A stretch of DNA of 64,000 nt from Phycisphaerales bacterium. Lineage in GTDB: Bacteria; Planctomycetota; Phycisphaerae; Phycisphaerales; SM1A02. Every line of letters begins with the position of its first letter. Within the stretch, counting starts at the first letter, position 1. Location of the stretch: positions 62,001 through 126,000 of the forward strand of contig JAQWNP010000002.1 in NCBI GenBank assembly GCA_029268515.1. Reading direction: 5' to 3'. Of the stretch, positions 1-64,000 are shown piece after piece. Made by a program: the position numbers and the translations under genes. The notes beneath the pieces were generated by a model. That model saw only the letters and a list, made by a program, of their open reading frames with translations, searched no databases and was not told the DNA's origin.

Positions 1-387
1 GTGCACATCAATCGCATGCCGTGTGATGTCACGGTGATTGATTTGACGTACCGCCCGGGCAAGTTTCTTGATGCAAGAAATCCCGAGTCGGCCAAGATCA
101 ACGAGTCAATGCTTACTCGTCTGAAACGATCAGATCAATTGTGCTTGGGAGTGCGGCAGGTTTCCGGCGCGATTGCAAGACGAATTGTGTGCCCCCTCTC
201 AAGCGGCGAGCAGTTTGTGCGGGGCGATCGTTTTGGCATGATTAAGTTTGGTAGTACAACCGAGCTCATTCTGCCTGCAGACTGTGGTGCCGAAGTGCGT
301 GTTGCTATTGGCGACAAAGTCGTTGCAGGCCGGACGGTGCTTGCAAGCGTGCCAGTTCAAGAACGCTTGCCCACCCCGCGGCAATAA
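1..387 (+). CDS. psd: Phosphatidylserine decarboxylase, C-terminal part (5' end outside window)
   Basis: Pyruvoyl-dependent enzyme that makes phosphatidylethanolamine from phosphatidylserine. The visible 128 residues hold the family signatures HINR near the start, PGKF at about 19-22, VRQVSGAIARRIVC at 51-64 and FGMIKFGS at 78-85. The Gly84-Ser85 pair in KFGS is the expected self-cleavage site that creates the pyruvoyl group, as in the short archaeal-like decarboxylases. Those proteins are around 200 residues, so roughly the first third lies upstream of base 1; the GTG at base 1 is probably internal. The gene converges with metG, with 25 bases between the two stops. A pssA-type synthase would be expected upstream, but that region is not visible. 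Confidence 0.85.
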   Translation: MHINRMPCDVTVIDLTYRPGKFLDARNPESAKINESMLTRLKRSDQLCLGVRQVSGAIARRIVCPLSSGEQFVRGDRFGMIKFGSTTELILPADCGAEVRVAIGDKVVAGRTVLASVPVQERLPTPRQ

Positions 388-412
388 CAGAAGCAGACTT
401 TGGTGACGCTGC

Positions 413-2002
413 CTACGAGGACGACGAAGCAGCCGCTGCCGCGTCGACTCTTGGAAAGAGCGCCACCTTCTGTACTGCAGCGGCTTCCTGGAAACAGCCC
501 CATGTGCACTCCTTCGCCAAATCGCCTGTCGCTGGTCCGAGGCTCCACGCTTCACGGAGTGCGCCGACAGCCTCGGGGAGCACCGACTCAAGCAAACAAG
601 CCGCAATACGAATTGCTTCGGCGCAGCGGTAGAGAATTGCACCAACAAGTTCTGTGTTCTGAGGATCTTTTGCAAGTTTGAATGGTGCCGTATCGTTGAT
701 GAATAAGTCAACTGCCCGGACAATTGTCATCGCGCTGGCAATCGCGGAGCCGAGTTCAAACTTCTCCATACCATCAATCGTCTTGGCCACCTGCGTAGCG
801 CAAAGGTCCGACCACTCGACCCCACCGATCGATACATCGATGTCCTTTGGCAAAACGCCATCGCAGTACTTGCCGATCATCGCGGATGTGCGGCTAGAGC
901 AATTCCCGAGTGTGTTCACCAGATCACTGGTATAGGTGTCGTGGAATTGTTGTCGAGAAAAATCAGAGTCGGTTGCACCCAGTGGGCCTTGGACAGCCAA
1001 GAAATACCGCAGCGCATCCCGGCCATACGTATTGATGTAGTCCTGCAACTGCTCAAGATCGATGAAATTCCCTAGAGATTTGGACATCTTCTTGCCCTCG
1101 CTAATCCAAAAGGAGTGCGCGTATACGCAGTGCGGCAAAGACATGTCCAATGCCATCAAGAGTGCTGGCCAAATCACAGCGTGGAACCAAAGAATTTCCT
1201 TGCCAAGGATTTGCACCGACGCTGGCCAATACTTGGCACGCCCTTGTGCCCACTCGCCATCAGGCTCGCCAAGCCCCATCGCAGTGATGTAGTTGAAGAG
1301 CGCGTCGATCCAGACATAGATCACATGATCTGGCGCATCAGGGACTGCAATTCCCCACGAGAAGTTACTGCGACTGATCGGCACATCGAGCAGGCCTTCC
1401 TTGAGCCTCCCAAGCACCTCATTTCGACGTGCTTCTGGCCTCACAAAGTGTGGATTTTCGTCAAACATCTTCGACAGTCGCTCTTCGAATGCGCTCAACT
1501 TGAAGTAATAATTTTCCTCGGTTGCACGCTCGAGCGGCCGACCTGAGATCGGGGATGTATACGCAACCTCGCGGGCCTTGGTCTCGGTGTAATACTCCTC
1601 TTGTCCTGCGTCATACCAGCCCTCGAAGGTGCCGAGATACACATCGCCAGAGTCCATGAGTCGCTTGACAAAGCCTTGCACTTGCCGCTCATGCCGTGGG
1701 TCGGTCGTGCGAATGAATGCATCATTCGTGAGATCGAACATGCCCATGATCTTCTGAAACTCGGCTGCATTTTGGTCGGCGAGGGCTTGTGGTTCCATGC
1801 CCTTCTCAGCTGCGGATTGCTCGACCTTCTGCCCATGCTCGTCGGTGCCAGTCAGAAAGAACACGTCTTCGCCCAGCAATCTCTGAAATCTGGCCCAGAC
1901 GTCACAAATGGTTGTCGTGTACACATGCCCAATATGCGGCCGGTCATTGACGTAGTAGATAGGTGTCGTGATTGATCGAGGCATGCCGGTCATAGCGAGC
2001 AT
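413..2002 (-). CDS. metG: Methionyl-tRNA synthetase
   Basis: Charges tRNA-Met with methionine in the cytoplasm. The class I signatures HIGH (residues 23-26) and KMSKS (305-309) are both intact, and TGTDEHG at about 51-57 is typical of MetRS. The connective-peptide stretch at about 128-140 (GWYDAGQEEYYTE) has no CxxC knuckle, so this looks like a zinc-free form. At 529 residues it lacks the C-terminal tRNA-binding domain of longer homologues and ends in an Ala/Ser-rich tail. The start could also be the ATG at 1984 (MPRSITTPIYY); no clear ribosome-binding site separates the options. It is transcribed alone, divergent from the secreted TPR protein at 2032. Confidence 0.95.
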   Translation of the reverse strand: MLAMTGMPRSITTPIYYVNDRPHIGHVYTTTICDVWARFQRLLGEDVFFLTGTDEHGQKVEQSAAEKGMEPQALADQNAAEFQKIMGMFDLTNDAFIRTTDPRHERQVQGFVKRLMDSGDVYLGTFEGWYDAGQEEYYTETKAREVAYTSPISGRPLERATEENYYFKLSAFEERLSKMFDENPHFVRPEARRNEVLGRLKEGLLDVPISRSNFSWGIAVPDAPDHVIYVWIDALFNYITAMGLGEPDGEWAQGRAKYWPASVQILGKEILWFHAVIWPALLMALDMSLPHCVYAHSFWISEGKKMSKSLGNFIDLEQLQDYINTYGRDALRYFLAVQGPLGATDSDFSRQQFHDTYTSDLVNTLGNCSSRTSAMIGKYCDGVLPKDIDVSIGGVEWSDLCATQVAKTIDGMEKFELGSAIASAMTIVRAVDLFINDTAPFKLAKDPQNTELVGAILYRCAEAIRIAACLLESVLPEAVGALREAWSLGPATGDLAKECTWGCFQEAAAVQKVALFPRVDAAAAASSSS

Positions 2003-2031
2003 GGTACCGATCAGGGCGAGGCGTCTGTCGC

Positions 2032-3870
2032 ATGGCTATGATTAGCCCTTACATGAACCACATGAAGCCAGCTCTTGTCATTGCCTCGCTTATGACCATC
2101 TCGGTCCACGCGCAAACAAGGTTATCGAGCGAACCCATCCGCCAGGTCCACGGCGTTGGCGGAGTGTCAGGCGACTTCGGTGCCTCCGGCGTCGGAGAGC
2201 GACGAAACATGCCGCATGAGTTTGAATACCGCACGAATATAAATGGCGGTCGGCGATTTGAGCACTCATTTGACCTGACCACCAATGCGCAGTTCAGGGC
2301 ACACAACCTCGACGATCCGGCTGCAAGCCTGCAAACCACCAGCCTCTATAACAATCCGTGGTATTGGCAGCACGTAGGCAGCCTGCAAACCGAAATGATG
2401 ACGGGGGGCTCGGGCAACGCTGTGATGGCGAGCGGCGCAGACGGCGACTACTACAACCCATATTTCTATAACCAGTGGAAATCAGGCGAAGGCATACGGC
2501 ACTCTGGCGCATTGACCTCGGAGATGGGCCCTGATGCAAGGGGAAGCCTCAACCAACGCGGCAGAAGAGTGAATCGTCGAGGTGGCCCTGCCAAACTCCC
2601 GGGCACGAATGAACCGCTGTACCAACCACAAAAACTCTCATTTGGATTGAATGCCGATCGAAGCGTTTTGTCTGGCGATCGACTCGGAACGATGCTCCGT
2701 GGAAGCATCGACGACACATGGGACGGCCATCTCGAACGAGACATGGGCGACGGAATGGTTGGCCCCAACATGCCGATTCGATATGTGGGCTCGCAGATTC
2801 GTGGCTTGGGCACACGTTCGATCCAACCTGGCTCGCTCGATCGCGGAATGACAACCTTTGACCTTGCAAGTGTCCGTGACGATGGGTACCGCGGTTTGGG
2901 CGTACCGCCGATGGGGAAGATGTGGGACACTCGCTTTGGCGACTTATCACTGCCCGACAATCGCCTGCCCAGCACTCGCGTGGACGCTGGCATACAAACA
3001 TTGCCCAATGTCCCGGTCGCCCAAGATTTGACCGGCATCTACCAGAATATGGCCGAAAGATATGGTTCACTGACCACAGGATCAATGTCTGCAGCGGACC
3101 AACTCAACAGACTCGATCGCGACTACCGCACCCTGCGGGGAGGGCTCATTGTGGGCTTTGACAGCCTGCCCCCTCCCACTACGCCAGAGGATCTGCGCTC
3201 TCCAACTTCTCCCATAGGCGGAACATTGAATCCTGATCTGCAGGCAAGCGAAGACACAACGCCCACCGGTTCGGGCACTTCTTCAGCGTCTACTGTGCCT
3301 ACTCGTCCTCTGGATGTCGCACCGGCCCTGAAGTTCGAGGACTTTGGGCTGGTCCTACGGCATGGCCAGCAGGTCAACTCACTTGCGGCCGGTGATGGTG
3401 GCCGGTTTGATGACCTTGTGACATCAGCTTCGCAGAAGCTTGAATCTGGCGACTACCTCCGGGCAGAGCGGCGATTCAATCGTGCGCTTCGATTTGTCCC
3501 AGGCCACCCACTGGCGACTGCCGGACTCGGACACGCCGAGTTGGGAGCCAACTTGTACTTGTCTTCAGCGCTGACCCTACAAACCTTGCTTGCTTTCCAG
3601 CCCGAAATGATCGACGTGCAATATTCAGAACAATTGCTCCCCGCCCCCGAGGATATGGACCGAGCCATTTCAATTCTCACCGCACGACTTCGTGGGGAAG
3701 CAGATCTTGACCGATATGGATTTTTGTTGGCCTATATTGGTCATCAACTCGACCGACCAAACCTGATCACCACCGGACTGCAAACAATGCGAGCGGCCAA
3801 CGCCGACAAGAGCTTTGTGGACCTCCTCGAGCAAGTCTGGTTGCCCAGTTCGACGACAGACGAGCCCTAG
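2032..3870 (+). CDS. Secreted protein with C-terminal TPR-like region, function unknown
   Basis: No recognised family. The N-terminus, best started at one of the early Met codons (2032, 2038, 2053 or 2062), has a hydrophobic signal peptide ending near VHAQT. Residues about 40-380 are low in Cys and rich in Gly, Asn, Asp and Arg, with no repeat I can name. About 390-430 is a Ser/Thr/Pro linker. About 465-560 reads like one or two TPR units (a tandem of short amphipathic helices containing YLRAERRFNRALRF). It is probably periplasmic or outer-membrane associated. It converges with the ArsR-methyltransferase gene, only two bases separating the two stops. Confidence 0.7.
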   Translation: MAMISPYMNHMKPALVIASLMTISVHAQTRLSSEPIRQVHGVGGVSGDFGASGVGERRNMPHEFEYRTNINGGRRFEHSFDLTTNAQFRAHNLDDPAASLQTTSLYNNPWYWQHVGSLQTEMMTGGSGNAVMASGADGDYYNPYFYNQWKSGEGIRHSGALTSEMGPDARGSLNQRGRRVNRRGGPAKLPGTNEPLYQPQKLSFGLNADRSVLSGDRLGTMLRGSIDDTWDGHLERDMGDGMVGPNMPIRYVGSQIRGLGTRSIQPGSLDRGMTTFDLASVRDDGYRGLGVPPMGKMWDTRFGDLSLPDNRLPSTRVDAGIQTLPNVPVAQDLTGIYQNMAERYGSLTTGSMSAADQLNRLDRDYRTLRGGLIVGFDSLPPPTTPEDLRSPTSPIGGTLNPDLQASEDTTPTGSGTSSASTVPTRPLDVAPALKFEDFGLVLRHGQQVNSLAAGDGGRFDDLVTSASQKLESGDYLRAERRFNRALRFVPGHPLATAGLGHAELGANLYLSSALTLQTLLAFQPEMIDVQYSEQLLPAPEDMDRAISILTARLRGEADLDRYGFLLAYIGHQLDRPNLITTGLQTMRAANADKSFVDLLEQVWLPSSTTDEP

Positions 3871-3872
3871 GC

Positions 3873-4826
3873 CTACAAAGTCGCTGTTGCCGCAAACAAC
3901 CCAGGGCCCATCGCCTCGGGATCTGGCCGCAGCAGCACATAACGCTGCATCTCGATCCCGGCAGCCTGCATCAGGCTTCGCATTGATGAATCGTCGAAAC
4001 CCAAATGAAGATGCCCCATCGTGTCGCGGTACTCAACCCGATCGTGCGCGACCATGTCGATCACCAGAAATCTACCGCCCGGCTTCAACAACCGAACACC
4101 CGCTTCAATCGCATCGCGTGGCTCTTCAACATGATGCAGCACCAGCGAAAGAATGGCCAAGTCAACCGAGCCCTCATCAATCGGTAACGAACGCATATCT
4201 GCTTCGTGAAAGCGAACCGTTTGAACGCCCGACAATCTCTTCCGAGCCGCATTCAGCATCGCGGGCTCGCGATCAACGGCTTCGACTCGAGACACCCAAG
4301 GCGCAATGACCGATGCAAGTTGACCTGTGCCGCAGCCAAGATCGGCCACAGTCCAACTTGGATCAAGCATGGCCGGGAACCAAGCATCCACAATGGTGCT
4401 TCCAAACAACCGGTCCCGGACGTCAGCCCAATCGCCACCGGTTGCCCCAAAGTAGGCTCGCGTGTCAATATGCCGCTGTGCGAGGATTTCTCTGACTCGA
4501 CGCAGATCTTCGGTATGGGTTGGTTCATCAGCGAGTGTGCCAACCGTGGCTGCCCACAATTGCTTTGCATGCCCTTCACGTTCGGTGCTCGTTCGCCGAT
4601 ACAAAGCCTGGGGCCCAACACTGCGACGTTGAATCCACCCAGACTCCATGAGTCGCTTCAAGTGTCTTGACACAGTTGATTGTGGTGACTGAATGGCTGC
4701 AGCCAACTCGCCAACAGCGAGTTCATGTGCATCAAGCAGCACTAAGAGCCGCAAACGGGACGCGTCATGAAGACCACCGAGCTGATCAAGCAGCGTCGTT
4801 GCGGAAGCTGCGTGGGCGTGGTTCAT
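3873..4826 (-). CDS. ArsR-type HTH regulator fused to a SAM-dependent methyltransferase
   Basis: A 317-residue two-domain protein. Residues about 5-80 are a winged-helix ArsR domain (LAAAIQSPQSTVSRHLKRL recognition region, then a wing). Residues about 130-300 are a class I methyltransferase with motif I VADLGCGTG, an acidic motif II (VEAVDRE) and a later LSLVLHHV segment. No cluster of Cys suggests arsenic chemistry. The start is chosen at ATG 4826 because it overlaps the stop of the upstream TPR lipoprotein gene (TGA at 4823-4825) in an ATGA junction; the open frame continues to 4919 but that would be a deep overlap. In known proteins of this architecture the HTH is thought to control neighbouring genes; the methyl acceptor is unknown. 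Confidence 0.85.
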   Translation of the reverse strand: MNHAHAASATTLLDQLGGLHDASRLRLLVLLDAHELAVGELAAAIQSPQSTVSRHLKRLMESGWIQRRSVGPQALYRRTSTEREGHAKQLWAATVGTLADEPTHTEDLRRVREILAQRHIDTRAYFGATGGDWADVRDRLFGSTIVDAWFPAMLDPSWTVADLGCGTGQLASVIAPWVSRVEAVDREPAMLNAARKRLSGVQTVRFHEADMRSLPIDEGSVDLAILSLVLHHVEEPRDAIEAGVRLLKPGGRFLVIDMVAHDRVEYRDTMGHLHLGFDDSSMRSLMQAAGIEMQRYVLLRPDPEAMGPGLFAATATL

Positions 4827-5491
4827 CCGCCAGTAGTCAGTCGCATGGTCGGGCCCGGCACAACACCAATATCCAGGAGTGCGGCTCGAACCTCTGGGTT
4901 GTTGGGGTTCATTTCCCATGCAAGCGATAAGGCGCGGAATGCTTCTTGCTTCTCGCCGAGTCGCATAGCAAGCCGAGCCGCTTGTAGATAAGGCTTGATA
5001 TTTTCGTCTGCATCCACAGCCAGCGCAGTCCGCAATGCCTCGCGAGCAGTATCGGGGTCATCCGCTTCCACTGCCACACGAGCAAGGCGGAGCCAGTCTT
5101 CTGATGAAGATGTCGTGTTTGCTCGGTCTCGCAAGTAGGCGAAGAGATCGTCCCATGCTTCTTGCTGCTCGAGCGTGTCGGCAAGATCGCGAGCGATCAC
5201 GGCATTCGCTGGCTGCAAGGTTGAGGCTATTTCAAGTGAGCGCCGTGCCACGGTCAGATCGCCCGCTTCCAAAGCTGAGTGGCCAAGCGCGGCTTGGGAT
5301 CTCCAATCGGTCGGCTCACGCTCAACAAGTTGGCCATACCACTCAACAGCGGCTGGCCAATCGGCAATCGATGTGGCCCGCTCTGCGTTTCGCCGGAGGG
5401 CGTGACTGGGCACGTGACTAGAACAGGCAATGAGACTGCCGCCGAGCAGTAGTCCCGCGAGGACGATCGAGGGTGGATGTAGTAGATTCAC
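4823..5491 (-). CDS. TPR lipoprotein
   Basis: A 222-residue envelope lipoprotein starting with GTG at 5491. Its signal peptide ends in the lipobox LIAC, with Cys23 the expected lipidated residue. The rest is almost entirely TPR-like helical pairs (for example WPAAVEWYGQLVEREPTDW and DLTVARRSLEIASTLQP), probably four or five units. Such proteins serve as adaptors in envelope complexes; the partner here is unknown. It is the first gene of a two-gene unit with the ArsR-methyltransferase and is divergent from the gene at 5499, leaving only 7 bases between start codons, so their promoters must overlap the opposite coding region. Confidence 0.8.
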   Translation of the reverse strand: MNLLHPPSIVLAGLLLGGSLIACSSHVPSHALRRNAERATSIADWPAAVEWYGQLVEREPTDWRSQAALGHSALEAGDLTVARRSLEIASTLQPANAVIARDLADTLEQQEAWDDLFAYLRDRANTTSSSEDWLRLARVAVEADDPDTAREALRTALAVDADENIKPYLQAARLAMRLGEKQEAFRALSLAWEMNPNNPEVRAALLDIGVVPGPTMRLTTGG

Positions 5492-5498
5492 GCCCTAC

Positions 5499-5954
5499 AT
5501 GATACGATTCCCCGCCGGCCAAGTCAGGTCTGGGGACTACCTTGGTGGAACACTCGTGGACAACACACTTCTCATTTGGCCAGTTGAGCAGGGGGCGCGG
5601 GCTGTACAGGTGGTGGTACTTGATCATGTGCTGCCAGATGGAAGTCGCCATTGGGATCTTCTGGTCGCTCGAGATGTGGCCAAGGGATCGCCTTTGTGGA
5701 GTCTGCGGTGTGATGAGCGGCCTGACACAGCCCCGCCAGGCACGTCACTGGCCCTCACGAGAACACCGGACCACAACGCCAAGTGGCTTGATGGCAGCCC
5801 CCGAGAGGTCAGCGGCGGCCGAGGAGTAGCTGAGCGGGTGGCCAGTGGGCTCCTCAGAATTGGATCGTGTGACGCAGCCATTGTGCAATGGGAAGATGGC
5901 CGCACGAGTGTGTGGCGACTTGCGGACGGGCAACTGATGATGCTTGATGACTAG
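5499..5954 (+). CDS. Hypothetical protein
   Basis: A 151-residue protein with no motif I recognise. The ATG at 5499 is preferred to the earlier in-frame ATG at 5430 because the upstream stretch lies in the antisense of the lipoprotein gene. The sequence is rich in beta-strand-like segments (AVQVVVLDHVLPDGSRHWDLL) and has Trp residues near both ends. No signal peptide or membrane segment is visible, so it is probably cytoplasmic. Its stop overlaps the stop of the convergent BFD ferredoxin gene (the bases CTAG at 5951-5954 hold both stops). Confidence 0.6.
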   Translation: MIRFPAGQVRSGDYLGGTLVDNTLLIWPVEQGARAVQVVVLDHVLPDGSRHWDLLVARDVAKGSPLWSLRCDERPDTAPPGTSLALTRTPDHNAKWLDGSPREVSGGRGVAERVASGLLRIGSCDAAIVQWEDGRTSVWRLADGQLMMLDD

Positions 5955-6205
5955 CCGTCAACGCCGCGGTGCCGGTCACGGCCTGCAGCGTAGTTGGGTG
6001 GGCGGACGTCGAGCCCGATGTCCTCGCCTGCTTCCCACTGCCTATGGAGCTGCTCCAAGAAGGGGCGGCACCAACCACAGCCAGTACCAGCACCGAGGCA
6101 ATCAGTCAATTGTGATGCGACTTTGGGACATTCACGCCGCAAGTAGGCGCGAAGCTTGCGTTGGGTGACGTGGAAGCACAGACAGACTTGGTCATCATCC
6201 TGCAT
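5951..6205 (-). CDS. BFD-like [2Fe-2S] protein
   Basis: An 84-residue bacterioferritin-associated-ferredoxin-like protein. The four cysteines expected to hold a [2Fe-2S] cluster are visible as VCLCF near residues 8-10 and GTGCGWC near 39-42, with the usual short helix-turn between. In known systems such domains move electrons to release iron from bacterioferritin or act inside larger oxidoreductases. The start at 6205 (MQDDDQ) lies 11 bases inside the 3' end of the kinase gene, so the two are translationally linked. No bacterioferritin gene is in the window. Confidence 0.8.
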   Translation of the reverse strand: MQDDDQVCLCFHVTQRKLRAYLRRECPKVASQLTDCLGAGTGCGWCRPFLEQLHRQWEAGEDIGLDVRPPNYAAGRDRHRGVDG

Positions 6206-7055
6206 CGGCACTGCTCGAAGGATCTGGTGGTGCAGACCGCTTCTTGAGCCGATGGATGACTTCCTCCATGCTGTCCGGTCGTTTGGCGCGGTCCTTGTCA
6301 ACACAGTCAAGAATGAGATTCGAAAGCGTCTTTGGAATCATCGGGTTGGCCTCGTGCGGCGGGATCGGGTCTGGCACATCAGCCACATCCAGGGTTGAAA
6401 GCATCGACGCATCGCCACCAGATGGCGGCATCGCGGTTGGAATAACTTCGCGAACAAGCACCCAATACATCATCGCGCCGAGGTTGAATATGTCGGTCCG
6501 CTGGTCAATGGCCTCTCGAGAGGCCTGCTCTGGGGCCATGTACCCAGGCGTTCCTTGAATTCGTTTCTTGACGGTACCGATTGGGCACGCCTGGCCGAGG
6601 TCAATGACCTTCACCATCTCCTGTTCGGTGATAAGCACGTTGGTCGGCTTCATATCTGCGTGCACATAGCCACGTTCATGCATATGCCCAAGTGCCTCAG
6701 CAACCTGTACGAACACGCTACAAGCCTTGCCGTACGAACGTGGGAGTTGTTGATCGAGCGTATTCGCATCGATCAATTCCATGATCAAGGCCATACTCTG
6801 AATCTTGAACATCTTCCGTGATTTGACGATCTTCTGCAGTTTGCGAATGGCCGGATGGTCAAGTTTTGACCCAATGCGAAATTCGCGTTGCACCTGTTCG
6901 AGAAAACGGTCATCCTTCTCTTCTCGCAACTCGACGTGCTTGAGAGCCCAGACCTGCTTGCTCTTGGAATCCTGCACAGCGTAGATTGTGGACCTTGCGC
7001 CTTCGCCAATCTTGGCCAGAACGTTGAACCCAGCAATCTTTCTTGGGGCAGCCAT
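6195..7055 (-). CDS. Serine/threonine protein kinase, Hanks type, no membrane anchor
   Basis: A 286-residue soluble kinase that is nearly all kinase domain. Visible motifs: glycine loop IGEGARSTIYAV (17-27), ATP-binding Lys39 in ALKHV, catalytic loop HADMKPTN (132-139) with Asp134, Lys136 and Asn139, metal-binding DLG (152-154) and APE (174-176). The Arg of the usual HRD is Ala, making it a non-RD kinase, and DFG is DLG. It lacks the transmembrane sensor tail common in planctomycete kinases and ends in a short Ser/Pro-rich tail. It overlaps the downstream [2Fe-2S] gene by 11 bases, which hints at shared function; its substrate is unknown. Confidence 0.9.
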   Translation of the reverse strand: MAAPRKIAGFNVLAKIGEGARSTIYAVQDSKSKQVWALKHVELREEKDDRFLEQVQREFRIGSKLDHPAIRKLQKIVKSRKMFKIQSMALIMELIDANTLDQQLPRSYGKACSVFVQVAEALGHMHERGYVHADMKPTNVLITEQEMVKVIDLGQACPIGTVKKRIQGTPGYMAPEQASREAIDQRTDIFNLGAMMYWVLVREVIPTAMPPSGGDASMLSTLDVADVPDPIPPHEANPMIPKTLSNLILDCVDKDRAKRPDSMEEVIHRLKKRSAPPDPSSSADAG

Positions 7056-7120
7056 ATCGTGGATCCACCGTCTCCAGCAAGGGCGGAAAGCGGAAAGGAT
7101 ACCGGGCTGTGGTCAGGGAC

Positions 7121-7927
7121 TCAACGCGGTAAGTCGAGCAACTGCGATCGAAAATCCGCTTCAGGGAAGAGGCGACCGGGGCTCATCAGACTAGGCGAGA
7201 GTTCGCTGTGCAAGTAAACAGCCTCTTCTGGAATACCGCATTCTTGCTGAATACGCTGTACCAGACGAGCCAAGTTGCGGATTTGGCTCGATGTATAGGG
7301 CTGTCGGTCGCCATTCCCGACGAGACAGATACCAATTGAGTGCTCATTATGATCGCGGCCCGCTTCACCGACAACATGCGCTCCGGGCAACTGTTCGATC
7401 CATCGATATCCCACATGAATCTCGCCGTCGGCAAGTCCGTTGCCGTTGCCGAGTAGGAAGTGGTAGCCCAAACCCTGATAGCCCCACGAGAGGTGCTTGC
7501 GATGGATCGACTCAGGCGTGCCGAAGGGATCACCGAGATGGTGAACGACAATACCTGTCCACCGATCACGGTCAAGGCGACCATCATCTGGGAAGAGTAA
7601 GTCGTGCTCAGTTTCTGATCGATCACCCAGCGGCGTGATTTCTACGAGCGGGAATCCCCCTGCAGGCTGCGGCGCGTCGATGGCGAGAATTGCCATTGCA
7701 CCTGTCATCGCAACCGCGAAGGCGGCAAAGACAAACTGCGTGCGGCGGGTTGGACCGCCTGATGAGGTGGGGGTGTGTGTTGTCATGACAGAGGGGCGTC
7801 CATGTCCCGCTGTAGATATATCGGCCAGTCCCCCCCACCCCACTTGAATGGGAACCGCTTCTACTTCCTCGTCTTGCACGCAAAGCGCCGCGTCAGTCTC
7901 CCAGTCCACGCGATTGGAATCACTCAT
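7121..7927 (-). CDS. N-acetylmuramoyl-L-alanine amidase-like protein (amidase_2/PGRP fold)
   Basis: A 268-residue protein with a cytoplasmic N-terminus, one membrane segment at about 65-82 (FVFAAFAVAMTGAMAILAI) and an extracytoplasmic amidase_2-like domain from about 120. Supporting motifs are GIVVHHLGD, YHFLLGNG, HSIGICLVGN and HSELSP...PGRLFP, which match the zinc-ligand and substrate-groove segments of peptidoglycan amidases and PGRPs. The residue before PGRLFP is Ser where Asp or Cys is often seen, so zinc binding needs checking. The start at 7927 makes an ATGA overlap with the small lipoprotein upstream; an internal ATG at 7784 would begin just before the membrane segment. It is the last gene of the clpP-led unit. 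Confidence 0.75.
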   Translation of the reverse strand: MSDSNRVDWETDAALCVQDEEVEAVPIQVGWGGLADISTAGHGRPSVMTTHTPTSSGGPTRRTQFVFAAFAVAMTGAMAILAIDAPQPAGGFPLVEITPLGDRSETEHDLLFPDDGRLDRDRWTGIVVHHLGDPFGTPESIHRKHLSWGYQGLGYHFLLGNGNGLADGEIHVGYRWIEQLPGAHVVGEAGRDHNEHSIGICLVGNGDRQPYTSSQIRNLARLVQRIQQECGIPEEAVYLHSELSPSLMSPGRLFPEADFRSQLLDLPR

Positions 7928-8115
7928 CGGTCGCTCAGGCGTTCTCGAAGCTGTGGTTTCGGGTTGCCAAAGAGGTCATATTCTTCGGCCGACACGCTGC
8001 CGTTTCTTGCTGTGTCGTACTGTTCATATTGGTGTCGCGGCAACTTCTCATCAAAGAGCGGCCGGTAACAACCGGCCAGCGGGGCAATACATACAGCACA
8101 GAGCAATACACGCAT
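7924..8115 (-). CDS. Small lipoprotein
   Basis: A 63-residue protein starting at ATG 8115 (MRVLLCAVC) with a short signal peptide and lipobox LAGC. The mature part is under 50 residues, hydrophilic, and contains one DTARNGSVSAEEYDLFG stretch that resembles an EF-hand loop with an acidic flank. Function unknown. Its stop overlaps the amidase start, which links the two; a role near peptidoglycan is only a guess from the neighbour. Confidence 0.65.
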   Translation of the reverse strand: MRVLLCAVCIAPLAGCYRPLFDEKLPRHQYEQYDTARNGSVSAEEYDLFGNPKPQLRERLSDR

Positions 8116-8141
8116 GACTGGCAGTCTATCGTCGCGGAATC

Positions 8142-8771
8142 TCATGGCGAAGGTGTGGATGACTGGTTGGCGAGCTCTGGTGTGGCGATGCCGCCTGTAC
8201 CTTCGACTCGTTGGCCAGTAGTCAGGTCTTCGTGGAAGACATGTACAAGCAGTGTCTTATTTTTCGCCAGCGAGGCGGTTTGAAGTTGGATAGGCACAAG
8301 GTAGGTGGTGCCGAAGAGCCCTCCACGCCATGCATCGCGTACTTCCGCGGGGCTGAGGATGGCACTGGCAACGACTTCTGGCTCGGCACCAGGGACTGGG
8401 CGCAGAACCTGCGCTTCTATTGGCCCGACCAGCTGGATTGGGCGATTCAACCCATCCGTCGCCGCGACATGGACTTCCAGAGTCTTGGTGTCTTCTGAGT
8501 TGCCAGGCTCAAACCCGGACATTGGCGATACCGTGATCGTGGCAAGCCTTGGAGCAGCCGTCAATTGCCCTGAGAATCGATGTTGCTCTTGCTCGGCAGC
8601 GAGCAGGCCAGCTTCAAGTTCACGTGTGCGGGCCTCCAACTCATCAATTTGACGAAGCAATCCAGCATTCTCGGTTCGAAGGCGAGCGCTCGCGCGTCGT
8701 GATGCCCCGTCACACCCCTGGATCGGCGCAACCATGAGTGCCAGGAGCACGAGCAACCCCCCACGCTTCAT
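8142..8771 (-). CDS. Lipoprotein with N-terminal coiled coil
   Basis: A 209-residue envelope protein with signal peptide and lipobox PIQGC. Residues about 25-65 form a strong heptad-rich helix (LLRQIDELEARTRELEAGL), followed by a beta-rich domain of about 130 residues with no recognised family. The start at ATG 8771 overlaps by one base the TGA of the upstream clpP; an in-frame GTG at 8774 also exists. The coiled coil suggests it forms oligomers or spans from the outer membrane. Function unknown. Confidence 0.7.
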   Translation of the reverse strand: MKRGGLLVLLALMVAPIQGCDGASRRASARLRTENAGLLRQIDELEARTRELEAGLLAAEQEQHRFSGQLTAAPRLATITVSPMSGFEPGNSEDTKTLEVHVAATDGLNRPIQLVGPIEAQVLRPVPGAEPEVVASAILSPAEVRDAWRGGLFGTTYLVPIQLQTASLAKNKTLLVHVFHEDLTTGQRVEGTGGIATPELANQSSTPSP

Positions 8772-9400
8772 CACTTCTTCTCGGCGGCCGGATTTTCCGG
8801 AATCAAGCGATCAATCACTCGATCAACAAGCCCATACTTTTCCATCTGAGGAGCATCGAGCCAGAAGTTTCGTTCGCAATCCTTGCCGACTTGCTTGACC
8901 GTCTTGCCTGTTGCATCAGCGTAGATGCCATACAACACCTCACGTAGTCGCAGTATTTCGCGGGCTTCGATTTCGAGATCTGTCGCCTGCCCTTCAAGCA
9001 CTCCACCGAGCAGCGGCTGATGCATCAGGTTCTTGGAATTGGGCAGCGAGCAACGCTTCCCCGGAGCGCCCGAGCAGGCTATGAGCGAGCCCATTGACGC
9101 AGCCTGACCGATGATGAAGGTTGCGACATCGCAGGGGATGAAGTTCATCGTGTCGATGACACCGAGCCCTGCCGTCACACTGCCGCCAGGCGAGGTGATG
9201 TACAAATTAATATCGGCCTCGGGGTCCTCGTTCGCGAGGAAGAGCATCTGCGCGACGATCAGATTCGTCGAGGCGTCGGTCACTGGACCGGCGAGGAAGA
9301 CAATGCGGTCCTTGAGAAGCCGCGAGTAGATGTCATAGGCACGCTCGCCGCGACCTTCTTTTTCAATGACGATGGGGATCAACTGGGACATGTCTATCAA
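8771..9400 (-). CDS. clpP: ATP-dependent Clp protease proteolytic subunit (second copy)
   Basis: A 209-residue ClpP with all three catalytic residues in context: Ser in GQAASMGS, His in LMHQP and Asp in CERNFWLD. The strand motif [10 protein letters not shown] and the handle region are normal. ClpP makes 14-mer chambers that degrade proteins fed by ClpX or ClpA. It overlaps the other clpP (9397-10101) by ATGA, and the pair probably forms a mixed or two-ring ClpP1P2 particle, as known in other bacteria with two subunits. No clpX is in the window. Confidence 0.95.
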
Positions 9401-10101
9401 GCGTCCTTCTTCGTCTTCTTGGGTTCTGGTAACTCACAAACTTCATCGACGAGGCCGTAGGCCTTGGCTTCAGCTGCGGTGAAGTACTTGTCTCGTTCTG
9501 AGTCAGCCGACACAGTCTTGTACGGCTGGCCGGTGTGATCAGCAAGAATATGGTTGAGTGTTTCCTTGGACCTGATGATCTCTTCGGCCTGAATCTTGAC
9601 GTCAGAAGCTTGGCCGGTCACGCCACCATAAGGCTGGTGAATCATCACCTTGGCGTGTGGCAGAATGTGCCGCTGCCCCGCCTCGCCCGCCGCAAGAAGC
9701 ACGGCCCCGCCGCTATAGGCACGACCTATGCAGTAGGTCGCGACATCACTCGAAATGAACCGCATCGTGTCGTACAAGGCGAGCGTGTCATCGACCGCAC
9801 CGCCTGGACTGTTGATATAGAAGTTGATCTGCTGACCCTTCTTCTGGTCTTCGAGGTACAGCATCTGCATCATCACCCGAGCAGCTGAGGCCTGGTTGAT
9901 CTCGCCGACGAGAAAGATGACGCGGTTTTCCAGCAACAACTCGTCGAGTGACATCTCGCGGGTTCGCTGGTACGAGCCCGACGCCATGACGGGGGGCATT
10001 GTGGAGACTGGTCGAGGCACCTCGATATACATTGCGGTGTGTGCGTCCTGTGTCAAGGGCGATTGTGCTCGCCTAGAGTGAGAGTAGGGATCATACTTCA
10101 T
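9397..10101 (-). CDS. clpP: ATP-dependent Clp protease proteolytic subunit (first copy)
   Basis: A 234-residue ClpP-family protein. The nucleophile sits in GRAYSGGA rather than the usual GxxASMG, the His is in MIHQP, and the Asp in SERDKYFT; all three catalytic residues are present. An N-terminal extension of about 50 residues, longer than usual, precedes the core. The start at 10101 has GGGAGG only three bases upstream, closer than normal, so translation may instead begin at ATG 10032 (MYIEVPRP). It leads a unit with the second clpP, two lipoproteins and an amidase-like gene. Confidence 0.93.
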
Positions 10102-10113
10102 GTACCTCCCGAA

Positions 10114-11550
10114 TTAGTGCAATCGCTCACGTGGGCCAAAGTGCCCCGAGTCCATACTTGCCGGAGGCGGCACATCGGTGTCGCCTGGATCCCCAGTCGC
10201 AACATGCAGCGGCAGGCGGATTTCAAATCTGGACCCCGTGCCCTCCTCTGTCTGCAGGACAACTCTCCCCCCATGTGCCGCGGCGATACGGCGCGTGACG
10301 GCCAGGCCAAGCCCGGTACCCCGCTGGCCTCGACTGGAAGCAAATGGCTCAAAAATACTGGTGTGTGAGCCAACTGGAACACCTGGGCCGTTGTCGATGA
10401 CAGCAATGAAGGCCTCTGAACGAGGTTCGTCTACGCCCGTCTCGATACGCACCTCGCCGGAACGTGCTGGAACTGCTTCAAGCGCATTGAGCACGAGATT
10501 GAGAAGGGCTTGATGCAAGGACGCCGCGTCGAATGGCACGTCAGCCATGGGCCCACTGGCATTTTGAAGCTTCACCCGCCGCTGCGAGAATGTGGGCTGC
10601 TGCAACGCAACCACATCATCAACAACGCTCGCAAGCGAGCCTGACTCGATGTCGAGATGACTCGTCCGCGACCACGCAAGCATATTGAAGGTCAGGTCGT
10701 GAATGCGGTCCAGATTGCGAGAAAGAATGGGCCAGCCCTCGCGGGCGAGTTGTAGATCGCCCCGCTGAATCGCGAGTTCAATGGCGCCGGCACCGCCCTG
10801 CAGGCCCTGCAATATATTCTTGATGGCATGGCTCACAACGGCGATTGTCTCGCCCATAGCGGCGAGACGGTCCCGCTCGCCAACGCGGCCAGCTTCGTCG
10901 ATGGTCTCAAAAAGCCACACGGCAAGTTCCGCAACACCTTGACACCACGACTCTGGAGGCTCGCGAAAATCTAGGACAATCCAGCATTGTCGGTTGCCAA
11001 GGGAAATCGGAACCCGAATCGAGTGCTCACCCGCAGCTCCTTCGACCGTGACTGCGTCGGCTTGAATCGCAGTAGCAAGCGACGAACAGAACGCGGGCAA
11101 TTGCAATGCGTCCGGCTGCTCCTCGCGAGTGGCAATTGACCACAACATGGCCAGCACGCGGCCCTGCACCTCGCCAGATGGCGGCAGAAAGCATGGCGGC
11201 GCGGCGCGGCGCGCTGCCTGTGTGTCGCGGGCGGGCCCGGCAATAATGTCTTCCGTCTCAATTATCCGGAGCTGCGTGCAGCCGCACGCAATTGTGTCCC
11301 CCAGGCCAATCGCAGTGATACCAACCGCAGAGCTGCCATTGACAAAGGTGCCATTTGAGGAATTGAGGTCACGCAGTGTCCATTGGTTGCCGTCAGGGGT
11401 GAGTTCAGCATGGCGACGGCTGATGGCCCGATCGCCGAGGGGCATTGCCTCTGACGAGCGGCCAAGTAGTTGTGGCTCACCTGGCGGCAAGGGGAAACGG
11501 CGGCCGCGGTCGGGCCCCTCGATGACCTCAAGTACGAGCATGAGGATCAT
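10114..11550 (-). CDS. Soluble FHA-domain sensor histidine kinase
   Basis: A 478-residue protein. Residues about 5-95 are an FHA domain (LGRSSE, ISRRHAEL, DLNSSNGTFVNG), which binds phosphothreonine peptides. A GAF-like middle region of about 120-230 follows. The HisKA helix has VVSHAIKNILQGL with the phosphoacceptor His, and the ATPase domain shows the N box (LVLNALEAV), G1 (IDNGPGVP) and G2 (GTGLGLAVTRR). There is no membrane segment, so it senses a cytoplasmic signal. The FHA domain could couple Ser/Thr kinase signalling, for example from the kinase at 6195, to a His-Asp relay; that link is inference. The ATG at 11541 is an alternative start. No response regulator is adjacent. Confidence 0.9.
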   Translation of the reverse strand: MILMLVLEVIEGPDRGRRFPLPPGEPQLLGRSSEAMPLGDRAISRRHAELTPDGNQWTLRDLNSSNGTFVNGSSAVGITAIGLGDTIACGCTQLRIIETEDIIAGPARDTQAARRAAPPCFLPPSGEVQGRVLAMLWSIATREEQPDALQLPAFCSSLATAIQADAVTVEGAAGEHSIRVPISLGNRQCWIVLDFREPPESWCQGVAELAVWLFETIDEAGRVGERDRLAAMGETIAVVSHAIKNILQGLQGGAGAIELAIQRGDLQLAREGWPILSRNLDRIHDLTFNMLAWSRTSHLDIESGSLASVVDDVVALQQPTFSQRRVKLQNASGPMADVPFDAASLHQALLNLVLNALEAVPARSGEVRIETGVDEPRSEAFIAVIDNGPGVPVGSHTSIFEPFASSRGQRGTGLGLAVTRRIAAAHGGRVVLQTEEGTGSRFEIRLPLHVATGDPGDTDVPPPASMDSGHFGPRERLH

Positions 11551-11620
11551 CCTACGGTGCCAGAGACATCAAGGTGCCCCCGTCGCAAGATCGCCACACT
11601 CGATACGCTGGCTGGTTGCG

Positions 11621-12631
11621 ATGGCAGCCCCTAAGTTCAATGCAGATATGCGTGTGATTGCCCTGATCGGCGACGACGCCTTTTTGGTGCCGTATTACAC
11701 CCGCCAACTCATTGATGCCCTCGAAACCGCCCACGGCGAGATCGAGCGATTCGACTTCAATGGCGACAACACTTCTCCAGCCGAGATCCTTGACGAACTA
11801 CGTACCTACGGCTTGCTGCAACAGCACAAACTCGTGATCGTAGACAAGGCTGACAGGCTGCTTGCGGCGAAAGCGGATGGTGGTGGACCAAGCAAGGCTC
11901 GTGGGCTATTTGAGAAGTATGTGGCTTCGCCCTGCGAAGACGCCACACTGCTGCTGCGAGCCGACACATGGCATCGAGGCAAGATTGACAAGGCCATTAA
12001 TCAGGTTGGCGTGGTGCACCGGGTCAAGCCACTTGGGCCAGCCGACACACTGCGATGGGTGCAAGGGCGTGTCGCCAAAACCCACAACGGCAGCATCGAG
12101 CAAGCGGCGGCTGAGCGACTCGTCCGTCGAGTCGGCTGCAATCTTGCGCGGCTCGACGCAGAACTGGCAAAGCTCACGGCGATGTGTGTGGATGGATCGC
12201 CAATTGGGGTTGACCTGATTGATGAAGCCGTCCCACTGAGCCGCGAAGAAAAGGCATGGGTCATACAAGATGCGATTCTTGGTGGTGGTGCAGCGCGCGG
12301 CTTGTCAACGCTTCACGAACTACTCAGCGTTTCCAGACAAAGTGACGTGCTTGTGGCGTGGGCCGTAACCGACATGTTGCGTCGTTTGCATGCGGCATCG
12401 CGTATGCGAGAGGCCGGCATGTCCGCCCAGCAGATCCGCAAGGACCTCAAACTCTGGGGCCCAGCAGGGGACGCCACGATATCGGTCGCCAACCGCGTGT
12501 CGCCCGACAGGCTGGCGCACCTTTTGGGCGACGCGCTGAGAGGCCAACAACGACTCCGAAGCGGTGTTGGCCGGGCCGATCGCATGCTTGAGGTGATGCT
12601 TGTGGAGATTGCCGAGACGCTTGCGGCCTGA
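11621..12631 (+). CDS. holA: DNA polymerase III delta subunit
   Basis: A 336-residue clamp-loader subunit that opens the beta sliding clamp. The N-terminal AAA-like domain begins with VIALIGDDAFLVPYYTRQL and has LVIVDKADRLL at the Walker-B-like position; a middle helical lid domain (NLARLDAELAKLT) and a C-terminal collar domain (ARGLSTLHELL...VAWAVTDMLRRL) follow in the family order. The length matches the family. The ATG at 11621 is chosen as the first Met after the antisense of the FHA kinase; ATG 11648 is also possible. Its stop is directly adjacent to the stop of the convergent giant secreted protein (12631/12632). Confidence 0.9.
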   Translation: MAAPKFNADMRVIALIGDDAFLVPYYTRQLIDALETAHGEIERFDFNGDNTSPAEILDELRTYGLLQQHKLVIVDKADRLLAAKADGGGPSKARGLFEKYVASPCEDATLLLRADTWHRGKIDKAINQVGVVHRVKPLGPADTLRWVQGRVAKTHNGSIEQAAAERLVRRVGCNLARLDAELAKLTAMCVDGSPIGVDLIDEAVPLSREEKAWVIQDAILGGGAARGLSTLHELLSVSRQSDVLVAWAVTDMLRRLHAASRMREAGMSAQQIRKDLKLWGPAGDATISVANRVSPDRLAHLLGDALRGQQRLRSGVGRADRMLEVMLVEIAETLAA

Positions 12632-15600
12632 CTAATTGAAGCAGTCCGCGAGGTACTGCAACAGATCATCAGTATCGACTACGCCAGAGCAGTTGTAGTC
12701 GCCCGGGCACAGTGGTGGAAGTCCAACGCAACCTAGGTCACCGATGATGATGAGCAGCCCCTTCACGCCGTCGCAAGGAATGTCCGCAAGACAACACTCG
12801 TCTGGAATACCGTCACCGTTTTCGTCGAGGCTGGTGCCGTCGAGTAAGTCGCACTCGTCTGGGCGACCATTCTCATTGCAATCAGGCGTGCTGCCATCGG
12901 CCATCTCACAGGTGTCCAGTACGCCGTTGGCATTGCAGTCGAGCAGGCCAAAGCTCTCGACAATTTGGCAAAGGTCCAGCGTGCCGTCGCCATCGCAATC
13001 GAGAGCGGGGTCGAGTGCAATCTGGCAAACATCGTCGACGCCATCAAAATCACAGTCTGTTCCGTCAGCGTCACACGCATCGCCAATGCCGTCACCATCA
13101 CAATCATCTTGGGATGGGTTGGCAATCGCGGGACAGTTGTCGTCATCGTCCAGAATACCGTCGCCGTCAATATCCCCATCGATCGTCGAGCATGGCAGCA
13201 ACGCTCCATTCACGAACAGGCCAAGTGATGACTCGAACTGCGTGCTCGGATCCTCGCATGTGTCATGAACAACAAGGTCGATGAGTCCATCGCCGTCCTC
13301 GTCAGTGCCAATAATGTCGGGGCAACGGGTGAGACTCGCACCACCAGTGTCTGCCTCATCTCCCCACGTCACGCTATCTCGGCTCGTACTGGTGTCATCC
13401 CGCAACTCGAGGGAAACCGTCGTTCCTGAAGCGGGGATAGAGAGCGCCATAAATGGCCCATTGCTCGCGGTGTGCAATGCAATATTGTCCGGGAAATCCG
13501 CTGCATTCGGGCTGCCGCCACCAAAGATCAAGATCGCGCACTTGGCTGGAATGATGGTGCTAGCCGTGAACTCATTCCATATCAAGCCATTCTGAAGAAC
13601 CGTCCAGCCAAACAAGTCGACATCGCTTGCAGAATTGTTGATGACTTCCACGCACTGATCTTGGCCCGGATGGAATACGCCATCACCATTCATGTCCTCA
13701 GCCGCATCGACCAAGACCTCGTTGATCACAATGGCGTCGCAGATCAACAGATCGTCGGCCGCGTCACACTCATCTGGAACACCATTGAGATTGCAGTCTT
13801 CACTGCTGTCCGTCGCAATATCACAAAGGTCAGGAATGTCATTGCCATTGCAATCTTCGCTGTCTCCCGAAGAGATGTCGCAGCGATCGGGCACACCATT
13901 ACCATTGCAATCCAATCGCGTACCTGCCGCAATTTGGCAGGAATCAATTCGACAATCACTATCACAATCGAGCACGATGCTGTCTTCGACCAGTGCCGTG
14001 TGAATGTCCCAGGCATCAAGCACCAGATTGGCATTACAGTCAGAGTCGTACTCAAGCACATGGCCTGCGGCTGTCGCCGATGACAACTCATCCGACCACG
14101 CCCACGGCAGTCCATCCCCAATCGCAAGCAGGGCCGTTTCTTTGCCCGCCGCGTTGTCTGGTTGCCCAGCCAACCAATTTGTCCAGAACCATGTCTCATT
14201 CAATGGCCATTCCCAGCCCTCATCATCTGCGCCAGATGTGTCGCTTTGCGTACCACCGAGCCACAAGGAACCGTCGGCGGCAATACTCCACTCGGACAGA
14301 ATCGCCACTTCTACAGCTTCAGTCCACGTAGACAAGGCTGCAAGTTCAACACCATCGATGAGCAGTCGCGGATCTGTGAGTGCCTCAACGAGCGTCTCGC
14401 CTGGACTGTTAACGATCTGATATCCCCGTCCAGACTCCAATCGGAACGCGCCAGGGGAATACCCCATTTGGCAAAGGTCAAGCACACCATCCGGCATCGG
14501 CATGCCCGTATTCGGGTCGAGGTCGAAGCATGAACCTGCAAGATCCAGCAGTGGGTCAATCGCAATCTGCCACGCGTCGCTGCACCCATCTTGGTCACAA
14601 TCGTCGGTGTCATCTATGGGCGCGTCGCATGGACATTCCAAGATCCACGTTTCGGCTGCACCAGCGAACGGACCGTCCGCACCATCAAACCAGCCGCCGA
14701 TGGTGAGTCCGTCGTCGACAACCGCGACATCGTATCCCCACTGCTCTCCAGGGTCGCCCGCAATTGGTTCGATATGAGAAAGCGGTTTCAAACCTACACA
14801 TTGTGCGTCTTTGGTAATGATGGAGGCCCCTGACCATGATCCGCGAGCAAGATGGTCCCAGACATAGGCTCGCCCAGGATCGGCGTCCACACTGAAGTCT
14901 CCACCAGGTGCACCAACTGCAACATGGCATGGACTCGCATCGACCGACCATCCATATCGCGCCCCATCAAGCAGTGGCGCAACAAGTGGGCAAAACGCGA
15001 CTGGCACATTGGGATCGAGCGCTGTGTTCAAGGCCCATAAGTCATCCGTTGCTGTCTCTCGCTCAAATGCCCACGCCATCCCACGTCCACCGTATTCCTC
15101 GGGCGAAGCGAGCAATGGCCGCGTGAAGCCGGGTTGTCCAACGGCAATGGTCGAGCCTGCAGCCGCAACGGACAAGCCGAACCAACTCTCGGGCGTGCGA
15201 TAGTTGCGCTGCGCGGCGCCGAACACTGGCGGACGAAGTGTGACGGCATGCTCCCAATCTCCGCTCGAACTCCGGTGGAACACATGCACGGCTCCAAGGT
15301 TGTCGACAAGTGGTGTCGTATCAATGATTGGACATTCAATTGCGCCGGCCGCCTGCCCGTGCAAATAGACGCCGTCAAAGTCCAGCGCACACTCGATCTC
15401 CGAAACACCATCCACGGTTTCCCACTCGCACGTGCTGGTATTCAAGTAGCAGCAGGCGCCGGTCTGGCCTTGGGGGTTGACCAGCCCTGGGTTGTCGCAC
15501 GACTGACCTGGAAGCCATGTCCAAGCCGAACCGAAGAGGGCGCAGCTCTCTTCGCTGAGTTGGATGCAGTTGAAGTCGTCGGGGTCGTTGGGGTCGGAGC

Positions 15601-16453
15601 CAGGGAGGACACACGCGCCGGTTCCGGTCATGCGAGGGTCGTCTGCAAGGGGCACGCCGACGACAAGGACATTCCCTGAGACCGCCACCGAGTATCCAAA
15701 GTAATCGAGTTGATTGATATCGTCCGGGCATGTGTCCGTATCGGCTCGGCTCAGCACAGCTTCGAGTTTCCATGAACCACTTTGCTGGCGATAGATTGCT
15801 ACGGCCCCTGCTTCTTGCAAGAGCGTGGTCCCATCAGCAGGTGCGGCTGCTGCGTAGGGCAATCCAATGGCAATAATGTCCCCATCAACAGCAACTGCAT
15901 GTCCAAACTGCCCAGCAGTTGGGTCGACGTTGGCATCATCAAAAAGATCGCTTGCCGGGCTCGGCTCATCTTCGTCGATGTCCCACGGATCAAGTCGGTG
16001 CACGATCCGCCACTGCCCCTGCGAGTCAGACAACACATAGGCAGCGCCGGTGTTATCACCAACCAAGGGAGGCGTGTCGGCACCGGGCGCACCAAGAACC
16101 GCCGTCAATCCGCCGAGTAGATCACCGTCAAGGTCGACGGCATAGCCAAGGTGGTCAAGATCCGTTGGAGTCAGGTCGCCCGAGAAATATCCATTCGCTC
16201 CGCCCACAACAAGCGATGGGCCCCATACGCCAGCCGTGCTACGGATGAGCGCCTGCACCGCACCTGCTTCAAGTGCACCCAACGCTGCAGACGGAGCCCC
16301 GATGAGGAGCCGATTGCCATGACGGTCCAAGGCAGCACCAAATCGATCCCCTGCCGTCCCGCCCGGAAGCAATTGTTCAAAGGCGGCCGACGACTGCGCT
16401 ACTGCCGCGGGAGGCAGTGACAAAATCAGCGAGATGAGGGTCGGTCGAATCAT
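12632..16453 (-). CDS. Giant secreted multidomain protein: FG-GAP repeats, C-type-lectin-like, lamin-tail and calcium-loop repeats
   Basis: A 1273-residue secreted protein with a signal peptide ending near AVAQS. Residues about 25-610 are FG-GAP-like beta-propeller units (FGHAVAVDGDIIAIG and FGYSVAVSGNVLVVG types), interrupted at about 295-385 by a Cys-rich insert with GACCYLN. About 670-810 looks like a C-type-lectin-like fold (WTNWLAGQPDN, WAWSDEL). Next come repeated DCNGNGVPDxCD loops typical of thrombospondin type 3 or dockerin calcium sites, a lamin-tail-like domain (VINEVLVDA...FGWTVLQNG) at about 905-1070, a second run of calcium loops, and a dockerin-like end (GDYNCSGVVDTDDLLQYL). 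It is probably a cell-surface or secreted adhesion protein. The gene is monocistronic. Confidence 0.88.
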   Translation of the reverse strand: MIRPTLISLILSLPPAAVAQSSAAFEQLLPGGTAGDRFGAALDRHGNRLLIGAPSAALGALEAGAVQALIRSTAGVWGPSLVVGGANGYFSGDLTPTDLDHLGYAVDLDGDLLGGLTAVLGAPGADTPPLVGDNTGAAYVLSDSQGQWRIVHRLDPWDIDEDEPSPASDLFDDANVDPTAGQFGHAVAVDGDIIAIGLPYAAAAPADGTTLLQEAGAVAIYRQQSGSWKLEAVLSRADTDTCPDDINQLDYFGYSVAVSGNVLVVGVPLADDPRMTGTGACVLPGSDPNDPDDFNCIQLSEESCALFGSAWTWLPGQSCDNPGLVNPQGQTGACCYLNTSTCEWETVDGVSEIECALDFDGVYLHGQAAGAIECPIIDTTPLVDNLGAVHVFHRSSSGDWEHAVTLRPPVFGAAQRNYRTPESWFGLSVAAAGSTIAVGQPGFTRPLLASPEEYGGRGMAWAFERETATDDLWALNTALDPNVPVAFCPLVAPLLDGARYGWSVDASPCHVAVGAPGGDFSVDADPGRAYVWDHLARGSWSGASIITKDAQCVGLKPLSHIEPIAGDPGEQWGYDVAVVDDGLTIGGWFDGADGPFAGAAETWILECPCDAPIDDTDDCDQDGCSDAWQIAIDPLLDLAGSCFDLDPNTGMPMPDGVLDLCQMGYSPGAFRLESGRGYQIVNSPGETLVEALTDPRLLIDGVELAALSTWTEAVEVAILSEWSIAADGSLWLGGTQSDTSGADDEGWEWPLNETWFWTNWLAGQPDNAAGKETALLAIGDGLPWAWSDELSSATAAGHVLEYDSDCNANLVLDAWDIHTALVEDSIVLDCDSDCRIDSCQIAAGTRLDCNGNGVPDRCDISSGDSEDCNGNDIPDLCDIATDSSEDCNLNGVPDECDAADDLLICDAIVINEVLVDAAEDMNGDGVFHPGQDQCVEVINNSASDVDLFGWTVLQNGLIWNEFTASTIIPAKCAILIFGGGSPNAADFPDNIALHTASNGPFMALSIPASGTTVSLELRDDTSTSRDSVTWGDEADTGGASLTRCPDIIGTDEDGDGLIDLVVHDTCEDPSTQFESSLGLFVNGALLPCSTIDGDIDGDGILDDDDNCPAIANPSQDDCDGDGIGDACDADGTDCDFDGVDDVCQIALDPALDCDGDGTLDLCQIVESFGLLDCNANGVLDTCEMADGSTPDCNENGRPDECDLLDGTSLDENGDGIPDECCLADIPCDGVKGLLIIIGDLGCVGLPPLCPGDYNCSGVVDTDDLLQYLADCFN

Positions 16454-16591
16454 TCTGTGTTGGCACGCTCTACCTGCCCCCCCAGGTGAGAAGTTCCAGT
16501 CTACTCCTCGTTGGACTTCTCAGGGACTGTAAAACGATGAGTCTTGTGCGGAGAACGTGGGGCGGCAAGAGCAGCGACACTTATTTTTGAG

Positions 16592-17896
16592 TCAATCCCG
16601 CCGCACAATGACAGTGTCATTCTGCCCACCAAAGCCAAATGAGTTGCTGAGGCACACGTCCACTGAAGCCTCGCGGGCCGTATTTGGCACATAATCGAGG
16701 TCGAGTTCGGGGTCGGGGTCGGTCAGATTGATCGTCGGTGGAATCACGCCATTCTTCATGATCAGCAGGCAGGTGATGAGTTCCACCGCGCCAGCGGCGC
16801 AAATGAGGTGCCCCATCATCGACTTGATACTGGTCATCGGAATACGCGGAGCGTTCTCGCCGAAGACTCGCTTGACCGATGCGGTCTCGATTGAGTCATT
16901 CTCTTGGGTGCTCGTGCCATGCGCCGAGATGTAGTGCACGCCCGGCCGGCCGTCCTGGCCCGTAGCCATTGGATCAATGCCCGCCTGCGCCAGCGCTGCG
17001 TGCATCGAAGCGGCCGGGCCACGTCCTTCTGGATGCAGGTCGGTAATCCGGTAGGCATCGGCGCTCGATCCGTAGCCCGTAATCTCGGCGAGGATGTTGG
17101 CGCCGCGTGACTCAGCATGCTTCAAGGTCTCCAGCACGATGACCCCCGAGCCTTCGCCCATCACAAACCCGTCACGCGAGCGGCTGAATGGACGCGACGC
17201 ATGCGTACAGTCGTCGCCTCTGGTTGAAAGTGCCGTCAAACGATTGAAGCCTGTCATGCCAAGCACGTGCAGCATCGTGTGTGTTCCGCCACTGATCATC
17301 ACATCGGCATCGCCTCGCTGCAGAATGTCGCAGGCCTCGCCGATTGCTTGGGTGCTTGCAGCGCAGGCCGTCAGACAATTGAAGGCGGGGCCACGCAAGC
17401 CAAACTCACGAGCGATATGAGCAATTGGCTCGTTCGGTTCCTGAGCCACCTCGTACGCGCAGGCGATGTGCTTCTTGGCCGCTTCGAGCCACTCGCTGTC
17501 ATCAATTGACTCACCATTCCACGCAGACAGGCTTGTCTTCTGATACGAGTCAAAGTCCAATACCCCCTCGCCCGAACCCAGATACAGCCCGCAGCGGCGG
17601 CGATCAAGGCCCTGCATATCACCGAGGCCCGCCGAGTCCCATGCCTGCCGCGCCGCGCCGAGCGCAAAGGCAGTATGCATGCCGGGCTGGCCGTGACGTG
17701 ATGCATCCTCGACATAGTTGGTCCAGTCGTAACCGCGTACCTGGTTCGCAAAATTTGTCGGGAAGGTCGATGCGTCGAATCGATCGATGGCTGCCACAGC
17801 GGTGTCGCCAGCGACCAGTCGCTTCCAGACCGACTCGATGTCATGGCCCATCGGAGTAATCCACCCGGCACCTGTGATAACCACACGGCAACTCAT
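16592..17896 (-). CDS. Beta-ketoacyl-ACP synthase (KAS II/FabF family), active form
   Basis: A 434-residue ketosynthase that elongates acyl-ACP by decarboxylative condensation. The catalytic triad is complete: Cys in LTACAAST, His in SAHGTST and His in MMGHLICAAG. The ending GFGGQNDTVIV is typical of the family. The start at ATG 17896 (MSCRVVITG) gives an ATGA overlap with the upstream KS-like gene; the longer frame would overlap it by over 100 bases. The tight pairing with a triad-less homologue resembles KS-alpha/KS-beta pairs of type II polyketide and aryl-polyene systems, so it may make a specialised acyl chain rather than bulk fatty acids. Confidence 0.9.
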   Translation of the reverse strand: MSCRVVITGAGWITPMGHDIESVWKRLVAGDTAVAAIDRFDASTFPTNFANQVRGYDWTNYVEDASRHGQPGMHTAFALGAARQAWDSAGLGDMQGLDRRRCGLYLGSGEGVLDFDSYQKTSLSAWNGESIDDSEWLEAAKKHIACAYEVAQEPNEPIAHIAREFGLRGPAFNCLTACAASTQAIGEACDILQRGDADVMISGGTHTMLHVLGMTGFNRLTALSTRGDDCTHASRPFSRSRDGFVMGEGSGVIVLETLKHAESRGANILAEITGYGSSADAYRITDLHPEGRGPAASMHAALAQAGIDPMATGQDGRPGVHYISAHGTSTQENDSIETASVKRVFGENAPRIPMTSIKSMMGHLICAAGAVELITCLLIMKNGVIPPTINLTDPDPELDLDYVPNTAREASVDVCLSNSFGFGGQNDTVIVRRD

Positions 17897-19161
17897 GACG
17901 AGGGCCCCTTGGAAAGAATCGTGGCGGTGTTCTGCCCACCCTGGCTTGCCGTAATGACCAGCACATGGCTGAGCGACGTTGGCCTGCCGGGCAATCGCTG
18001 AGTGGCGAGGCACTGCGCCGCAACAGCGAGTTGCACGCCACCGTGTCCGGCGCAGCAGTTGCCGGTTGCGGGCGTAATCAAGATGCGAGGAAGCGTGTCG
18101 GCATGCGTCCCCAGCGCAGCCTGCAAGCCACCAGATTCGCCTGCGTCAATGCCCACAATGCCAAGTCCCATCGGAACAACAGCGTCGATATCCGAAGCCT
18201 TCAAGTTGGCTTGGGTGAGTGCCAGGCTGATGGCATCCCCGATTGCTTCTGCCGAAGCGGCCGTCAAAACGTTGTCTTCGATGCTCTGTGTACAGGCAAG
18301 GCCCGACACAATCGCTTTCATTGTTGCGCCACGCGCCGCAGCATGCTCGACGGATTCGAGTACGAGAATACCGCCGCCTTCGCCAAGCACAGTGCCTGCT
18401 GCATCATCGGCAAATGGGCGAACAAGCGTGGCAGGATCGTCATCGCTCGTGGCAGCAACGACACGGCCAGCACACTGCTGTCGCCAAGTCGCAAGCACGT
18501 TGAGCCGGCTCTCGACGCCTCCAGTAAGACATACATCGGCGGCGCCGCGTTGAATAACACGCATTGACTCGGCCAGTGAGAGTGTGGCGCTCGACTCCCA
18601 ACATGTAACCGTATTGCTCGGTCCTTGACAGTCATGCACGATCGTCACGTGACAGGCGAGCATATTGGGGAGGTACTTCAGCAGCCACAGCGGTGTGAGA
18701 TTCTCAATACCCTCGCGTCCCCAGTGGTGCAGATCAAAGTTCCCATTGTCATCGCGACTTGTGACGAGCGCGGCGCCGAGTTCATTCACATCGGCCGCAA
18801 TCAACCCGGCGCCAATATGGCAGCCCATGCGTGGTGGCGAAATAGTGATCTCACCCTCGCCGCCCCCTGCCGTGACAAGTCCAGCGTCGGCCGTTGCTGC
18901 GAGTGCAGCTGCGACAGCGAGTTCAACGTCGCGGCACATGACCTTGGTCGCCTTGCGGTAATGCTTTGGGACGATCTTGCGAATCGAAAACTCGTCGGCT
19001 GGCAATTCGCCAGCAAACGGACAGGCCCAATTCGAACCATCAAAGGACTCCAGCCGGCGAATGCCAGAACGGCCATCCTTCAGCGCGTCCCACAATGGGT
19101 CGATGCCAATGCCCAGTGCGGTGACGGGTCCGATTCCTGTGATGGCGACTTGGCAGCTCAT
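17893..19161 (-). CDS. Ketosynthase-like protein lacking the catalytic triad (KS-beta/chain-length-factor-like)
   Basis: A 422-residue KAS-fold protein starting at ATG 19161 (MSCQVAITGIG). Aligned by eye from the GP before the active site to the QRG after it, with equal spacing, its downstream partner has Cys where this protein has Glu (TCWESSAT). The HGTST region is replaced by VPMGLGI, and MGHLICAAG by TGNCCAGHGG, so both catalytic His residues are also missing. The fold-level motifs remain (GGxESRLN, GEGGGILVLES). It is translationally coupled to the active ketosynthase and probably forms a heterodimer with it, acting on chain length or stability. Evidence for heterodimer formation is by analogy only. 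Confidence 0.85.
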   Translation of the reverse strand: MSCQVAITGIGPVTALGIGIDPLWDALKDGRSGIRRLESFDGSNWACPFAGELPADEFSIRKIVPKHYRKATKVMCRDVELAVAAALAATADAGLVTAGGGEGEITISPPRMGCHIGAGLIAADVNELGAALVTSRDDNGNFDLHHWGREGIENLTPLWLLKYLPNMLACHVTIVHDCQGPSNTVTCWESSATLSLAESMRVIQRGAADVCLTGGVESRLNVLATWRQQCAGRVVAATSDDDPATLVRPFADDAAGTVLGEGGGILVLESVEHAAARGATMKAIVSGLACTQSIEDNVLTAASAEAIGDAISLALTQANLKASDIDAVVPMGLGIVGIDAGESGGLQAALGTHADTLPRILITPATGNCCAGHGGVQLAVAAQCLATQRLPGRPTSLSHVLVITASQGGQNTATILSKGPSS

Positions 19162-19286
19162 GGCCGTGGATTGTATGACTCGGGCACGCCGGCCGTACGA
19201 CTCGGACCAAAGCCCATACGCTGACGGCATGTCTATTGAAGTGAGCAAGGCAACATTGGCAATTGGCATTCCTGCCGCAGCCATGA

Positions 19287-19400
19287 TCATTGACGCCGAT
19301 TATGGGCATCATTGGCCTGATCGAAGGCATCGTGTATCTGGCCTGCCCGGACCAACGCTTCTATGACACCTCTATGGCTGGCGAGAAGACCTGGTTCTAG
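19287..19400 (+). pseudogene. C-terminal remnant of a TM2-domain membrane protein
   Basis: The frame ending at 19400 reads, from a TTG at 19290, LTPIMGIIGLIEGIVYLACP and then DQRFYDTSMAGEKTWF. The pattern IIGLIEGIxYL followed by sD..FY and a terminal WF matches the end of TM2-domain proteins. A TGA at 19284-19286 blocks the frame upstream, and no first TM2 helix with its GxxGxHRFYLG signature is seen in the other frames nearby. The stop overlaps the stop of the convergent DAHP synthase gene, as expected for a once-intact gene. It could still be a tiny expressed peptide; a decayed gene is more likely. Confidence 0.5.
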
Positions 19401-20749
19401 CTCATGGGTGCGAGCCGTCGCGCGATCAGCATCGCCATCTCAAGTGCCTGCTCATAGTTCAGCCTCGGGTCGACCAGTGATCGATAGCCGTCATGCAAAT
19501 CGTCGTCGGTCAAGCCTCGAGCGCCGCCGGTGCACTCTGTGACATTCTCACCGGTGAGTTCAAAATGCACGCCGCCAAGATGTGAACCGCATGCGGCGTG
19601 AATATCGATGGCCTGCTCAAGTTCAAGCAGAATGTCCTCGAAGCTGCGGGTTTTAATACCCGCTTCGGTCTTGCGTGTATTGCCATGCATGGGGTCACAC
19701 ACAAAGAGCACCGTACGACCGGTCGACTTCACTGCATCAATGAGGGCCGGCAAATAGTCCCCAACCTTCGCTGCGCCATACCGATGAATCAGCGTAAGAC
19801 GTCCAGGCTCGTCGTCTGGGTGCAGCACGTCGAAGAGTTTGGTCAACACCGACTTCATATTCACTGGGTCGAGTGCAGGTCCCATCTTGATGGCGATAGG
19901 GTTGCGAATACCACGGAAGAACTCTACGTGCGCTTCGTCAATCCCTGCCGTTCGCATACCAATCCATGGAAAATGCGTCGAAAGGTTGTACCAGCCATCA
20001 CGACGTGGCACGCTGCGGGTCAATGCCGCTTCGTATGGAAGCAATAATCCTTCGTGGCTCGTGTAGAAGTCGACACGAGAAATATCAGCGACCGAGATGC
20101 CGCTCAGGGTCTCCATGAAACGAACCGACTCGCCAATCGACTCGACGATGCTGTGAAACTCGGTCGCCCGCGGCGAGTGCTCGACAAAGTCGAGTTCCCA
20201 ATACTCCGGGTTGTGTAGATTGGCAAACCCGCCATCGACGAGGCTGCGAATGAAGTTGAGTGTAAGTGCCGAACGCTCGTACCCGCGCAGCATGCGCCAC
20301 GGATCGGGAAGTCGACTCTTCTCGTCGAAGGCCGGGCGATTGACGATGTCGCCGTAGTAACTGGTGAAGGACTCGTCACCGCGTGTCTCCATTGAATCGC
20401 TTCGCGGCTTAGCGTATTGCCCTGCGAATCGCCCAACACGAATGACGCGGCGGTGCATGCCGTGCACCAACACCAGCGACATCTGCAAGAGGATCTTCAA
20501 CTTATTGGTGATGACACTCGACGTGCATTCACCAAATGACTCCGCACAGTCGCCCCCCTGCAAGAGGAACCGCTTGCCGGCTGCAGCCTCGGCGAGTTGA
20601 CTCTTCAGCGATTCGATCTCCCAACTCGTCACCAGCGGTGGCATGGCGGCCAACTCACCGGTCGCCTCGGCCAATGCCTCAACGTCGGGATATGCGGGTT
20701 GGTGGCGGGCTGTCTTCGCTCGCCACGAATCGCTTGTCCATTCCGTCAT
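19397..20749 (-). CDS. 3-deoxy-7-phosphoheptulonate synthase, class II
   Basis: Condenses phosphoenolpyruvate and erythrose 4-phosphate in the first step of the shikimate pathway. The 450-residue protein has the class II signatures LLQGGDCAESF (about 62-72), GRFAGQYAKPRS (about 106-117), LTLIHRYGA and CDPMHGNT near 330-338, and the metal-site region ELTGENVTECTGG near its end. The length fits the plant/mycobacterial-type class II family. It appears monocistronic, with tRNA-Leu just upstream on the same strand. I see no leader peptide or attenuator. Confidence 0.95.
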   Translation of the reverse strand: MTEWTSDSWRAKTARHQPAYPDVEALAEATGELAAMPPLVTSWEIESLKSQLAEAAAGKRFLLQGGDCAESFGECTSSVITNKLKILLQMSLVLVHGMHRRVIRVGRFAGQYAKPRSDSMETRGDESFTSYYGDIVNRPAFDEKSRLPDPWRMLRGYERSALTLNFIRSLVDGGFANLHNPEYWELDFVEHSPRATEFHSIVESIGESVRFMETLSGISVADISRVDFYTSHEGLLLPYEAALTRSVPRRDGWYNLSTHFPWIGMRTAGIDEAHVEFFRGIRNPIAIKMGPALDPVNMKSVLTKLFDVLHPDDEPGRLTLIHRYGAAKVGDYLPALIDAVKSTGRTVLFVCDPMHGNTRKTEAGIKTRSFEDILLELEQAIDIHAACGSHLGGVHFELTGENVTECTGGARGLTDDDLHDGYRSLVDPRLNYEQALEMAMLIARRLAPMS

Positions 20750-20781
20750 TCCGAGTGGGATCCTCTAGAGGGGGGCTATGA

Positions 20782-20863
20782 TGCGGGCGAGAGGACTCGA
20801 ACCTCCACGGGTTGCCCCACTGGTACCTAAAACCAGCGCGTCTGCCAATTCCGCCACGCCCGC
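20782..20863 (-). tRNA. tRNA-Leu (anticodon UAG)
   Basis: An 82-nt class II tRNA. The acceptor stem is GCGGGCG/CGCCCGC with discriminator A; the D arm, the anticodon stem CTGGT/ACCAG around loop TTTAGGT, a long variable arm (TGGGGCAACCCG) and a GGTTCGAGTCC T-arm are all present. The anticodon TAG corresponds to plus-strand bases 20827-20829. CCA is not encoded. It lies between the DAHP synthase and the DoxX-like gene. Confidence 0.95.
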
Positions 20864-20944
20864 GTGCGTGTAATGCCGATTATGAACCATGAAGTACCCT
20901 CAGGGCTACCCCGAACCCACTGAAAGCCAACGGAACCATCAGTT

Positions 20945-21682
20945 ATGTCATATGCCACCATCGCCGGAACCGGACTCATTCCCCTTCTCTCTCGCATCGT
21001 GCTTGGTGCGGGCTTCTTCTTTGCCGGGTGGCATGCCTGCTTCAATGAAGTGCCCTTTACCCAGCAAGAGATCCGCATTCTGGAGGATGGCCCGGCAGTG
21101 CCGGTCCAGGTCTCTCTTCAAAAAGAGGCCCCCCCAGCAGCGGCACCTGCCCCAGCAGCGGCACCTGTAGAGAAGCCAGTGGCTGAAACCGCCCCCGAGC
21201 CCAAGCCGGATGCTGTGGCAGAAACGCCACGCCCAATTGGGCCCCTTGCCGGCGCTACACCGAGCAAAGGCGGCGTCATGCGAGCTGCAGCCGAGCGAAT
21301 CACCATCCAACTACGTACAGGCGGAGTGGGCGAGTTTTCTGAGCCACTGGCCTGGGCCGCAGCTGTTGCCAGCCTTGTCGGCGGTGCCCTGCTCTTTATT
21401 GGCCTCTTGAGCCGCCTCTGGGCCTTTGCCATGGCCGTCATGCTCGGGGCATCATTTTGGTTCTCCAGTGTTGTGGAGGCAGGCATGTTCTCCACCGATC
21501 CATTCCTGTGGACCTCGAGCCAGCAAACCTTCCACGAGATGTTCGCCACACTCGCCTTCTTTGTGCTGGCCGTCGGCATCCTGATGACTGGGCCAGGTGC
21601 GCTGTCGGTCGATGGAAGTATTCGCTCGAAGCCGCGGGTAGAGCCCTCAACAAGCCTCTCTTCCTCGAGCGACATCAAGTAA
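20945..21682 (+). CDS. DoxX-like membrane protein with an Ala/Pro-rich loop
   Basis: A 245-residue inner-membrane protein with four predicted helices in DoxX order: about 12-30, then after a long insert about 135-155, 158-178 and 195-215. The first loop is expanded by about 70 residues of Pro, Ala, Glu and Lys (repeats such as APAPAAAP), which is unusual, as DoxX proteins are usually about 130-150 residues. A conserved-looking SQQTFHEMFATLAFFVLA segment ends the domain. Role unknown; relatives affect redox or sulfur metabolism. It precedes the VWA/ExbB/ExbD operon by 79 bases and may or may not be co-transcribed. Confidence 0.75.
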   Translation: MSYATIAGTGLIPLLSRIVLGAGFFFAGWHACFNEVPFTQQEIRILEDGPAVPVQVSLQKEAPPAAAPAPAAAPVEKPVAETAPEPKPDAVAETPRPIGPLAGATPSKGGVMRAAAERITIQLRTGGVGEFSEPLAWAAAVASLVGGALLFIGLLSRLWAFAMAVMLGASFWFSSVVEAGMFSTDPFLWTSSQQTFHEMFATLAFFVLAVGILMTGPGALSVDGSIRSKPRVEPSTSLSSSSDIK

Positions 21683-21761
21683 AGCACGCCTACTCTTTCG
21701 CGTCCTTTCGCCGATTCGGCCCGAGCGTCTCGTATGCTTTGCAGCCGGAGCCATACGTTTG

Positions 21762-22667
21762 ATGAGCGCACCCACCTCTTCAATTTCAACTGGACCGGGG
21801 CACAGCCTGCGACGGCTTGGGCCCTGGACCATTTCACTTGCTGTGCACGCGGGGCTGATCGCCATTGGATTTGCCTTGACATGGTCCATCATTCGGCTTG
21901 ATGAACGATTGCCTTCGCCCATTGTGACCTCCTCTGACATCGTGCTGACACCAGTCATGCCACTGCACACTGGGACGGCTACTGAGTCGTCTTCAACGGC
22001 CACGAGCATCCCAATGCCGACCATTACATCCACACCGACCGACACACCACGAATTGATGGGCCCGCACCGGCCGCCGCAAGCAGTGTCAGTACCCCAACT
22101 GCGTTCGCAGGCGCATCGATGCAGCAGGCCCGTGAAGTCGTTTTTGTCATCGATGTCAGCGGCAGCATGATTGCATGGATCCAATTTGTCATCGACGAAG
22201 TAGAGCGAACCCTCGGCTCGATGAGCAGTGATCAGCAATGCGCCGTTATCTGTTTCGCAGGCGAGGATGTCCGCGTGATGCCGCGGGGTGGACTGGCATT
22301 CGCGAGCCCAGCCACAGTGACGTCACTCATCGATGAATTGCGGACAACTGCATCGCAGCGATTTGGCGTTGGTTCAGACCCCGTACCTGGCCTCCAAGCC
22401 GCAGTCGCAATGAAACCAGAATTGATCATGCTGCTCAGCGAAGGCCTAGATGGGCGGGGTCGATGGGCAGTTGACCGCGACGCAACGCTTACAGCGCTCG
22501 ACTCCATGAATCCACGTCGCGGGTCAGGGAATCGGCCCATCCGCATCAGTTGTATCAGACTTGTCACGGACAACTCGCCCGACGAGGCTGCCTTAATGGG
22601 CGAAATCGCCAGCCAACATGGCGATGGCCACGTACACCGCGTCACCCTGGAGGAACTTGATCGATGA
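21762..22667 (+). CDS. Membrane-anchored VWA-domain protein
   Basis: A 301-residue protein. One membrane helix lies at about 24-44 (SLAVHAGLIAIGFALTW), the same position and style as the anchor of TonB-like proteins. A Ser/Thr/Pro linker of about 70 residues follows. The von Willebrand A domain starts near 125 with VVFVIDVSGSM, a complete DxSxS metal-binding motif, and runs to the end. The start is ATG 21762; a TTG lies just before it. The last bases overlap the ExbB-like gene (ATGA). With a proton channel next door, the linker and VWA domain probably reach into the periplasm as the moved or recognition part. Confidence 0.85.
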   Translation: MSAPTSSISTGPGHSLRRLGPWTISLAVHAGLIAIGFALTWSIIRLDERLPSPIVTSSDIVLTPVMPLHTGTATESSSTATSIPMPTITSTPTDTPRIDGPAPAAASSVSTPTAFAGASMQQAREVVFVIDVSGSMIAWIQFVIDEVERTLGSMSSDQQCAVICFAGEDVRVMPRGGLAFASPATVTSLIDELRTTASQRFGVGSDPVPGLQAAVAMKPELIMLLSEGLDGRGRWAVDRDATLTALDSMNPRRGSGNRPIRISCIRLVTDNSPDEAALMGEIASQHGDGHVHRVTLEELDR

Positions 22668-23410
22668 TCATTCGACGTCTCGTGCCAGCATTGGCAATTC
22701 TGCTATTCGCTTCGCCAGTCGCCGCAGCACCAACAGCGAGAAGTTTTGCATCCGCCTTCTTTATCTCTCGCGGAGCAAATGGCGACATTGAAATCCTCGG
22801 AACCAGCGTGACGTGGTTGCTCTTGTGCATGTCTGCAGCGGCCGTTGGCCTTGCTATTGCCATGGCTATGGACAACCGCCGCCAGACAATTATGCCCGAC
22901 GGCTTTGTGAAAGCAATGGAAGCTGACATCAACAGCAGCCGGTTTCGTGAAGCCATGTCGCGAGCTGAGTCTGACGAGAGCTTCATCGGACAAATTATGG
23001 CCGACGCCATGCGGCAAGCGCCGCACGGCTGGAAGGCCGTGGTGCGAGCACTTGAGCAGGCTTCAGAAGAGCACACACTGACAAGACTTCGCCGTATCGA
23101 AGTGCTCAACATCATCGGGCAGGTCAGCCCAATGATCGGTTTGTTTGGCACGGTCTACGGCATGATTTTGGCTTTCTCCGCCATCGTCGCCTCGGGCGGC
23201 GCGGCCGACCCGGTCATGCTCGCCGGCGGCATCGGGACCGCACTTACCACAACGTTTTGGGGCTTGGTCGTGGCTATTCCATCGCTCGCGGCCTGCGCGA
23301 TGTTGCGAGGAAAAATCGATGCCATGACAGCCGAGGCAACGCTCGCGGCCGAGGACTTGCTTGGCCGATTCCGTCCACGACGTGAGAAAAGCCACTCGGA
23401 CACAGCATGA
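22664..23410 (+). CDS. MotA/TolQ/ExbB-type proton channel protein
   Basis: A 248-residue inner-membrane protein with a signal-like first helix (about 5-20), a second helix at about 45-63 and the diagnostic pair of helices near 145-220. The core motif reads VSPMIGLFGTVYGMILAFSAI and then LAGGIGTALTTTFWGLVVAIPS, as in TolQ/ExbB. A cytoplasmic helical stretch lies between. It should form a pentamer that conducts protons and powers an ExbD dimer. It is translationally coupled to the genes on both sides. Confidence 0.93.
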   Translation: MIIRRLVPALAILLFASPVAAAPTARSFASAFFISRGANGDIEILGTSVTWLLLCMSAAAVGLAIAMAMDNRRQTIMPDGFVKAMEADINSSRFREAMSRAESDESFIGQIMADAMRQAPHGWKAVVRALEQASEEHTLTRLRRIEVLNIIGQVSPMIGLFGTVYGMILAFSAIVASGGAADPVMLAGGIGTALTTTFWGLVVAIPSLAACAMLRGKIDAMTAEATLAAEDLLGRFRPRREKSHSDTA

Positions 23411-23856
23411 GTCGGCGCCGTATCGAAACTTCCGTGCAGGCGAACATGACACCACTGATTGATGTGGTGTTCTTGTTGATCGTTTTCTTTGTGCTCGTCT
23501 CTCGCATTGTTGACGAGGACCGGCCGCGGCTGGATCTTCCCTCACCGGTACCACCTGCCACCATGGTTCCTCCTCCCGGACCTCGGGCAATTGTAAGTGT
23601 GGTGGACGGCGCATCGCCGACCTATCACCTCGCGGGCGCTGTATACGAAGCCAACGAACGTGGTCGTGCGGCACTCGGTACTGCCATGGCCGCGTTGGTT
23701 CGCCAGGTGCCGGACACAGCTGTGCAGGTACGCGCCGCACGGAGTACATCATGGGACATGGTCGCTCCCATCCTGGAAGAAGCACGATCGGCTGGGGAGG
23801 CCGCTGGCACCACTATTCGCGTACAACTCGCCACCACGCGGGAGCATGCGCCATGA
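23407..23856 (+). CDS. ExbD/TolR-type protein, first copy
   Basis: A 149-residue protein with a short cytoplasmic head, one membrane helix at about 17-38 beginning LIDVVFLLIVFFVL, and a periplasmic domain. The Asp in the helix (LIDVVF) is the proton-carrying residue of the family. A Pro-rich stretch (PPATMVPPPGP) follows the helix. Overlaps both neighbours by ATGA. It pairs with the second ExbD and the ExbB-like channel. Confidence 0.92.
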   Translation: MSRRRIETSVQANMTPLIDVVFLLIVFFVLVSRIVDEDRPRLDLPSPVPPATMVPPPGPRAIVSVVDGASPTYHLAGAVYEANERGRAALGTAMAALVRQVPDTAVQVRAARSTSWDMVAPILEEARSAGEAAGTTIRVQLATTREHAP

Positions 23857-24317
23857 GCTTGTTGGCTCGCCCCCGCACAGGGCGTACCACTCAAGTGGGC
23901 CTGCAGATCGCCCCACTGATTGATGTCGTGTTCTTGCTGCTGATGTACTTCATGGTGGCAACCGATTTTAGCCCCTCCGAAGAAGTGTTTCGATTGGAGT
24001 TGCCGCCACTCGCTGCGGATATTGCCGATCCACTGGACATCCTCGACGAGCCGCTACGCGTGCATCTGGCAGCGGCAGGTTCGAGCGGTACGTTGGCGCG
24101 TTTGACTCTTGATGGCCCTTGGTCTGTAGCCGGATCACCCGACGGTCTTCGTGACTTCTTGGAGGCGTCCATCACACCACAAGGAACGCTCTTCCTGCCC
24201 GACCACCCGATCATCATCGTGCCCACCGGTCAGGTGGCCTGGTCTCATGTCGTGGAGACATTCAATGCAGCGGTGGCAGCAGGATGCACCAATGTGACGT
24301 TGGAGACGCCCTCGTGA
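23853..24317 (+). CDS. ExbD/TolR-type protein, second copy
   Basis: A 154-residue protein starting at ATG 23853 (MSLLARPRTGR). Its membrane helix begins PLIDVVFLLLMYFMV, again with the proton-relay Asp, followed by a periplasmic domain with the pattern LFLPDHPIIIVPTGQVAWSH near its end. Two different ExbD proteins beside one ExbB suggest a heterodimeric rotor/stator core. The start overlaps the first copy and the end overlaps the next gene by GTGA. Confidence 0.92.
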   Translation: MSLLARPRTGRTTQVGLQIAPLIDVVFLLLMYFMVATDFSPSEEVFRLELPPLAADIADPLDILDEPLRVHLAAAGSSGTLARLTLDGPWSVAGSPDGLRDFLEASITPQGTLFLPDHPIIIVPTGQVAWSHVVETFNAAVAAGCTNVTLETPS

Positions 24318-26395
24318 TTGCTGCCATGCTCACGCTCACCATGCTCAATGTCGGTGACATTGCATCACATCGTGCCGATTGGGCTGATGCAACGAGCGAG
24401 CCTGCCAAGATCGAGGCCGGGTTGTCGTTACTGGATGCGTTGCTCAGAGAGGAATGGAAGAATGAGTTAACGATTGACCTCGCAATGCTCGGACTTGCCG
24501 ATGCCCAACGACATGCCGCCGCAGTAGCGATGATCAATGAGGCATTAGTTGTATCAATGGATGTGGATACAGCCCTCCGATCGCAGGCCGAGCAAGGCGT
24601 GAGAGTGTCGCTTGATGCTGCTCGTTGGGCCCGCGCCCGTGGACTGGCCTGCGCGGCAAAGGCATTGCTCATCGAAGCAGGCGAACAAGATGCGGAGGCA
24701 GCGAAGGTTGAAGCCTTGGTGCATCTTGGCCCGTTACTTGAACGAGATCGCGATGGAAGGGCTCGACGATTGGTCTCGCACCTCTACCTTCGGTCGGGCG
24801 ATACCCACCAAACGTTATCGATTTTGAAGTCCATTCGAGAATCCTCGTCGACAGAACCACTCGAAGATGCCGCAGCAACCGCGGTCTCGCTCCGACTCAA
24901 CGGAGGCAGTCAGTGGCAATCAACCTTGCGAGCAACAAGCGAGCCATGGCAAGTTGTGCTCTATGCCGAGGCTGCAATGGCAGCCCTACAACACGCAGAC
25001 CGACCCCTCGAAGCACTGCGTGTGTCGGTCGCTGCGAACGTGTCACTCCAACGATGTGGCATGGACCAACGCGATGCCTTTGTGATCGCCTCGGCGATGG
25101 CCGCTCGGCTCAATGTACAGAGCATCTCTGACCAAGACATGGTGGATCTCGAGTTGGTCGCGGTCGTGGGTGCCGCCGAAGCCGCGCTTGCCGATGGCCA
25201 GCCAATGCAAGCCGCCAGCTGGCTTCGTTTAGCCCTTCAGGGCGTAGCCCCCTCCCTACCAGCCAGCGAAGCATCGACTGTACTCGCTCAAGCAGAAGCT
25301 GCAAGCGGCCAGATGCTCGCGGCTATGCGAGCGTGGATGTTTGCAGCTGAACAGCGAGGGCCACAGACCGCTAGGCGAATCGACCAAGCGGCCAGCATTG
25401 CGGCACGCCTTGCTCGCGGTCCGCATCGTGACGAGGCATTGGCCGTACTGGAACTGGCTGCAACATCCGGTGAACGGATGGCTGCTTGGACCCGCACGTT
25501 GGCGGCGATTGAAGTGACGATGGGGACTATTGATGTGGCAGTTGAGCGGCTGCAACAGATCCCACCAGGAGGGGATGATCAAATCGAAGCCATGCGAGAG
25601 ATCGGCCATGTGCTGCGGGATCGAGCGCAACGATTGGGGGGTTGGCAAACCGGCGATGATGACTCGCTTCAGGTTGCCTATGCCTCGGCCTTAGCAGCCG
25701 CGGCACAGCAACACAATCATCTCAGGTCGGCCAAGGCGGAGCCAATAGCCGCTGGGCTTGCAGCAATAATTGTTTACTCCACCCTGGAGCAAGACGGCCC
25801 TGCAGCCGCAAGGGCAATAAGTGAAAATTTGAAGGCGCTCACGTGGCTGACAGGGGACGATCGTCTCCAGCTCGATGCCGTTCTCGCTGCTACTGCAGGC
25901 GATGCTGATGGCTTACGAGCAGTACTTGCTCGCGCGCGTGATGCTGACTCAATTACCCGTCATGTGCTGCAACGAGCGGGTTCTCTGAGCGTGGAAGTCG
26001 CGGCCAGCGTGGTGGGTACTTTTGAGTCGCTCCCCCCGCCCAGCGGCCAACCCGATGCAATCCTCGCAATCGCCGAAGTACTGCGACGAGCCGATCAGTG
26101 CGATGATGCCGTGAAGTGGTACGACGCTGTACTCGCAAGCGACCCATCACTCTTTGCAGCAGTACTCGGTCGCTGCGATTGCCTTCGGCACTCCGATGAT
26201 CGAGCAATGCTCGCTGAAGCCGCCCGTGGCTACCGCCGCATTGCCGCGATGCCACGCTCAGACAATCCAGACCGCTGGCGAGCAGCGAATACACGGCTGC
26301 TGGAAGTCCTCCGACGAGCAGGAGCAAACCGTGCGAGGCTCGATGCCATGCTGGCCCGTCTGCAAGCAATCGATCCAGACATCTCTGACCACTGA
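24314..26395 (+). CDS. Large alpha-helical repeat protein (TPR-like)
   Basis: A 693-residue protein with GTG start at 24314 overlapping the ExbD stop. A short hydrophobic N-terminus (MIAAMLTLTML) may be a weak export signal. The rest is almost wholly helical and Ala/Leu/Arg-rich, with TPR-like pairs, clearest near the C-terminus (about 595-640, AEVLRRADQCDDAVKWYDAVLASDP split over two helices). No catalytic motif seen. As the last gene of the VWA-ExbB-ExbD-ExbD operon it is probably a scaffold for that machine. Confidence 0.75.
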   Translation: MIAAMLTLTMLNVGDIASHRADWADATSEPAKIEAGLSLLDALLREEWKNELTIDLAMLGLADAQRHAAAVAMINEALVVSMDVDTALRSQAEQGVRVSLDAARWARARGLACAAKALLIEAGEQDAEAAKVEALVHLGPLLERDRDGRARRLVSHLYLRSGDTHQTLSILKSIRESSSTEPLEDAAATAVSLRLNGGSQWQSTLRATSEPWQVVLYAEAAMAALQHADRPLEALRVSVAANVSLQRCGMDQRDAFVIASAMAARLNVQSISDQDMVDLELVAVVGAAEAALADGQPMQAASWLRLALQGVAPSLPASEASTVLAQAEAASGQMLAAMRAWMFAAEQRGPQTARRIDQAASIAARLARGPHRDEALAVLELAATSGERMAAWTRTLAAIEVTMGTIDVAVERLQQIPPGGDDQIEAMREIGHVLRDRAQRLGGWQTGDDDSLQVAYASALAAAAQQHNHLRSAKAEPIAAGLAAIIVYSTLEQDGPAAARAISENLKALTWLTGDDRLQLDAVLAATAGDADGLRAVLARARDADSITRHVLQRAGSLSVEVAASVVGTFESLPPPSGQPDAILAIAEVLRRADQCDDAVKWYDAVLASDPSLFAAVLGRCDCLRHSDDRAMLAEAARGYRRIAAMPRSDNPDRWRAANTRLLEVLRRAGANRARLDAMLARLQAIDPDISDH

Positions 26396-26423
26396 GCGGG
26401 TCGCTCGTGATCCTGGCATCAAC

Positions 26424-27311
26424 TCATCCGGCCATTGTCATTAAATGGTCTGCTGTGAGATCAATTCGCGACCGAAGGCGTTGGAGAATGGAGTCGAGCC
26501 GTTGTGACACACGGGACTCGCTGCATCCAACCGTGATGCCAACCTCCCGCATGGTGAGCGACTCGTAGTAGTACAGCGAAACGATCATCTGATCGACATC
26601 ATCTAGATCACGCGTAATCCACTGCCGTAGATCACGTCTCTGGGTCGCTCGGCTTGGACTGACCGCATGACGTTCAGGCAGGCACACTGGGTCATCATCC
26701 TCACCACCTGATGCTGTCGAAATCGTGACCACAACTGGCGGAGCGTCTTCACCGATGATTCGAGCGTACTCCGCGTCACCGACGTCCATTGTTGCTCGCA
26801 ACTCATCGCCGTCCGGATGACGGCCAAAGCGAGCGAGGAACAAGTCAACCTGCTGCTGCACAATCTTTGCCCGGCGACGCATCAGCCTTGGCACATGATC
26901 GAGCGAACGCAGCCAATCTTGCATGGACCCCCCAATACGACGGGAGCTGAAGGTCTCGAACTTCACGCCTTGGGCCGGATCAAACCGGTACATCGCATCT
27001 TCGAGCCCTAAGTAGCCTTGTTGCACAAGATCATCGACCTCGATATGGCTAGGGAGCATTGACCGCATTCGCTCAGCAATCGGGCGAACATGCGTTCGCA
27101 TGTAGTGAATGGTCAAGGTTTGCTTCGCCTCCAAACAGCGATGCTGCGTCCAAGCATCCCAACATGCTTGAATGGAGGGGTCAATTGAACGTCCCACCCG
27201 AGGGGACCGCCTCCCCTCAATACTGGAGTCCATTATCCGTCCGTGCCGCCGAATCGAAGTCGATTGTTCGACCTCGCTCAGCGACGACTGCTGCCGCGCA
27301 ATCCTGCTCAT
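26424..27311 (-). CDS. RNA polymerase sigma factor, sigma-28 (FliA/WhiG) type
   Basis: A sigma-70 family regulator. Region 2 is clear (EVDDLVQQGYLGLEDAMYRFDP, then GVKFETFSSRRIGGSMQDWLRSLDHVPR), region 3 follows (VDLFLARFGRHPDGDEL), and region 4 ends with an HTH (LTMREVGITVGCSESRVSQRLDSIL). This pattern is typical of flagellar and related group 3 sigmas. The start at 27311 (MSRIARQQ) is preferred because AAGGA lies 7 bases upstream; the open frame extends to 27386. No flagellar gene is adjacent, but a FlgM-like protein is encoded at 33019. Confidence 0.9.
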   Translation of the reverse strand: MSRIARQQSSLSEVEQSTSIRRHGRIMDSSIEGRRSPRVGRSIDPSIQACWDAWTQHRCLEAKQTLTIHYMRTHVRPIAERMRSMLPSHIEVDDLVQQGYLGLEDAMYRFDPAQGVKFETFSSRRIGGSMQDWLRSLDHVPRLMRRRAKIVQQQVDLFLARFGRHPDGDELRATMDVGDAEYARIIGEDAPPVVVTISTASGGEDDDPVCLPERHAVSPSRATQRRDLRQWITRDLDDVDQMIVSLYYYESLTMREVGITVGCSESRVSQRLDSILQRLRSRIDLTADHLMTMAG

Positions 27312-27507
27312 ATGACCGTCCTTGGTCTTGTTGGTGCCTTCTCTCTCCTGGCAACGCCATCCGAAGCGTTGCCCAACAACTGACATCGGATGAACAGCAG
27401 GGCAAGCAGAAGGCTGATGCTTTGAGAAGGAAAAGTGGTTGTGACGAGGATTGGCACATTTTATTCTCGGACGTTGCTCGTCCGAGAATGTTCAGAACCC
27501 CCCACTG

Positions 27508-27747
27508 CTACTGCAGAATGGGAATCACGAGTTGCACAAATACACCAAGCAACACACCCACCAAGATCAGTGCGGAAACCACCAATCCCGACATCACCGC
27601 CACTTGGCGAGCCCATGGCCCGTCTTGGTCAATCCACAATGCCTTGTAGACCATCGCCACACCGATTACCAACGGAATGCACAGCCAGTACCAACCGACT
27701 ACCAGCTCTGGGAAGGGCTGCAAGAATGGAATCCAAGCCAACATCAT
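27508..27747 (-). CDS. Small two-helix membrane protein
   Basis: A 79-residue protein with two predicted membrane helices (about 17-36 and 50-75) and a short charged loop between (WIDQDGPWARQ). No family recognised. Two Met codons (27747 and 27744) start it; the TGA stop of the upstream gene lies inside them, so it is coupled to the DUF6677-like gene. Confidence 0.65.
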   Translation of the reverse strand: MMLAWIPFLQPFPELVVGWYWLCIPLVIGVAMVYKALWIDQDGPWARQVAVMSGLVVSALILVGVLLGVFVQLVIPILQ

Positions 27748-28187
27748 GTGGCCTCTACGCGGCGTTCACGCTGCTGCCCTGGCCGTGGATAGAACGCCTC
27801 GAGAATGACGACGACGTTCATCAGCCCAGCCAATCCAATAAAGAGGGTTCCCACTGAATTCACGTGACCAAGGCTCCGCCACGCCCGTTGCTCATCCTCG
27901 GGCATGTCCTTCACGATCGCTTGATTCACTGCATCAATCGCCATCACGACTGGCCCAACACCTACCTGGGCATAGAACCAAAGGTAATCGTCCTCCGAAT
28001 CCACAGAATCGACGCCACCAATGAATAACCCGCCAAGCACCAACACCGCCATCCCCGCAAACACACGAATGGCTCGTATACGTTGGCCGAGGTACCAGTG
28101 GCCAAGACCCGGAAGCACCCAGGCCAGAATGGCGGCTACGGGCTCTAACGTGCGTTCAGGCGTTGAATCTTGGGGGCGTCGGGTCAT
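27744..28187 (-). CDS. Multi-pass membrane protein, DUF6677-like
   Basis: A 147-residue protein with about four hydrophobic segments. The opening AAILAWVLPGLGHWYLGQRIRA resembles TM2-like or DUF6677 planctomycete proteins, in which a Gly-rich turn and GHWYLGQ lie between the first two helices. The family name is from memory. It overlaps the next small membrane gene by ATGA, so the two probably form a complex. Confidence 0.6.
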   Translation of the reverse strand: MTRRPQDSTPERTLEPVAAILAWVLPGLGHWYLGQRIRAIRVFAGMAVLVLGGLFIGGVDSVDSEDDYLWFYAQVGVGPVVMAIDAVNQAIVKDMPEDEQRAWRSLGHVNSVGTLFIGLAGLMNVVVILEAFYPRPGQQRERRVEAT

Positions 28188-28277
28188 GCGGGTAGTTCGG
28201 GCTGCTCCGGACGCGAGTCCTCAGGAGATTGCATTGTCGGCTTCAGTGGAGTCCTCGGCAAGCCGATGGCCCATAGT

Positions 28278-28293
28278 AACGATCTTGATCGTT
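28278..28293. promoter_or_regulatory. 16-base inverted repeat, possible operator
   Basis: AACGATC, two T, GATCGTT: a perfect 7-base inverted repeat about 24 bases before the start codon at 28317, in the divergent gap next to the DUF6677-like gene. The spacing suits a dimeric repressor site. No matching regulator can be named. Confidence 0.35.
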
Positions 28294-28316
28294 CCCTTTC
28301 ATTGGAGCCTCACGAG

Positions 28317-28730
28317 ATGTCATACCAGCACATTCATGGCGACCAGCTTCGCCCACCGAACCCCCTCAGCGTTGTAGATCGCCGATCAGGCGCCGATCGC
28401 AGAGACATGGTCACGCCAGACGCCACTAATCTGGAGCGTCGCCGTGGGCCGGGTCGCCGCAGAACCGACTTCCTTCGCGCTGCCGAAGAGGGCGAAATGA
28501 CGGCTGAGCAGATGTTATTCATTCAGGCGATCGACACATTTAAGCGAGTCAATGGGAAGACATTCCCAACATGGACGGACGTCCTCGAAGTCGTACGAAA
28601 ACTCGGCTATCGCAAGACAATGGATAGCGAACTCAATCTTGGTGCTGACTGCGAAGACTGGACTGAGCCGTCAGATGCCGACAGTGGCATGAACCACTAC
28701 TCGTCACAAGTTGAAGATAACGCCGCCTAG
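28317..28730 (+). CDS. Conserved-looking hypothetical protein with Arg-rich N-terminus
   Basis: A 137-residue protein, start at ATG 28317 (MSYQHIHG). The first half has two similar Arg motifs, DRRSGADRR and ERRRGPGRRRTDF, followed by a helical domain (MTAEQMLFIQAIDTFKRVNG and FPTWTDVLEVVRKLGY) that looks like a small three-helix or wing-like fold, then an acidic tail. The Arg motifs may contact nucleic acid or a nucleotide. No known family. The earlier in-frame ATG at 28170 is antisense to the DUF6677-like gene and is rejected. Confidence 0.65.
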   Translation: MSYQHIHGDQLRPPNPLSVVDRRSGADRRDMVTPDATNLERRRGPGRRRTDFLRAAEEGEMTAEQMLFIQAIDTFKRVNGKTFPTWTDVLEVVRKLGYRKTMDSELNLGADCEDWTEPSDADSGMNHYSSQVEDNAA

Positions 28731-28741
28731 CCGTCCCAGAT

Positions 28742-29005
28742 CTAGTGGTTCTCGTACCAGTCCACATTGATCTGAATGTACTTCGTCCACTCTTCAGGCA
28801 AGTCTTCCTCTGGGAAGATTGCCTGAACTGGACACTCGTCGACACAGAGACCGCAGTCGATACATGTGTCGGGATCGATGTACAACATCTGAGACGGATC
28901 AAACTCGGCCTCATCCTTCGTTGGATGAATGCAGTCAACTGGGCAAACATCTACACAGGCCCCGTCTTTGGTGCCAATACAAGGCTCAGCGATGATGTGC
29001 GTCAT
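28742..29005 (-). CDS. Ferredoxin with two iron-sulfur clusters
   Basis: An 87-residue ferredoxin. The first motif is CIGTKDGACVDVCPVDC, with a seven-residue gap between the first two Cys as in 7Fe ferredoxins; the second is CIDCGLCVDECP. It therefore probably holds one [3Fe-4S] or [4Fe-4S] and one [4Fe-4S] cluster. Start ATG 29005 has AAGGAG upstream at a 10-base spacing. It converges with the gene at 28317, ten bases apart. Confidence 0.9.
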   Translation of the reverse strand: MTHIIAEPCIGTKDGACVDVCPVDCIHPTKDEAEFDPSQMLYIDPDTCIDCGLCVDECPVQAIFPEEDLPEEWTKYIQINVDWYENH

Positions 29006-29165
29006 CGAGCACAGTCTCCTTACAAATGGGCTCAAACAAGCCCGTATGGTAGCAGGCTGCCCCGTCGTCAAATGGGGCTCTGTTACTGAGAAACTGTCGA
29101 CCAAACCAAGCGATCGCCTCCAACGAACCAAAGAACGATACTCAAATACAGAACCGTTTCAGGTC

Positions 29166-29275
29166 CGAAGGCCCGCTCCTTGCTCACCTCAAATCGAACG
29201 TGGGTGGAACTCGAAGGCCCCGCCTTGGCTGACCCAAAATTGAACACGGGCGGAGCTTGAAGGCTCCGCCCGTGT
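29166..29275. repeat. Degenerate 46-bp tandem repeat
   Basis: Units begin at 29166 (CGAAGGCCCGCTCC), 29212 (CGAAGGCCCCGCC) and 29258 (TGAAGGCTCCGCCC), exactly 46 bases apart. The second half of each full unit also matches (AAATCGAAC at 29191, AAATTGAAC at 29237). The third unit is partial. It lies downstream of the histone-like gene. Confidence 0.6.
29244..29275 (-). terminator. Strong hairpin, probable terminator of the histone-like gene
   Basis: A 13-base perfect stem ACACGGGCGGAGC / GCTCCGCCCGTGT with a 6-base loop, 29 bases beyond the histone-like stop. Read on the minus strand it is followed by TCAATTTTGGG, so the T-run is weak. Confidence 0.6.
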
Positions 29276-29304
29276 GTATGAACTGAATCGCTGAGAAATA
29301 GGCG

Positions 29305-29445
29305 CTATCTGCGTCTAGTTGCCTTCTTGCGAGTCGCCTTCTTACGGGTGGCCTTCTTACGAGTGGCCTTCTTACGAGTGGCCTTCTTGCGGGTGGCCTT
29401 TTTGCGACCACCAGCTTTCTTTCTTGTGGCACGTTTCTTTGCCAT
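29305..29445 (-). CDS. Histone H1-like KKATR-repeat protein
   Basis: A 46-residue, extremely basic protein: MAKKRATRKKAGGRKKATRK opens it, then the pentad KKATR runs on to the end RRR. About six ATRKK units are in tandem and there is no acidic residue. This is the composition of bacterial H1-like nucleoid proteins (lysine/alanine-rich tails of the Hc1 and AlgP kind). It should bind DNA without sequence specificity. The start ATG 29445 has CAGGAG 9 bases upstream. Codons of the units differ (ACT, ACC, ACA and CGT, CGC), so the repeat is kept at protein level. It is followed by a strong hairpin. Confidence 0.85.
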   Translation of the reverse strand: MAKKRATRKKAGGRKKATRKKATRKKATRKKATRKKATRKKATRRR

Positions 29446-29593
29446 GTATTTGATCTCCTGTTTCTACGCTAGCGTGTCGGAGAATGCGCAGGAACTGCGT
29501 GCGGAACGTCCGCTTAGCAAAATTTTTACCTTCATCGGGCCTGTCTGTGAAGTCTCTTGACAGAAAAAAAATTACTATGGGAGAATACATGCA

Positions 29594-30316
29594 GTGGATA
29601 ACACCTCCGTGATACACATCATCGTCCATGGATCGGCGGGCCGTATGGGGTCTGCGGTGACCTCAATTGCTGGCGAGATGTCAGACTTTGAGCTTGCTGC
29701 AGGAGTCAGGCGTCTTGAGCAATATTCTGATGCTGATCGGGCCAAACTTGCGTCACTTCAGCCAGATGTTGTACTTGATTTCACGCTCGATCCAGGACCG
29801 CTGGCGGGATTGGAATTAGCCCAAGAATCTGGCTGCCCATTGCTGGTAGGAACAACCGGCATGTCGCAGCAAACTACTGAAAAAATAGTACTTGCAAGCA
29901 AAAGTCTCCCTGTACTCCTGGCTCCAAATACATCGATCATGGTGGCTCAGATGCGACAGCTTGTCACCACTGCAGCGGCCTTTTTTGGAGTGGATACAAA
30001 GGTATCTATTGAGGAGACGCACCAATCAACCAAAAGGGATGCGCCGTCTGGAACTGCCCTTGATTTAGCCGCTGCGATCAGCGCCGTTAATCCAAAATCA
30101 CAGGTTCGAGACCACATCAAAAGCAACCGCATTGAGGGGGCTTCGCCATCCCACGAAATCAGTTTTGAGACCCCTGAAGAAATTTTTAAAATATTTCATA
30201 ATGCGCGATCAAATAGGGCCTATGCGCTGGGTGCGCTCACTGCAGCCCGCTGGATTGTTGGCCGTTCTCCGGGTTGTTATTCGATGGCCGATGTGGTCAC
30301 ATCGCCTCCAAAATGA
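29594..30316 (+). CDS. dapB: 4-hydroxy-tetrahydrodipicolinate reductase
   Basis: Lysine and diaminopimelate pathway enzyme. The 240-residue protein has the nucleotide-binding start IIVHGSAGRMG (about 8-18), VVLDFT near 57-62, VGTTG near 82-86 and the active-site block EETHQSTKRDAPSGTALD near 143-160 (usually ELHH...KKDAPSGT; the second His is Gln here). Start is GTG 29594 with GGGAG upstream. It seems monocistronic. Confidence 0.93.
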   Translation: MDNTSVIHIIVHGSAGRMGSAVTSIAGEMSDFELAAGVRRLEQYSDADRAKLASLQPDVVLDFTLDPGPLAGLELAQESGCPLLVGTTGMSQQTTEKIVLASKSLPVLLAPNTSIMVAQMRQLVTTAAAFFGVDTKVSIEETHQSTKRDAPSGTALDLAAAISAVNPKSQVRDHIKSNRIEGASPSHEISFETPEEIFKIFHNARSNRAYALGALTAARWIVGRSPGCYSMADVVTSPPK

Positions 30317-30325
30317 TCGCTTCAT

Positions 30326-30391
30326 GGTGACATCTAACTACGATGTCCGGTGTCGATCCTTCCTTGTCTGTCCTTAATGGTCACCTTTTTT
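30326..30391 (+). terminator. Possible terminator after dapB
   Basis: GGTGAC (30326-30331) can pair with GTCACC (30380-30385), followed at once by six T. Inside, GACATC and GATGTC form a smaller 6-base stem that would compete. The long loop makes this a weak call. Confidence 0.35.
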
Positions 30392-30420
30392 ATGGCCTCT
30401 AGATTGGTGGTTTCTTAGAA

Positions 30421-31647
30421 ATGTCCAGTGGAATTGAGCAACGTGAACTTTCCTGTGGTGCAAGATTGGTCGCTGAGCCTATCGCCGGTGTTTCATCCGT
30501 CGCAGTCAGTTGGCTTTTGTCCGCTGGCACGGCAACCGACCCACCACATGCTGACGGATATGCGGCGCTGTTAAGTGAATTGATCTTTCGTGGTGCAGGC
30601 GGATTGGATAGCCGCCAACTGAGTGATGCTTTTGATCGAATCGGTGTACAACGTCACATCACAGTTCGTTCAAGACACATGGCATTGTCTGCGAGTATGG
30701 TCAGTGATCATGTGAATGAAGCAATCGATCTTCTCACAACAACAGTGCAACAACCACTTCTTCCAGAGGCGGCATTAGATCCAGTACGAAGTCTATGCCT
30801 GCAGTCAGTTAAGGGCCTTGACGATGATCCTCAACACCTTGCCATGGTGCGTTTAGCACAGTGCCATTTGCCAGAACCCTTCAATCGAAGTGGCTACGGA
30901 CAAGAAGAGGTACTGATTGGTGCTGGTATCGATGAACTTCGTGAGCACTGGGAAACAAGAGCAGTAGCGGATGGATCAATCATCGCAGTTGCTGGGAACA
31001 TTCAAGTGGACGAGATTGCCGAACGGTTTGACCAGGCGCTTCTTGGGCGCGTCGGCCAGGTCTCAGAAATCGACGTAGCTGCAAAAGGGGCAATGGGCCG
31101 CCACCACTTCGAGGCAGATGCTTCGCAGGTTCACCTTGGTATCGCATTCAATGCGCCGAAGGAAGCCGATCCCACAAGCATGCTGCAACGTTTGGCGATT
31201 CGTGTTTTGAGTGGCTCAAGTAGTGGGCGTTTATTTACAGAAGTCAGGCAAAAGCGTTCTCTCTGTTATAGCGTGGGCGCTTCCTATCACTCTGGAAGAG
31301 ACCGTGGCTATGTCACAATCTATGCAGGAACTACTCCAGAGCGGGCCCATGAAACACTTGAGGTGTGTCAGATGGAGTTGGCCAGGATGGCTCAAGGCGT
31401 GACGGAGCAAGAATTCCAGCGGGCTGTCATTGGCCTCAAAAGCCGGCTCATCATGCAAGGTGAATCAACGCAAGCCAGGGCAGGTGCACTGGCTTATGAC
31501 ATGGATCGGCTCGGCCATGCTCGTTCACTTGCCAGTATTGCCGATCAAATCGACGAAATTGACTGCCATCAACTCAATGAATATCTATCAAAACACCCAT
31601 TTCAGCCGGAAACGGTTGTTTCACTTGGTTCTCGAGATATTCAATAG
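30421..31647 (+). CDS. M16 peptidase-family protein lacking the zinc motif
   Basis: A 408-residue M16B-fold protein with two homologous domains. Where active members have HxxEH (HFLEHM), this one has YAALLSELIF with neither His, so zinc binding is not expected. The C-terminal domain keeps the LFTEVRQKRSLCYSVGASY block typical of M16 and its substrate-binding Arg/Tyr pair. Such non-catalytic forms normally work as partners of an active subunit (as in mitochondrial processing peptidase alpha). No active M16 gene lies in the window. Confidence 0.85.
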   Translation: MSSGIEQRELSCGARLVAEPIAGVSSVAVSWLLSAGTATDPPHADGYAALLSELIFRGAGGLDSRQLSDAFDRIGVQRHITVRSRHMALSASMVSDHVNEAIDLLTTTVQQPLLPEAALDPVRSLCLQSVKGLDDDPQHLAMVRLAQCHLPEPFNRSGYGQEEVLIGAGIDELREHWETRAVADGSIIAVAGNIQVDEIAERFDQALLGRVGQVSEIDVAAKGAMGRHHFEADASQVHLGIAFNAPKEADPTSMLQRLAIRVLSGSSSGRLFTEVRQKRSLCYSVGASYHSGRDRGYVTIYAGTTPERAHETLEVCQMELARMAQGVTEQEFQRAVIGLKSRLIMQGESTQARAGALAYDMDRLGHARSLASIADQIDEIDCHQLNEYLSKHPFQPETVVSLGSRDIQ

Positions 31648-31696
31648 CTTGGCTGCTTGCGGCGATTCGCCCCTCAAGCAGTGCTAAGATGCCCAG

Positions 31697-31951
31697 ATGC
31701 AGCAACAAATGACTGATCTCATTAAGCCGGGCAATAGGGTGAAGGTGACCCAGCAGACACCCCTGCGTGATCGCACCTGGTCAACCTGTGTCGAAGGAAT
31801 CATCAACCGCTATCGTCAGGCAAAGACCGGTTCATGGTTTGCGCACGCAAAGGATGATCAGCTCTGGCTTGATCGCCTGGAACTGCAACTAGACGACGGC
31901 GAAATCACCATTTTGAACCTTGACCAGTACACGCTGATTGAAGCAGCCTAA
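31697..31951 (+). CDS. Small hypothetical protein
   Basis: An 84-residue soluble protein, rich in beta-strand-like segments (NRVKVTQQTPLRD, LWLDRLELQLDDGEITILNL) that could form an SH3-like barrel. No family recognised. It follows the M16-like gene by 49 bases on the same strand and may be co-transcribed with it. Confidence 0.6.
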   Translation: MQQQMTDLIKPGNRVKVTQQTPLRDRTWSTCVEGIINRYRQAKTGSWFAHAKDDQLWLDRLELQLDDGEITILNLDQYTLIEAA

Positions 31952-32003
31952 CCACAGCTGTGGGCTGTTCTTGCTCAACGGATAAGTTCAGTCGATGTAT
32001 TTC

Positions 32004-32954
32004 TTAGTTGCTAAGAAATGCATTTTCTGCCTGCTTCACATTTGCGGACATCAACTGTGCAAGCAGCTCCGTTTGAATCGGAGAGAGATTGCCCGCTTCG
32101 TAATTTTCGAGCAAGAACACGACTAAACGAGAGAGTACAACCTCGAAATCCATGAGGGAAGCGCTGGCGGCAGCAATTCTTTCATCAGCACCGATGACCG
32201 AAGTGCCAGCCTGTAGCTTCTGTTCAGTTTCTTTTGAAACGATCAAGAAATCAGGCATATCCTCACGAATTTCAACGATGGCGCGTTCGGTTTGGCTGGG
32301 TACTGAATCGGCGTCTTGTTCACCTGGCTCGTTCTCTCGCAGATAAAGCATGGCATCAATCATGGCTTGTTTGAGTACCTTGCTTTCTATTTTCTCAGGA
32401 ACCTCCGATGGAACCGTTTGAGAGGTTGTTTGTGTATTGCCCGCCTTGGTCGCTGGTGGAATCTCAAGTGCGAAAACGTCATCGAACTGTTGGCCATCCT
32501 CTTGAAGCATGATGACGCGAAGCATGCCGTTCTCGTTGGTGGCGGTGTTTGGAAGTGGGAAGCGATAGAGATACGTATCAGTGACATCATCCCAGTGCGC
32601 CTGATTGGTAGACAGGTCACGAAGATCTGTTTCCCAGAGGCCCAGTGGCGGAGCATTCCGAACGCGCCCGGTCGAATCGCTATAGGTAATCGCCATCTGT
32701 CCCGTCGACTTAATAGGATCTCCTGTTGGATCCATGAACTCGACACGCAGTTCGACCACGGGTGGGCTCATGTCTGCCTGATTGATGACGCGGGTGAGCG
32801 GATGCACGCGCATGGACTTTGGCCATAAAGTCCAGACACCGGTGGCATCTTTATTTTCTAGGGCCTGCTTCTGTGTGGATGATTGACAGCCCCAACTGCC
32901 AAGGAAGCTGGTCAAGAGGATCAAAACCGTGATGGTGTAAAGCCAAGTATTCAT
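32004..32954 (-). CDS. Lipoprotein of unknown function
   Basis: A 316-residue lipoprotein, start ATG 32954, signal peptide ending in lipobox GSWGC. The first half has beta-rich segments (VELRVEFMDPTGDPIKSTGQ) like an immunoglobulin-type domain; the second half is helical and acidic. No known family. It is alone in its unit, convergent with the small gene at 31697. Confidence 0.7.
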   Translation of the reverse strand: MNTWLYTITVLILLTSFLGSWGCQSSTQKQALENKDATGVWTLWPKSMRVHPLTRVINQADMSPPVVELRVEFMDPTGDPIKSTGQMAITYSDSTGRVRNAPPLGLWETDLRDLSTNQAHWDDVTDTYLYRFPLPNTATNENGMLRVIMLQEDGQQFDDVFALEIPPATKAGNTQTTSQTVPSEVPEKIESKVLKQAMIDAMLYLRENEPGEQDADSVPSQTERAIVEIREDMPDFLIVSKETEQKLQAGTSVIGADERIAAASASLMDFEVVLSRLVVFLLENYEAGNLSPIQTELLAQLMSANVKQAENAFLSN

Positions 32955-33018
32955 GGCAGACAAGAATAACCTTCTATGGCGGCAATCTTGTCAGAATTTT
33001 ATCGATTCGACCAAATGC

Positions 33019-33345
33019 TCAGGGTTCTATAGTTGGCTCATCAAGATCAGCTGCGAGCCGGTCAATAGCCACATTAAGCATGTCATCAGTGACATATTGA
33101 TCAGTTGCAATCATCTCTCTGACGGCCTCAATTCGGTCCTCACGAGGGGGGGCCATTGATTTGAGCATCCCGAGGAAGCGGGCATGATCAGAAACATCTA
33201 TTCGGTCGGTGTTGATATCAGATTCGCCGGGGCGAAGTTGATTCGCGCTTCCGCGCAGTCCTTCCGAATCGCTATCTGGTCGCTTCGGTCGATCTGACGG
33301 TCCCACCTGACCGCTGCCTGGACCTATTGATGAGATCTCTGACAT
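33019..33345 (-). CDS. flgM: FlgM-like anti-sigma-28 factor
   Basis: A 108-residue protein: a disordered Ser/Pro/Gly-rich N-terminal half and a C-terminal half with the pattern DRIDVSDHARFL...REDRIEAVREMIATDQYVTDDMLNVAIDRL, the arrangement of FlgM (R[IV]xx[IV]Rxx[IV]xxGxY followed by a last helix). FlgM holds the flagellar sigma factor until the hook is complete. Start ATG 33345 (MSEISS) has AAGGAG nine bases upstream. The candidate target is the sigma-28-type protein at 26424-27311. The assignment is by pattern only. Confidence 0.65.
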   Translation of the reverse strand: MSEISSIGPGSGQVGPSDRPKRPDSDSEGLRGSANQLRPGESDINTDRIDVSDHARFLGMLKSMAPPREDRIEAVREMIATDQYVTDDMLNVAIDRLAADLDEPTIEP

Positions 33346-33592
33346 TTCGAAAAACTCCTTCCGCACCTACCACCTGTAGGTGTGTTGCCCTGTATCGGCT
33401 CCCTAATTAGATCCCACGCTCTTGGCGATGCGGAAGCACCTGGGGAAACCCGCACTCGCCAATAAGATTATCGACGTTGGCCCCTTCGTATCTTGAACTT
33501 TCCAACAAACCGCCTCTTTGACACAAGTAGGCAGGGTTCGTAAGGTTACGTTGGTTATTAGGGACCTTAAAGGGGGTTTTTAGAGTGGCACT
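33346..33592. other. Divergent intergenic region with a stable hairpin, possible structured RNA
   Basis: Between the FlgM-like gene (minus) and a lipoprotein gene (plus). It contains a hairpin at 33422-33462: TTGGCGA/TCGCCAA then TGCGG/CCGCA with a single bulged C, and an inner GGG-GAAA-CCC alternative. A second weaker stem (GCCT/AGGC) lies near 33510-33530, and the plus strand ends in a short T5 just before the lipoprotein start. No known riboswitch or 6S match could be made by eye. Confidence 0.35.
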
Positions 33593-34516
33593 ATGTTGAT
33601 CAATCGGTTGGGATTTTCTCCTGCGGGGCATTCTTTAGGCAACATTATTTGTTTGCTTGTACTGACCATTGTTTTTTCTAGTTGTGCCCCTGACGGGCCT
33701 CATCAGAGTACGTCACCAGTGGCGGCAAGTTCGAGCGGCCAACCATATGACTTTGGCCAGAATTGGGACCCAGGCATGGTTCCAGCGAGCCCCGAAGCAG
33801 ACTTTCAATCCTCACCCAGTGAAACATATTGGGTTTTGGTCTTGGCAACTTTTACAAACGACCAGCACCTGACCCAGGCCCAAAAGTGGCTAAGAGATGC
33901 TCAGACATTGTTGCCTGCGCTATCTGCAGCAAGGACTGAGCCCCATCGGCACGGAACCATGGTGGTTTGGGGGCGATATAACGGTTGGGATGATGATCGC
34001 GTGGAGCCTGATCGGGAACAAATTTTGGCGATGGAGGTTGAGGGTCGTCAACTCTTTCGGTCTGCGATGCTCAAGAAGATCGAAGCAAAGCCACGACCCG
34101 GCGAGCTCGCTCCATTTGACCTCAGATCAGCCCGAGTGGAGTTCCCTACCGTTGTACCTCTCTATACGTTGGATGTCGCCGTATGGGTAGATCTGGATGA
34201 TCCCCAGGGCATGGATAGGAATGCCCGGCGCCGCCGTGCGGAGTCTTACGCCAGTCAGCTTCGTAGCCAGAATAAACCAGCGTACTTTCATCACAATGAA
34301 GATCTACAAATGAGTTCGGTGACCGTTGGGCTGTTTGATCGTCGAGCGTTAGATCCTTCAACGGGCCTGCGCAGCATTGAAGTCGATGAACTGGCCAATC
34401 AGTTCCCTGCTCGGCTACTCAATGGTGCCCCACTCGAAACGCCAATGGACGCCACTGATCCAAGCCAAGGAACATACCGCCAGCGTCCCTTCCTTGTCGA
34501 GGTGCCTGAATTGTAG
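33593..34516 (+). CDS. Lipoprotein of unknown function
   Basis: A 307-residue lipoprotein with a signal peptide and lipobox FSSC at about residue 31. The mature part has a Ser-rich linker, then a mixed alpha/beta domain (TYWVLVLATFTNDQHLTQAQKWLRDA) that resembles a SPOR-type strand-helix pattern, but the match is weak. No known family. It stands alone, with the structured region upstream. Confidence 0.7.
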   Translation: MLINRLGFSPAGHSLGNIICLLVLTIVFSSCAPDGPHQSTSPVAASSSGQPYDFGQNWDPGMVPASPEADFQSSPSETYWVLVLATFTNDQHLTQAQKWLRDAQTLLPALSAARTEPHRHGTMVVWGRYNGWDDDRVEPDREQILAMEVEGRQLFRSAMLKKIEAKPRPGELAPFDLRSARVEFPTVVPLYTLDVAVWVDLDDPQGMDRNARRRRAESYASQLRSQNKPAYFHHNEDLQMSSVTVGLFDRRALDPSTGLRSIEVDELANQFPARLLNGAPLETPMDATDPSQGTYRQRPFLVEVPEL

Positions 34517-34610
34517 ATCCTTTGCTGCCTTCTACTATGCCCACCAGTGCGCAGCACAATGGCCTCGCGGCCATTTTTAGATCAAGCAAATTGCAGAAGA
34601 CCATTCACAA

Positions 34611-35486
34611 TCAGGTTGCGGACGGGTGCCAGATTGTCTTGGCGTCGACATGTTCTTCAAGTCGCCACGGTGCGAGCCACTTTTCATCCTTCGTCCAGTC
34701 AGCTTTGCTGGCCTTGTAGATCGTGACCCGCTTGATGTTCTCCGAAGCGCCGCATCGAAGTAGTTCGGCCATGTTGCCAGAAACACCAGCGGCGGTGATC
34801 GCCATCACGCGTCGGTGATCAGCAAGATGGCTCAGTAGATCAGCACGGCGACCGGTCAGGATATTGATGGCTCCAGCGGGCACGTCTGCAGTGGCGCAAA
34901 CCTCGCCCAAGATGGCTGCTGGCAAGGGGTATTTTTCGCTGGCCAACGCCACAATGGAATTACCACAAGTCAGTGGGCCGGCAATCATGGTCACAAGTGC
35001 GAGTAAAGGTGGTTCATTTGGGGCAACAACACCTGTGACGCCAATTGCTTGCGGCACAGTGAAGTTGTAATACGGGCCAGCGACCGGATTATGGCAACCA
35101 ATCACCTGTTGGAATTTGTCAGCCCAACCAGCAAATCCCACCAAACGATCCACAGACATCGCAACTTCATTACGAGCCTGCACAGCTTTGTAGCCACAGG
35201 TTTCCATCAATGTGTGGCTAAACTCCTCCGCTTTACCCTCAAGCATCTCAGCCATTCGATACAGCACCTGGCCTCGGTTGTAGGCTGTCATGCCATTCCA
35301 TCTATCAAAGCCAGCGATTGCTTTTTCAACACTCTCCCGCAGATCTTTGCGGGATGCTCGGCAAAGGTGAGCCATGACGGCGCCCGAAGAATCTTCGACG
35401 CCAATAGACGCACCAGATTCGCTTCGCACAAACGCGCCGTCAATGTAGAGTTTGTATGTTTTATTCACAGTCAAGCGATCTGACAT
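34611..35486 (-). CDS. Partial aldehyde dehydrogenase-fold protein without the catalytic domain
   Basis: A 291-residue protein, start ATG 35486 with AGGAG upstream. It matches the first part of the ALDH fold, including PxxxGVxGVVAPNEPPLLALV and AGAINILTG in the NAD-binding region, but ends where ELGGK and the catalytic Cys loop should follow; neither is present. It sits 13 bases after the complete ALDH gene. A full ALDH domain followed by a partial, inactive one is the layout of ALDH16 proteins; here the two halves are separate genes. Its probable role is structural, holding the active dimer. Confidence 0.85.
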   Translation of the reverse strand: MSDRLTVNKTYKLYIDGAFVRSESGASIGVEDSSGAVMAHLCRASRKDLRESVEKAIAGFDRWNGMTAYNRGQVLYRMAEMLEGKAEEFSHTLMETCGYKAVQARNEVAMSVDRLVGFAGWADKFQQVIGCHNPVAGPYYNFTVPQAIGVTGVVAPNEPPLLALVTMIAGPLTCGNSIVALASEKYPLPAAILGEVCATADVPAGAINILTGRRADLLSHLADHRRVMAITAAGVSGNMAELLRCGASENIKRVTIYKASKADWTKDEKWLAPWRLEEHVDAKTIWHPSAT

Positions 35487-35499
35487 AAGTGAGATTCTC

Positions 35500-36984
35500 C
35501 TAGAGCACCACGTAGGGTCGCAGGCCATGACGGCCACCTTCACGGCCAAAGCCTGATTCCTTGAAGCCCCCAAAGGGTGAGCAGGCATCAAACAGGTTGT
35601 AGCTATTACACCAGATCACACCGGCATCAAGTTGTTTGGCAAGTTCAAATATACGCGCCCCTTTGTCAGTCCAGACACCTGCAGAGAGTCCATAGGGCGT
35701 GTTGTTGGCTAGCTCCAATGCCTCCTTCGGTGTCCGAAAAGTCATGACAGCTAGTACGGGGCCAAAGATCTCGTCACGTGCAATTTGATGGCTCGGTTGC
35801 ACGTCAGTGAAGAAGCACGGGCGGCACCAATAACCCTTAGGCGGCAGATCGCCGACTGGGCACGCGTGCATATCAGCACCTTCTGAAGCACCCACATTGA
35901 TGTAGTGCTCGATCTTACTCAGTTGCTGGGGTGAATTGATTGCACCGATGTCGGTGTTCTTATCCAGTGGATCCCCAACGCGTAATGACTCAAGTCGGTG
36001 CGTCAGCTTCTGAACGATCTCATCATGAATTGACTCATGTACGAAGAGTCTAGACCCGGCACAGCAGACTTGTCCTTGATTGAAATAGATGCCTGAAACA
36101 ACGCCCTCAACGGCTTGATCAATAGAGGCATCTTCAAAGATGATATTGGGACTTTTGCCGCCCAATTCAAGAGTCAGGTGTTTGCCGCTTTGGGCACAAG
36201 CTTTTGCCAGGATCTTGCCCACCTTTGTTGAGCCAGTAAAAGCAACTTTCTTGACCTGGGGATGTTCAGCAATCGTTTGGCCGGTCACACCATTGCCAGT
36301 GAGAATATTGACAACACCTGGGGGCAAATCGACTTCTTGAAGAATCTCCGCCAGGCGCAGTGCTGTGAGTGGTGTCGTTTCAGCAGGCTTAAGGACACAG
36401 GTATTTCCGCATGCCAGTGCAGGAGCGAGTTTCCATGCAGCCATAACGAGTGGGAAATTCCAAGGAATGATCTGCCCACACACACCAACTGGCCGAGGGC
36501 GCGCTCCAGCAAAGGCATAATCAAGTTTGTCCGCCCAGCCTGCGTAGTAGAATAGATATTGAGCTGCCAGAACAAGGTCAACGTCACGAGACTCTTTGAT
36601 TGGTTTTCCACAATCCATCGTCTCAAGGACCGCGATCTCGCGCGCTCGCTCTTGGAGGCGGCGGGCAATTCTGAAGAGGTATTTGGCTCGCTCTGTTGCT
36701 TTAAGTCTCGCCCACTTTGGCTGCGCAACGCGGGCTGCTTCAACAGCCTTGTCTACATCTTTCTTGCCAGCGTAAGCGACTTCAGCGAGCACCTCTTCAG
36801 TTGCAGGGTTGAATGTCTTGAAGTACTTCTTAGAGGTTGGTGGCTGGAACTTGCCATCAATAAACAGCCCGTACCGATCTTGAATATCAATCTGCATTCG
36901 TTCTGGCGCAGGGCTGTATTCCCAATTAAAATTGGTTGCCTCGGCCGAGTCTTGTGAAGCATCGATTTCAATGCGCGTATTCAA
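35500..36984 (-). CDS. NAD(P)-dependent aldehyde dehydrogenase
   Basis: A 494-residue enzyme. Key residues: IPWNFPLVMAAWKLAPAL (substrate/NAD region), FTGSTKVG (Rossmann), the general base Glu in LELGGKSP, and catalytic Cys in FNQGQVCCAGSR. It has an N-terminal extension of about 30 residues. Start is a TTG at 36984, supported by AAGGAG 6-7 bases upstream. With deoC directly upstream (28 bases) it probably oxidises the acetaldehyde released by that aldolase. The partial ALDH gene is immediately downstream. Confidence 0.9.
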   Translation of the reverse strand: MNTRIEIDASQDSAEATNFNWEYSPAPERMQIDIQDRYGLFIDGKFQPPTSKKYFKTFNPATEEVLAEVAYAGKKDVDKAVEAARVAQPKWARLKATERAKYLFRIARRLQERAREIAVLETMDCGKPIKESRDVDLVLAAQYLFYYAGWADKLDYAFAGARPRPVGVCGQIIPWNFPLVMAAWKLAPALACGNTCVLKPAETTPLTALRLAEILQEVDLPPGVVNILTGNGVTGQTIAEHPQVKKVAFTGSTKVGKILAKACAQSGKHLTLELGGKSPNIIFEDASIDQAVEGVVSGIYFNQGQVCCAGSRLFVHESIHDEIVQKLTHRLESLRVGDPLDKNTDIGAINSPQQLSKIEHYINVGASEGADMHACPVGDLPPKGYWCRPCFFTDVQPSHQIARDEIFGPVLAVMTFRTPKEALELANNTPYGLSAGVWTDKGARIFELAKQLDAGVIWCNSYNLFDACSPFGGFKESGFGREGGRHGLRPYVVL

Positions 36985-37012
36985 TACAGTCTCCTTCGCG
37001 CTCCATGCCTAC

Positions 37013-37954
37013 TTAGGCAATGGAGAAATCCCATCCTGCGGTGTAATGTCCAGTTTCTTGTTTAACAACCTGCCTGAGTAGATCGTTAAGCAGTGTGGAG
37101 GCGCCGAAGCGGAAGAGCTCCGGTGTGAGCCAGGCGTTACCAAGTGTTTCTTTAAGCATGACTAAGTAATGAATAGCTGTTTTGGCAGTTCGAATGCCGC
37201 CAGCAGGCTTCATGCCAATACGAACACCGGTTGCATGGTAATGGTCACGAATGGCTTCAAGCATGACCAAAGTACTGGCCATCGTGGCACCCGGCGACAC
37301 CTTTCCAGTCGATGTTTTTATAAAGACGTCTCCAGTTTCAATTGGTCCCGCATCCGCTGCCGCAGAGATGGCGAGATCACTGGCTTGCCTTATGTTGTCG
37401 TATGTTTCCAGTTCACCTGTTTCAAGAATAATTTTAAGTCTTGCGGGACCGCATGCCAGGCGCGTCTTTGTAATCTCGGAGGCAACCTGATCGTATTTGC
37501 CAGCAAGGAACGCGCCGCGGTTAATGACCATGTCGATTTCATCAGCGCCGTCTTCGACCGCTTGCTTAACATCTGCCAGACGAATATCCAGGGGGTACTG
37601 GCCGCTTGGAAAACCAGTTGCAACAGAGGCGACGCAGACGGTTGAGTTTGCCAATGTGTCGATGGCGACTGGGACAAGCGATGGATAGACGCAGACAGCA
37701 GCAACAGGCGGGACTTCTAAATCGAGGAGCCCGTCGTAGGGGCGAATGGCCTTGCGACACAGTGATTTAATCTTCTGTGGTGAGTCTTTGCCTTCTAATG
37801 TGGTGAGATCAATCATGGCGATGGCCAATCGAAGGGCCACTTGCTTCGCCTCAGTCTTGATGGATCGGCGCGTCATCGCCCGAGCTCGTTGCTCGACCAT
37901 TACGGCATCTGTAGTGCGTCGATCCATTCTCATAGTGTACCGAACTGACGTCAT
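37013..37954 (-). CDS. deoC: Deoxyribose-phosphate aldolase
   Basis: A 313-residue aldolase that splits 2-deoxyribose 5-phosphate into glyceraldehyde 3-phosphate and acetaldehyde. The Schiff-base Lys is in VFIKTSTGK, and the second Lys is in GMKPAGGIR; KIILETGEL and DEIDMVINRG are also typical. About 40 extra N-terminal residues precede the core; ATG 37933 or 37927 could be the real start. It heads the deoC-ALDH-partial ALDH unit, which would turn deoxyribose into central metabolites. Confidence 0.92.
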   Translation of the reverse strand: MTSVRYTMRMDRRTTDAVMVEQRARAMTRRSIKTEAKQVALRLAIAMIDLTTLEGKDSPQKIKSLCRKAIRPYDGLLDLEVPPVAAVCVYPSLVPVAIDTLANSTVCVASVATGFPSGQYPLDIRLADVKQAVEDGADEIDMVINRGAFLAGKYDQVASEITKTRLACGPARLKIILETGELETYDNIRQASDLAISAAADAGPIETGDVFIKTSTGKVSPGATMASTLVMLEAIRDHYHATGVRIGMKPAGGIRTAKTAIHYLVMLKETLGNAWLTPELFRFGASTLLNDLLRQVVKQETGHYTAGWDFSIA

Positions 37955-37969
37955 CGGCCCTTTTTGGCA

Positions 37970-38320
37970 CTAAGGGAGCCGAGCAGCACCAAACATCTGT
38001 GGCAGTCTGCCTGCCCAAAGCAGATTTAAACCTCGCTGCGTGCGGGCATCTTTGATTTCATAGATCATCAGGGTCTGATCGCGATCATCTGCAACATACA
38101 GCAGCTCATGGGGCCGTTCCTTGGGACCGGATCCCGCTGAGCCGGTCAGCATCGAGTAACCATTGACAGAGGTCACCAGTTCTGCATGGGCATTGTTATT
38201 GGTAAGTGCGCCACCTTGGATAATAATCATGGCCACCAGAATGAAAGCCGAGCCCCAAAGAATGGCGGCAGCAGTACTGATGGAATTGCCGGTGTTTTTT
38301 GATCGTGGTGTGTTGGACAT
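37970..38320 (-). CDS. Small membrane-anchored protein, paralogue of the next gene
   Basis: A 116-residue protein, start ATG 38320 with CTGGAGAG upstream. One helix at about 17-35 anchors it, and a short beta-rich periplasmic part follows (LLYVADDRDQTLMIYEI). The gene upstream (38346) encodes a similar layout with VVFILDTTSSEMIAISY. Unknown function. Its stop lies 15 bases before the deoC reading frame begins, on the same strand. Confidence 0.6.
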   Translation of the reverse strand: MSNTPRSKNTGNSISTAAAILWGSAFILVAMIIIQGGALTNNNAHAELVTSVNGYSMLTGSAGSGPKERPHELLYVADDRDQTLMIYEIKDARTQRGLNLLWAGRLPQMFGAARLP

Positions 38321-38345
38321 GTTGCTCTCCAGTAGAAATTTTGCC

Positions 38346-38723
38346 TTAGCGGACACGGGAGCCATCCGAGGAAAGCCTGCGGTAGCCGAGGCGCTCTATG
38401 GAATTTGTTTGAGGGTTGTAGCTAATGGCGATCATTTCGGATGATGTCGTATCCAGAATGAAAACCACGTCGGTCTGCATGCCATTGATATGGCTTGATA
38501 TCAGAGCGTACGTGCTTCGTGATCCCATCTGCGCAATTGTCTGAGGTGCAAAGATGATGGTCCCGAGCACGAGCAGTAGCGCAATATTCAAAACAACCAG
38601 ACCGCGAACACCCGAAAAGAGACGTCGTTTGCGATGCGGTTCACCGAGAGCATTCGAGGAATCGGTTTGCGCGTATTCTTCAATGGGTGGGTCAATGCCA
38701 GTTTTTGGCGATGGCTGTGACAT
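38346..38723 (-). CDS. Small membrane-anchored protein, paralogue of the previous gene
   Basis: A 125-residue protein with a cytoplasmic N-terminus of about 40 residues, one helix at about 43-60 (LVVLNIALLLVLGTIIFA) and a short beta-rich periplasmic part. Start ATG 38723 has AAGGAG at a suitable spacing. It shares the arrangement Y-x-L/M...(I/L)-(F/Y)-(I/V)-(L/A)-D followed by a strand with its downstream neighbour. Unknown function; the strands resemble one blade of a beta-propeller. Confidence 0.6.
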   Translation of the reverse strand: MSQPSPKTGIDPPIEEYAQTDSSNALGEPHRKRRLFSGVRGLVVLNIALLLVLGTIIFAPQTIAQMGSRSTYALISSHINGMQTDVVFILDTTSSEMIAISYNPQTNSIERLGYRRLSSDGSRVR

Positions 38724-38820
38724 AGAAATACTCCTTCACTTGTTTTGCTTATCCCGATGCGCAGCACAACAAAGCATCGGGCGATCGTCCCGGACCTTAT
38801 TCTACGCACCGGCCTTCCAA

Positions 38821-39033
38821 TCAGTCTTGATGGCCGCGTTTTGACGGCCATAGGCTGATCACAAGTATGACCACCACCAGCAATACCATGAGCAGTATGC
38901 CAATCCATGCTGCAGGTGACTTTCGTAGTTCAGGGCTTGGAGGTGCAACTGGCGCCGCCAGGACGTCTTGCGCAATCCAGATCACAGGAAGGCTCAGTAT
39001 CAGTAGTCGGATGATGGCGGCATTAAGGTTCAT
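38821..39033 (-). CDS. Small secreted or two-helix membrane protein
   Basis: A 70-residue protein with a signal-like first helix ending VLAAPVAPP, a short linker and a second strong helix (about 43-62) followed by a basic end (WPSKRGHQD). No recognised family. It is upstream of the two small anchored proteins on the same strand. Confidence 0.5.
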   Translation of the reverse strand: MNLNAAIIRLLILSLPVIWIAQDVLAAPVAPPSPELRKSPAAWIGILLMVLLVVVILVISLWPSKRGHQD

Positions 39034-39078
39034 CCGGATAGCATAACAAGGCCCAGGCCGAGACTCGCTTTCCTGATG

Positions 39079-40008
39079 CTATGACCCTGATTGGTGTCGC
39101 AGAGAGGCGGTATCACCGATGCCCAGGGATCGGAATATGTCAAGGGTGGCTTGTGATCGGTTCAAAGTATAGAAGTGAATACCTCGAACTCCGTTGTCGA
39201 TGAGATTGCCACATTGTTCAGTCGCCCAATGGACACCGACACGCTGGACTGCATCAGGATCATCCTGGCAGCGGTAGATTCGCCGCTGTAGTGCTGCAGG
39301 GAAATTGGTGCCAGCGGCAAGATCAGCCATGCGACGCATACTCTGGACGGAAGTGATGGGCATAATGCCTGCAACGAGTGGGACTTTGATGCCGGCAAGT
39401 TCACACCGATCTCGCCAATCGTAAAACGCGTTGTTGTCAAAGAACATCTGTGTGCAAACATAGTCTGCGCCAGCATCGACCTTTTCCTTGAGGTAGTCCA
39501 TTTGCATCAGCCGATTTGGAGTCTCGGGATGGCCCTCAGGAAAACCTGCAACCCCAATACCAAATCCTCGAGATTCGGGGTGCTTGCCAGAAGTATTGAA
39601 CTGAGCGATATCAGTAACCAAGTCTTTTGCATGAGGGAAGTCGGAAAGCGAATGGTCGTAGGCCTCTTTTTCAGGAGGCCAATCACCGCGTAGCGCGAGA
39701 ATATTACTAATACCCTCCTTGGCATATTGAGCCAAGATCTGATGCATGTCCTGACGACTCTGGCCGATGCAAGTCAAATGCGGTACTGGTTCTAAGGAAG
39801 TCTGTCGTTTGATCTTTAGTACCAGCTCATGCGTGCGATCCCTCGTTGAGCCACCCGCGCCATAAGTAACGGAGACGAATGATGGTCGAAGCTGCTCAAG
39901 TTCAGCAATACGTTGAAGCAGAATGGCAGCAGCTTTCTGAGAGTTTGGAGGGAAAAACTCGAAAGAAAAGGTCATGGAATCGCGATTGAAGACATCGTTC
40001 ATATGCAT
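39079..40008 (-). CDS. metF: 5,10-methylenetetrahydrofolate reductase
   Basis: FAD-dependent enzyme that reduces methylene-THF to methyl-THF for methionine synthesis. The 309-residue protein has FSFEFFPP (about 14-21), VSVTYGAGGSTRDRT (about 46-60), HLTCIGQS, NILALRGD (about 103-110), GVAGFPEGHPE and DYVCTQMFFDN, all in family order. Start is ATG 40008 or 40002. It is divergent from rex, 80 bases apart. Confidence 0.95.
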   Translation of the reverse strand: MHMNDVFNRDSMTFSFEFFPPNSQKAAAILLQRIAELEQLRPSFVSVTYGAGGSTRDRTHELVLKIKRQTSLEPVPHLTCIGQSRQDMHQILAQYAKEGISNILALRGDWPPEKEAYDHSLSDFPHAKDLVTDIAQFNTSGKHPESRGFGIGVAGFPEGHPETPNRLMQMDYLKEKVDAGADYVCTQMFFDNNAFYDWRDRCELAGIKVPLVAGIMPITSVQSMRRMADLAAGTNFPAALQRRIYRCQDDPDAVQRVGVHWATEQCGNLIDNGVRGIHFYTLNRSQATLDIFRSLGIGDTASLRHQSGS

Positions 40009-40088
40009 AGGCCCATCGTATCACGTCAGAGGGATACTCCATATCCGCGAGCTGATAGAATTGATCTCTCATCCACAGGACGAAACTT

Positions 40089-40733
40089 TTGCCATCGAAG
40101 TCATCAATTCCGGCGCCGACAGTCAAACGACTGAGTCTGTATTTGCGTGAGCTTGAGTCGAGCGGCGATCATGATGATCAGACGGTGAGTAGCCAACAGC
40201 TTGGGCGAGCCCTGGGCATTACTGATGCACAGGTTCGCAAAGACTTAGCTTTCGTTGGCCAGACCGGTCATCCAGGTATTGGCTATAAGGCCGATGAGCT
40301 AGCCAATGGTCTTCGCCATGTATTGGGTACAGATCGTGCATGGCATGTCACGGTTGTTGGCGCGGGAAAGTTAGGCCGAGCTCTTATGGGCTATGGTCGT
40401 TTTGGCGACAAGGGTTTTGATGTTGCAGCGGTATTTGACTCAGATCCACAGGTGGTTGGCACCACCGTCGCGGGTCATCGGGTTCGTCCACTCAAAGATC
40501 TAGAGCAGCTGATTGTGGAACGAGGCATCCGCGTTGGGATTGTGGCGACACCCGCTGAAGCTGCTCAGGCAGTCACAGATCGTCTGGTAAAAGCGGGCGT
40601 TAAAGGCATCTTAAACTTTGCACCAATCCGCTTGCATGCAGAGGGATGCTCTGTGGTGGACGTTGATCTTACCCTGTCGCTTGAGCAATTGGTTTGCCAA
40701 GTATCGCTAGGGATTAACGAGCACTCAGCCTAA
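40089..40733 (+). CDS. rex: Redox-sensing transcriptional repressor Rex
   Basis: A 214-residue regulator that senses NADH/NAD+. The N-terminal winged helix includes SSQQLGRALGITDAQVRKDLAFVG, and the Rossmann domain begins VTVVGAGKLGRALMGY. Length and order match Rex. The start is TTG 40089, with AGGA seven bases upstream; no later Met would keep the first DNA-binding helix. Its targets are usually fermentation and respiration genes; the metF gene shares its promoter region. Confidence 0.93.
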   Translation: MPSKSSIPAPTVKRLSLYLRELESSGDHDDQTVSSQQLGRALGITDAQVRKDLAFVGQTGHPGIGYKADELANGLRHVLGTDRAWHVTVVGAGKLGRALMGYGRFGDKGFDVAAVFDSDPQVVGTTVAGHRVRPLKDLEQLIVERGIRVGIVATPAEAAQAVTDRLVKAGVKGILNFAPIRLHAEGCSVVDVDLTLSLEQLVCQVSLGINEHSA

Positions 40734-40756
40734 CATAGCGGTGTATGAGCTGGTCA

Positions 40757-41572
40757 TCACTTACGGTTTTGCGGCCCGTATGGCTCTCCATCTTCCTTGA
40801 AGATTGCGGAGCCAACTCGGACTAAATTAGCACCACACTCAATGGCGACCTCATAATCATGAGTCATACCCATTGAAAGAATGTTGAACTTCTCGCCGCC
40901 GACACCAGCGCGACGAATGTCTTCAAACAGTTCCTGGCATCGTTCAAAGACTGGTCTGACCTCTTCCGGGTCTTCGGTCAAAGGAGCCATACACATCAGG
41001 CCGCGCGGTCGCAAAGCAAGCATGGTGTCAATCTGTTCGACCAGATGACGAGCAGCAGCAGGTGCAACGCCATACTTCGACTTTTCGCCCGAGATATTTA
41101 CTTGAATGAGCAACTCGACGGGATTCTCAGCATCGAGTCGCCCAGCAATAGCCTGGAGCTCTTCTGCGAGACGTAGTGAGTCAAGACTATGTACGAGGCG
41201 GATGACGCCAATAGCCTTTCGAACCTTGTTGCGTTGTAGATGGCCAATCATGTGCCAGCGAACTTGTTCTGGCAACGTGGTGGCACCAGATTGTCCAAGT
41301 TCTCGATGTCGTTGTACAAACTCGTCGAGCTGTGCGGCGCGCTGCATCAAGTTCTGGACCTGACTTTCAGCAAGATCGGCCTGCCCCAGCCTGACCAACT
41401 CTCGTACTTGGTCCATAGAGGCGTACTTGGTCACAGCCACCAGAATGATGGAGTTTGCCGGCCGGCCGCTTCGCTTTGCCGCAGCAGCTACTTTTGCTTT
41501 GACTTGTTCGTACCTTTTACGCAGCGAATCGGTCGCTGGCGTTTCCGTTGTGGTATCAGTTGCATCCTGCAT
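40757..41572 (-). CDS. YggS-type pyridoxal phosphate homeostasis protein
   Basis: A 271-residue PLP-binding alanine-racemase-fold protein. The PLP Lys is in LVAVTKYAS, and WHMIGHLQRNK, QVNISGEKSKYG and LSMGMTHDYEVAIECGANLVRVGSAIF are family motifs. It is thought to control free PLP. Start is uncertain among ATG 41572, ATG 41584 and a TTG at 41608 that has GAGG upstream. It converges with rex. Confidence 0.92.
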   Translation of the reverse strand: MQDATDTTTETPATDSLRKRYEQVKAKVAAAAKRSGRPANSIILVAVTKYASMDQVRELVRLGQADLAESQVQNLMQRAAQLDEFVQRHRELGQSGATTLPEQVRWHMIGHLQRNKVRKAIGVIRLVHSLDSLRLAEELQAIAGRLDAENPVELLIQVNISGEKSKYGVAPAAARHLVEQIDTMLALRPRGLMCMAPLTEDPEEVRPVFERCQELFEDIRRAGVGGEKFNILSMGMTHDYEVAIECGANLVRVGSAIFKEDGEPYGPQNRK

Positions 41573-41722
41573 GCTTGTGAGCATACCCCGCGACTCAACG
41601 CCCAGCAAAGCCAGAACCTCATAGAGTTGGTGTTTTGTGGAAGAACTTTGCCCAAGGCCCCTCCTACCTTATGGTCTCTGGCCAGTGTCACACGGCCCTG
41701 AGGCTTCGGCTACCCTATCTGA

Positions 41723-43369
41723 ATGGCATCAAAACACGCACCACTTGTCTTGATCGTGCGAGATGGTTGGGGCCAGAATCCACACCCCGAACACGATCCA
41801 TTCAACGCCGTTCACCTTGCAAAGACGCCCATTGCGGATCAACTCGATGGAGCCTGGCCAAGAGCCTTGATTCACACCTGCTGCCGGGATGTGGGTCTCC
41901 CTGCCGACACCATGGGCAACTCTGAAGTTGGTCACCAGAATATTGGCGCCGGCCGAATTGTGCCCCAGGAGCTGATGCGATTAAACAAGGCGGTTGAAGA
42001 TGGCAGTTTTGCCCAAGTAGACGCCTTCTTGGAGGCTTTCGAGCACGTGAGCAAGACATCGGGACGCCTTCACCTGATTGGCTTGGTCAGTGACGGTAGT
42101 GTTCATAGCCATATCAACCATCTTTATGCATTGATTGATCTTGCCAAAAAGCAGCAGCTTGCGGCGGATCGGCTGGTGGTTCATGCCATTACTGATGGCC
42201 GTGATGTGGGGCCGACCTCCGGCCGCGGTTTTATTGAAGGGCTTGAAAATAAACTGAGTGAGGCAAAGGTTGGTCGCATCGGTACGGTGATGGGGCGTTT
42301 TTATGCGATGGATCGTGACAATCGCTGGGAGCGCGAGGCTCGTGCCTATGAGGCTCTTACGGGACACCAAGTGGCCTACAAAGACCTCGATCAAGTGCCA
42401 GAGATTCGTCAAGAATCAACCGCTGCAGAGGCGGTGTCGTGGTATTACGAAAATCCGACTGATCAGAATCGTCATGGTGATGAGTTTATTGTGCCAACAC
42501 AGATTGTGGACACTTCAGGAAAACCTATTGGCTTGATTGAAAACGGAGACGCCGTGATCTTCTTTAACTATCGCGGCGATCGGCCACGGGAGTTGACCAA
42601 AGCGTTTACTTTTGATGAAGCTCGCTTTCATAAGGAACCGGGTGGCGGCTTTGATCGTGGCGGCTTAATAAGCAACCTCTATTTCTGCACGATGACGGGT
42701 TATGAATCAGGCCTACCAGTGGTGATTGCGTTTTCAAAGCCACCAACCATGCCAGATATTCTTGGGCAGGTGATTGCTGATGCAGGACTCACACAGTTTC
42801 GTTGCGCAGAAACAGAGAAATTCCCGCACGTGACCTTCTTTTTCAATGATTACCAGGAAGAACTTTACGCGGGAGAGAGCCGATACCTTGCTCAAAGTCC
42901 AAAAGACGTATCAACCTACGATCAAAAACCTGAGATGTCTGCATACGAAGTGCGTGATGCGGTTTTAGAGCAGATTGCTTCTGAAAAATGTCCTGCGTTG
43001 ATTGTGGTCAACTTTGCCAACGGCGATATGGTTGGTCATACCGGCAACTTGGAAGCGGCAATCAAAGCCATTGAAGTTGTGGATGCGTGTGTTGGCGAAA
43101 TTGTTGAAGCAACGCTTCAACAAGGTGGTTCATTGATTGTCACTGCAGACCATGGGAATGCAGAGCAAATGCGGATGGATGACGGTGTTTCCCCTCATAC
43201 AAAACACACCACTTATGAAGTGCCACTCTACATTATTGGAGAGGCTTTCAAAGACATGAAGCTCCGCGAAGGTGGCCGTCTCGCTGACGTGGCGCCAACC
43301 GTACTCTTCATGATGAACATTGATCCGCCGAAAGCAATGACCGGCCAGTCAATTCTTGAGACTGATTAG
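41723..43369 (+). CDS. gpmI: 2,3-bisphosphoglycerate-independent phosphoglycerate mutase
   Basis: Glycolytic enzyme, 548 residues, manganese-dependent alkaline-phosphatase fold. Catalytic Ser is in TMGNSEVGH (about 63-71); HAITDGRDVGPTSG, GRFYAMDRDNRWER, FFNYRGDRPRE and TADHGNAEQM supply the metal and substrate sites. The usual LxxLDGWG start is VRDGWG here. It is slightly longer than the roughly 510-residue norm. It ends 15 bases before the convergent histidine kinase. Confidence 0.95.
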   Translation: MASKHAPLVLIVRDGWGQNPHPEHDPFNAVHLAKTPIADQLDGAWPRALIHTCCRDVGLPADTMGNSEVGHQNIGAGRIVPQELMRLNKAVEDGSFAQVDAFLEAFEHVSKTSGRLHLIGLVSDGSVHSHINHLYALIDLAKKQQLAADRLVVHAITDGRDVGPTSGRGFIEGLENKLSEAKVGRIGTVMGRFYAMDRDNRWEREARAYEALTGHQVAYKDLDQVPEIRQESTAAEAVSWYYENPTDQNRHGDEFIVPTQIVDTSGKPIGLIENGDAVIFFNYRGDRPRELTKAFTFDEARFHKEPGGGFDRGGLISNLYFCTMTGYESGLPVVIAFSKPPTMPDILGQVIADAGLTQFRCAETEKFPHVTFFFNDYQEELYAGESRYLAQSPKDVSTYDQKPEMSAYEVRDAVLEQIASEKCPALIVVNFANGDMVGHTGNLEAAIKAIEVVDACVGEIVEATLQQGGSLIVTADHGNAEQMRMDDGVSPHTKHTTYEVPLYIIGEAFKDMKLREGGRLADVAPTVLFMMNIDPPKAMTGQSILETD

Positions 43370-43384
43370 AAGACATTGATTTGG

Positions 43385-45310
43385 TTATGGTTCATACTTG
43401 AGTGGAATAGTCAATTCAAACATGGCCCCCTCGCCAATATCTTCACGCAAAACAAGATGACCACCCATAGAGGCCGCCATCTGTCGCGCAAGCGCGAGCC
43501 CAAGCCCAATGCCGGGCGCTGGATCACTTGCTCTTTCGCCGCGATCAAATGCCTTAAAAATAGCGTTGGACTGTGCGTGATTGATACCAGGCCCGTAATC
43601 ACGAACTTCAAAGGACAGATGTTTCTCAGTCAAGTTTGCATCAACTTCAATTTCGGGACGGTCGGGGTTGATTCCATATTTGCAGGCATTATCAATCAGG
43701 TTGAAGAGCACCTGCTCAAGTGACTCGACATCGATATAGAGCTCAGCATCTTGAGATCCATGAACGGTGATTGAACATGGACGCGCCTCGGCATCACAAC
43801 GTCGTGACAGTAAGGTGCGAAGTGACTCAATCAATTGACGGAATTCAACACGGCGGGCTGCGACTCGATGCCTTCCTTCTTCGAGGCGTGCGTAAGCCAA
43901 CACATTCTCAACCAAACCTGAGAGACGATCAGACTCACTTCGTAGTGTTTCAAGATACTGTTGGCGCTTGCTTGGTTCGGTAATGAGACCGTCGGCCAGC
44001 ATTTCAGAGTACATTCGAAAGGTGGTGAGTGGAGTTCTCAATTCGTGAGTGACTGCGGAGGCGAACATGCTCCGCCGCTCACCATAAAGAACACTGCTTC
44101 GCAGCATGAGACCAACAGCCACAAAGGCAACAGCCGCTGCAATCCAGCAAATCACTAATATGAGGGTGGTGGTGCTCCAACTCACTCCAATAGTGATGAG
44201 GGCTCCATCGTCAATGAGTTCAGCCATGATTGATGGGAGTCCAGCCTTGATAAACCCAGCATCAATCAGCGCTGCCTTGGGCGCCCCTTGCCAGGGCTCA
44301 AAACGCGCCCCATTCAGCGGCGTCACAATTTGTTCAAGTAATGCAGCTTGTAAGGCCGGCCAATCAACCAACAAGCCCTGCACCATCTTCTCGCCATCAG
44401 GTCTGATGTAGCGACGGACATAGAGCAGCGAATGTTCTTCAGTGGTGTCATGTTGCCAAAGTGGTACGAGGCCGCCAACAGTCGCTTTGGTACTGCCAAT
44501 GATAATGCCGTCTTTGGAGCCTGCGCCGAAGCCCCCGCCAAAGCCCCCGCCTCCAGATGGGTTGTTGCCATAGGCTCTGTCTTGATCGACAGACTGCGCA
44601 ACAACGGCACGCTGAGATCGTCCAACCCAGCCTGCCGAATCAAGCGCCAGTGCCAAATCAGCGCCCTCAGAAGCCGGTTCGGTCGCACTTTGAAAATTTT
44701 CGCTCTCAATGTCTAGTTGTTGCTGGGCCAGACTCTCATTGATTCGCTCACTTCCGATGGTGTAGAAATTCTCCATTTCTGTAATCCGGGTAAGAAGTGG
44801 CTGATTGTTGTTTAAGGAAGCGAGAATCTCTTTGACGCGCACTAACGCCTTCTTGGACTTGTCAATCTCAAGTGGACTAATCCCGGCAGCTTCGGCTAAA
44901 TCTCGATAACTCGGTCTTGTTGGTACTTCAGGAGATGAGATATCTCCTGCCTCATTAAGTTCGAAATGAACAAGTACGAATTGATCAGTTGATGTCAGGA
45001 GTGGAGATGGCACCACAAACTGATGAAGCGATATCGGATTAAGTAGCGTCTGATTGAACGCGGTTCCAAGTTGATAGAAAGGCTGATATTGCTGTGGTTC
45101 CCGATCCGCTTCTCGTGAAAGCAAAGGCAAGAGCCATGCTTCCATATTAGAAATAGCAAGCCGTCTTTGATCACCATGCTGATCTTCGGCGCTATCACGA
45201 ATTGCGTTTTGGCTTAATGAAATGACGATAAAGGAAAGTACGACAAGCGAGGCGAGCCCGAGAAAGGCAACGCCACTGAACACAAGCCAAATTTTCCAAT
45301 GTCGATTCAT
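43385..45310 (-). CDS. Membrane sensor histidine kinase
   Basis: A 641-residue kinase. Membrane helices lie at about 8-32 and 380-405, with a long periplasmic sensor between them that includes a glycine run (GGGGFGGGFGAG at about 252-263). The cytoplasmic part has the H box VTHELRTPLT (about 430-440), N box LIDNACKYG, G1 RDYGPGI and G2 GIGLGLALARQM. Start at 45310 overlaps the response regulator by ATGA. The sensor domain matches no family I know. Confidence 0.92.
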   Translation of the reverse strand: MNRHWKIWLVFSGVAFLGLASLVVLSFIVISLSQNAIRDSAEDQHGDQRRLAISNMEAWLLPLLSREADREPQQYQPFYQLGTAFNQTLLNPISLHQFVVPSPLLTSTDQFVLVHFELNEAGDISSPEVPTRPSYRDLAEAAGISPLEIDKSKKALVRVKEILASLNNNQPLLTRITEMENFYTIGSERINESLAQQQLDIESENFQSATEPASEGADLALALDSAGWVGRSQRAVVAQSVDQDRAYGNNPSGGGGFGGGFGAGSKDGIIIGSTKATVGGLVPLWQHDTTEEHSLLYVRRYIRPDGEKMVQGLLVDWPALQAALLEQIVTPLNGARFEPWQGAPKAALIDAGFIKAGLPSIMAELIDDGALITIGVSWSTTTLILVICWIAAAVAFVAVGLMLRSSVLYGERRSMFASAVTHELRTPLTTFRMYSEMLADGLITEPSKRQQYLETLRSESDRLSGLVENVLAYARLEEGRHRVAARRVEFRQLIESLRTLLSRRCDAEARPCSITVHGSQDAELYIDVESLEQVLFNLIDNACKYGINPDRPEIEVDANLTEKHLSFEVRDYGPGINHAQSNAIFKAFDRGERASDPAPGIGLGLALARQMAASMGGHLVLREDIGEGAMFELTIPLKYEP

Positions 45311-46014
45311 GAGGCCGCGACCTCGACGGTGTCTCCGAGTGTGTAGCCTTTGCCACGTACTGTTCGGACGATTTCATCACCAGCGGGTAGCTTCTCTCTC
45401 AGCCGAGCGATGTGCATATCAATGGTTCGCGTATGCACACCACGAGGATCGAGTCCCCACACATTTTGTAGCAGTTCCTCGCGCTGGACGACACGACTTT
45501 TATTGGTTGCGAGGTAACGAAGAATGCCTACTTCTCTCTCAGAGAGTGACTTGGGGGCAGGATCATCATCATAAGTGACCTCTCGTAATTCCAGATCAAG
45601 GACGGCGCCGGGAAAACTGAGTCGGCGCACATCAATCGGACGAGCTGGTGAACGACGCAGGACAGCTTCAACGCGGGCAAGGAGTTCACGAGCGCTAAAG
45701 GGCTTGAGAACGTAGTCGTCGGCGCCGTGTGAAAGGCCCTCAACGCGGTCATTCTCAGCACCTCTTGCAGTCACCATGATGACAGGTAGTGTTGGTGAGG
45801 CGCGGCGTAAATGTCGCAGCACATCGAACCCATTCATCTCAGGCAGCATCACATCAAGCAGTACCAGATCAAGATCTGATTCAATCGCGAGCACCAAACC
45901 ATCTTTTCCATTGCCGGTCGATATCACGTCATAGCCACCGCTCTCTAAGGCGTCGACCAAACCTTGACGGATTGGTCCATCATCTTCGACAACCAGGATG
46001 TTTCGTTTCTTCAT
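45307..46014 (-). CDS. OmpR/PhoB-type response regulator
   Basis: A 235-residue two-domain regulator. The receiver has the acidic pair in VVEDDG, the phospho-acceptor Asp in VLLDVMLPEMNG and Lys in YVLKPFSA; the C-terminal winged helix has the usual SEREVGILRYL, VWG and HIARLREKL. Start is ATG 46014 (MKKRNILVVEDDG) although the frame is open further. It is translated with the kinase at 43385; a terminator at 46051-46097 separates it from the VWA gene upstream. Confidence 0.94.
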   Translation of the reverse strand: MKKRNILVVEDDGPIRQGLVDALESGGYDVISTGNGKDGLVLAIESDLDLVLLDVMLPEMNGFDVLRHLRRASPTLPVIMVTARGAENDRVEGLSHGADDYVLKPFSARELLARVEAVLRRSPARPIDVRRLSFPGAVLDLELREVTYDDDPAPKSLSEREVGILRYLATNKSRVVQREELLQNVWGLDPRGVHTRTIDMHIARLREKLPAGDEIVRTVRGKGYTLGDTVEVAAS

Positions 46015-46050
46015 TTCAGATGCTTCCTCGAAGAAGGTTGTTGGTTGGAT

Positions 46051-46097
46051 GATAAGAAAAAGACTGCCGCGAGGGTTGGGTGGCCTTCGCGGCAGTC
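46051..46097 (-). terminator. Intrinsic terminator of the VWA gene
   Basis: On the minus strand, GACTGCCGCGA pairs with TCGCGGCAGTC (11-base stem, 14-base loop), followed by TTTTTCTTATC. It lies 24 bases after the VWA gene stop, so it separates that gene from the response regulator downstream. Confidence 0.85.
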
Positions 46098-46120
46098 CGA
46101 GAGAGAGAAGAAGAGGCCGG

Positions 46121-47356
46121 TTAGGAGGAGGTATCGCTGCTTTCAGTGGTTTCTTCAGGGGTCTCAACGCTTGAGGCATCATCGGCTACAGGTGCTTCTG
46201 GGAATACAAAGCCTTTGTTCTCTGCTTGGCCACGAATTGCTGCTCGAACAACCACATCAAATGCTTGTTCGTTGTCTTCCGCGAGGCCCTTGCGTGCTTC
46301 AGTAATGAAGGCCTCACGTTTTTTGCTCAATTCTTGAATCTGACTTTGGATCACCTGGCGTTCAGCCTTTTTGGTTTCGACATAAGCCACACGCTCTTCC
46401 TTCGTCATCTTTTGCATATTTTCAGGAAGTGCCTCGTCATCGATGTTGTCAAGATCAACCTCCTCACGGTCGAGGGCATCACATAAGTCCCAGCCGCAAT
46501 AGTAGAGACTGTTACTTTTTGTACCAGAGCGTGATGCTGCGGCGCCCGCACCTATGCTGGCTGCGTTGAAGTCTTGTTCTGTCTGGTTGGACCATGCGGC
46601 TGCTCCGGCTTCGCCCATGGGAATGTAGGTGGTATTAATTTTTGTGCTGAGATCAGCCATTTCAGTATCGAATGGTGTTACGACTGCAACTTCTTGATAG
46701 TCAGGATCAATTGAGGCAAACTGACCATCTGTCAGTTTTGCAATTTGTGTCCAGCCCGGCGCGTCTTCGTTGGTGACAGCCCCGCAGTAGATCGAGTTGA
46801 CCATGATGCCCTTGGCAATAAGTTCGCGACATACCGCTTGAAAGTTGTATTCAGGGTCTTGATCAGCGCTTTCATTTCCTGAAACCACAATCAGTTTTAG
46901 AGTGTCTTCCGAATCCGTCCAGTCGAGGTTTTCAAGTGATCGTTGAAGCACGCGCCCGACGTATTCTTTGCCGCCATCAGTGGTCAACGCAAAGAGCTGC
47001 TGTGAGATGAGATCAAGGTCTTCTGTGAAGGGCGAGTCAATCCGAACCCATCCTGTTTCTGGATCAAGAGAATCATTGCCGTAGTCGAGCAGTGCAATGC
47101 GCAAACGCGGCGTTGGTTCAGCAAGAGCAAGATCATTGACAATCTGCCAAATCTTAGTGCGAGCGGCATTAATGAGACCATCCATTGAATTGCTGGTGTC
47201 CAAGCAGATCACCAGATCAATGGTGGGTTGCTCGGCAGGTTGTTGCGATTGATCAGTCGCCGTGGTCACTGCCGGATCTTGAGCTGTGGCAGAGGGCGTG
47301 ATCGCAAAGAAACTTGTCGCTAACAGTCCGGTGAGAAGAACTCGGGTGGGATTCAT
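46121..47356 (-). CDS. Secreted VWA-domain protein
   Basis: A 411-residue exported protein with signal peptide (cleavage near ATAQD). The VWA domain spans about 45-225 with LVICLDTSNSMDG, a full DxSxS-type site (DTSNS). The remainder is helical, with a Lys/Glu-rich coiled region (about 315-365) and an acidic, Thr/Ser-rich tail. Likely acts in the periplasm; no partner visible except the VIT-VWA protein upstream on the same strand. Confidence 0.82.
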   Translation of the reverse strand: MNPTRVLLTGLLATSFFAITPSATAQDPAVTTATDQSQQPAEQPTIDLVICLDTSNSMDGLINAARTKIWQIVNDLALAEPTPRLRIALLDYGNDSLDPETGWVRIDSPFTEDLDLISQQLFALTTDGGKEYVGRVLQRSLENLDWTDSEDTLKLIVVSGNESADQDPEYNFQAVCRELIAKGIMVNSIYCGAVTNEDAPGWTQIAKLTDGQFASIDPDYQEVAVVTPFDTEMADLSTKINTTYIPMGEAGAAAWSNQTEQDFNAASIGAGAAASRSGTKSNSLYYCGWDLCDALDREEVDLDNIDDEALPENMQKMTKEERVAYVETKKAERQVIQSQIQELSKKREAFITEARKGLAEDNEQAFDVVVRAAIRGQAENKGFVFPEAPVADDASSVETPEETTESSDTSS

Positions 47357-47448
47357 TTTGTGGACTCCATTTTGTGTGTGAGCGGTTGGCTCGAAATTAT
47401 TTTAAAGAGTGACGTATGGGAAGTAAGGGTTATTGCAAATGGTTGGCC

Positions 47449-49809
47449 TTAGCAGTCATCTGCTGCCTTGATGAGGTAAGTCAAGCCATTGCGGCGAAGC
47501 ACAATTGGACCATCTAGCGAGAGTACGCCTTGACGCCTTTCTTTGACTAGTTCACGTACGAGATTCATGTGCTCGGGTGTTCCAAAGTCAATGACTACGT
47601 CAGGATCGCTTTCAACTTGTTCGTTGATGAGTTGTGCATCAAACCAGGTGCCTCCGCGGTAAAAGAAGGTGTGGTCGCAGATCTGCTGCACTGTTTCGAA
47701 TGAGACCTCGTTTTGTTCGGCATCGAAGAACCCGTTTCTGTAGCCAAGCTGCTCAACGTTTTTCGAGGCATACAAGTTGAGACTTTGGGTGACAGCTCCC
47801 GCGCCACTACGGTTGCTAATGGCACGATCTTCAAGCTCGGTCATGCAACCTCCAACAGCAGCACCCCAACGGGCAGCGGTGTTTGGTAAATGCGTGCCAT
47901 CGGTCGCCAGGAAGGAGGTGTACTCCGTGAGTATTCCATAGGTCGTCGAGAGACGCATAATTTCTTCGACCAGTTCAACTATTTTTGGCTCAGTCATTGT
48001 GGTCGCGGCATTGAGTGGGTTCGCGGCTTCAGCGGCGCCGGCTTGGCGAATCTGATCGATCAAATATGCGATCTGACGGCTCGCCCAAAGACGAGCAACG
48101 TAAGAATTGTCTACCGAGGCATCAGATGGGTCGAAAGTAAAGACATGGTTCTTTGGACCCAAGGCAGTTTTTCCGCTGATTTCAAAGGTGATTGGCTGAT
48201 TGTCGATGTACCTGCCGAGCAGAATCAAATAGTCGCCATCAAAGACATCAGGTATTTGCTGTGGCGTCATTTCACGCACCAGACGCGTTGATTGGTTGCC
48301 TGCCGAATCTCGTGTGATCAATGTGGTGTCCGCAAACACAGGGCCAGAAAGTTGTCGGAAGGTACGGGCAACTTTGAGCTCCACATCCTCATGGGGAAGA
48401 ACAAAAGTACTGGTTGCCCGGCTTGAGTCTGCAATGTGATCGAGCAGCGGCGCATTGACATCATTGCCGACGCCGAATGTAAAGATGCGTCTGTTGTGAT
48501 TGTTGTGTTCTTCCACACTTTCGCGGATCGCGACTTCAGATGTCTCACCAACAGTCGGTAGGCCATCGGTTAAGAACAGAACCATGGACAGATAACCCTC
48601 CATCGGTGGCTGTTTGAGTGCTGCTCGCAAAGCGCTGTTAATGTTGGTGCCACCAATTGAACGAATGCTAGAGAGATAGGCCTCTGCTTGTCTGACAGTC
48701 TCATCTGTTTTAATGACTGGTTGAGCTGCAAATTGGTCAACGCCAGTTGAGTAATCGATGATGTTGAAGGCCTCGCCATCTTCAAGAGCTGAGATCACTT
48801 GAAGTGCTGCCAGGCACGCTTGCTGTAGTTTGACACCAGCCATTGATCCCGAGCGATCAAGGACGATCGTGACCTCTCGTTGTAGGGTTCCGTTGTCTGC
48901 GGCATCAGTAGTAGGCATCCCTAACATGAACAAGAAGTGACCGCCTTGGCCAGAAGTGGTATCTGGATAGGCGATTACTGAAGCATTCATGGCATCACGG
49001 TCACGCAGGTATGACAGACGGAAACTACCGGGTTCGGTCCGAGCTTTTTCAGAAATCTCGCCATGAAAGCTTGACCCACTTTTACGTTTTGTGATCAGAT
49101 CGTGGCTTGGTGAATACACCATTGAGACTGGGGTTTCATCACTTATCTGGAAACGTATGTTCCATGGCGCATGCTGCCTTAGTGATTCACTTCGAGGTAT
49201 GGCATAGTCGATGCGATTTCCATCACCGCCGAGAATCTGTTCGTAGGTCAGGATGATTGTCTGCTTACCTTGCGCAGGCACAGGAAAAACGCTCGAACGT
49301 ACCAGGTTGTAACCAGCGAATTCGAGTAGTGCGGGATCACGAAGATTGCTGACGATCTCGTCATAGATTCGCCTGGCTTCGTGGCTTGGCAGAAGATCAG
49401 CTTTTGCCGAGAGCGCCGTGCCTTCGAGTGCAAATTCAGTCACCACAGCGCCATCTGGCACAGGTAAAAGAAGTTGTGATTCCTGGTCTTGGCTGGATTG
49501 GTTTACGAGGTTCAGTCCGAGTCGGGTGGTCGCAACCTGACCCTTGATGTCTACATCCACATCAACAGACTCGATCAACACCATCGGTTGAAGATTGGGG
49601 CGTACCATTATTGGCGATACATGGTTTGGTCTGTGGTTGGCCATTGGCATGGCCCACGGATGAACTTGGGGAATGATGATGTTGATGTTGTTTGTGACTG
49701 TCTGCGCCACTACCGCCGGTGCCATCAGTAGCAATGATGAAATCATCGTTATTGAGGCACGGCGGACGGTGTGTGGCAGCCGAATATTTCTTGGGGGTAT
49801 GAGCAACAT
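47449..49809 (-). CDS. VIT-VWA protein (inter-alpha-trypsin-inhibitor heavy-chain-like)
   Basis: A 786-residue exported protein. The start is ATG 49809 with GAGG upstream. A signal peptide of about 35 residues ends near VVAQT. The VIT domain (about 70-200) has IKGQVATTRLGLNLVNQSSQ and ESQLLLPVPDGAVVTEFAL; the VWA domain (about 310-480) has TIVLDRSGSMAG with intact DxSxS, and a C-terminal helical/beta region completes it. Members of this family bind extracellular matrix or surface components. No sortase signal seen. It lies upstream of the smaller VWA gene, 92 bases away. Confidence 0.9.
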   Translation of the reverse strand: MLLIPPRNIRLPHTVRRASITMISSLLLMAPAVVAQTVTNNINIIIPQVHPWAMPMANHRPNHVSPIMVRPNLQPMVLIESVDVDVDIKGQVATTRLGLNLVNQSSQDQESQLLLPVPDGAVVTEFALEGTALSAKADLLPSHEARRIYDEIVSNLRDPALLEFAGYNLVRSSVFPVPAQGKQTIILTYEQILGGDGNRIDYAIPRSESLRQHAPWNIRFQISDETPVSMVYSPSHDLITKRKSGSSFHGEISEKARTEPGSFRLSYLRDRDAMNASVIAYPDTTSGQGGHFLFMLGMPTTDAADNGTLQREVTIVLDRSGSMAGVKLQQACLAALQVISALEDGEAFNIIDYSTGVDQFAAQPVIKTDETVRQAEAYLSSIRSIGGTNINSALRAALKQPPMEGYLSMVLFLTDGLPTVGETSEVAIRESVEEHNNHNRRIFTFGVGNDVNAPLLDHIADSSRATSTFVLPHEDVELKVARTFRQLSGPVFADTTLITRDSAGNQSTRLVREMTPQQIPDVFDGDYLILLGRYIDNQPITFEISGKTALGPKNHVFTFDPSDASVDNSYVARLWASRQIAYLIDQIRQAGAAEAANPLNAATTMTEPKIVELVEEIMRLSTTYGILTEYTSFLATDGTHLPNTAARWGAAVGGCMTELEDRAISNRSGAGAVTQSLNLYASKNVEQLGYRNGFFDAEQNEVSFETVQQICDHTFFYRGGTWFDAQLINEQVESDPDVVIDFGTPEHMNLVRELVKERRQGVLSLDGPIVLRRNGLTYLIKAADDC

Positions 49810-50139
49810 GTGCAATCCTCAGACAGGAGCTTTGTATTGTTTGGAGAACGGTGTTCTCGCCTCACTAGAGAATACGTCTGGGACCGCTGATGATTGGTAA
49901 CGGCTATGTAACGTGTGGTTTTGAGAGTGGCTGCGGGTCTTGCTAGGACTTGTTTTCATAGGGTATTACGAAGACTAGGGCCCCCTTGCTGTAACAGATT
50001 TGTCACATGCAGCATCTTGCCAGAATGGGATTAATCAGCCCCCATTCTCATGGGCCTGTTATAAATAGCATCATGGAATGGGTGGCCGCCGCCGTGATCG
50101 AGGTCGCGTGATTTTCAGAGAAGACAGAGAAGAAGTGTG
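49810..50139. promoter_or_regulatory. Divergent intergenic region between the VIT-VWA and CLC genes
   Basis: Three hundred and thirty bases with no supported gene. It holds the ribosome-binding sites of both flanking genes, a GAGAAC-GGT-GTTCTC inverted repeat at 49844-49858 close to the VIT-VWA start, and GAATGGG/CCCATTC pair at 50023-50047 with TATAAAT at 50060-50066. These could be regulator and promoter sites, but no -35 box fits well. Confidence 0.35.
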
Positions 50140-51651
50140 ATGGATCCAAAGGAACAGAATCCAACTAACCTTGAGGCCGAAGTCGAACGCCACCCCTGGC
50201 GACAAGAGATCTTCTCGAGGCATGCTTGGTTCCGTTACAGCCTCTTTCTGATAGCAGCAATTCTGACTGGACTTGCGGCGCTTTACTTTAATCGTGTGGA
50301 AGAAGTTGGCCGGCTCTTTTTTGAGGTCATGAAGGGTGATGCCGAAGTCGGCATGTTCTTTAGCTGGTTCGGCATTGAAAACGATTGGACCTGGACCATG
50401 CCTGGCGCCCTGGGCACGATCATCCCGATCGCTCTGGTCATCGTCGGCATGATTGTGATTTGCCGTTTAAGAGACGTCTATTTTAAAGGGACAGAGGGCA
50501 CCGGTATTCCTCAAGCGATTGCATCGCTCAAGACGCCCGAGGGACCAATTCGCAAACGCATGCTTTCACTGCGCATTGCGCTAGGCAAGATGTTGTTGCT
50601 GACCATTGGCCTGTTTACCGGTATGACGATTGGTCGTGAAGGCCCTTCCGTGCACGTGGGCGCATGCTGTATGTATCTGATTACGAAGGTGACCCGTTTT
50701 CAACAGAATTTAGTAAGACGCGGCCTCATTCTTGGTGGCGGTGGTGCTGGTATTGCTGCGGCCTTCAACGCGCCTATTGCTGGCATTGTCTTTGCCTTTG
50801 AAGAGATTGGCCGTGGGTTCGAAAAGAACAATGCGGGAACGATTATTCGAACCGTGATCATCGCCTGCGTGGTCGGGATCGTCTTCCTCGGTGATTACTT
50901 GTTCTATGGCAATGTCAATAAGGGCGGCAATGTTGAGTTAGACGGCGTCATGCAGTGGATCGCCGTACCTGTCATCGGCATCATCGGCGGCCTTCTCGGT
51001 GGCTGTTTTGCCTGGATGGTGGTTCACTTTACGCCAGTCGTCACACGCAACGTTAAAAAGCATCCCTACATGACAGCCGGTTTTCTTGGAGCATGTCTTG
51101 GCGGCCTCGCACTTATTTCAAGCGGTCTTTCCTACGGGAGTGGATTTGCTGAGGCTCAGATCATCCTCATGCAAGAAGCGCAGCCAGATTTTCCATGGTT
51201 GGCTGAAACATCCTTCCCATGGCATTATCCAATTACCAAGGCAGCAGCGAATTTCTTCTGCCTGATTAGCGGTATTCCTGGTGGCTTGTTTGATCCCAGT
51301 CTTTCTGTTGGCGCTGGAATTGGCCAAGTTGCTCACCCTTTGTTTAGTACTTTATTCGATGGCATCTCGATGAAGGCTGTCGTGATGATGTTCATGGTGG
51401 CGTACTTCACAGGCGTGGTACAGAGTCCAATTACGTGCTTCGTCATATTGGTTGAAATGACCGATGGGCGCTACATGACGATTGCATTGGCAGCAACGGC
51501 AGTGATTGCTTATGAGATGTCGCACTTAGTATGTCGCACGGCTATCTATGAGGCTTTGGCAGATATCTTCCTCAAGAACCTTGATGATCCAGTTAAATCA
51601 GCAACAGGTGAATCAAAGGAAAGCGGCGGCCAGCCGGCGGCGCAAACTTAG
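50140..51651 (+). CDS. CLC-family chloride channel or chloride/proton antiporter
   Basis: A 503-residue multi-pass membrane protein. Signature motifs are GTGIPQA (near 115, usual GSGIPE), GREGPSVHVGA (near 167, with the gating Glu) and the GxFxP motif as GGLFDPSLSVGAGIG (near 382). The proton-side Glu may be in AFEEIGRG. Residues 1-20 are a short cytoplasmic tail. Start is ATG 50140. It ends four bases inside the convergent secreted-protein gene. Confidence 0.92.
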   Translation: MDPKEQNPTNLEAEVERHPWRQEIFSRHAWFRYSLFLIAAILTGLAALYFNRVEEVGRLFFEVMKGDAEVGMFFSWFGIENDWTWTMPGALGTIIPIALVIVGMIVICRLRDVYFKGTEGTGIPQAIASLKTPEGPIRKRMLSLRIALGKMLLLTIGLFTGMTIGREGPSVHVGACCMYLITKVTRFQQNLVRRGLILGGGGAGIAAAFNAPIAGIVFAFEEIGRGFEKNNAGTIIRTVIIACVVGIVFLGDYLFYGNVNKGGNVELDGVMQWIAVPVIGIIGGLLGGCFAWMVVHFTPVVTRNVKKHPYMTAGFLGACLGGLALISSGLSYGSGFAEAQIILMQEAQPDFPWLAETSFPWHYPITKAAANFFCLISGIPGGLFDPSLSVGAGIGQVAHPLFSTLFDGISMKAVVMMFMVAYFTGVVQSPITCFVILVEMTDGRYMTIALAATAVIAYEMSHLVCRTAIYEALADIFLKNLDDPVKSATGESKESGGQPAAQT

Positions 51652-53687
51652 TATTGGTCCAAGATGGCTTGATAGCGATCAATGGCCTCTTGATTCGTCG
51701 CAGTCTTCAGTCCCGATTCGGCTAATTGACGAACGGTTGCCCAGCCCTCTGTTCTTTCCAAGTACGGGGCGAGTCGTGTTAAGTCGGTCCCGTGACTACG
51801 CCGTCGCAAATTCTTTGAGAGTGTATTGATGATCTTTTGATGTGTTTCAAAGGTCATTAGATTGCCACAAAGATGCCAGAGCATATCCCGGTCAATTGCG
51901 GTTTTATCTGAGGTTGCTTGCCAGGCAGTCAAGAAAGCCTCTTGGTCCTTTGCACGAAAGAGAGGCCCGAGGATCGCGGTTGAGCCTGAATTTTCGACCC
52001 CATTTTTTTGAGCCAATTCCCAGAATTCAATAGCCAGTTGATCCTCACCAATCAGGACAAGCAATCGAATGGCCTTGGCATAGTCAGCAGCATCACTATT
52101 CTTAGTGGCGCTGCGCATGAGACTTACAGCTTGAGTGCGCAAGCTAATCTGGCCGTCGTCAGGCGGTGCGACGCGCTGAATGTCGTAACGGTTTGGAGAT
52201 GGCGCCAACATAAGTGGGTCACCAAAAGTGCTCACGCGCCAGGGGCGGGAGAATGGGCTTGCCTCAGGCCACCAGCGGCAGCTGATGATGAATGGCACAA
52301 AGTTCACCATTTTTTCTGCCACACGGATCGTCGGAACAAATGCGGCAAGATACGGTTCTGATATTGAACCAACGTAAGAGTACGCACCATGTGAGAGCCA
52401 CATGCCAGCGATTGTTGCAGGGTCGCTGGGATTGCACATGGAGTAACTGTGAATAAACTGCATTGCAACAGGTGTGTTTAGTAGGGGAACGTCAACAGCT
52501 TCACCATCTCCTTTAACAAGGCCAAACTGGGTACACCTGCCCCGTGAGTTCATAAAAAACAAGTCAGTGGTGAGGCCACCTACAAGTCTTCGCTGCCAAT
52601 TAAGCGGGCTTGCCTGTCCGCCCTTAAAAAGGTCAACACCATAGCCCATCGTGTTCAAGGCTTTTGCAGCCTCTGACAGATCATAGGGCTCCATGCCACG
52701 TGTCTTGTTGGCATAACCATCAACCAAAGTGACCTTGGTGCGTGGCAGAAACAAAGAGCACATGGCGACATAGGCACAGCGTTTCTCATCACCGAATATC
52801 CAGCCGGTGTAAACCCCCCGCTTGGCGACATGGTCTCGGCCAATGGCATCCGTCGTTGCAAGTCCAAGTCTGCCCGACGTCTGATTAGGTAATGGCGGCT
52901 GTACTTCAATTGGCATATTGAGATGCACGCCAATCGGCATCTTGCGACAAATGGTGAGCGTCTCAATCGTGTCACCTGGTTCTTCCCAAGGCAGCCCGGT
53001 ACGGTCAAGAATCATCCGCACTTCAGCCATGAGTGACATACCCTTTTGAATGGAGGTCCACTCTTTTTCGGGACCCCAGTCAGTATCCATCCAAGCCAGG
53101 GGCTGAGCTCGTCCCGCAGCAAGTGCAACTGCAGCAACCCAGGCGGGATCATCAACACTGGTTATCACAACACCAGGCGGAGGGTATTGACTCCCTTGGA
53201 GAAGATCTGAAAGCGACTGTTTGTTTGGTTGGCCACCAAGCGCTTTGATGACGACGCCCCTGAGTGTTTGCTGGAGTGTTTTTTTATCAGTAGGCAGACC
53301 GTTTGATGATGTTCGTCGAAGAACACGACTCGGTTTAAAGCGACGAATAAACATTGAGCAAAAATGCTCATCTTCAATGAGTACGGGCCATCTTGCCGTC
53401 GGAGACCACCTGGCGATTTCCTGAAGATACGTCGCTGGGTCGGGAACCAATACCACCTGATCAATCAATGGTATCGCTAAGTCTAACTGCCGCACGCGCA
53501 GTCCAAGTTTCACGGCCCAATGTAGTTCTGCAGGATCTTGGACAGTGTCTTTATCTTGAGTTGACTCTTCTTGAGTTTGTGCGACTGATGGTGCAGGAGC
53601 GAGGGCCAAAATAATGGCCAGGAAAAAGCAAAAAGCCAACCAAGATTTGCAGTCATCAGCAAGCTTGCAAAGCGGTTGCCATTTCAT
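51648..53687 (-). CDS. Secreted protein of unknown function
   Basis: A 679-residue exported protein with signal peptide (cleavage near SVAQT). It includes the repeat-like PVLIEDEHFCSMFIRRFKPSRV motif early and, at about 420-510, the order IHSYSMCNP, HGAYSYVGSISEPYL and STFGDPLML, which recalls the end of caspase-like C25 or TIGR03790 proteins; no clear catalytic His-Cys pair. The final 150 residues look helical, TPR-like. It is coupled by ATGA to the degenerate MBL-fold gene upstream. Confidence 0.7.
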   Translation of the reverse strand: MKWQPLCKLADDCKSWLAFCFFLAIILALAPAPSVAQTQEESTQDKDTVQDPAELHWAVKLGLRVRQLDLAIPLIDQVVLVPDPATYLQEIARWSPTARWPVLIEDEHFCSMFIRRFKPSRVLRRTSSNGLPTDKKTLQQTLRGVVIKALGGQPNKQSLSDLLQGSQYPPPGVVITSVDDPAWVAAVALAAGRAQPLAWMDTDWGPEKEWTSIQKGMSLMAEVRMILDRTGLPWEEPGDTIETLTICRKMPIGVHLNMPIEVQPPLPNQTSGRLGLATTDAIGRDHVAKRGVYTGWIFGDEKRCAYVAMCSLFLPRTKVTLVDGYANKTRGMEPYDLSEAAKALNTMGYGVDLFKGGQASPLNWQRRLVGGLTTDLFFMNSRGRCTQFGLVKGDGEAVDVPLLNTPVAMQFIHSYSMCNPSDPATIAGMWLSHGAYSYVGSISEPYLAAFVPTIRVAEKMVNFVPFIISCRWWPEASPFSRPWRVSTFGDPLMLAPSPNRYDIQRVAPPDDGQISLRTQAVSLMRSATKNSDAADYAKAIRLLVLIGEDQLAIEFWELAQKNGVENSGSTAILGPLFRAKDQEAFLTAWQATSDKTAIDRDMLWHLCGNLMTFETHQKIINTLSKNLRRRSHGTDLTRLAPYLERTEGWATVRQLAESGLKTATNQEAIDRYQAILDQY

Positions 53688-54376
53688 GAGAACACGGTTC
53701 GTAGTGGATTGAGAATTACATTGTCACGACCCGGTATGATGACATCAGCGATCTCAAGTGATTCTTTTAAGGCCTCTTGCGAGAGCTTTAAATCCCAACT
53801 AGTGGAAAGAACCTCACCGCGTTGCAGGTGTTCATCAGATGGTATGGCATCACCAGAGATCAGTACGGTGCGCCTTGCTTCAGAAAGTATGAGTCCGCAA
53901 CAGCCAGGTGTAACGCCAATTAAGGGGAAGAGATCGACATTGGCTAAGACATGATCTGGAGCGGCCTCAATGCGGCCCAGAATTTCTAAGTCTTGCTCGT
54001 AGAGAGCCGCCAAATCAAAGTTCTCATCAGCTAACGCTTCGCTATTACGTACTTCAAGTGTTTCGCTGGCAGCCTCTATTTCGGGTTGGTACATCAACCA
54101 GTGTGCGTCAGAAAAAACAGAAAGACCACGGCGGTTTTCAATATCGAAAGAGGTCAGGAAAACACGTGAGATCTGCTCGGGGCGAATGTTCGTTCGCTCT
54201 GAGAGCCGGGCTAACAAAGCCGCCGGTGGTAGCGAAGGATTGACGAGCACATGCTCGTCTCCGACTGAGACAAGCGTCGTGGTGCTATGGCCCGTTCGTG
54301 TATCACTCTGTTCATTCCAGATCGAATTGGCGGAGAGTGTGCCAATTGAGATAATGCAAAATTGTGGATAGGTCAT
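53684..54376 (-). CDS. Degenerate metallo-beta-lactamase-fold protein
   Basis: A 230-residue protein with the MBL order of strands but with missing ligands. The HxHxDH motif is replaced by LTSFDIENRRG; the TPGHT segment by GVTPGCCGLIL; the final His by PGRDNV. Only the ISGDAIP Asp remains. It is therefore probably not a zinc hydrolase; it may be a binding or regulatory partner of the coupled secreted protein. No signal peptide, so it is cytoplasmic. The call rests on pattern similarity. Confidence 0.6.
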   Translation of the reverse strand: MTYPQFCIISIGTLSANSIWNEQSDTRTGHSTTTLVSVGDEHVLVNPSLPPAALLARLSERTNIRPEQISRVFLTSFDIENRRGLSVFSDAHWLMYQPEIEAASETLEVRNSEALADENFDLAALYEQDLEILGRIEAAPDHVLANVDLFPLIGVTPGCCGLILSEARRTVLISGDAIPSDEHLQRGEVLSTSWDLKLSQEALKESLEIADVIIPGRDNVILNPLRTVFS

Positions 54377-54388
54377 AAGAGGTTTGGT

Positions 54389-54958
54389 TTACTCAATGGA
54401 GTCATCTCGAACGAGCTTTTGAAGTGGGGTTTTGGGATCCGCTTGTAATTTGCGAAGACGATCAATGACAATCTGTGGAACGATTGAATTCAGCCGGTTC
54501 ACATCACCACCCATCGCTGCAACCTGCCGTATCAGACTCGAACTGGTGTACGCATAGGGCTCGCCAGTGACCACAAAGACAGTCTCAATGTCTGCGACCT
54601 GGCGATTCGTAATAGCCAATTGACATTCCATCGCCAAATCGCTGATGTTGCGAATGCCTCTGATCAAAGCACAGGCTTGTTTTTCTCGAGCAAAGTCAAC
54701 AGTGAGCCCTTCATACGATTCAACTTCAACGGTGGAGCCACTGTCATCTTCAGCAACCAATTCATCAATGAGGCGTTTTGTCATGTTGATACGTGACTTG
54801 ACGGAGAAGAGCGTTGGCTTCTCCGGGTTAACACCGATTCCCACAATGAGATGGTCAAACATCTGGCGGGCTCGACGTACGACGTCAAGATGTCCAAATG
54901 TCATCGGGTCAAATGACCCTGGGTAGATAGCGATATGAGATAAAGCACTGCCAGTCAT
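54389..54958 (-). CDS. coaD: Phosphopantetheine adenylyltransferase
   Basis: Penultimate step of coenzyme A synthesis. The 189-residue protein has the nucleotidyltransferase motif YPGSFDPMTFGHLDV (about 12-26), LIRGIRN near 98-104, and YAYTSSSLIRQ near 134-144. It is slightly longer than the usual 160 residues because of a C-terminal tail. It ends 12 bases upstream of the MBL-fold gene's start region, same strand. Confidence 0.95.
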   Translation of the reverse strand: MTGSALSHIAIYPGSFDPMTFGHLDVVRRARQMFDHLIVGIGVNPEKPTLFSVKSRINMTKRLIDELVAEDDSGSTVEVESYEGLTVDFAREKQACALIRGIRNISDLAMECQLAITNRQVADIETVFVVTGEPYAYTSSSLIRQVAAMGGDVNRLNSIVPQIVIDRLRKLQADPKTPLQKLVRDDSIE

Positions 54959-55032
54959 GATTGGGTCATTCTATCGCCAGAAGAGACGATCTGAATCCCC
55001 ATTCATCGTGGCTGATGCGGTATCGCTGGGTC

Positions 55033-55078
55033 AAAAGAAAAAAAGGCCCCGTCCGGGGAGGCAAACCAGTACGGGGCC
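55033..55078 (-). terminator. Intrinsic terminator of the hotdog/ACP unit
   Basis: On the minus strand, GGCCCCGT pairs with ACGGGGCC, followed by TTTTTTTCTTTTGA. This is a clear terminator for transcription coming from 56747 down through 55252, insulating coaD. Between it and 55252 I see no gene. Confidence 0.88.
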
Positions 55079-55251
55079 GATCCAGGGGGCTATGAATGTC
55101 GAATCGATAGGAGTTTCCATTTCCCCTGGCCATATGCAAGCTCTTGTTTGGAAGCAAAGCCCAAGCCCATCCAATTGAATGGTCTGGGAGAGGAAGCATC
55201 ACGTATGGGGGATCTGGAGGGGGAAAACCGAGTTATGGGCACCTATTGCCA

Positions 55252-55779
55252 TCAAGGCAGGAGATGCGAGAGCCCAGCATCCTCGAGCAAGAATGCAAAG
55301 TTATCGGAGAATACAAAGTTCTCTTCTGGAAACTCGATGCCAGACATATTGCGGTCCAGGTGGCCAAACATGAGATCCACAGTGCCAACTCTTTCCCACT
55401 GACGAGCGTTCGGCTGGGGACCACGAAGACGTACATCAATAAAACCACTGGTTGCAGCGCCTTGGTCATCGAGGCGATCAAGCTCGGCAGAGAAGCGTAT
55501 GAGTTCCCCTACCCCAATTTCGCGATCAAAGCTGGCTTTGGTAATTTTGGCCAGCACGACTTTTTCAGAGAATCGAGTTGCGGTGCCTACAAGAATACCG
55601 GCAGCTTGAGCCATACCCTCTATAACAAATGTAGATGGCATCGTTGGTGGCAACGGGTTTCCCTCGCTGTCCATAGGACTGTGGAGCTGTTCTTCGCCCG
55701 GCGTCACTGCCTTGATAGCGCGAAGGACTTTGCCTTCTTCAAAGTCAATGATCTTGTCAATCCAGAGCCAACGCATCAA
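55252..55779 (-). CDS. Hotdog-fold FabZ/FabA-like protein
   Basis: A 175-residue protein (Met at 55779 or 55776). It has a hotdog motif PSTFVIEGMAQAAG, with the family Glu, but the HFPGxP segment is replaced by HSPMDSEGNPLPPTMP, placing the nearest His 21 residues before the Glu instead of 14. It may be a dehydratase with a shifted His or a non-catalytic partner. It follows the acyl carrier protein by 70 bases in a three-gene unit that ends at the terminator. Confidence 0.75.
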   Translation of the reverse strand: MMRWLWIDKIIDFEEGKVLRAIKAVTPGEEQLHSPMDSEGNPLPPTMPSTFVIEGMAQAAGILVGTATRFSEKVVLAKITKASFDREIGVGELIRFSAELDRLDDQGAATSGFIDVRLRGPQPNARQWERVGTVDLMFGHLDRNMSGIEFPEENFVFSDNFAFLLEDAGLSHLLP

Positions 55780-55849
55780 CCAATAATCTCCATAACCCTA
55801 AAAACTGGGCATATCCATCGCATTCGGAGAAAGATCAACTCAGAACTTT

Positions 55850-56251
55850 TTATGAGTCAAGCTTGCGAGCAACAAAGTCAACGATTGACGCAACAGTCAA
55901 TGCATCTGCAACCTTGGTGACCTCACGTTCATCTTCGATCGATGAAAAATCAACGTGAGGCATTCTTTCGCGAAGCATTTCAATGCCTGCGTCTGTCAGT
56001 CTCCCGTCCTGTACCCAATCAGCATTTTCCATCAGGTTCTCAGGGAACAATTCGCCCTGAGAAATTTTGAATGGCTTTTCGGGTGTAGAGAAAGCTTTCT
56101 CTAGGCGGAAGACGATGTCGAGGAAGTCAATTGACTCGGCCTCAAGATCTTTGGTCAGACTTGCGCCCATGGTGATGTCCTCTTGATCCGCACCAAGTGC
56201 ATCTTCGAGAACTTCTTTGACTTGGTCGTATATCTCGTCGCGATTGAGCAC
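55850..56251 (-). CDS. Acyl carrier protein with extended C-terminus
   Basis: A 133-residue ACP. Its phosphopantetheine Ser is in LEAESIDFLDIVFRLEKAF (normally DSLD; the residue before Ser is Glu). The start is GTG 56251: CAGGAG lies six bases upstream and there is no suitable ATG, so the longer open frame to 56527 is rejected as it runs antisense through the FabZ region and has no translation signal. The domain after the third helix is about 50 residues longer than usual. It carries intermediates for the two hotdog proteins. Confidence 0.85.
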   Translation of the reverse strand: MLNRDEIYDQVKEVLEDALGADQEDITMGASLTKDLEAESIDFLDIVFRLEKAFSTPEKPFKISQGELFPENLMENADWVQDGRLTDAGIEMLRERMPHVDFSSIEDEREVTKVADALTVASIVDFVARKLDS

Positions 56252-56321
56252 GCCGCGCTCCTGTAGTTTCAATTCAGTCTGATTGCCCAAGAACCTACGT
56301 AGGCTCTCATGGCATCCACTC

Positions 56322-56747
56322 TCACACGGATTGAATAGCCGCGGTGGTGCGGACGGGTCGCATGGTAAACCGTCCGGTTGCAGCTGTCGCCCCCAGCTCC
56401 GGTGCTTCTTCTGCTGTGGCGGCCAGGACCCGCCCGGAGGCTCTGCAGTTGACCTCACCATTTTCGAGCCTCTTGATGAGTTTAACCTCGATCCAGAGTG
56501 CATCGCCTGGGCGGACCACATGCCCAAATTTCATTGCTTTTACCTGTCCGAGCACGAATTGGTCACCTTCTTCGCCAAGCATGACTCGAGCTGCCTGGGC
56601 CATGGCCTCGACCATAAGGATGCCTGGCAGCACCGGAAATCCAGGAAAGTGATCGCGCAGGTACTCTTCAGCAAGCGAAACCTGCTTGATGGTGACCACC
56701 CGGTCGGGGGTGCGTTCAACAACCTGGTCCACCATTCTGAACTTCAT
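56322..56747 (-). CDS. fabZ: 3-hydroxyacyl-ACP dehydratase, FabZ type
   Basis: A 141-residue dehydratase with the full active-site block HFPGFPVLPGILMVEAMAQ (His at about 33, Glu at about 47) and the later FGHVVRPGDALWIEV strand. The length matches FabZ. It is the first gene of the hotdog-ACP-hotdog unit. No fabD, fabG or ketosynthase is near; the ketosynthase pair at 16592-19161 is about 37 kb away. Confidence 0.92.
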   Translation of the reverse strand: MKFRMVDQVVERTPDRVVTIKQVSLAEEYLRDHFPGFPVLPGILMVEAMAQAARVMLGEEGDQFVLGQVKAMKFGHVVRPGDALWIEVKLIKRLENGEVNCRASGRVLAATAEEAPELGATAATGRFTMRPVRTTAAIQSV

Positions 56748-56862
56748 AACAGCACTTAATTCCTTACTTCAGCTGGCAAGAACCTAGCAGAGATAGGCCT
56801 TGTAGCAAGAGCCATCGGTGCCGCACCTCAAAAAACCCTTTTTTGGGAGATCTAGGCACCTT

Positions 56863-56894
56863 GGCAGAGGGCCATCTAAGGGCTATCCTCTGCC
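56863..56894. other. Hairpin upstream of atpD
   Basis: GGCAGAGG (56863-56870) pairs perfectly with CCTCTGCC (56887-56894) around a 16-base loop that can extend the stem with GCC/GGC. It lies about 100 bases before the atpD start in the divergent gap. A CAAAAAA-CCC-TTTTTTG inverted repeat lies nearby, at about 56829-56845. Either could be a leader element; no known motif. Confidence 0.3.
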
Positions 56895-56950
56895 GTTCAT
56901 CAGGGTTCTAGCGATTCTTCGTGACCGCTTCCGCGCGGGGGTCGTCATGA

Positions 56951-59961
<3,011 letters not shown>

Positions 59962-60030
59962 TCCTCAACAGCGGCGCCAGTCATTGAAAATGGATGCCCG
60001 TTCTAACGTATAACAACGAGGAAATGCAAA

Positions 60031-62130
60031 ATGATGGTGAGCTCCCCCACTTCGCAGCGTACCAAGGTTTGTAGTCAATGTTTGGTGTTTGCAATACTGC
60101 TCTGCGGACTTGCCACAAAGATGGCAGTTGCCCAAGAATTGGCTGGCGGCAAACCGATTGCAGTCCCTGCTGATCAAGTCTCTGCGCATGTTGATCAGGC
60201 ACTTGCCAATGCAGATGAGCAAATAGCGGTGATCGTCGCCATTCCTGATGATCAGCGGAACTTTGATAACACTGTTGGTGCAATCGATGATTTGCTCAAT
60301 GAGCTTGAGAATCAAACCAACATGAACCAGTTCTTGTCATATGTATCACCAGATTCTGACATTCAGACAGCTGGTCGTATGGCAACAGAAAAGCTTGATG
60401 CATGGCTCATCGACTTCGGAAAAAATGAGGGTTTATATCACGCGGTGAGCGCGTACGCCGCTACCAACCCACAGTTAGAGGGTGAGCAGGCAAGATTGCT
60501 TCGTGATGCAGTGCGAGACTATCGGCGTGCTGGAATGGATCTTTCGCCCGAGGCCAGAGCACAGCTCACCGCAATGCAAAAGCAGATCGCCAAGCTTGCT
60601 CAGGAGTTTGACACCAATATTCTTGAAGATGAGACGACGGTGCTTTTGACACGTGAAGAGCTCGTTGGCATGGACGATGATTTTATTGATGGGCTCAAAG
60701 AATCAAATGGCGTGTATGTTGTGACGCTTGATTACCCCACGTTTGGGCCGTTGCTTGACTATGCTGATGATGAAACCAGCCGCCAAAAAGTGTGGACAGC
60801 CTATAAGCGTCGCGGGGGTTCTAAGAACGTTCAGGTGCTCGAGAACATGCTTGAACTGCGTGCGCAGGTCGCAGAGATGCTGGGCTATGAAACTGCCGCT
60901 GATTATGAAACTGAAGTACGAATGTCTAAGAATGCCGGCCGTGTTGCGGAATTTTATGCTGGCCTTCGGCCAATTGTTCGTAAGAAGGCGGAGCAGGATT
61001 GGAATGAATTCACGCAAGTGAAGCGTGATGACACGGGTGATCCAAATGCCGTCTTGCGTCCGTGGGATTTTTCGTACTACGTGGGTAAGCTGCAGCAAGG
61101 TAAATATGCTGTTGATTCAAAAGAAGTGCAGAAATATTTCCCTATCGATGGGGCGATGGAAACCATTTTTTCAATCAACAACAAACTCTTTGGTGTTGTC
61201 TTTGAAGAAGTCACCGATCAGGCGACAGCATACGGGCCGGCCCTTTGGCACGAAGATGTCAGACTCTTCTTGGTCAAAGATGAGGATTCTGGCGAGACAC
61301 TGGGCATGTTCTATCTGGATCTGCACCCCCGTCCAGGAAAGTATGGACACGCAGCGCAGTGGGGCGTGCGTCAATCGAAGACACTTCCAAATGGCGAGCG
61401 CCAAGTGCCAGTGGCAGCATTGGTGTGTAACTTCACTAAGCCAACATCAGATAAACCATCACTGCTGACGCACGATGAGATGCAGACATTTTTGCATGAG
61501 TTCGGCCACGGTATTCACACGATTCTTTCCGACACACAATATGCTTCGCTTGGAGGCACAAATGTGGAACGTGATTTTGTAGAAGCGCCAAGTCAGATGT
61601 TGGAAAACTGGGTGTGGGAACCAGAGATTCTTGCAATCTATGCCCGCCATTACGAGACTGGCGAGCCAATCCCACCGGCGCTTGTAGAGGGGATGATTGC
61701 TGCCAAAAACCTTGGCTCGGGTATGCTTGCGGAGCATCAGATCTACTACGGGATGGTCGATCAGGCGTATCACAATGTGCCCGGTGGTGAGGTTGATACA
61801 ACGCAGCTCGGTCTAGATCTCTTTGAAGATATCGAGCTATATGAGGCCGTTCCAACCACCCGCTTTCAGGCAGGCTTTGGCCACCTGACGGGGTATCAAG
61901 CAGGCTACTACGGATATCTTTGGTCCCTCGTTTTTGCTCAGGATATGTATGAGCGTTTTGGTGAGCTGGGTCTATTGAGTCCAGAAGCAGGTGACTATTA
62001 CCGCCAGATGATTCTCTCGCGTGGTGGTAGTCAGGATGCAATGGATATGGTTGTTGAGTATCTTGGCCGTGATCCGCGGATGGATGCTTTCCTGAATCAT
62101 CTGGGTCTTGATCCACAAATGGATCAATAA
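60031..62130 (+). CDS. Exported M3-family oligopeptidase
   Basis: A 699-residue metallopeptidase of the thimet/oligopeptidase A group. The signal peptide ends near AVAQE. The zinc motif is FLHEFGHGIH near residue 488, followed by the downstream Glu helix (VEAPSQMLENW). The long N-terminal helical part closes a deep channel. Start ATG 60031 has GAGGAA upstream. It is 69 bases after the FKBP gene on the same strand and probably degrades peptides in the periplasm. Confidence 0.92.
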   Translation: MMVSSPTSQRTKVCSQCLVFAILLCGLATKMAVAQELAGGKPIAVPADQVSAHVDQALANADEQIAVIVAIPDDQRNFDNTVGAIDDLLNELENQTNMNQFLSYVSPDSDIQTAGRMATEKLDAWLIDFGKNEGLYHAVSAYAATNPQLEGEQARLLRDAVRDYRRAGMDLSPEARAQLTAMQKQIAKLAQEFDTNILEDETTVLLTREELVGMDDDFIDGLKESNGVYVVTLDYPTFGPLLDYADDETSRQKVWTAYKRRGGSKNVQVLENMLELRAQVAEMLGYETAADYETEVRMSKNAGRVAEFYAGLRPIVRKKAEQDWNEFTQVKRDDTGDPNAVLRPWDFSYYVGKLQQGKYAVDSKEVQKYFPIDGAMETIFSINNKLFGVVFEEVTDQATAYGPALWHEDVRLFLVKDEDSGETLGMFYLDLHPRPGKYGHAAQWGVRQSKTLPNGERQVPVAALVCNFTKPTSDKPSLLTHDEMQTFLHEFGHGIHTILSDTQYASLGGTNVERDFVEAPSQMLENWVWEPEILAIYARHYETGEPIPPALVEGMIAAKNLGSGMLAEHQIYYGMVDQAYHNVPGGEVDTTQLGLDLFEDIELYEAVPTTRFQAGFGHLTGYQAGYYGYLWSLVFAQDMYERFGELGLLSPEAGDYYRQMILSRGGSQDAMDMVVEYLGRDPRMDAFLNHLGLDPQMDQ

Positions 62131-62221
62131 GTTCTTCTCTTTGCGTACGTGGGTAGAGTTCATTGACTGCGTGTCGTGGTGCGCTCTCATCTAAACAGGC
62201 CATTTTCTTTACACTTTCATC

Positions 62222-62923
62222 ATGTCTGTACGGGTTGGTATCAATATCGTGCTGTTGGCGTGCAGTATTCCGCTGGTTGCAGTGGGAGTCATCTGGTACC
62301 TCACCACGCTCCCACCTTCCTGGTATCAACCACTCGCAGGGGACGATCCCGTGGTCATGCGTGCAGGTGAACTTGGCGAGATGCAACTTGTTGAGGCTTT
62401 CCAGCTCATTCGGGAACCGAATGAGCTGTGGCGAATTCGTATCGATGAGGCGGTTGTCAATGCTTGGATTGCAGCCCGTCTGCCAGATTGGATGGAGGGC
62501 CAATTTGAGGCTCGGTTTCCCGAAAGCGTCAACCAACCCCAGTTGAACTTCGTGCCAGATGAAATCCAACTAGCCACCTGGTTTGGCAACACCGACTCAC
62601 CATCTTGTGTTGTTGCCGGCTTTGAGCCAGAGGTGCGCGACGGTGAGCTCTTTTTACGGGTATCAAGTGTGGGCCTTGGCCGCATTTCAATTCCTGGTGA
62701 CCCAATGGCCCGGGTCATTAAATACCTGCGTTCTGCGATCCCAGAGGCAGAGCTTGATCAAGAAATGGCTGATCAAGCAATCGCCACAATGCAGGGACAG
62801 CAGGGGTTTTCCTCCATAGTTCCCCTATTTGACGGCCGTCATGTGTTGATCAGGGATGTGGTGGTCGAAGATGGGAGCCTCCTCCTGACGGCTGAGACCC
62901 AGATCGGCGAGCTCTCAGATTAG
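62222..62923 (+). CDS. Membrane-anchored protein of unknown function
   Basis: A 233-residue protein with one N-terminal helix (about 6-28) and a soluble domain of about 200 residues with beta-rich segments (LWRIRIDEAVVNAWIAARLPDW, GRHVLIRDVVVEDGSLLLTAE). The ending resembles anchored lipid-binding-like domains (SMP or LPS-type), but I cannot name a family. It lies between the peptidase and nuoG, 70 bases before nuoG. Confidence 0.65.
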   Translation: MSVRVGINIVLLACSIPLVAVGVIWYLTTLPPSWYQPLAGDDPVVMRAGELGEMQLVEAFQLIREPNELWRIRIDEAVVNAWIAARLPDWMEGQFEARFPESVNQPQLNFVPDEIQLATWFGNTDSPSCVVAGFEPEVRDGELFLRVSSVGLGRISIPGDPMARVIKYLRSAIPEAELDQEMADQAIATMQGQQGFSSIVPLFDGRHVLIRDVVVEDGSLLLTAETQIGELSD

Positions 62924-62993
62924 CCCAAAGCGCCGTGCATCGAGCGTGGGCCGCTGCTACGATTGCCTTCTCAGACAAGTCCCGGGAATCATC

Positions 62994-64000
62994 ATGCCTT
63001 CAATCACAATCAACGAACAGACCTACGACTTCGATCAGGGGCAGACGATCCTGCAGATCGCGCTTGATCATGACTTGCCGATTCCCCACTACTGCTATCA
63101 CCCTGAGCTCTCAATTCCCGCGAATTGCCGAATCTGTCTCGCTGAGGTTTGGGCACCAAATCCACGGAACGAAGGCAAGCTTGAGTCCATGGGCAAGCTC
63201 CTTCCAACCTGCCAGACGCATGCACAAGATGGCCAGGTGGTTTATACCGAGAGCCCAAAGGCGATCGCCAATCAAAAGGCAGTGATGGAGTATCTGCTCA
63301 TCAACCATCCAGTTGATTGTCCGGTCTGTGATCAGGCAGGTGAGTGTTATTTACAGGACTATGCCTACCAATATGGGCGTGGGCAATCGCGTTTTACAGA
63401 AGACAAGATCAAACAACCCAAGAAGGATCTTGGACCACATGTATTGCTGTACGCTGACCGGTGCATTATGTGCACACGATGCGTGCGATTTACGCGTGAG
63501 GTGACAGGAACTGGAGAACTCCTTGTGCAGGGCCGTGGCGGGCATGAGGAAATAGATGTGTTTCCAGGTATGGCTTTGGATAACGAACTCAGTGCAAATG
63601 TCATCGACATCTGCCCTGTTGGAGCACTGCTCGATAAAGATTTTCTGTTCCAACAACGAGTTTGGTTCCTCAAGAGAACAGCATCGATCGATGGTTTGAC
63701 CTGCTCTGGTGACAATATTTCGGTCGAACATAATGATGGTGTTGTCTATCGCGTTAAGCCCCGTCCCAACCCATTCCATAAGCAATGGTGGATTACCGAT
63801 GAGGTTCGCTATGGCTGGAAATTTGTTCACGCGGAAGAGCGGTTGCGAGTGCCAGCAATTCGTGGTCAAGATGCATTTGAAATGCCAGAGGCCGGGCATG
63901 CTTGGGAGGCGGCTTATCACGAAGCGAATGCCCTCATGCGAGCCTCTAAATCGATGCTCGTACTGGTAAGTCCAATGTTGAGTTGTGAAGACGTCTGGTT
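62994..64000 (+). CDS. nuoG: NADH-quinone oxidoreductase subunit G (3' end outside window)
   Basis: The N-terminal 335 residues of complex I subunit G. It starts at ATG 62994 and stays open to the end of the window. Visible cluster ligands: HYCYHPE, ANCRICLAEV and LPTCQTH for the [2Fe-2S] site; HPVDCPVCDQAGECYLQD for the N5-type [4Fe-4S] site with a His ligand; and CIMCTRCVRF plus DICPVGAL for a further [4Fe-4S] cluster. A molybdopterin-type domain begins at about 220. nuoF would be expected upstream but the anchored protein is there, so the nuo cluster seems to start here or be split. Confidence 0.95.
   Translation, partial: MPSITINEQTYDFDQGQTILQIALDHDLPIPHYCYHPELSIPANCRICLAEVWAPNPRNEGKLESMGKLLPTCQTHAQDGQVVYTESPKAIANQKAVMEYLLINHPVDCPVCDQAGECYLQDYAYQYGRGQSRFTEDKIKQPKKDLGPHVLLYADRCIMCTRCVRFTREVTGTGELLVQGRGGHEEIDVFPGMALDNELSANVIDICPVGALLDKDFLFQQRVWFLKRTASIDGLTCSGDNISVEHNDGVVYRVKPRPNPFHKQWWITDEVRYGWKFVHAEERLRVPAIRGQDAFEMPEAGHAWEAAYHEANALMRASKSMLVLVSPMLSCEDVW

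Follow-up and report, generated by a model that had tools for sequence, protein, structure and literature searches.

What might an ExbB-type proton channel drive when its gene lies next to that of an anchored protein with a von Willebrand factor A (vWA) domain? The question is raised by five genes on the plus strand of the window, by which we mean the whole stretch of 64,000 nucleotides analysed here. The genes span positions 21762-26395 and encode, in this order, the vWA-domain protein (VWA), an ExbB, two ExbDs and a helical protein of 693 residues.

Gene content and recurrence of the cluster

The original prediction described five genes joined by 4-base overlaps, and this was borne out by the ORF calls and the raw sequence. 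All four junctions are 4-base overlaps, with ATGA at 22664, 23407 and 23853 and GTGA at 24314. The VWA gene (21762..22667, plus strand) encodes 301 residues when read from the ATG at 21762; the TTG at 21759 is an alternative start. It is followed on the same strand by the genes for an ExbB/TolQ-family proton channel subunit (22664..23410, 248 residues), ExbD1 (23407..23856, 149 residues), ExbD2 (23853..24317, 154 residues) and the long helical protein (24314..26395, 693 residues from the GTG at 24314). The predicted gene set was present, but it overlooked a sixth gene on the same strand (20945..21682), which encodes a DoxX-like membrane protein of 245 residues. This protein matched PF07681 at 31.4 bits (cut-off 23.6) and carries a Pro/Ala-rich insert after its first membrane helix. 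Its gene ends 76-79 bases before the VWA start, depending on which start is used, and probably opens the operon. The contig's left part shows signs of being foreign to this genome and may derive from a different organism.

The motor proteins were compared with Pfam families and with aligned relatives. ExbB matched PF01618 at 88.8 bits (cut-off 22.9), and ExbD1 and ExbD2 matched PF02472 at 47.3 and 51.3 bits (cut-off 25.4). The pore threonines T163, T192, T196 and T197 of ExbB were invariant in 27 aligned rows, as were Asp19 of ExbD1 in 21 rows and Asp24 of ExbD2 in 23 rows. Among solved structures, the ExbB profile matched TolQ, ExbB and MotA, and ExbD2 matched ExbD and TolR. The proton channel with two ExbDs that had been predicted thus retains its channel residues.

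The recurrence of the gene set was examined in loci fetched via VWA, so the counts are biased towards VWA-linked sets. VWA, ExbB and two ExbDs occurred together in 28 of the 40 stretches of the first locus set, a denominator that includes L055, fetched from the wrong place of G267, and in 38 of the 50 stretches of the second, which was found with a pattern containing DASGS. ExbD1 preceded ExbD2 in 66/66 full loci. Two pairs, L066/L128 and L070/L126, are duplicates as judged by a shared VWA C-terminus, which leaves 64 full loci besides the window; L072 and L108 are nearly identical, and L074 is truncated where its contig ends. Since the same set recurs in the same order in 66 fetched loci (64 without the two duplicates), the operon is not a chance arrangement, and it is excluded that the order exists only here. 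Alignments A1-A6 cover only some of the available loci (27, 21, 23, 27, 32 and 15 rows). In relatives the set adjoins a DAHP synthase gene, and this place recurs. The 43 VWA-linked ExbBs formed one clade (SH-aLRT 96). A DoxX homologue lay upstream of VWA in 19 of the 28 and 28 of the 38 full loci of the two sets, and was confined to one ExbB subclade (28/28 loci vs 0/15). The set of the environmental planctomycete strain ZRK34 (L096), for example, lacks DoxX. DoxX is therefore a marker of one ExbB subclade, which is new here; our literature search found no paper joining DoxX with ExbD and planctomycetes, or with TolR.

The anchored VWA protein and the helical protein

The VWA protein was identified from its ORF, Pfam comparison, alignment and an AF2 model. 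Its Pfam score was below the cut-off (20.8 vs 27 bits), and a structure match of the AF2 model gave a clear vWA fold with a Z of 18.8. The model consists of an N-terminal membrane helix (residues 19-48; 21816..21905), a disordered linker (residues 49-117) and a C-terminal vWA fold (residues 118-300). In the monomer model the linker, a region of low model confidence, contains no strand that might serve as the 'motor box' expected of vWA force transducers.

Ser25 (21834-21836) and His29 (21846-21848) of the membrane helix were invariant in 27/27 and 32/32 aligned VWA rows. They make up two of only six invariant columns in the 27 rows, whose mean column identity is 29%, and their spacing is that of S16/H20 in TonB and S18/H22 in TolA of E. 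coli. Of the 67 VWA proteins encoded in full loci, 66 have this S-x3-H pair in the membrane helix. When the most hydrophobic stretch of each VWA protein was searched, 63 of 64 contained the pair, compared to 7.1% of shuffled stretches; the sole exception, L057, has an over-long ORF start from which the stretch was taken, and its motif occurs in a later hydrophobic helix. The VWA protein of L184, a locus outside the window's taxonomic order, shows S-G-L-F-H. The rest of the TonB/TolA 'SHLS' motif was poorly kept, with Leu at +7 in 5/66 and Ser at +11 in 0/66. The S-x3-H helix, the extended linker and the vWA head support the view that VWA takes the place of TonB or TolA.

The metal site of vWA domains usually has Thr in motif 2 and Asp in motif 3. 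In the window's VWA the first metal-site (MIDAS) motif, DxSxS, is present as DVSGS (22152..22166), motif 2 is Ser and motif 3 is Glu. With the window counted, the third position was D or E in 11/27 rows of A4 and 19/32 rows of A5, the latter an alignment in which DxSxS is kept by construction, as DASGS was in the search pattern. The claim of an intact metal site was thus overstated: DxSxS is kept, but the other two residues are replaced and the third motif is unconserved in relatives.

The 693-residue protein matched no Pfam family above the cut-off. Its AF2 model is all-helical (pLDDT 73.7), and Foldseek matches include TPR solenoids at low TM-score. The helical model and these weak matches suggest a TPR-like nature. 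An ORF of >300 residues occupied this position in 62/68 full loci, and a crude signal-peptide rule was positive in 57/62 of them. The protein is probably periplasmic.

Proposed mechanism and the load of the motor

From the gene set and its order, the predicted vWA head fold and the conservation of motor and docking residues, we infer that the cluster probably encodes an envelope machine that, like those of TonB and TolA, transduces force and is driven by protons. It would move a protein arm, tipped with a binding domain, from the inner membrane into the envelope. In such a machine, ExbB, expected to be a pentamer, would form a proton-powered motor with an ExbD1-ExbD2 pair. VWA would dock on the outside of ExbB in the manner of TonB and TolA, with its single membrane helix turning the Ser/His face to ExbB. 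The disordered linker would span the periplasm and bring the vWA head to a partner, against which the motor could pull or cycle the head. The likeliest periplasmic partner or scaffold would be the long TPR-like protein, joined in some relatives by a second secreted TPR protein. DoxX may be an accessory inner-membrane subunit belonging to one clade.

The load of the motor was considered using 20 loci outside the window's taxonomic order (one per genome, the top 20 by ExbD2 score). The phylum-wide ExbD2 search was unspecific, with matches in 284/294 genomes, and was used only to pick these loci. VWA was labelled in only 3 of the 20, which is also new here. The long TPR protein had relatives in 12 loci and the secreted one in 9; as the TPR profiles match loosely, these are the largest numbers of true relatives that there can be. 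Among the 17 loci without a labelled VWA, which include L177 and L186, both cut by contig ends, the long TPR protein had a relative in 10. VWA is therefore not obligatory for related motors. The same counts favour a different reading, in which the motor acts on the TPR proteins as its real load and is switched or anchored by VWA, which would then be a regulator or adaptor specific to the clade and no pulled arm. However, the TPR counts are only upper bounds, and it is not obvious why a protein with a purely regulatory role should keep the TonB/TolA docking pair, as 66/67 VWA helices do. We regard this reading as unlikely and prefer VWA as the pulled arm. As related motors without an adjoining vWA gene exist in the phylum, the role of the arm can be tested by comparison of motors with and without it.

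These observations can be tentatively joined in a broader reading. A phylum-wide ExbB-ExbD-ExbD-TPR machine may have been refitted in Phycisphaerales-type planctomycetes by the addition of a TonB-like vWA arm; one large clade would have added a DoxX-type membrane protein as well, with a Pro-rich insert that may extend into the periplasm. Bacteria whose genomes, like that of the window, have no TonB receptors could use the six parts to power work at the outer membrane, for instance uptake or surface remodelling.

Comparison with known systems

The original prediction regarded the machine as possibly new. As a class it is not, as Williams-Jones et al. 2025 (PMC12204202) already proposed anchored vWA force transducers for the PVC group, with tolQ, two different tolR and a TPR gene as neighbours, and reported such sets in Planctomycetes (section 8 and the legend of Fig. 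4a/b); one of their vWA proteins is that of Tichowtungia. In that paper, the vWA helix sits on the motor by way of a His in AF3 models, the full SHLS motif is described in 'many' members, and gliding is suggested as a function. It was the only paper in our literature search that brought TolQ, TolR and von Willebrand factor together. Judged from its architecture, the helix Ser/His and the neighbour genes, the present operon appears to belong with these transducers: both sets have a helix with a putative motor-binding His, a disordered linker, a vWA head, and tolQ-like, two tolR-like and TPR genes. In the published sets the TPR, tolQ and tolR genes come before the vWA gene, which is described as 'downstream of' them, whereas here VWA comes first and the TPR-like gene last, a gene order that is new. 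The word DoxX is absent from the available text of PMC12204202, so a sixth component can be named here. Many conserved, clade-resolved examples are thereby added to a class of force transducers known only from prediction.

One ExbB-like and two ExbD-like proteins also make up AglR/AglQ/AglS of Myxococcus, with the vWA protein CglB in the same pathway. CglB is a separate outer-membrane lipoprotein and not an anchored arm, unlike VWA here. The likeness recalls a motor for adhesion or gliding, in which a vWA adhesin would travel through or along the envelope and bind in a metal-dependent way at the surface; gliding was suggested in PMC12204202 itself. However, an inner-membrane tether is predicted for VWA, its third metal-site motif is unconserved, and the recurring nameable neighbours are of other kinds. 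We consider an Agl-like motor improbable.

A divergent Tol-Pal or Ton system was also considered. The cluster shares with TonB-ExbB-ExbD the S-x3-H helix, the extended linker and the ExbB/ExbD motor, but it has a vWA head for the TonB C-terminal domain and two ExbDs. The TonB-dependent receptor family PF00593 had 0 matches in the genome at E 0.001, compared to matches in 3/14 genomes in the control. With Tol-Pal (TolQRAB-Pal-CpoB of E. coli) it shares a TolQ/TolR-like motor, an anchored transducer and an operon-encoded TPR-like protein, which in E. coli is CpoB. It differs in having vWA for the TolA C-terminal domain and a far longer TPR-like protein, and a Pfam scan of nine window proteins, the operon proteins included, gave no TolB- or Pal-like match. 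ExbB did match the NCBIfam equivalogs tolQ (66.2 bits) and exbB (47.7 bits), and ExbD1 matched tolR (34.1 bits), but these scores are far under the cut-offs of 221, 206.2 and 127.3 bits. A separate set with a TonB-like helix lies at C17 of the genome. Three OmpA-domain matches elsewhere in the genome, two on C20 and one adjoining MotA on C16, leave room for a Pal. The scores, the layout and the lack of receptor barrel matches disfavour both systems, as the original prediction had held for the layout, and we consider either one very improbable.

A Zorya-type anti-phage device, with a proton motor and an effector, would have the MotA/ExbB-type channel in common, but 0/6 operon proteins matched PADLOC models at E 0.001 and the set has its recurring place beside the DAHP synthase gene, so that this possibility is negligible.

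Other studies touch on single parts of the cluster. The words ExbB, ExbD, TolR, Tol-Pal and von Willebrand are all absent from the main texts of the essential-gene studies of Planctopirus (PMC10632474) and Verrucomicrobium (PMC12283558), and the available text of a study of MotAB evolution (PMC12505986) does not include vWA. In a Rhodopirellula array (PMC2754498, available text), salt stress induces exbB/exbD, which are not linked to this operon.

Components of the operon and their recurrence in relatives

The operon was predicted to contain five overlapping genes at 21762-26395 on the + strand, encoding a VWA protein, ExbB, two ExbD proteins, and a 693-residue helical protein. Both the ORFs and the raw sequence supported these positions, with overlaps of ATGA, ATGA, ATGA, and GTGA at the four junctions, and the ExbB and both ExbD assignments agreed with Pfam. 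The VWA protein scored under the Pfam cut-off, but its predicted structure (301 residues, mean pLDDT 80.9) contained a clear vWA domain. The model consisted of a helix (residues 19-48), a low-confidence linker (49-117), and the predicted vWA head (118-300), and structure alignment with solved vWA domains gave Z up to 18.8 across 159 residues. The last protein was modelled as all-helical, with 37 helices listed (pLDDT 73.7). No family was found above cut-off in family-model scans including Pfam, and TPR solenoids were among its 50 listed structural matches, all with low TM-scores. A DoxX-like gene (20945-21682) lies on the same strand and ends 76-79 bases 5' of the VWA start (21762 or 21759).

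A search with the VWA protein against 298 genomes of the class gave matches in 219. Since vWA domains are common, neighbourhoods were examined rather than bare matches, in 40 stretches from the first search and in 50 further loci among the matches listed by a second scan, of named genomes, whose profile was derived from those stretches. The gene order recurred in planctomycete genomes: VWA, ExbB, and two ExbD genes on one strand (the full set) were found in 28 of the 40 stretches and, among the second-scan matches listed, in 38 of the 50 loci. Four of the 12 second-scan loci lacking it end at contig ends (L085, L087, L090, and L106), and the remaining eight contained vWA genes with no ExbB in the stretch. 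Among full loci of the first sample and of the second-scan matches listed, DoxX came first in 19/28 and 28/38, respectively, and ExbD1 preceded ExbD2 in all 66. An ORF of >300 aa followed ExbD2 in 62 of 68 full loci, counting the window and L080, another set of the same genome; 57 of these 62 had a signal-peptide-like start by a crude rule. Some of the shorter ORFs among these 62 may have arisen by chance. In 19/68 loci, though not in the window, VWA and ExbB are separated by another secreted protein that has TPR matches. Tandem VWA genes and two ExbD2-type genes per cluster were observed in L096 (strain ZRK34) and L067. The VWA proteins of L103, L119, and L061 are very long (about 850-960 aa) and have an S-x3-H helix, and these stretches contain no ExbB; in L103 and L119, DoxX is directly upstream.

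Conserved residues and the proposed motor

Ser25 and His29 of the VWA membrane helix are two of six invariant columns among 27 VWA sequences, and they are spaced like the Ser and His of TonB and TolA from E. coli. The rest of the TonB/TolA motif, Leu and a second Ser, is not retained. Among the 67 VWA proteins from full loci, with two duplicate loci counted, 66 carried the Ser/His pair; the exception, L127, is truncated on the 5' side. In the most hydrophobic stretch the pair was observed in 63/64, compared with 7.1% after shuffling of that stretch. ExbB T163, T192, T196, and T197 were kept in 27/27 aligned rows. The GTV..G motif is common to E. coli ExbB and TolQ and the window's ExbB, and the Glu of the E. 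coli proteins is Thr in the window's protein. Asp19 of ExbD1 (21 aligned rows) and Asp24 of ExbD2 (23 rows) were invariant. These data show the composition and conservation of the set, the predicted vWA fold, and the retention of docking and proton residues. The original prediction of an intact metal site held for DxSxS, which is kept; because Ser replaces Thr and the third position drifts, metal binding by the vWA head is only possible.

The proposed motor steps are modelled on the established Ton and Tol systems. By analogy, an ExbB pentamer would enclose an ExbD1-ExbD2 dimer, protons would pass through the Asp/Thr ring, the VWA helix would dock on the motor rim, and the linker would carry force to the vWA head. 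The TPR-like protein is the best candidate for the partner of the head, since its gene closes the operon in most full loci and its relatives accompany similar motors elsewhere. In the DoxX alignment, a Pro-rich insert separates membrane helices 1 and 2; this insert is probably periplasmic, judging from the charge pattern only.

ExbB phylogeny and relation to published systems

A quick tree of 67 ExbB rows placed 43 VWA-linked ExbBs in one clade (SH-aLRT 96), which split into parts of 28 rows (SH-aLRT 99) and 15 rows (88). DoxX was present in 28/28 loci of the former versus 0/15 of the latter. The VWA-linked L170 and L178, from further away, fell outside the clade, and L184 is a possible third. 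We also examined 20 extra loci, chosen by ExbD2 score from genomes outside the window's taxonomic order (L177 and L186 end at contig ends). Of these, 19 had a labelled ExbB and only 3 a labelled VWA, and profiles of the long TPR protein and the secreted TPR protein matched in 12 and 9, respectively. As the first two locus sets were picked through VWA, the single clade is suggestive and does not amount to a survey.

A 2025 paper (PMC12204202) proposed vWA force transducers beside tolQ, two tolR, and a TPR gene. The window set has the same components and differs in gene order. The window set also has DoxX, a word absent from the paper's text. Because the components fit, we regard the set, with caveats, as a member of that kind.

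Origin of the block and other motors in the genome

A tRNA-Leu, a class II DAHP synthase gene, and putative ketoacyl synthase ORFs read by eye (16592-18013 and 17893-19290) lie on the strand opposite to the operon, and a convergent FliA/WhiG-type sigma factor gene lies downstream. The DAHP synthase and sigma factor genes adjoin the set in many relatives within the window's family, indicating a stable place in the chromosome. A gene of about 250 aa downstream of the operon recurs in 19 loci, and its copy at L094:6012-6761 has a UvrB/UvrC motif.

G+C was 57.9% up to 28 kb in the window and 51.4% beyond, with the step near 28.5 kb; it was 54-59% in 4-kb steps over positions 1-60000 of the window's contig (C2) and 48-53% in other fetched parts of the genome. 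DAHP synthase, LpxC, and Omp85 are each doubled, with one copy on contig C1 and one in the left part of C2, as are two synthase-like neighbour genes (67% and 52% identity). DAHP synthase matched in 38 of 41 family genomes searched; two full-length matches occurred only in this genome, and two others had two partial matches each. The reported contamination of the assembly is 4.18%. A second genome is argued against by the single ribosomal S2. Most simply, some ~90 kb at the left of C2, which include window 1-28500, probably derive from another, related organism, either because the contig is chimeric or contaminated or by acquisition. The finding stands whichever origin applies, since the family occurs in many other genomes.

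Other motor genes were found in this genome, in which no TonB-receptor barrel was found. On contig C16, a MotA-like gene precedes a putative MotB gene, with an OmpA match there. At 7773-9532 of L082 (C17, 2000-19000), ExbB-ExbD genes precede a 303-aa protein that has no Pfam match and carries a TonB-like helix (S-V-A-V-H), possibly a Ton- or Tol-like set. On C10 (L081, 53000-70000), an ExbB-like gene (7656-8348 in L081) has no adjoining ExbD match. A second VWA set, with DoxX, is on C1 (L037). The third is on C14 (L080, 80000-96000), where VWA, a 380-aa protein without a family match, ExbB, two ExbD, and an 882-aa protein occupy 4768-11199 of L080. The 882-aa protein has TPR matches under cut-off, and the VWA helix has Ala instead of Ser.
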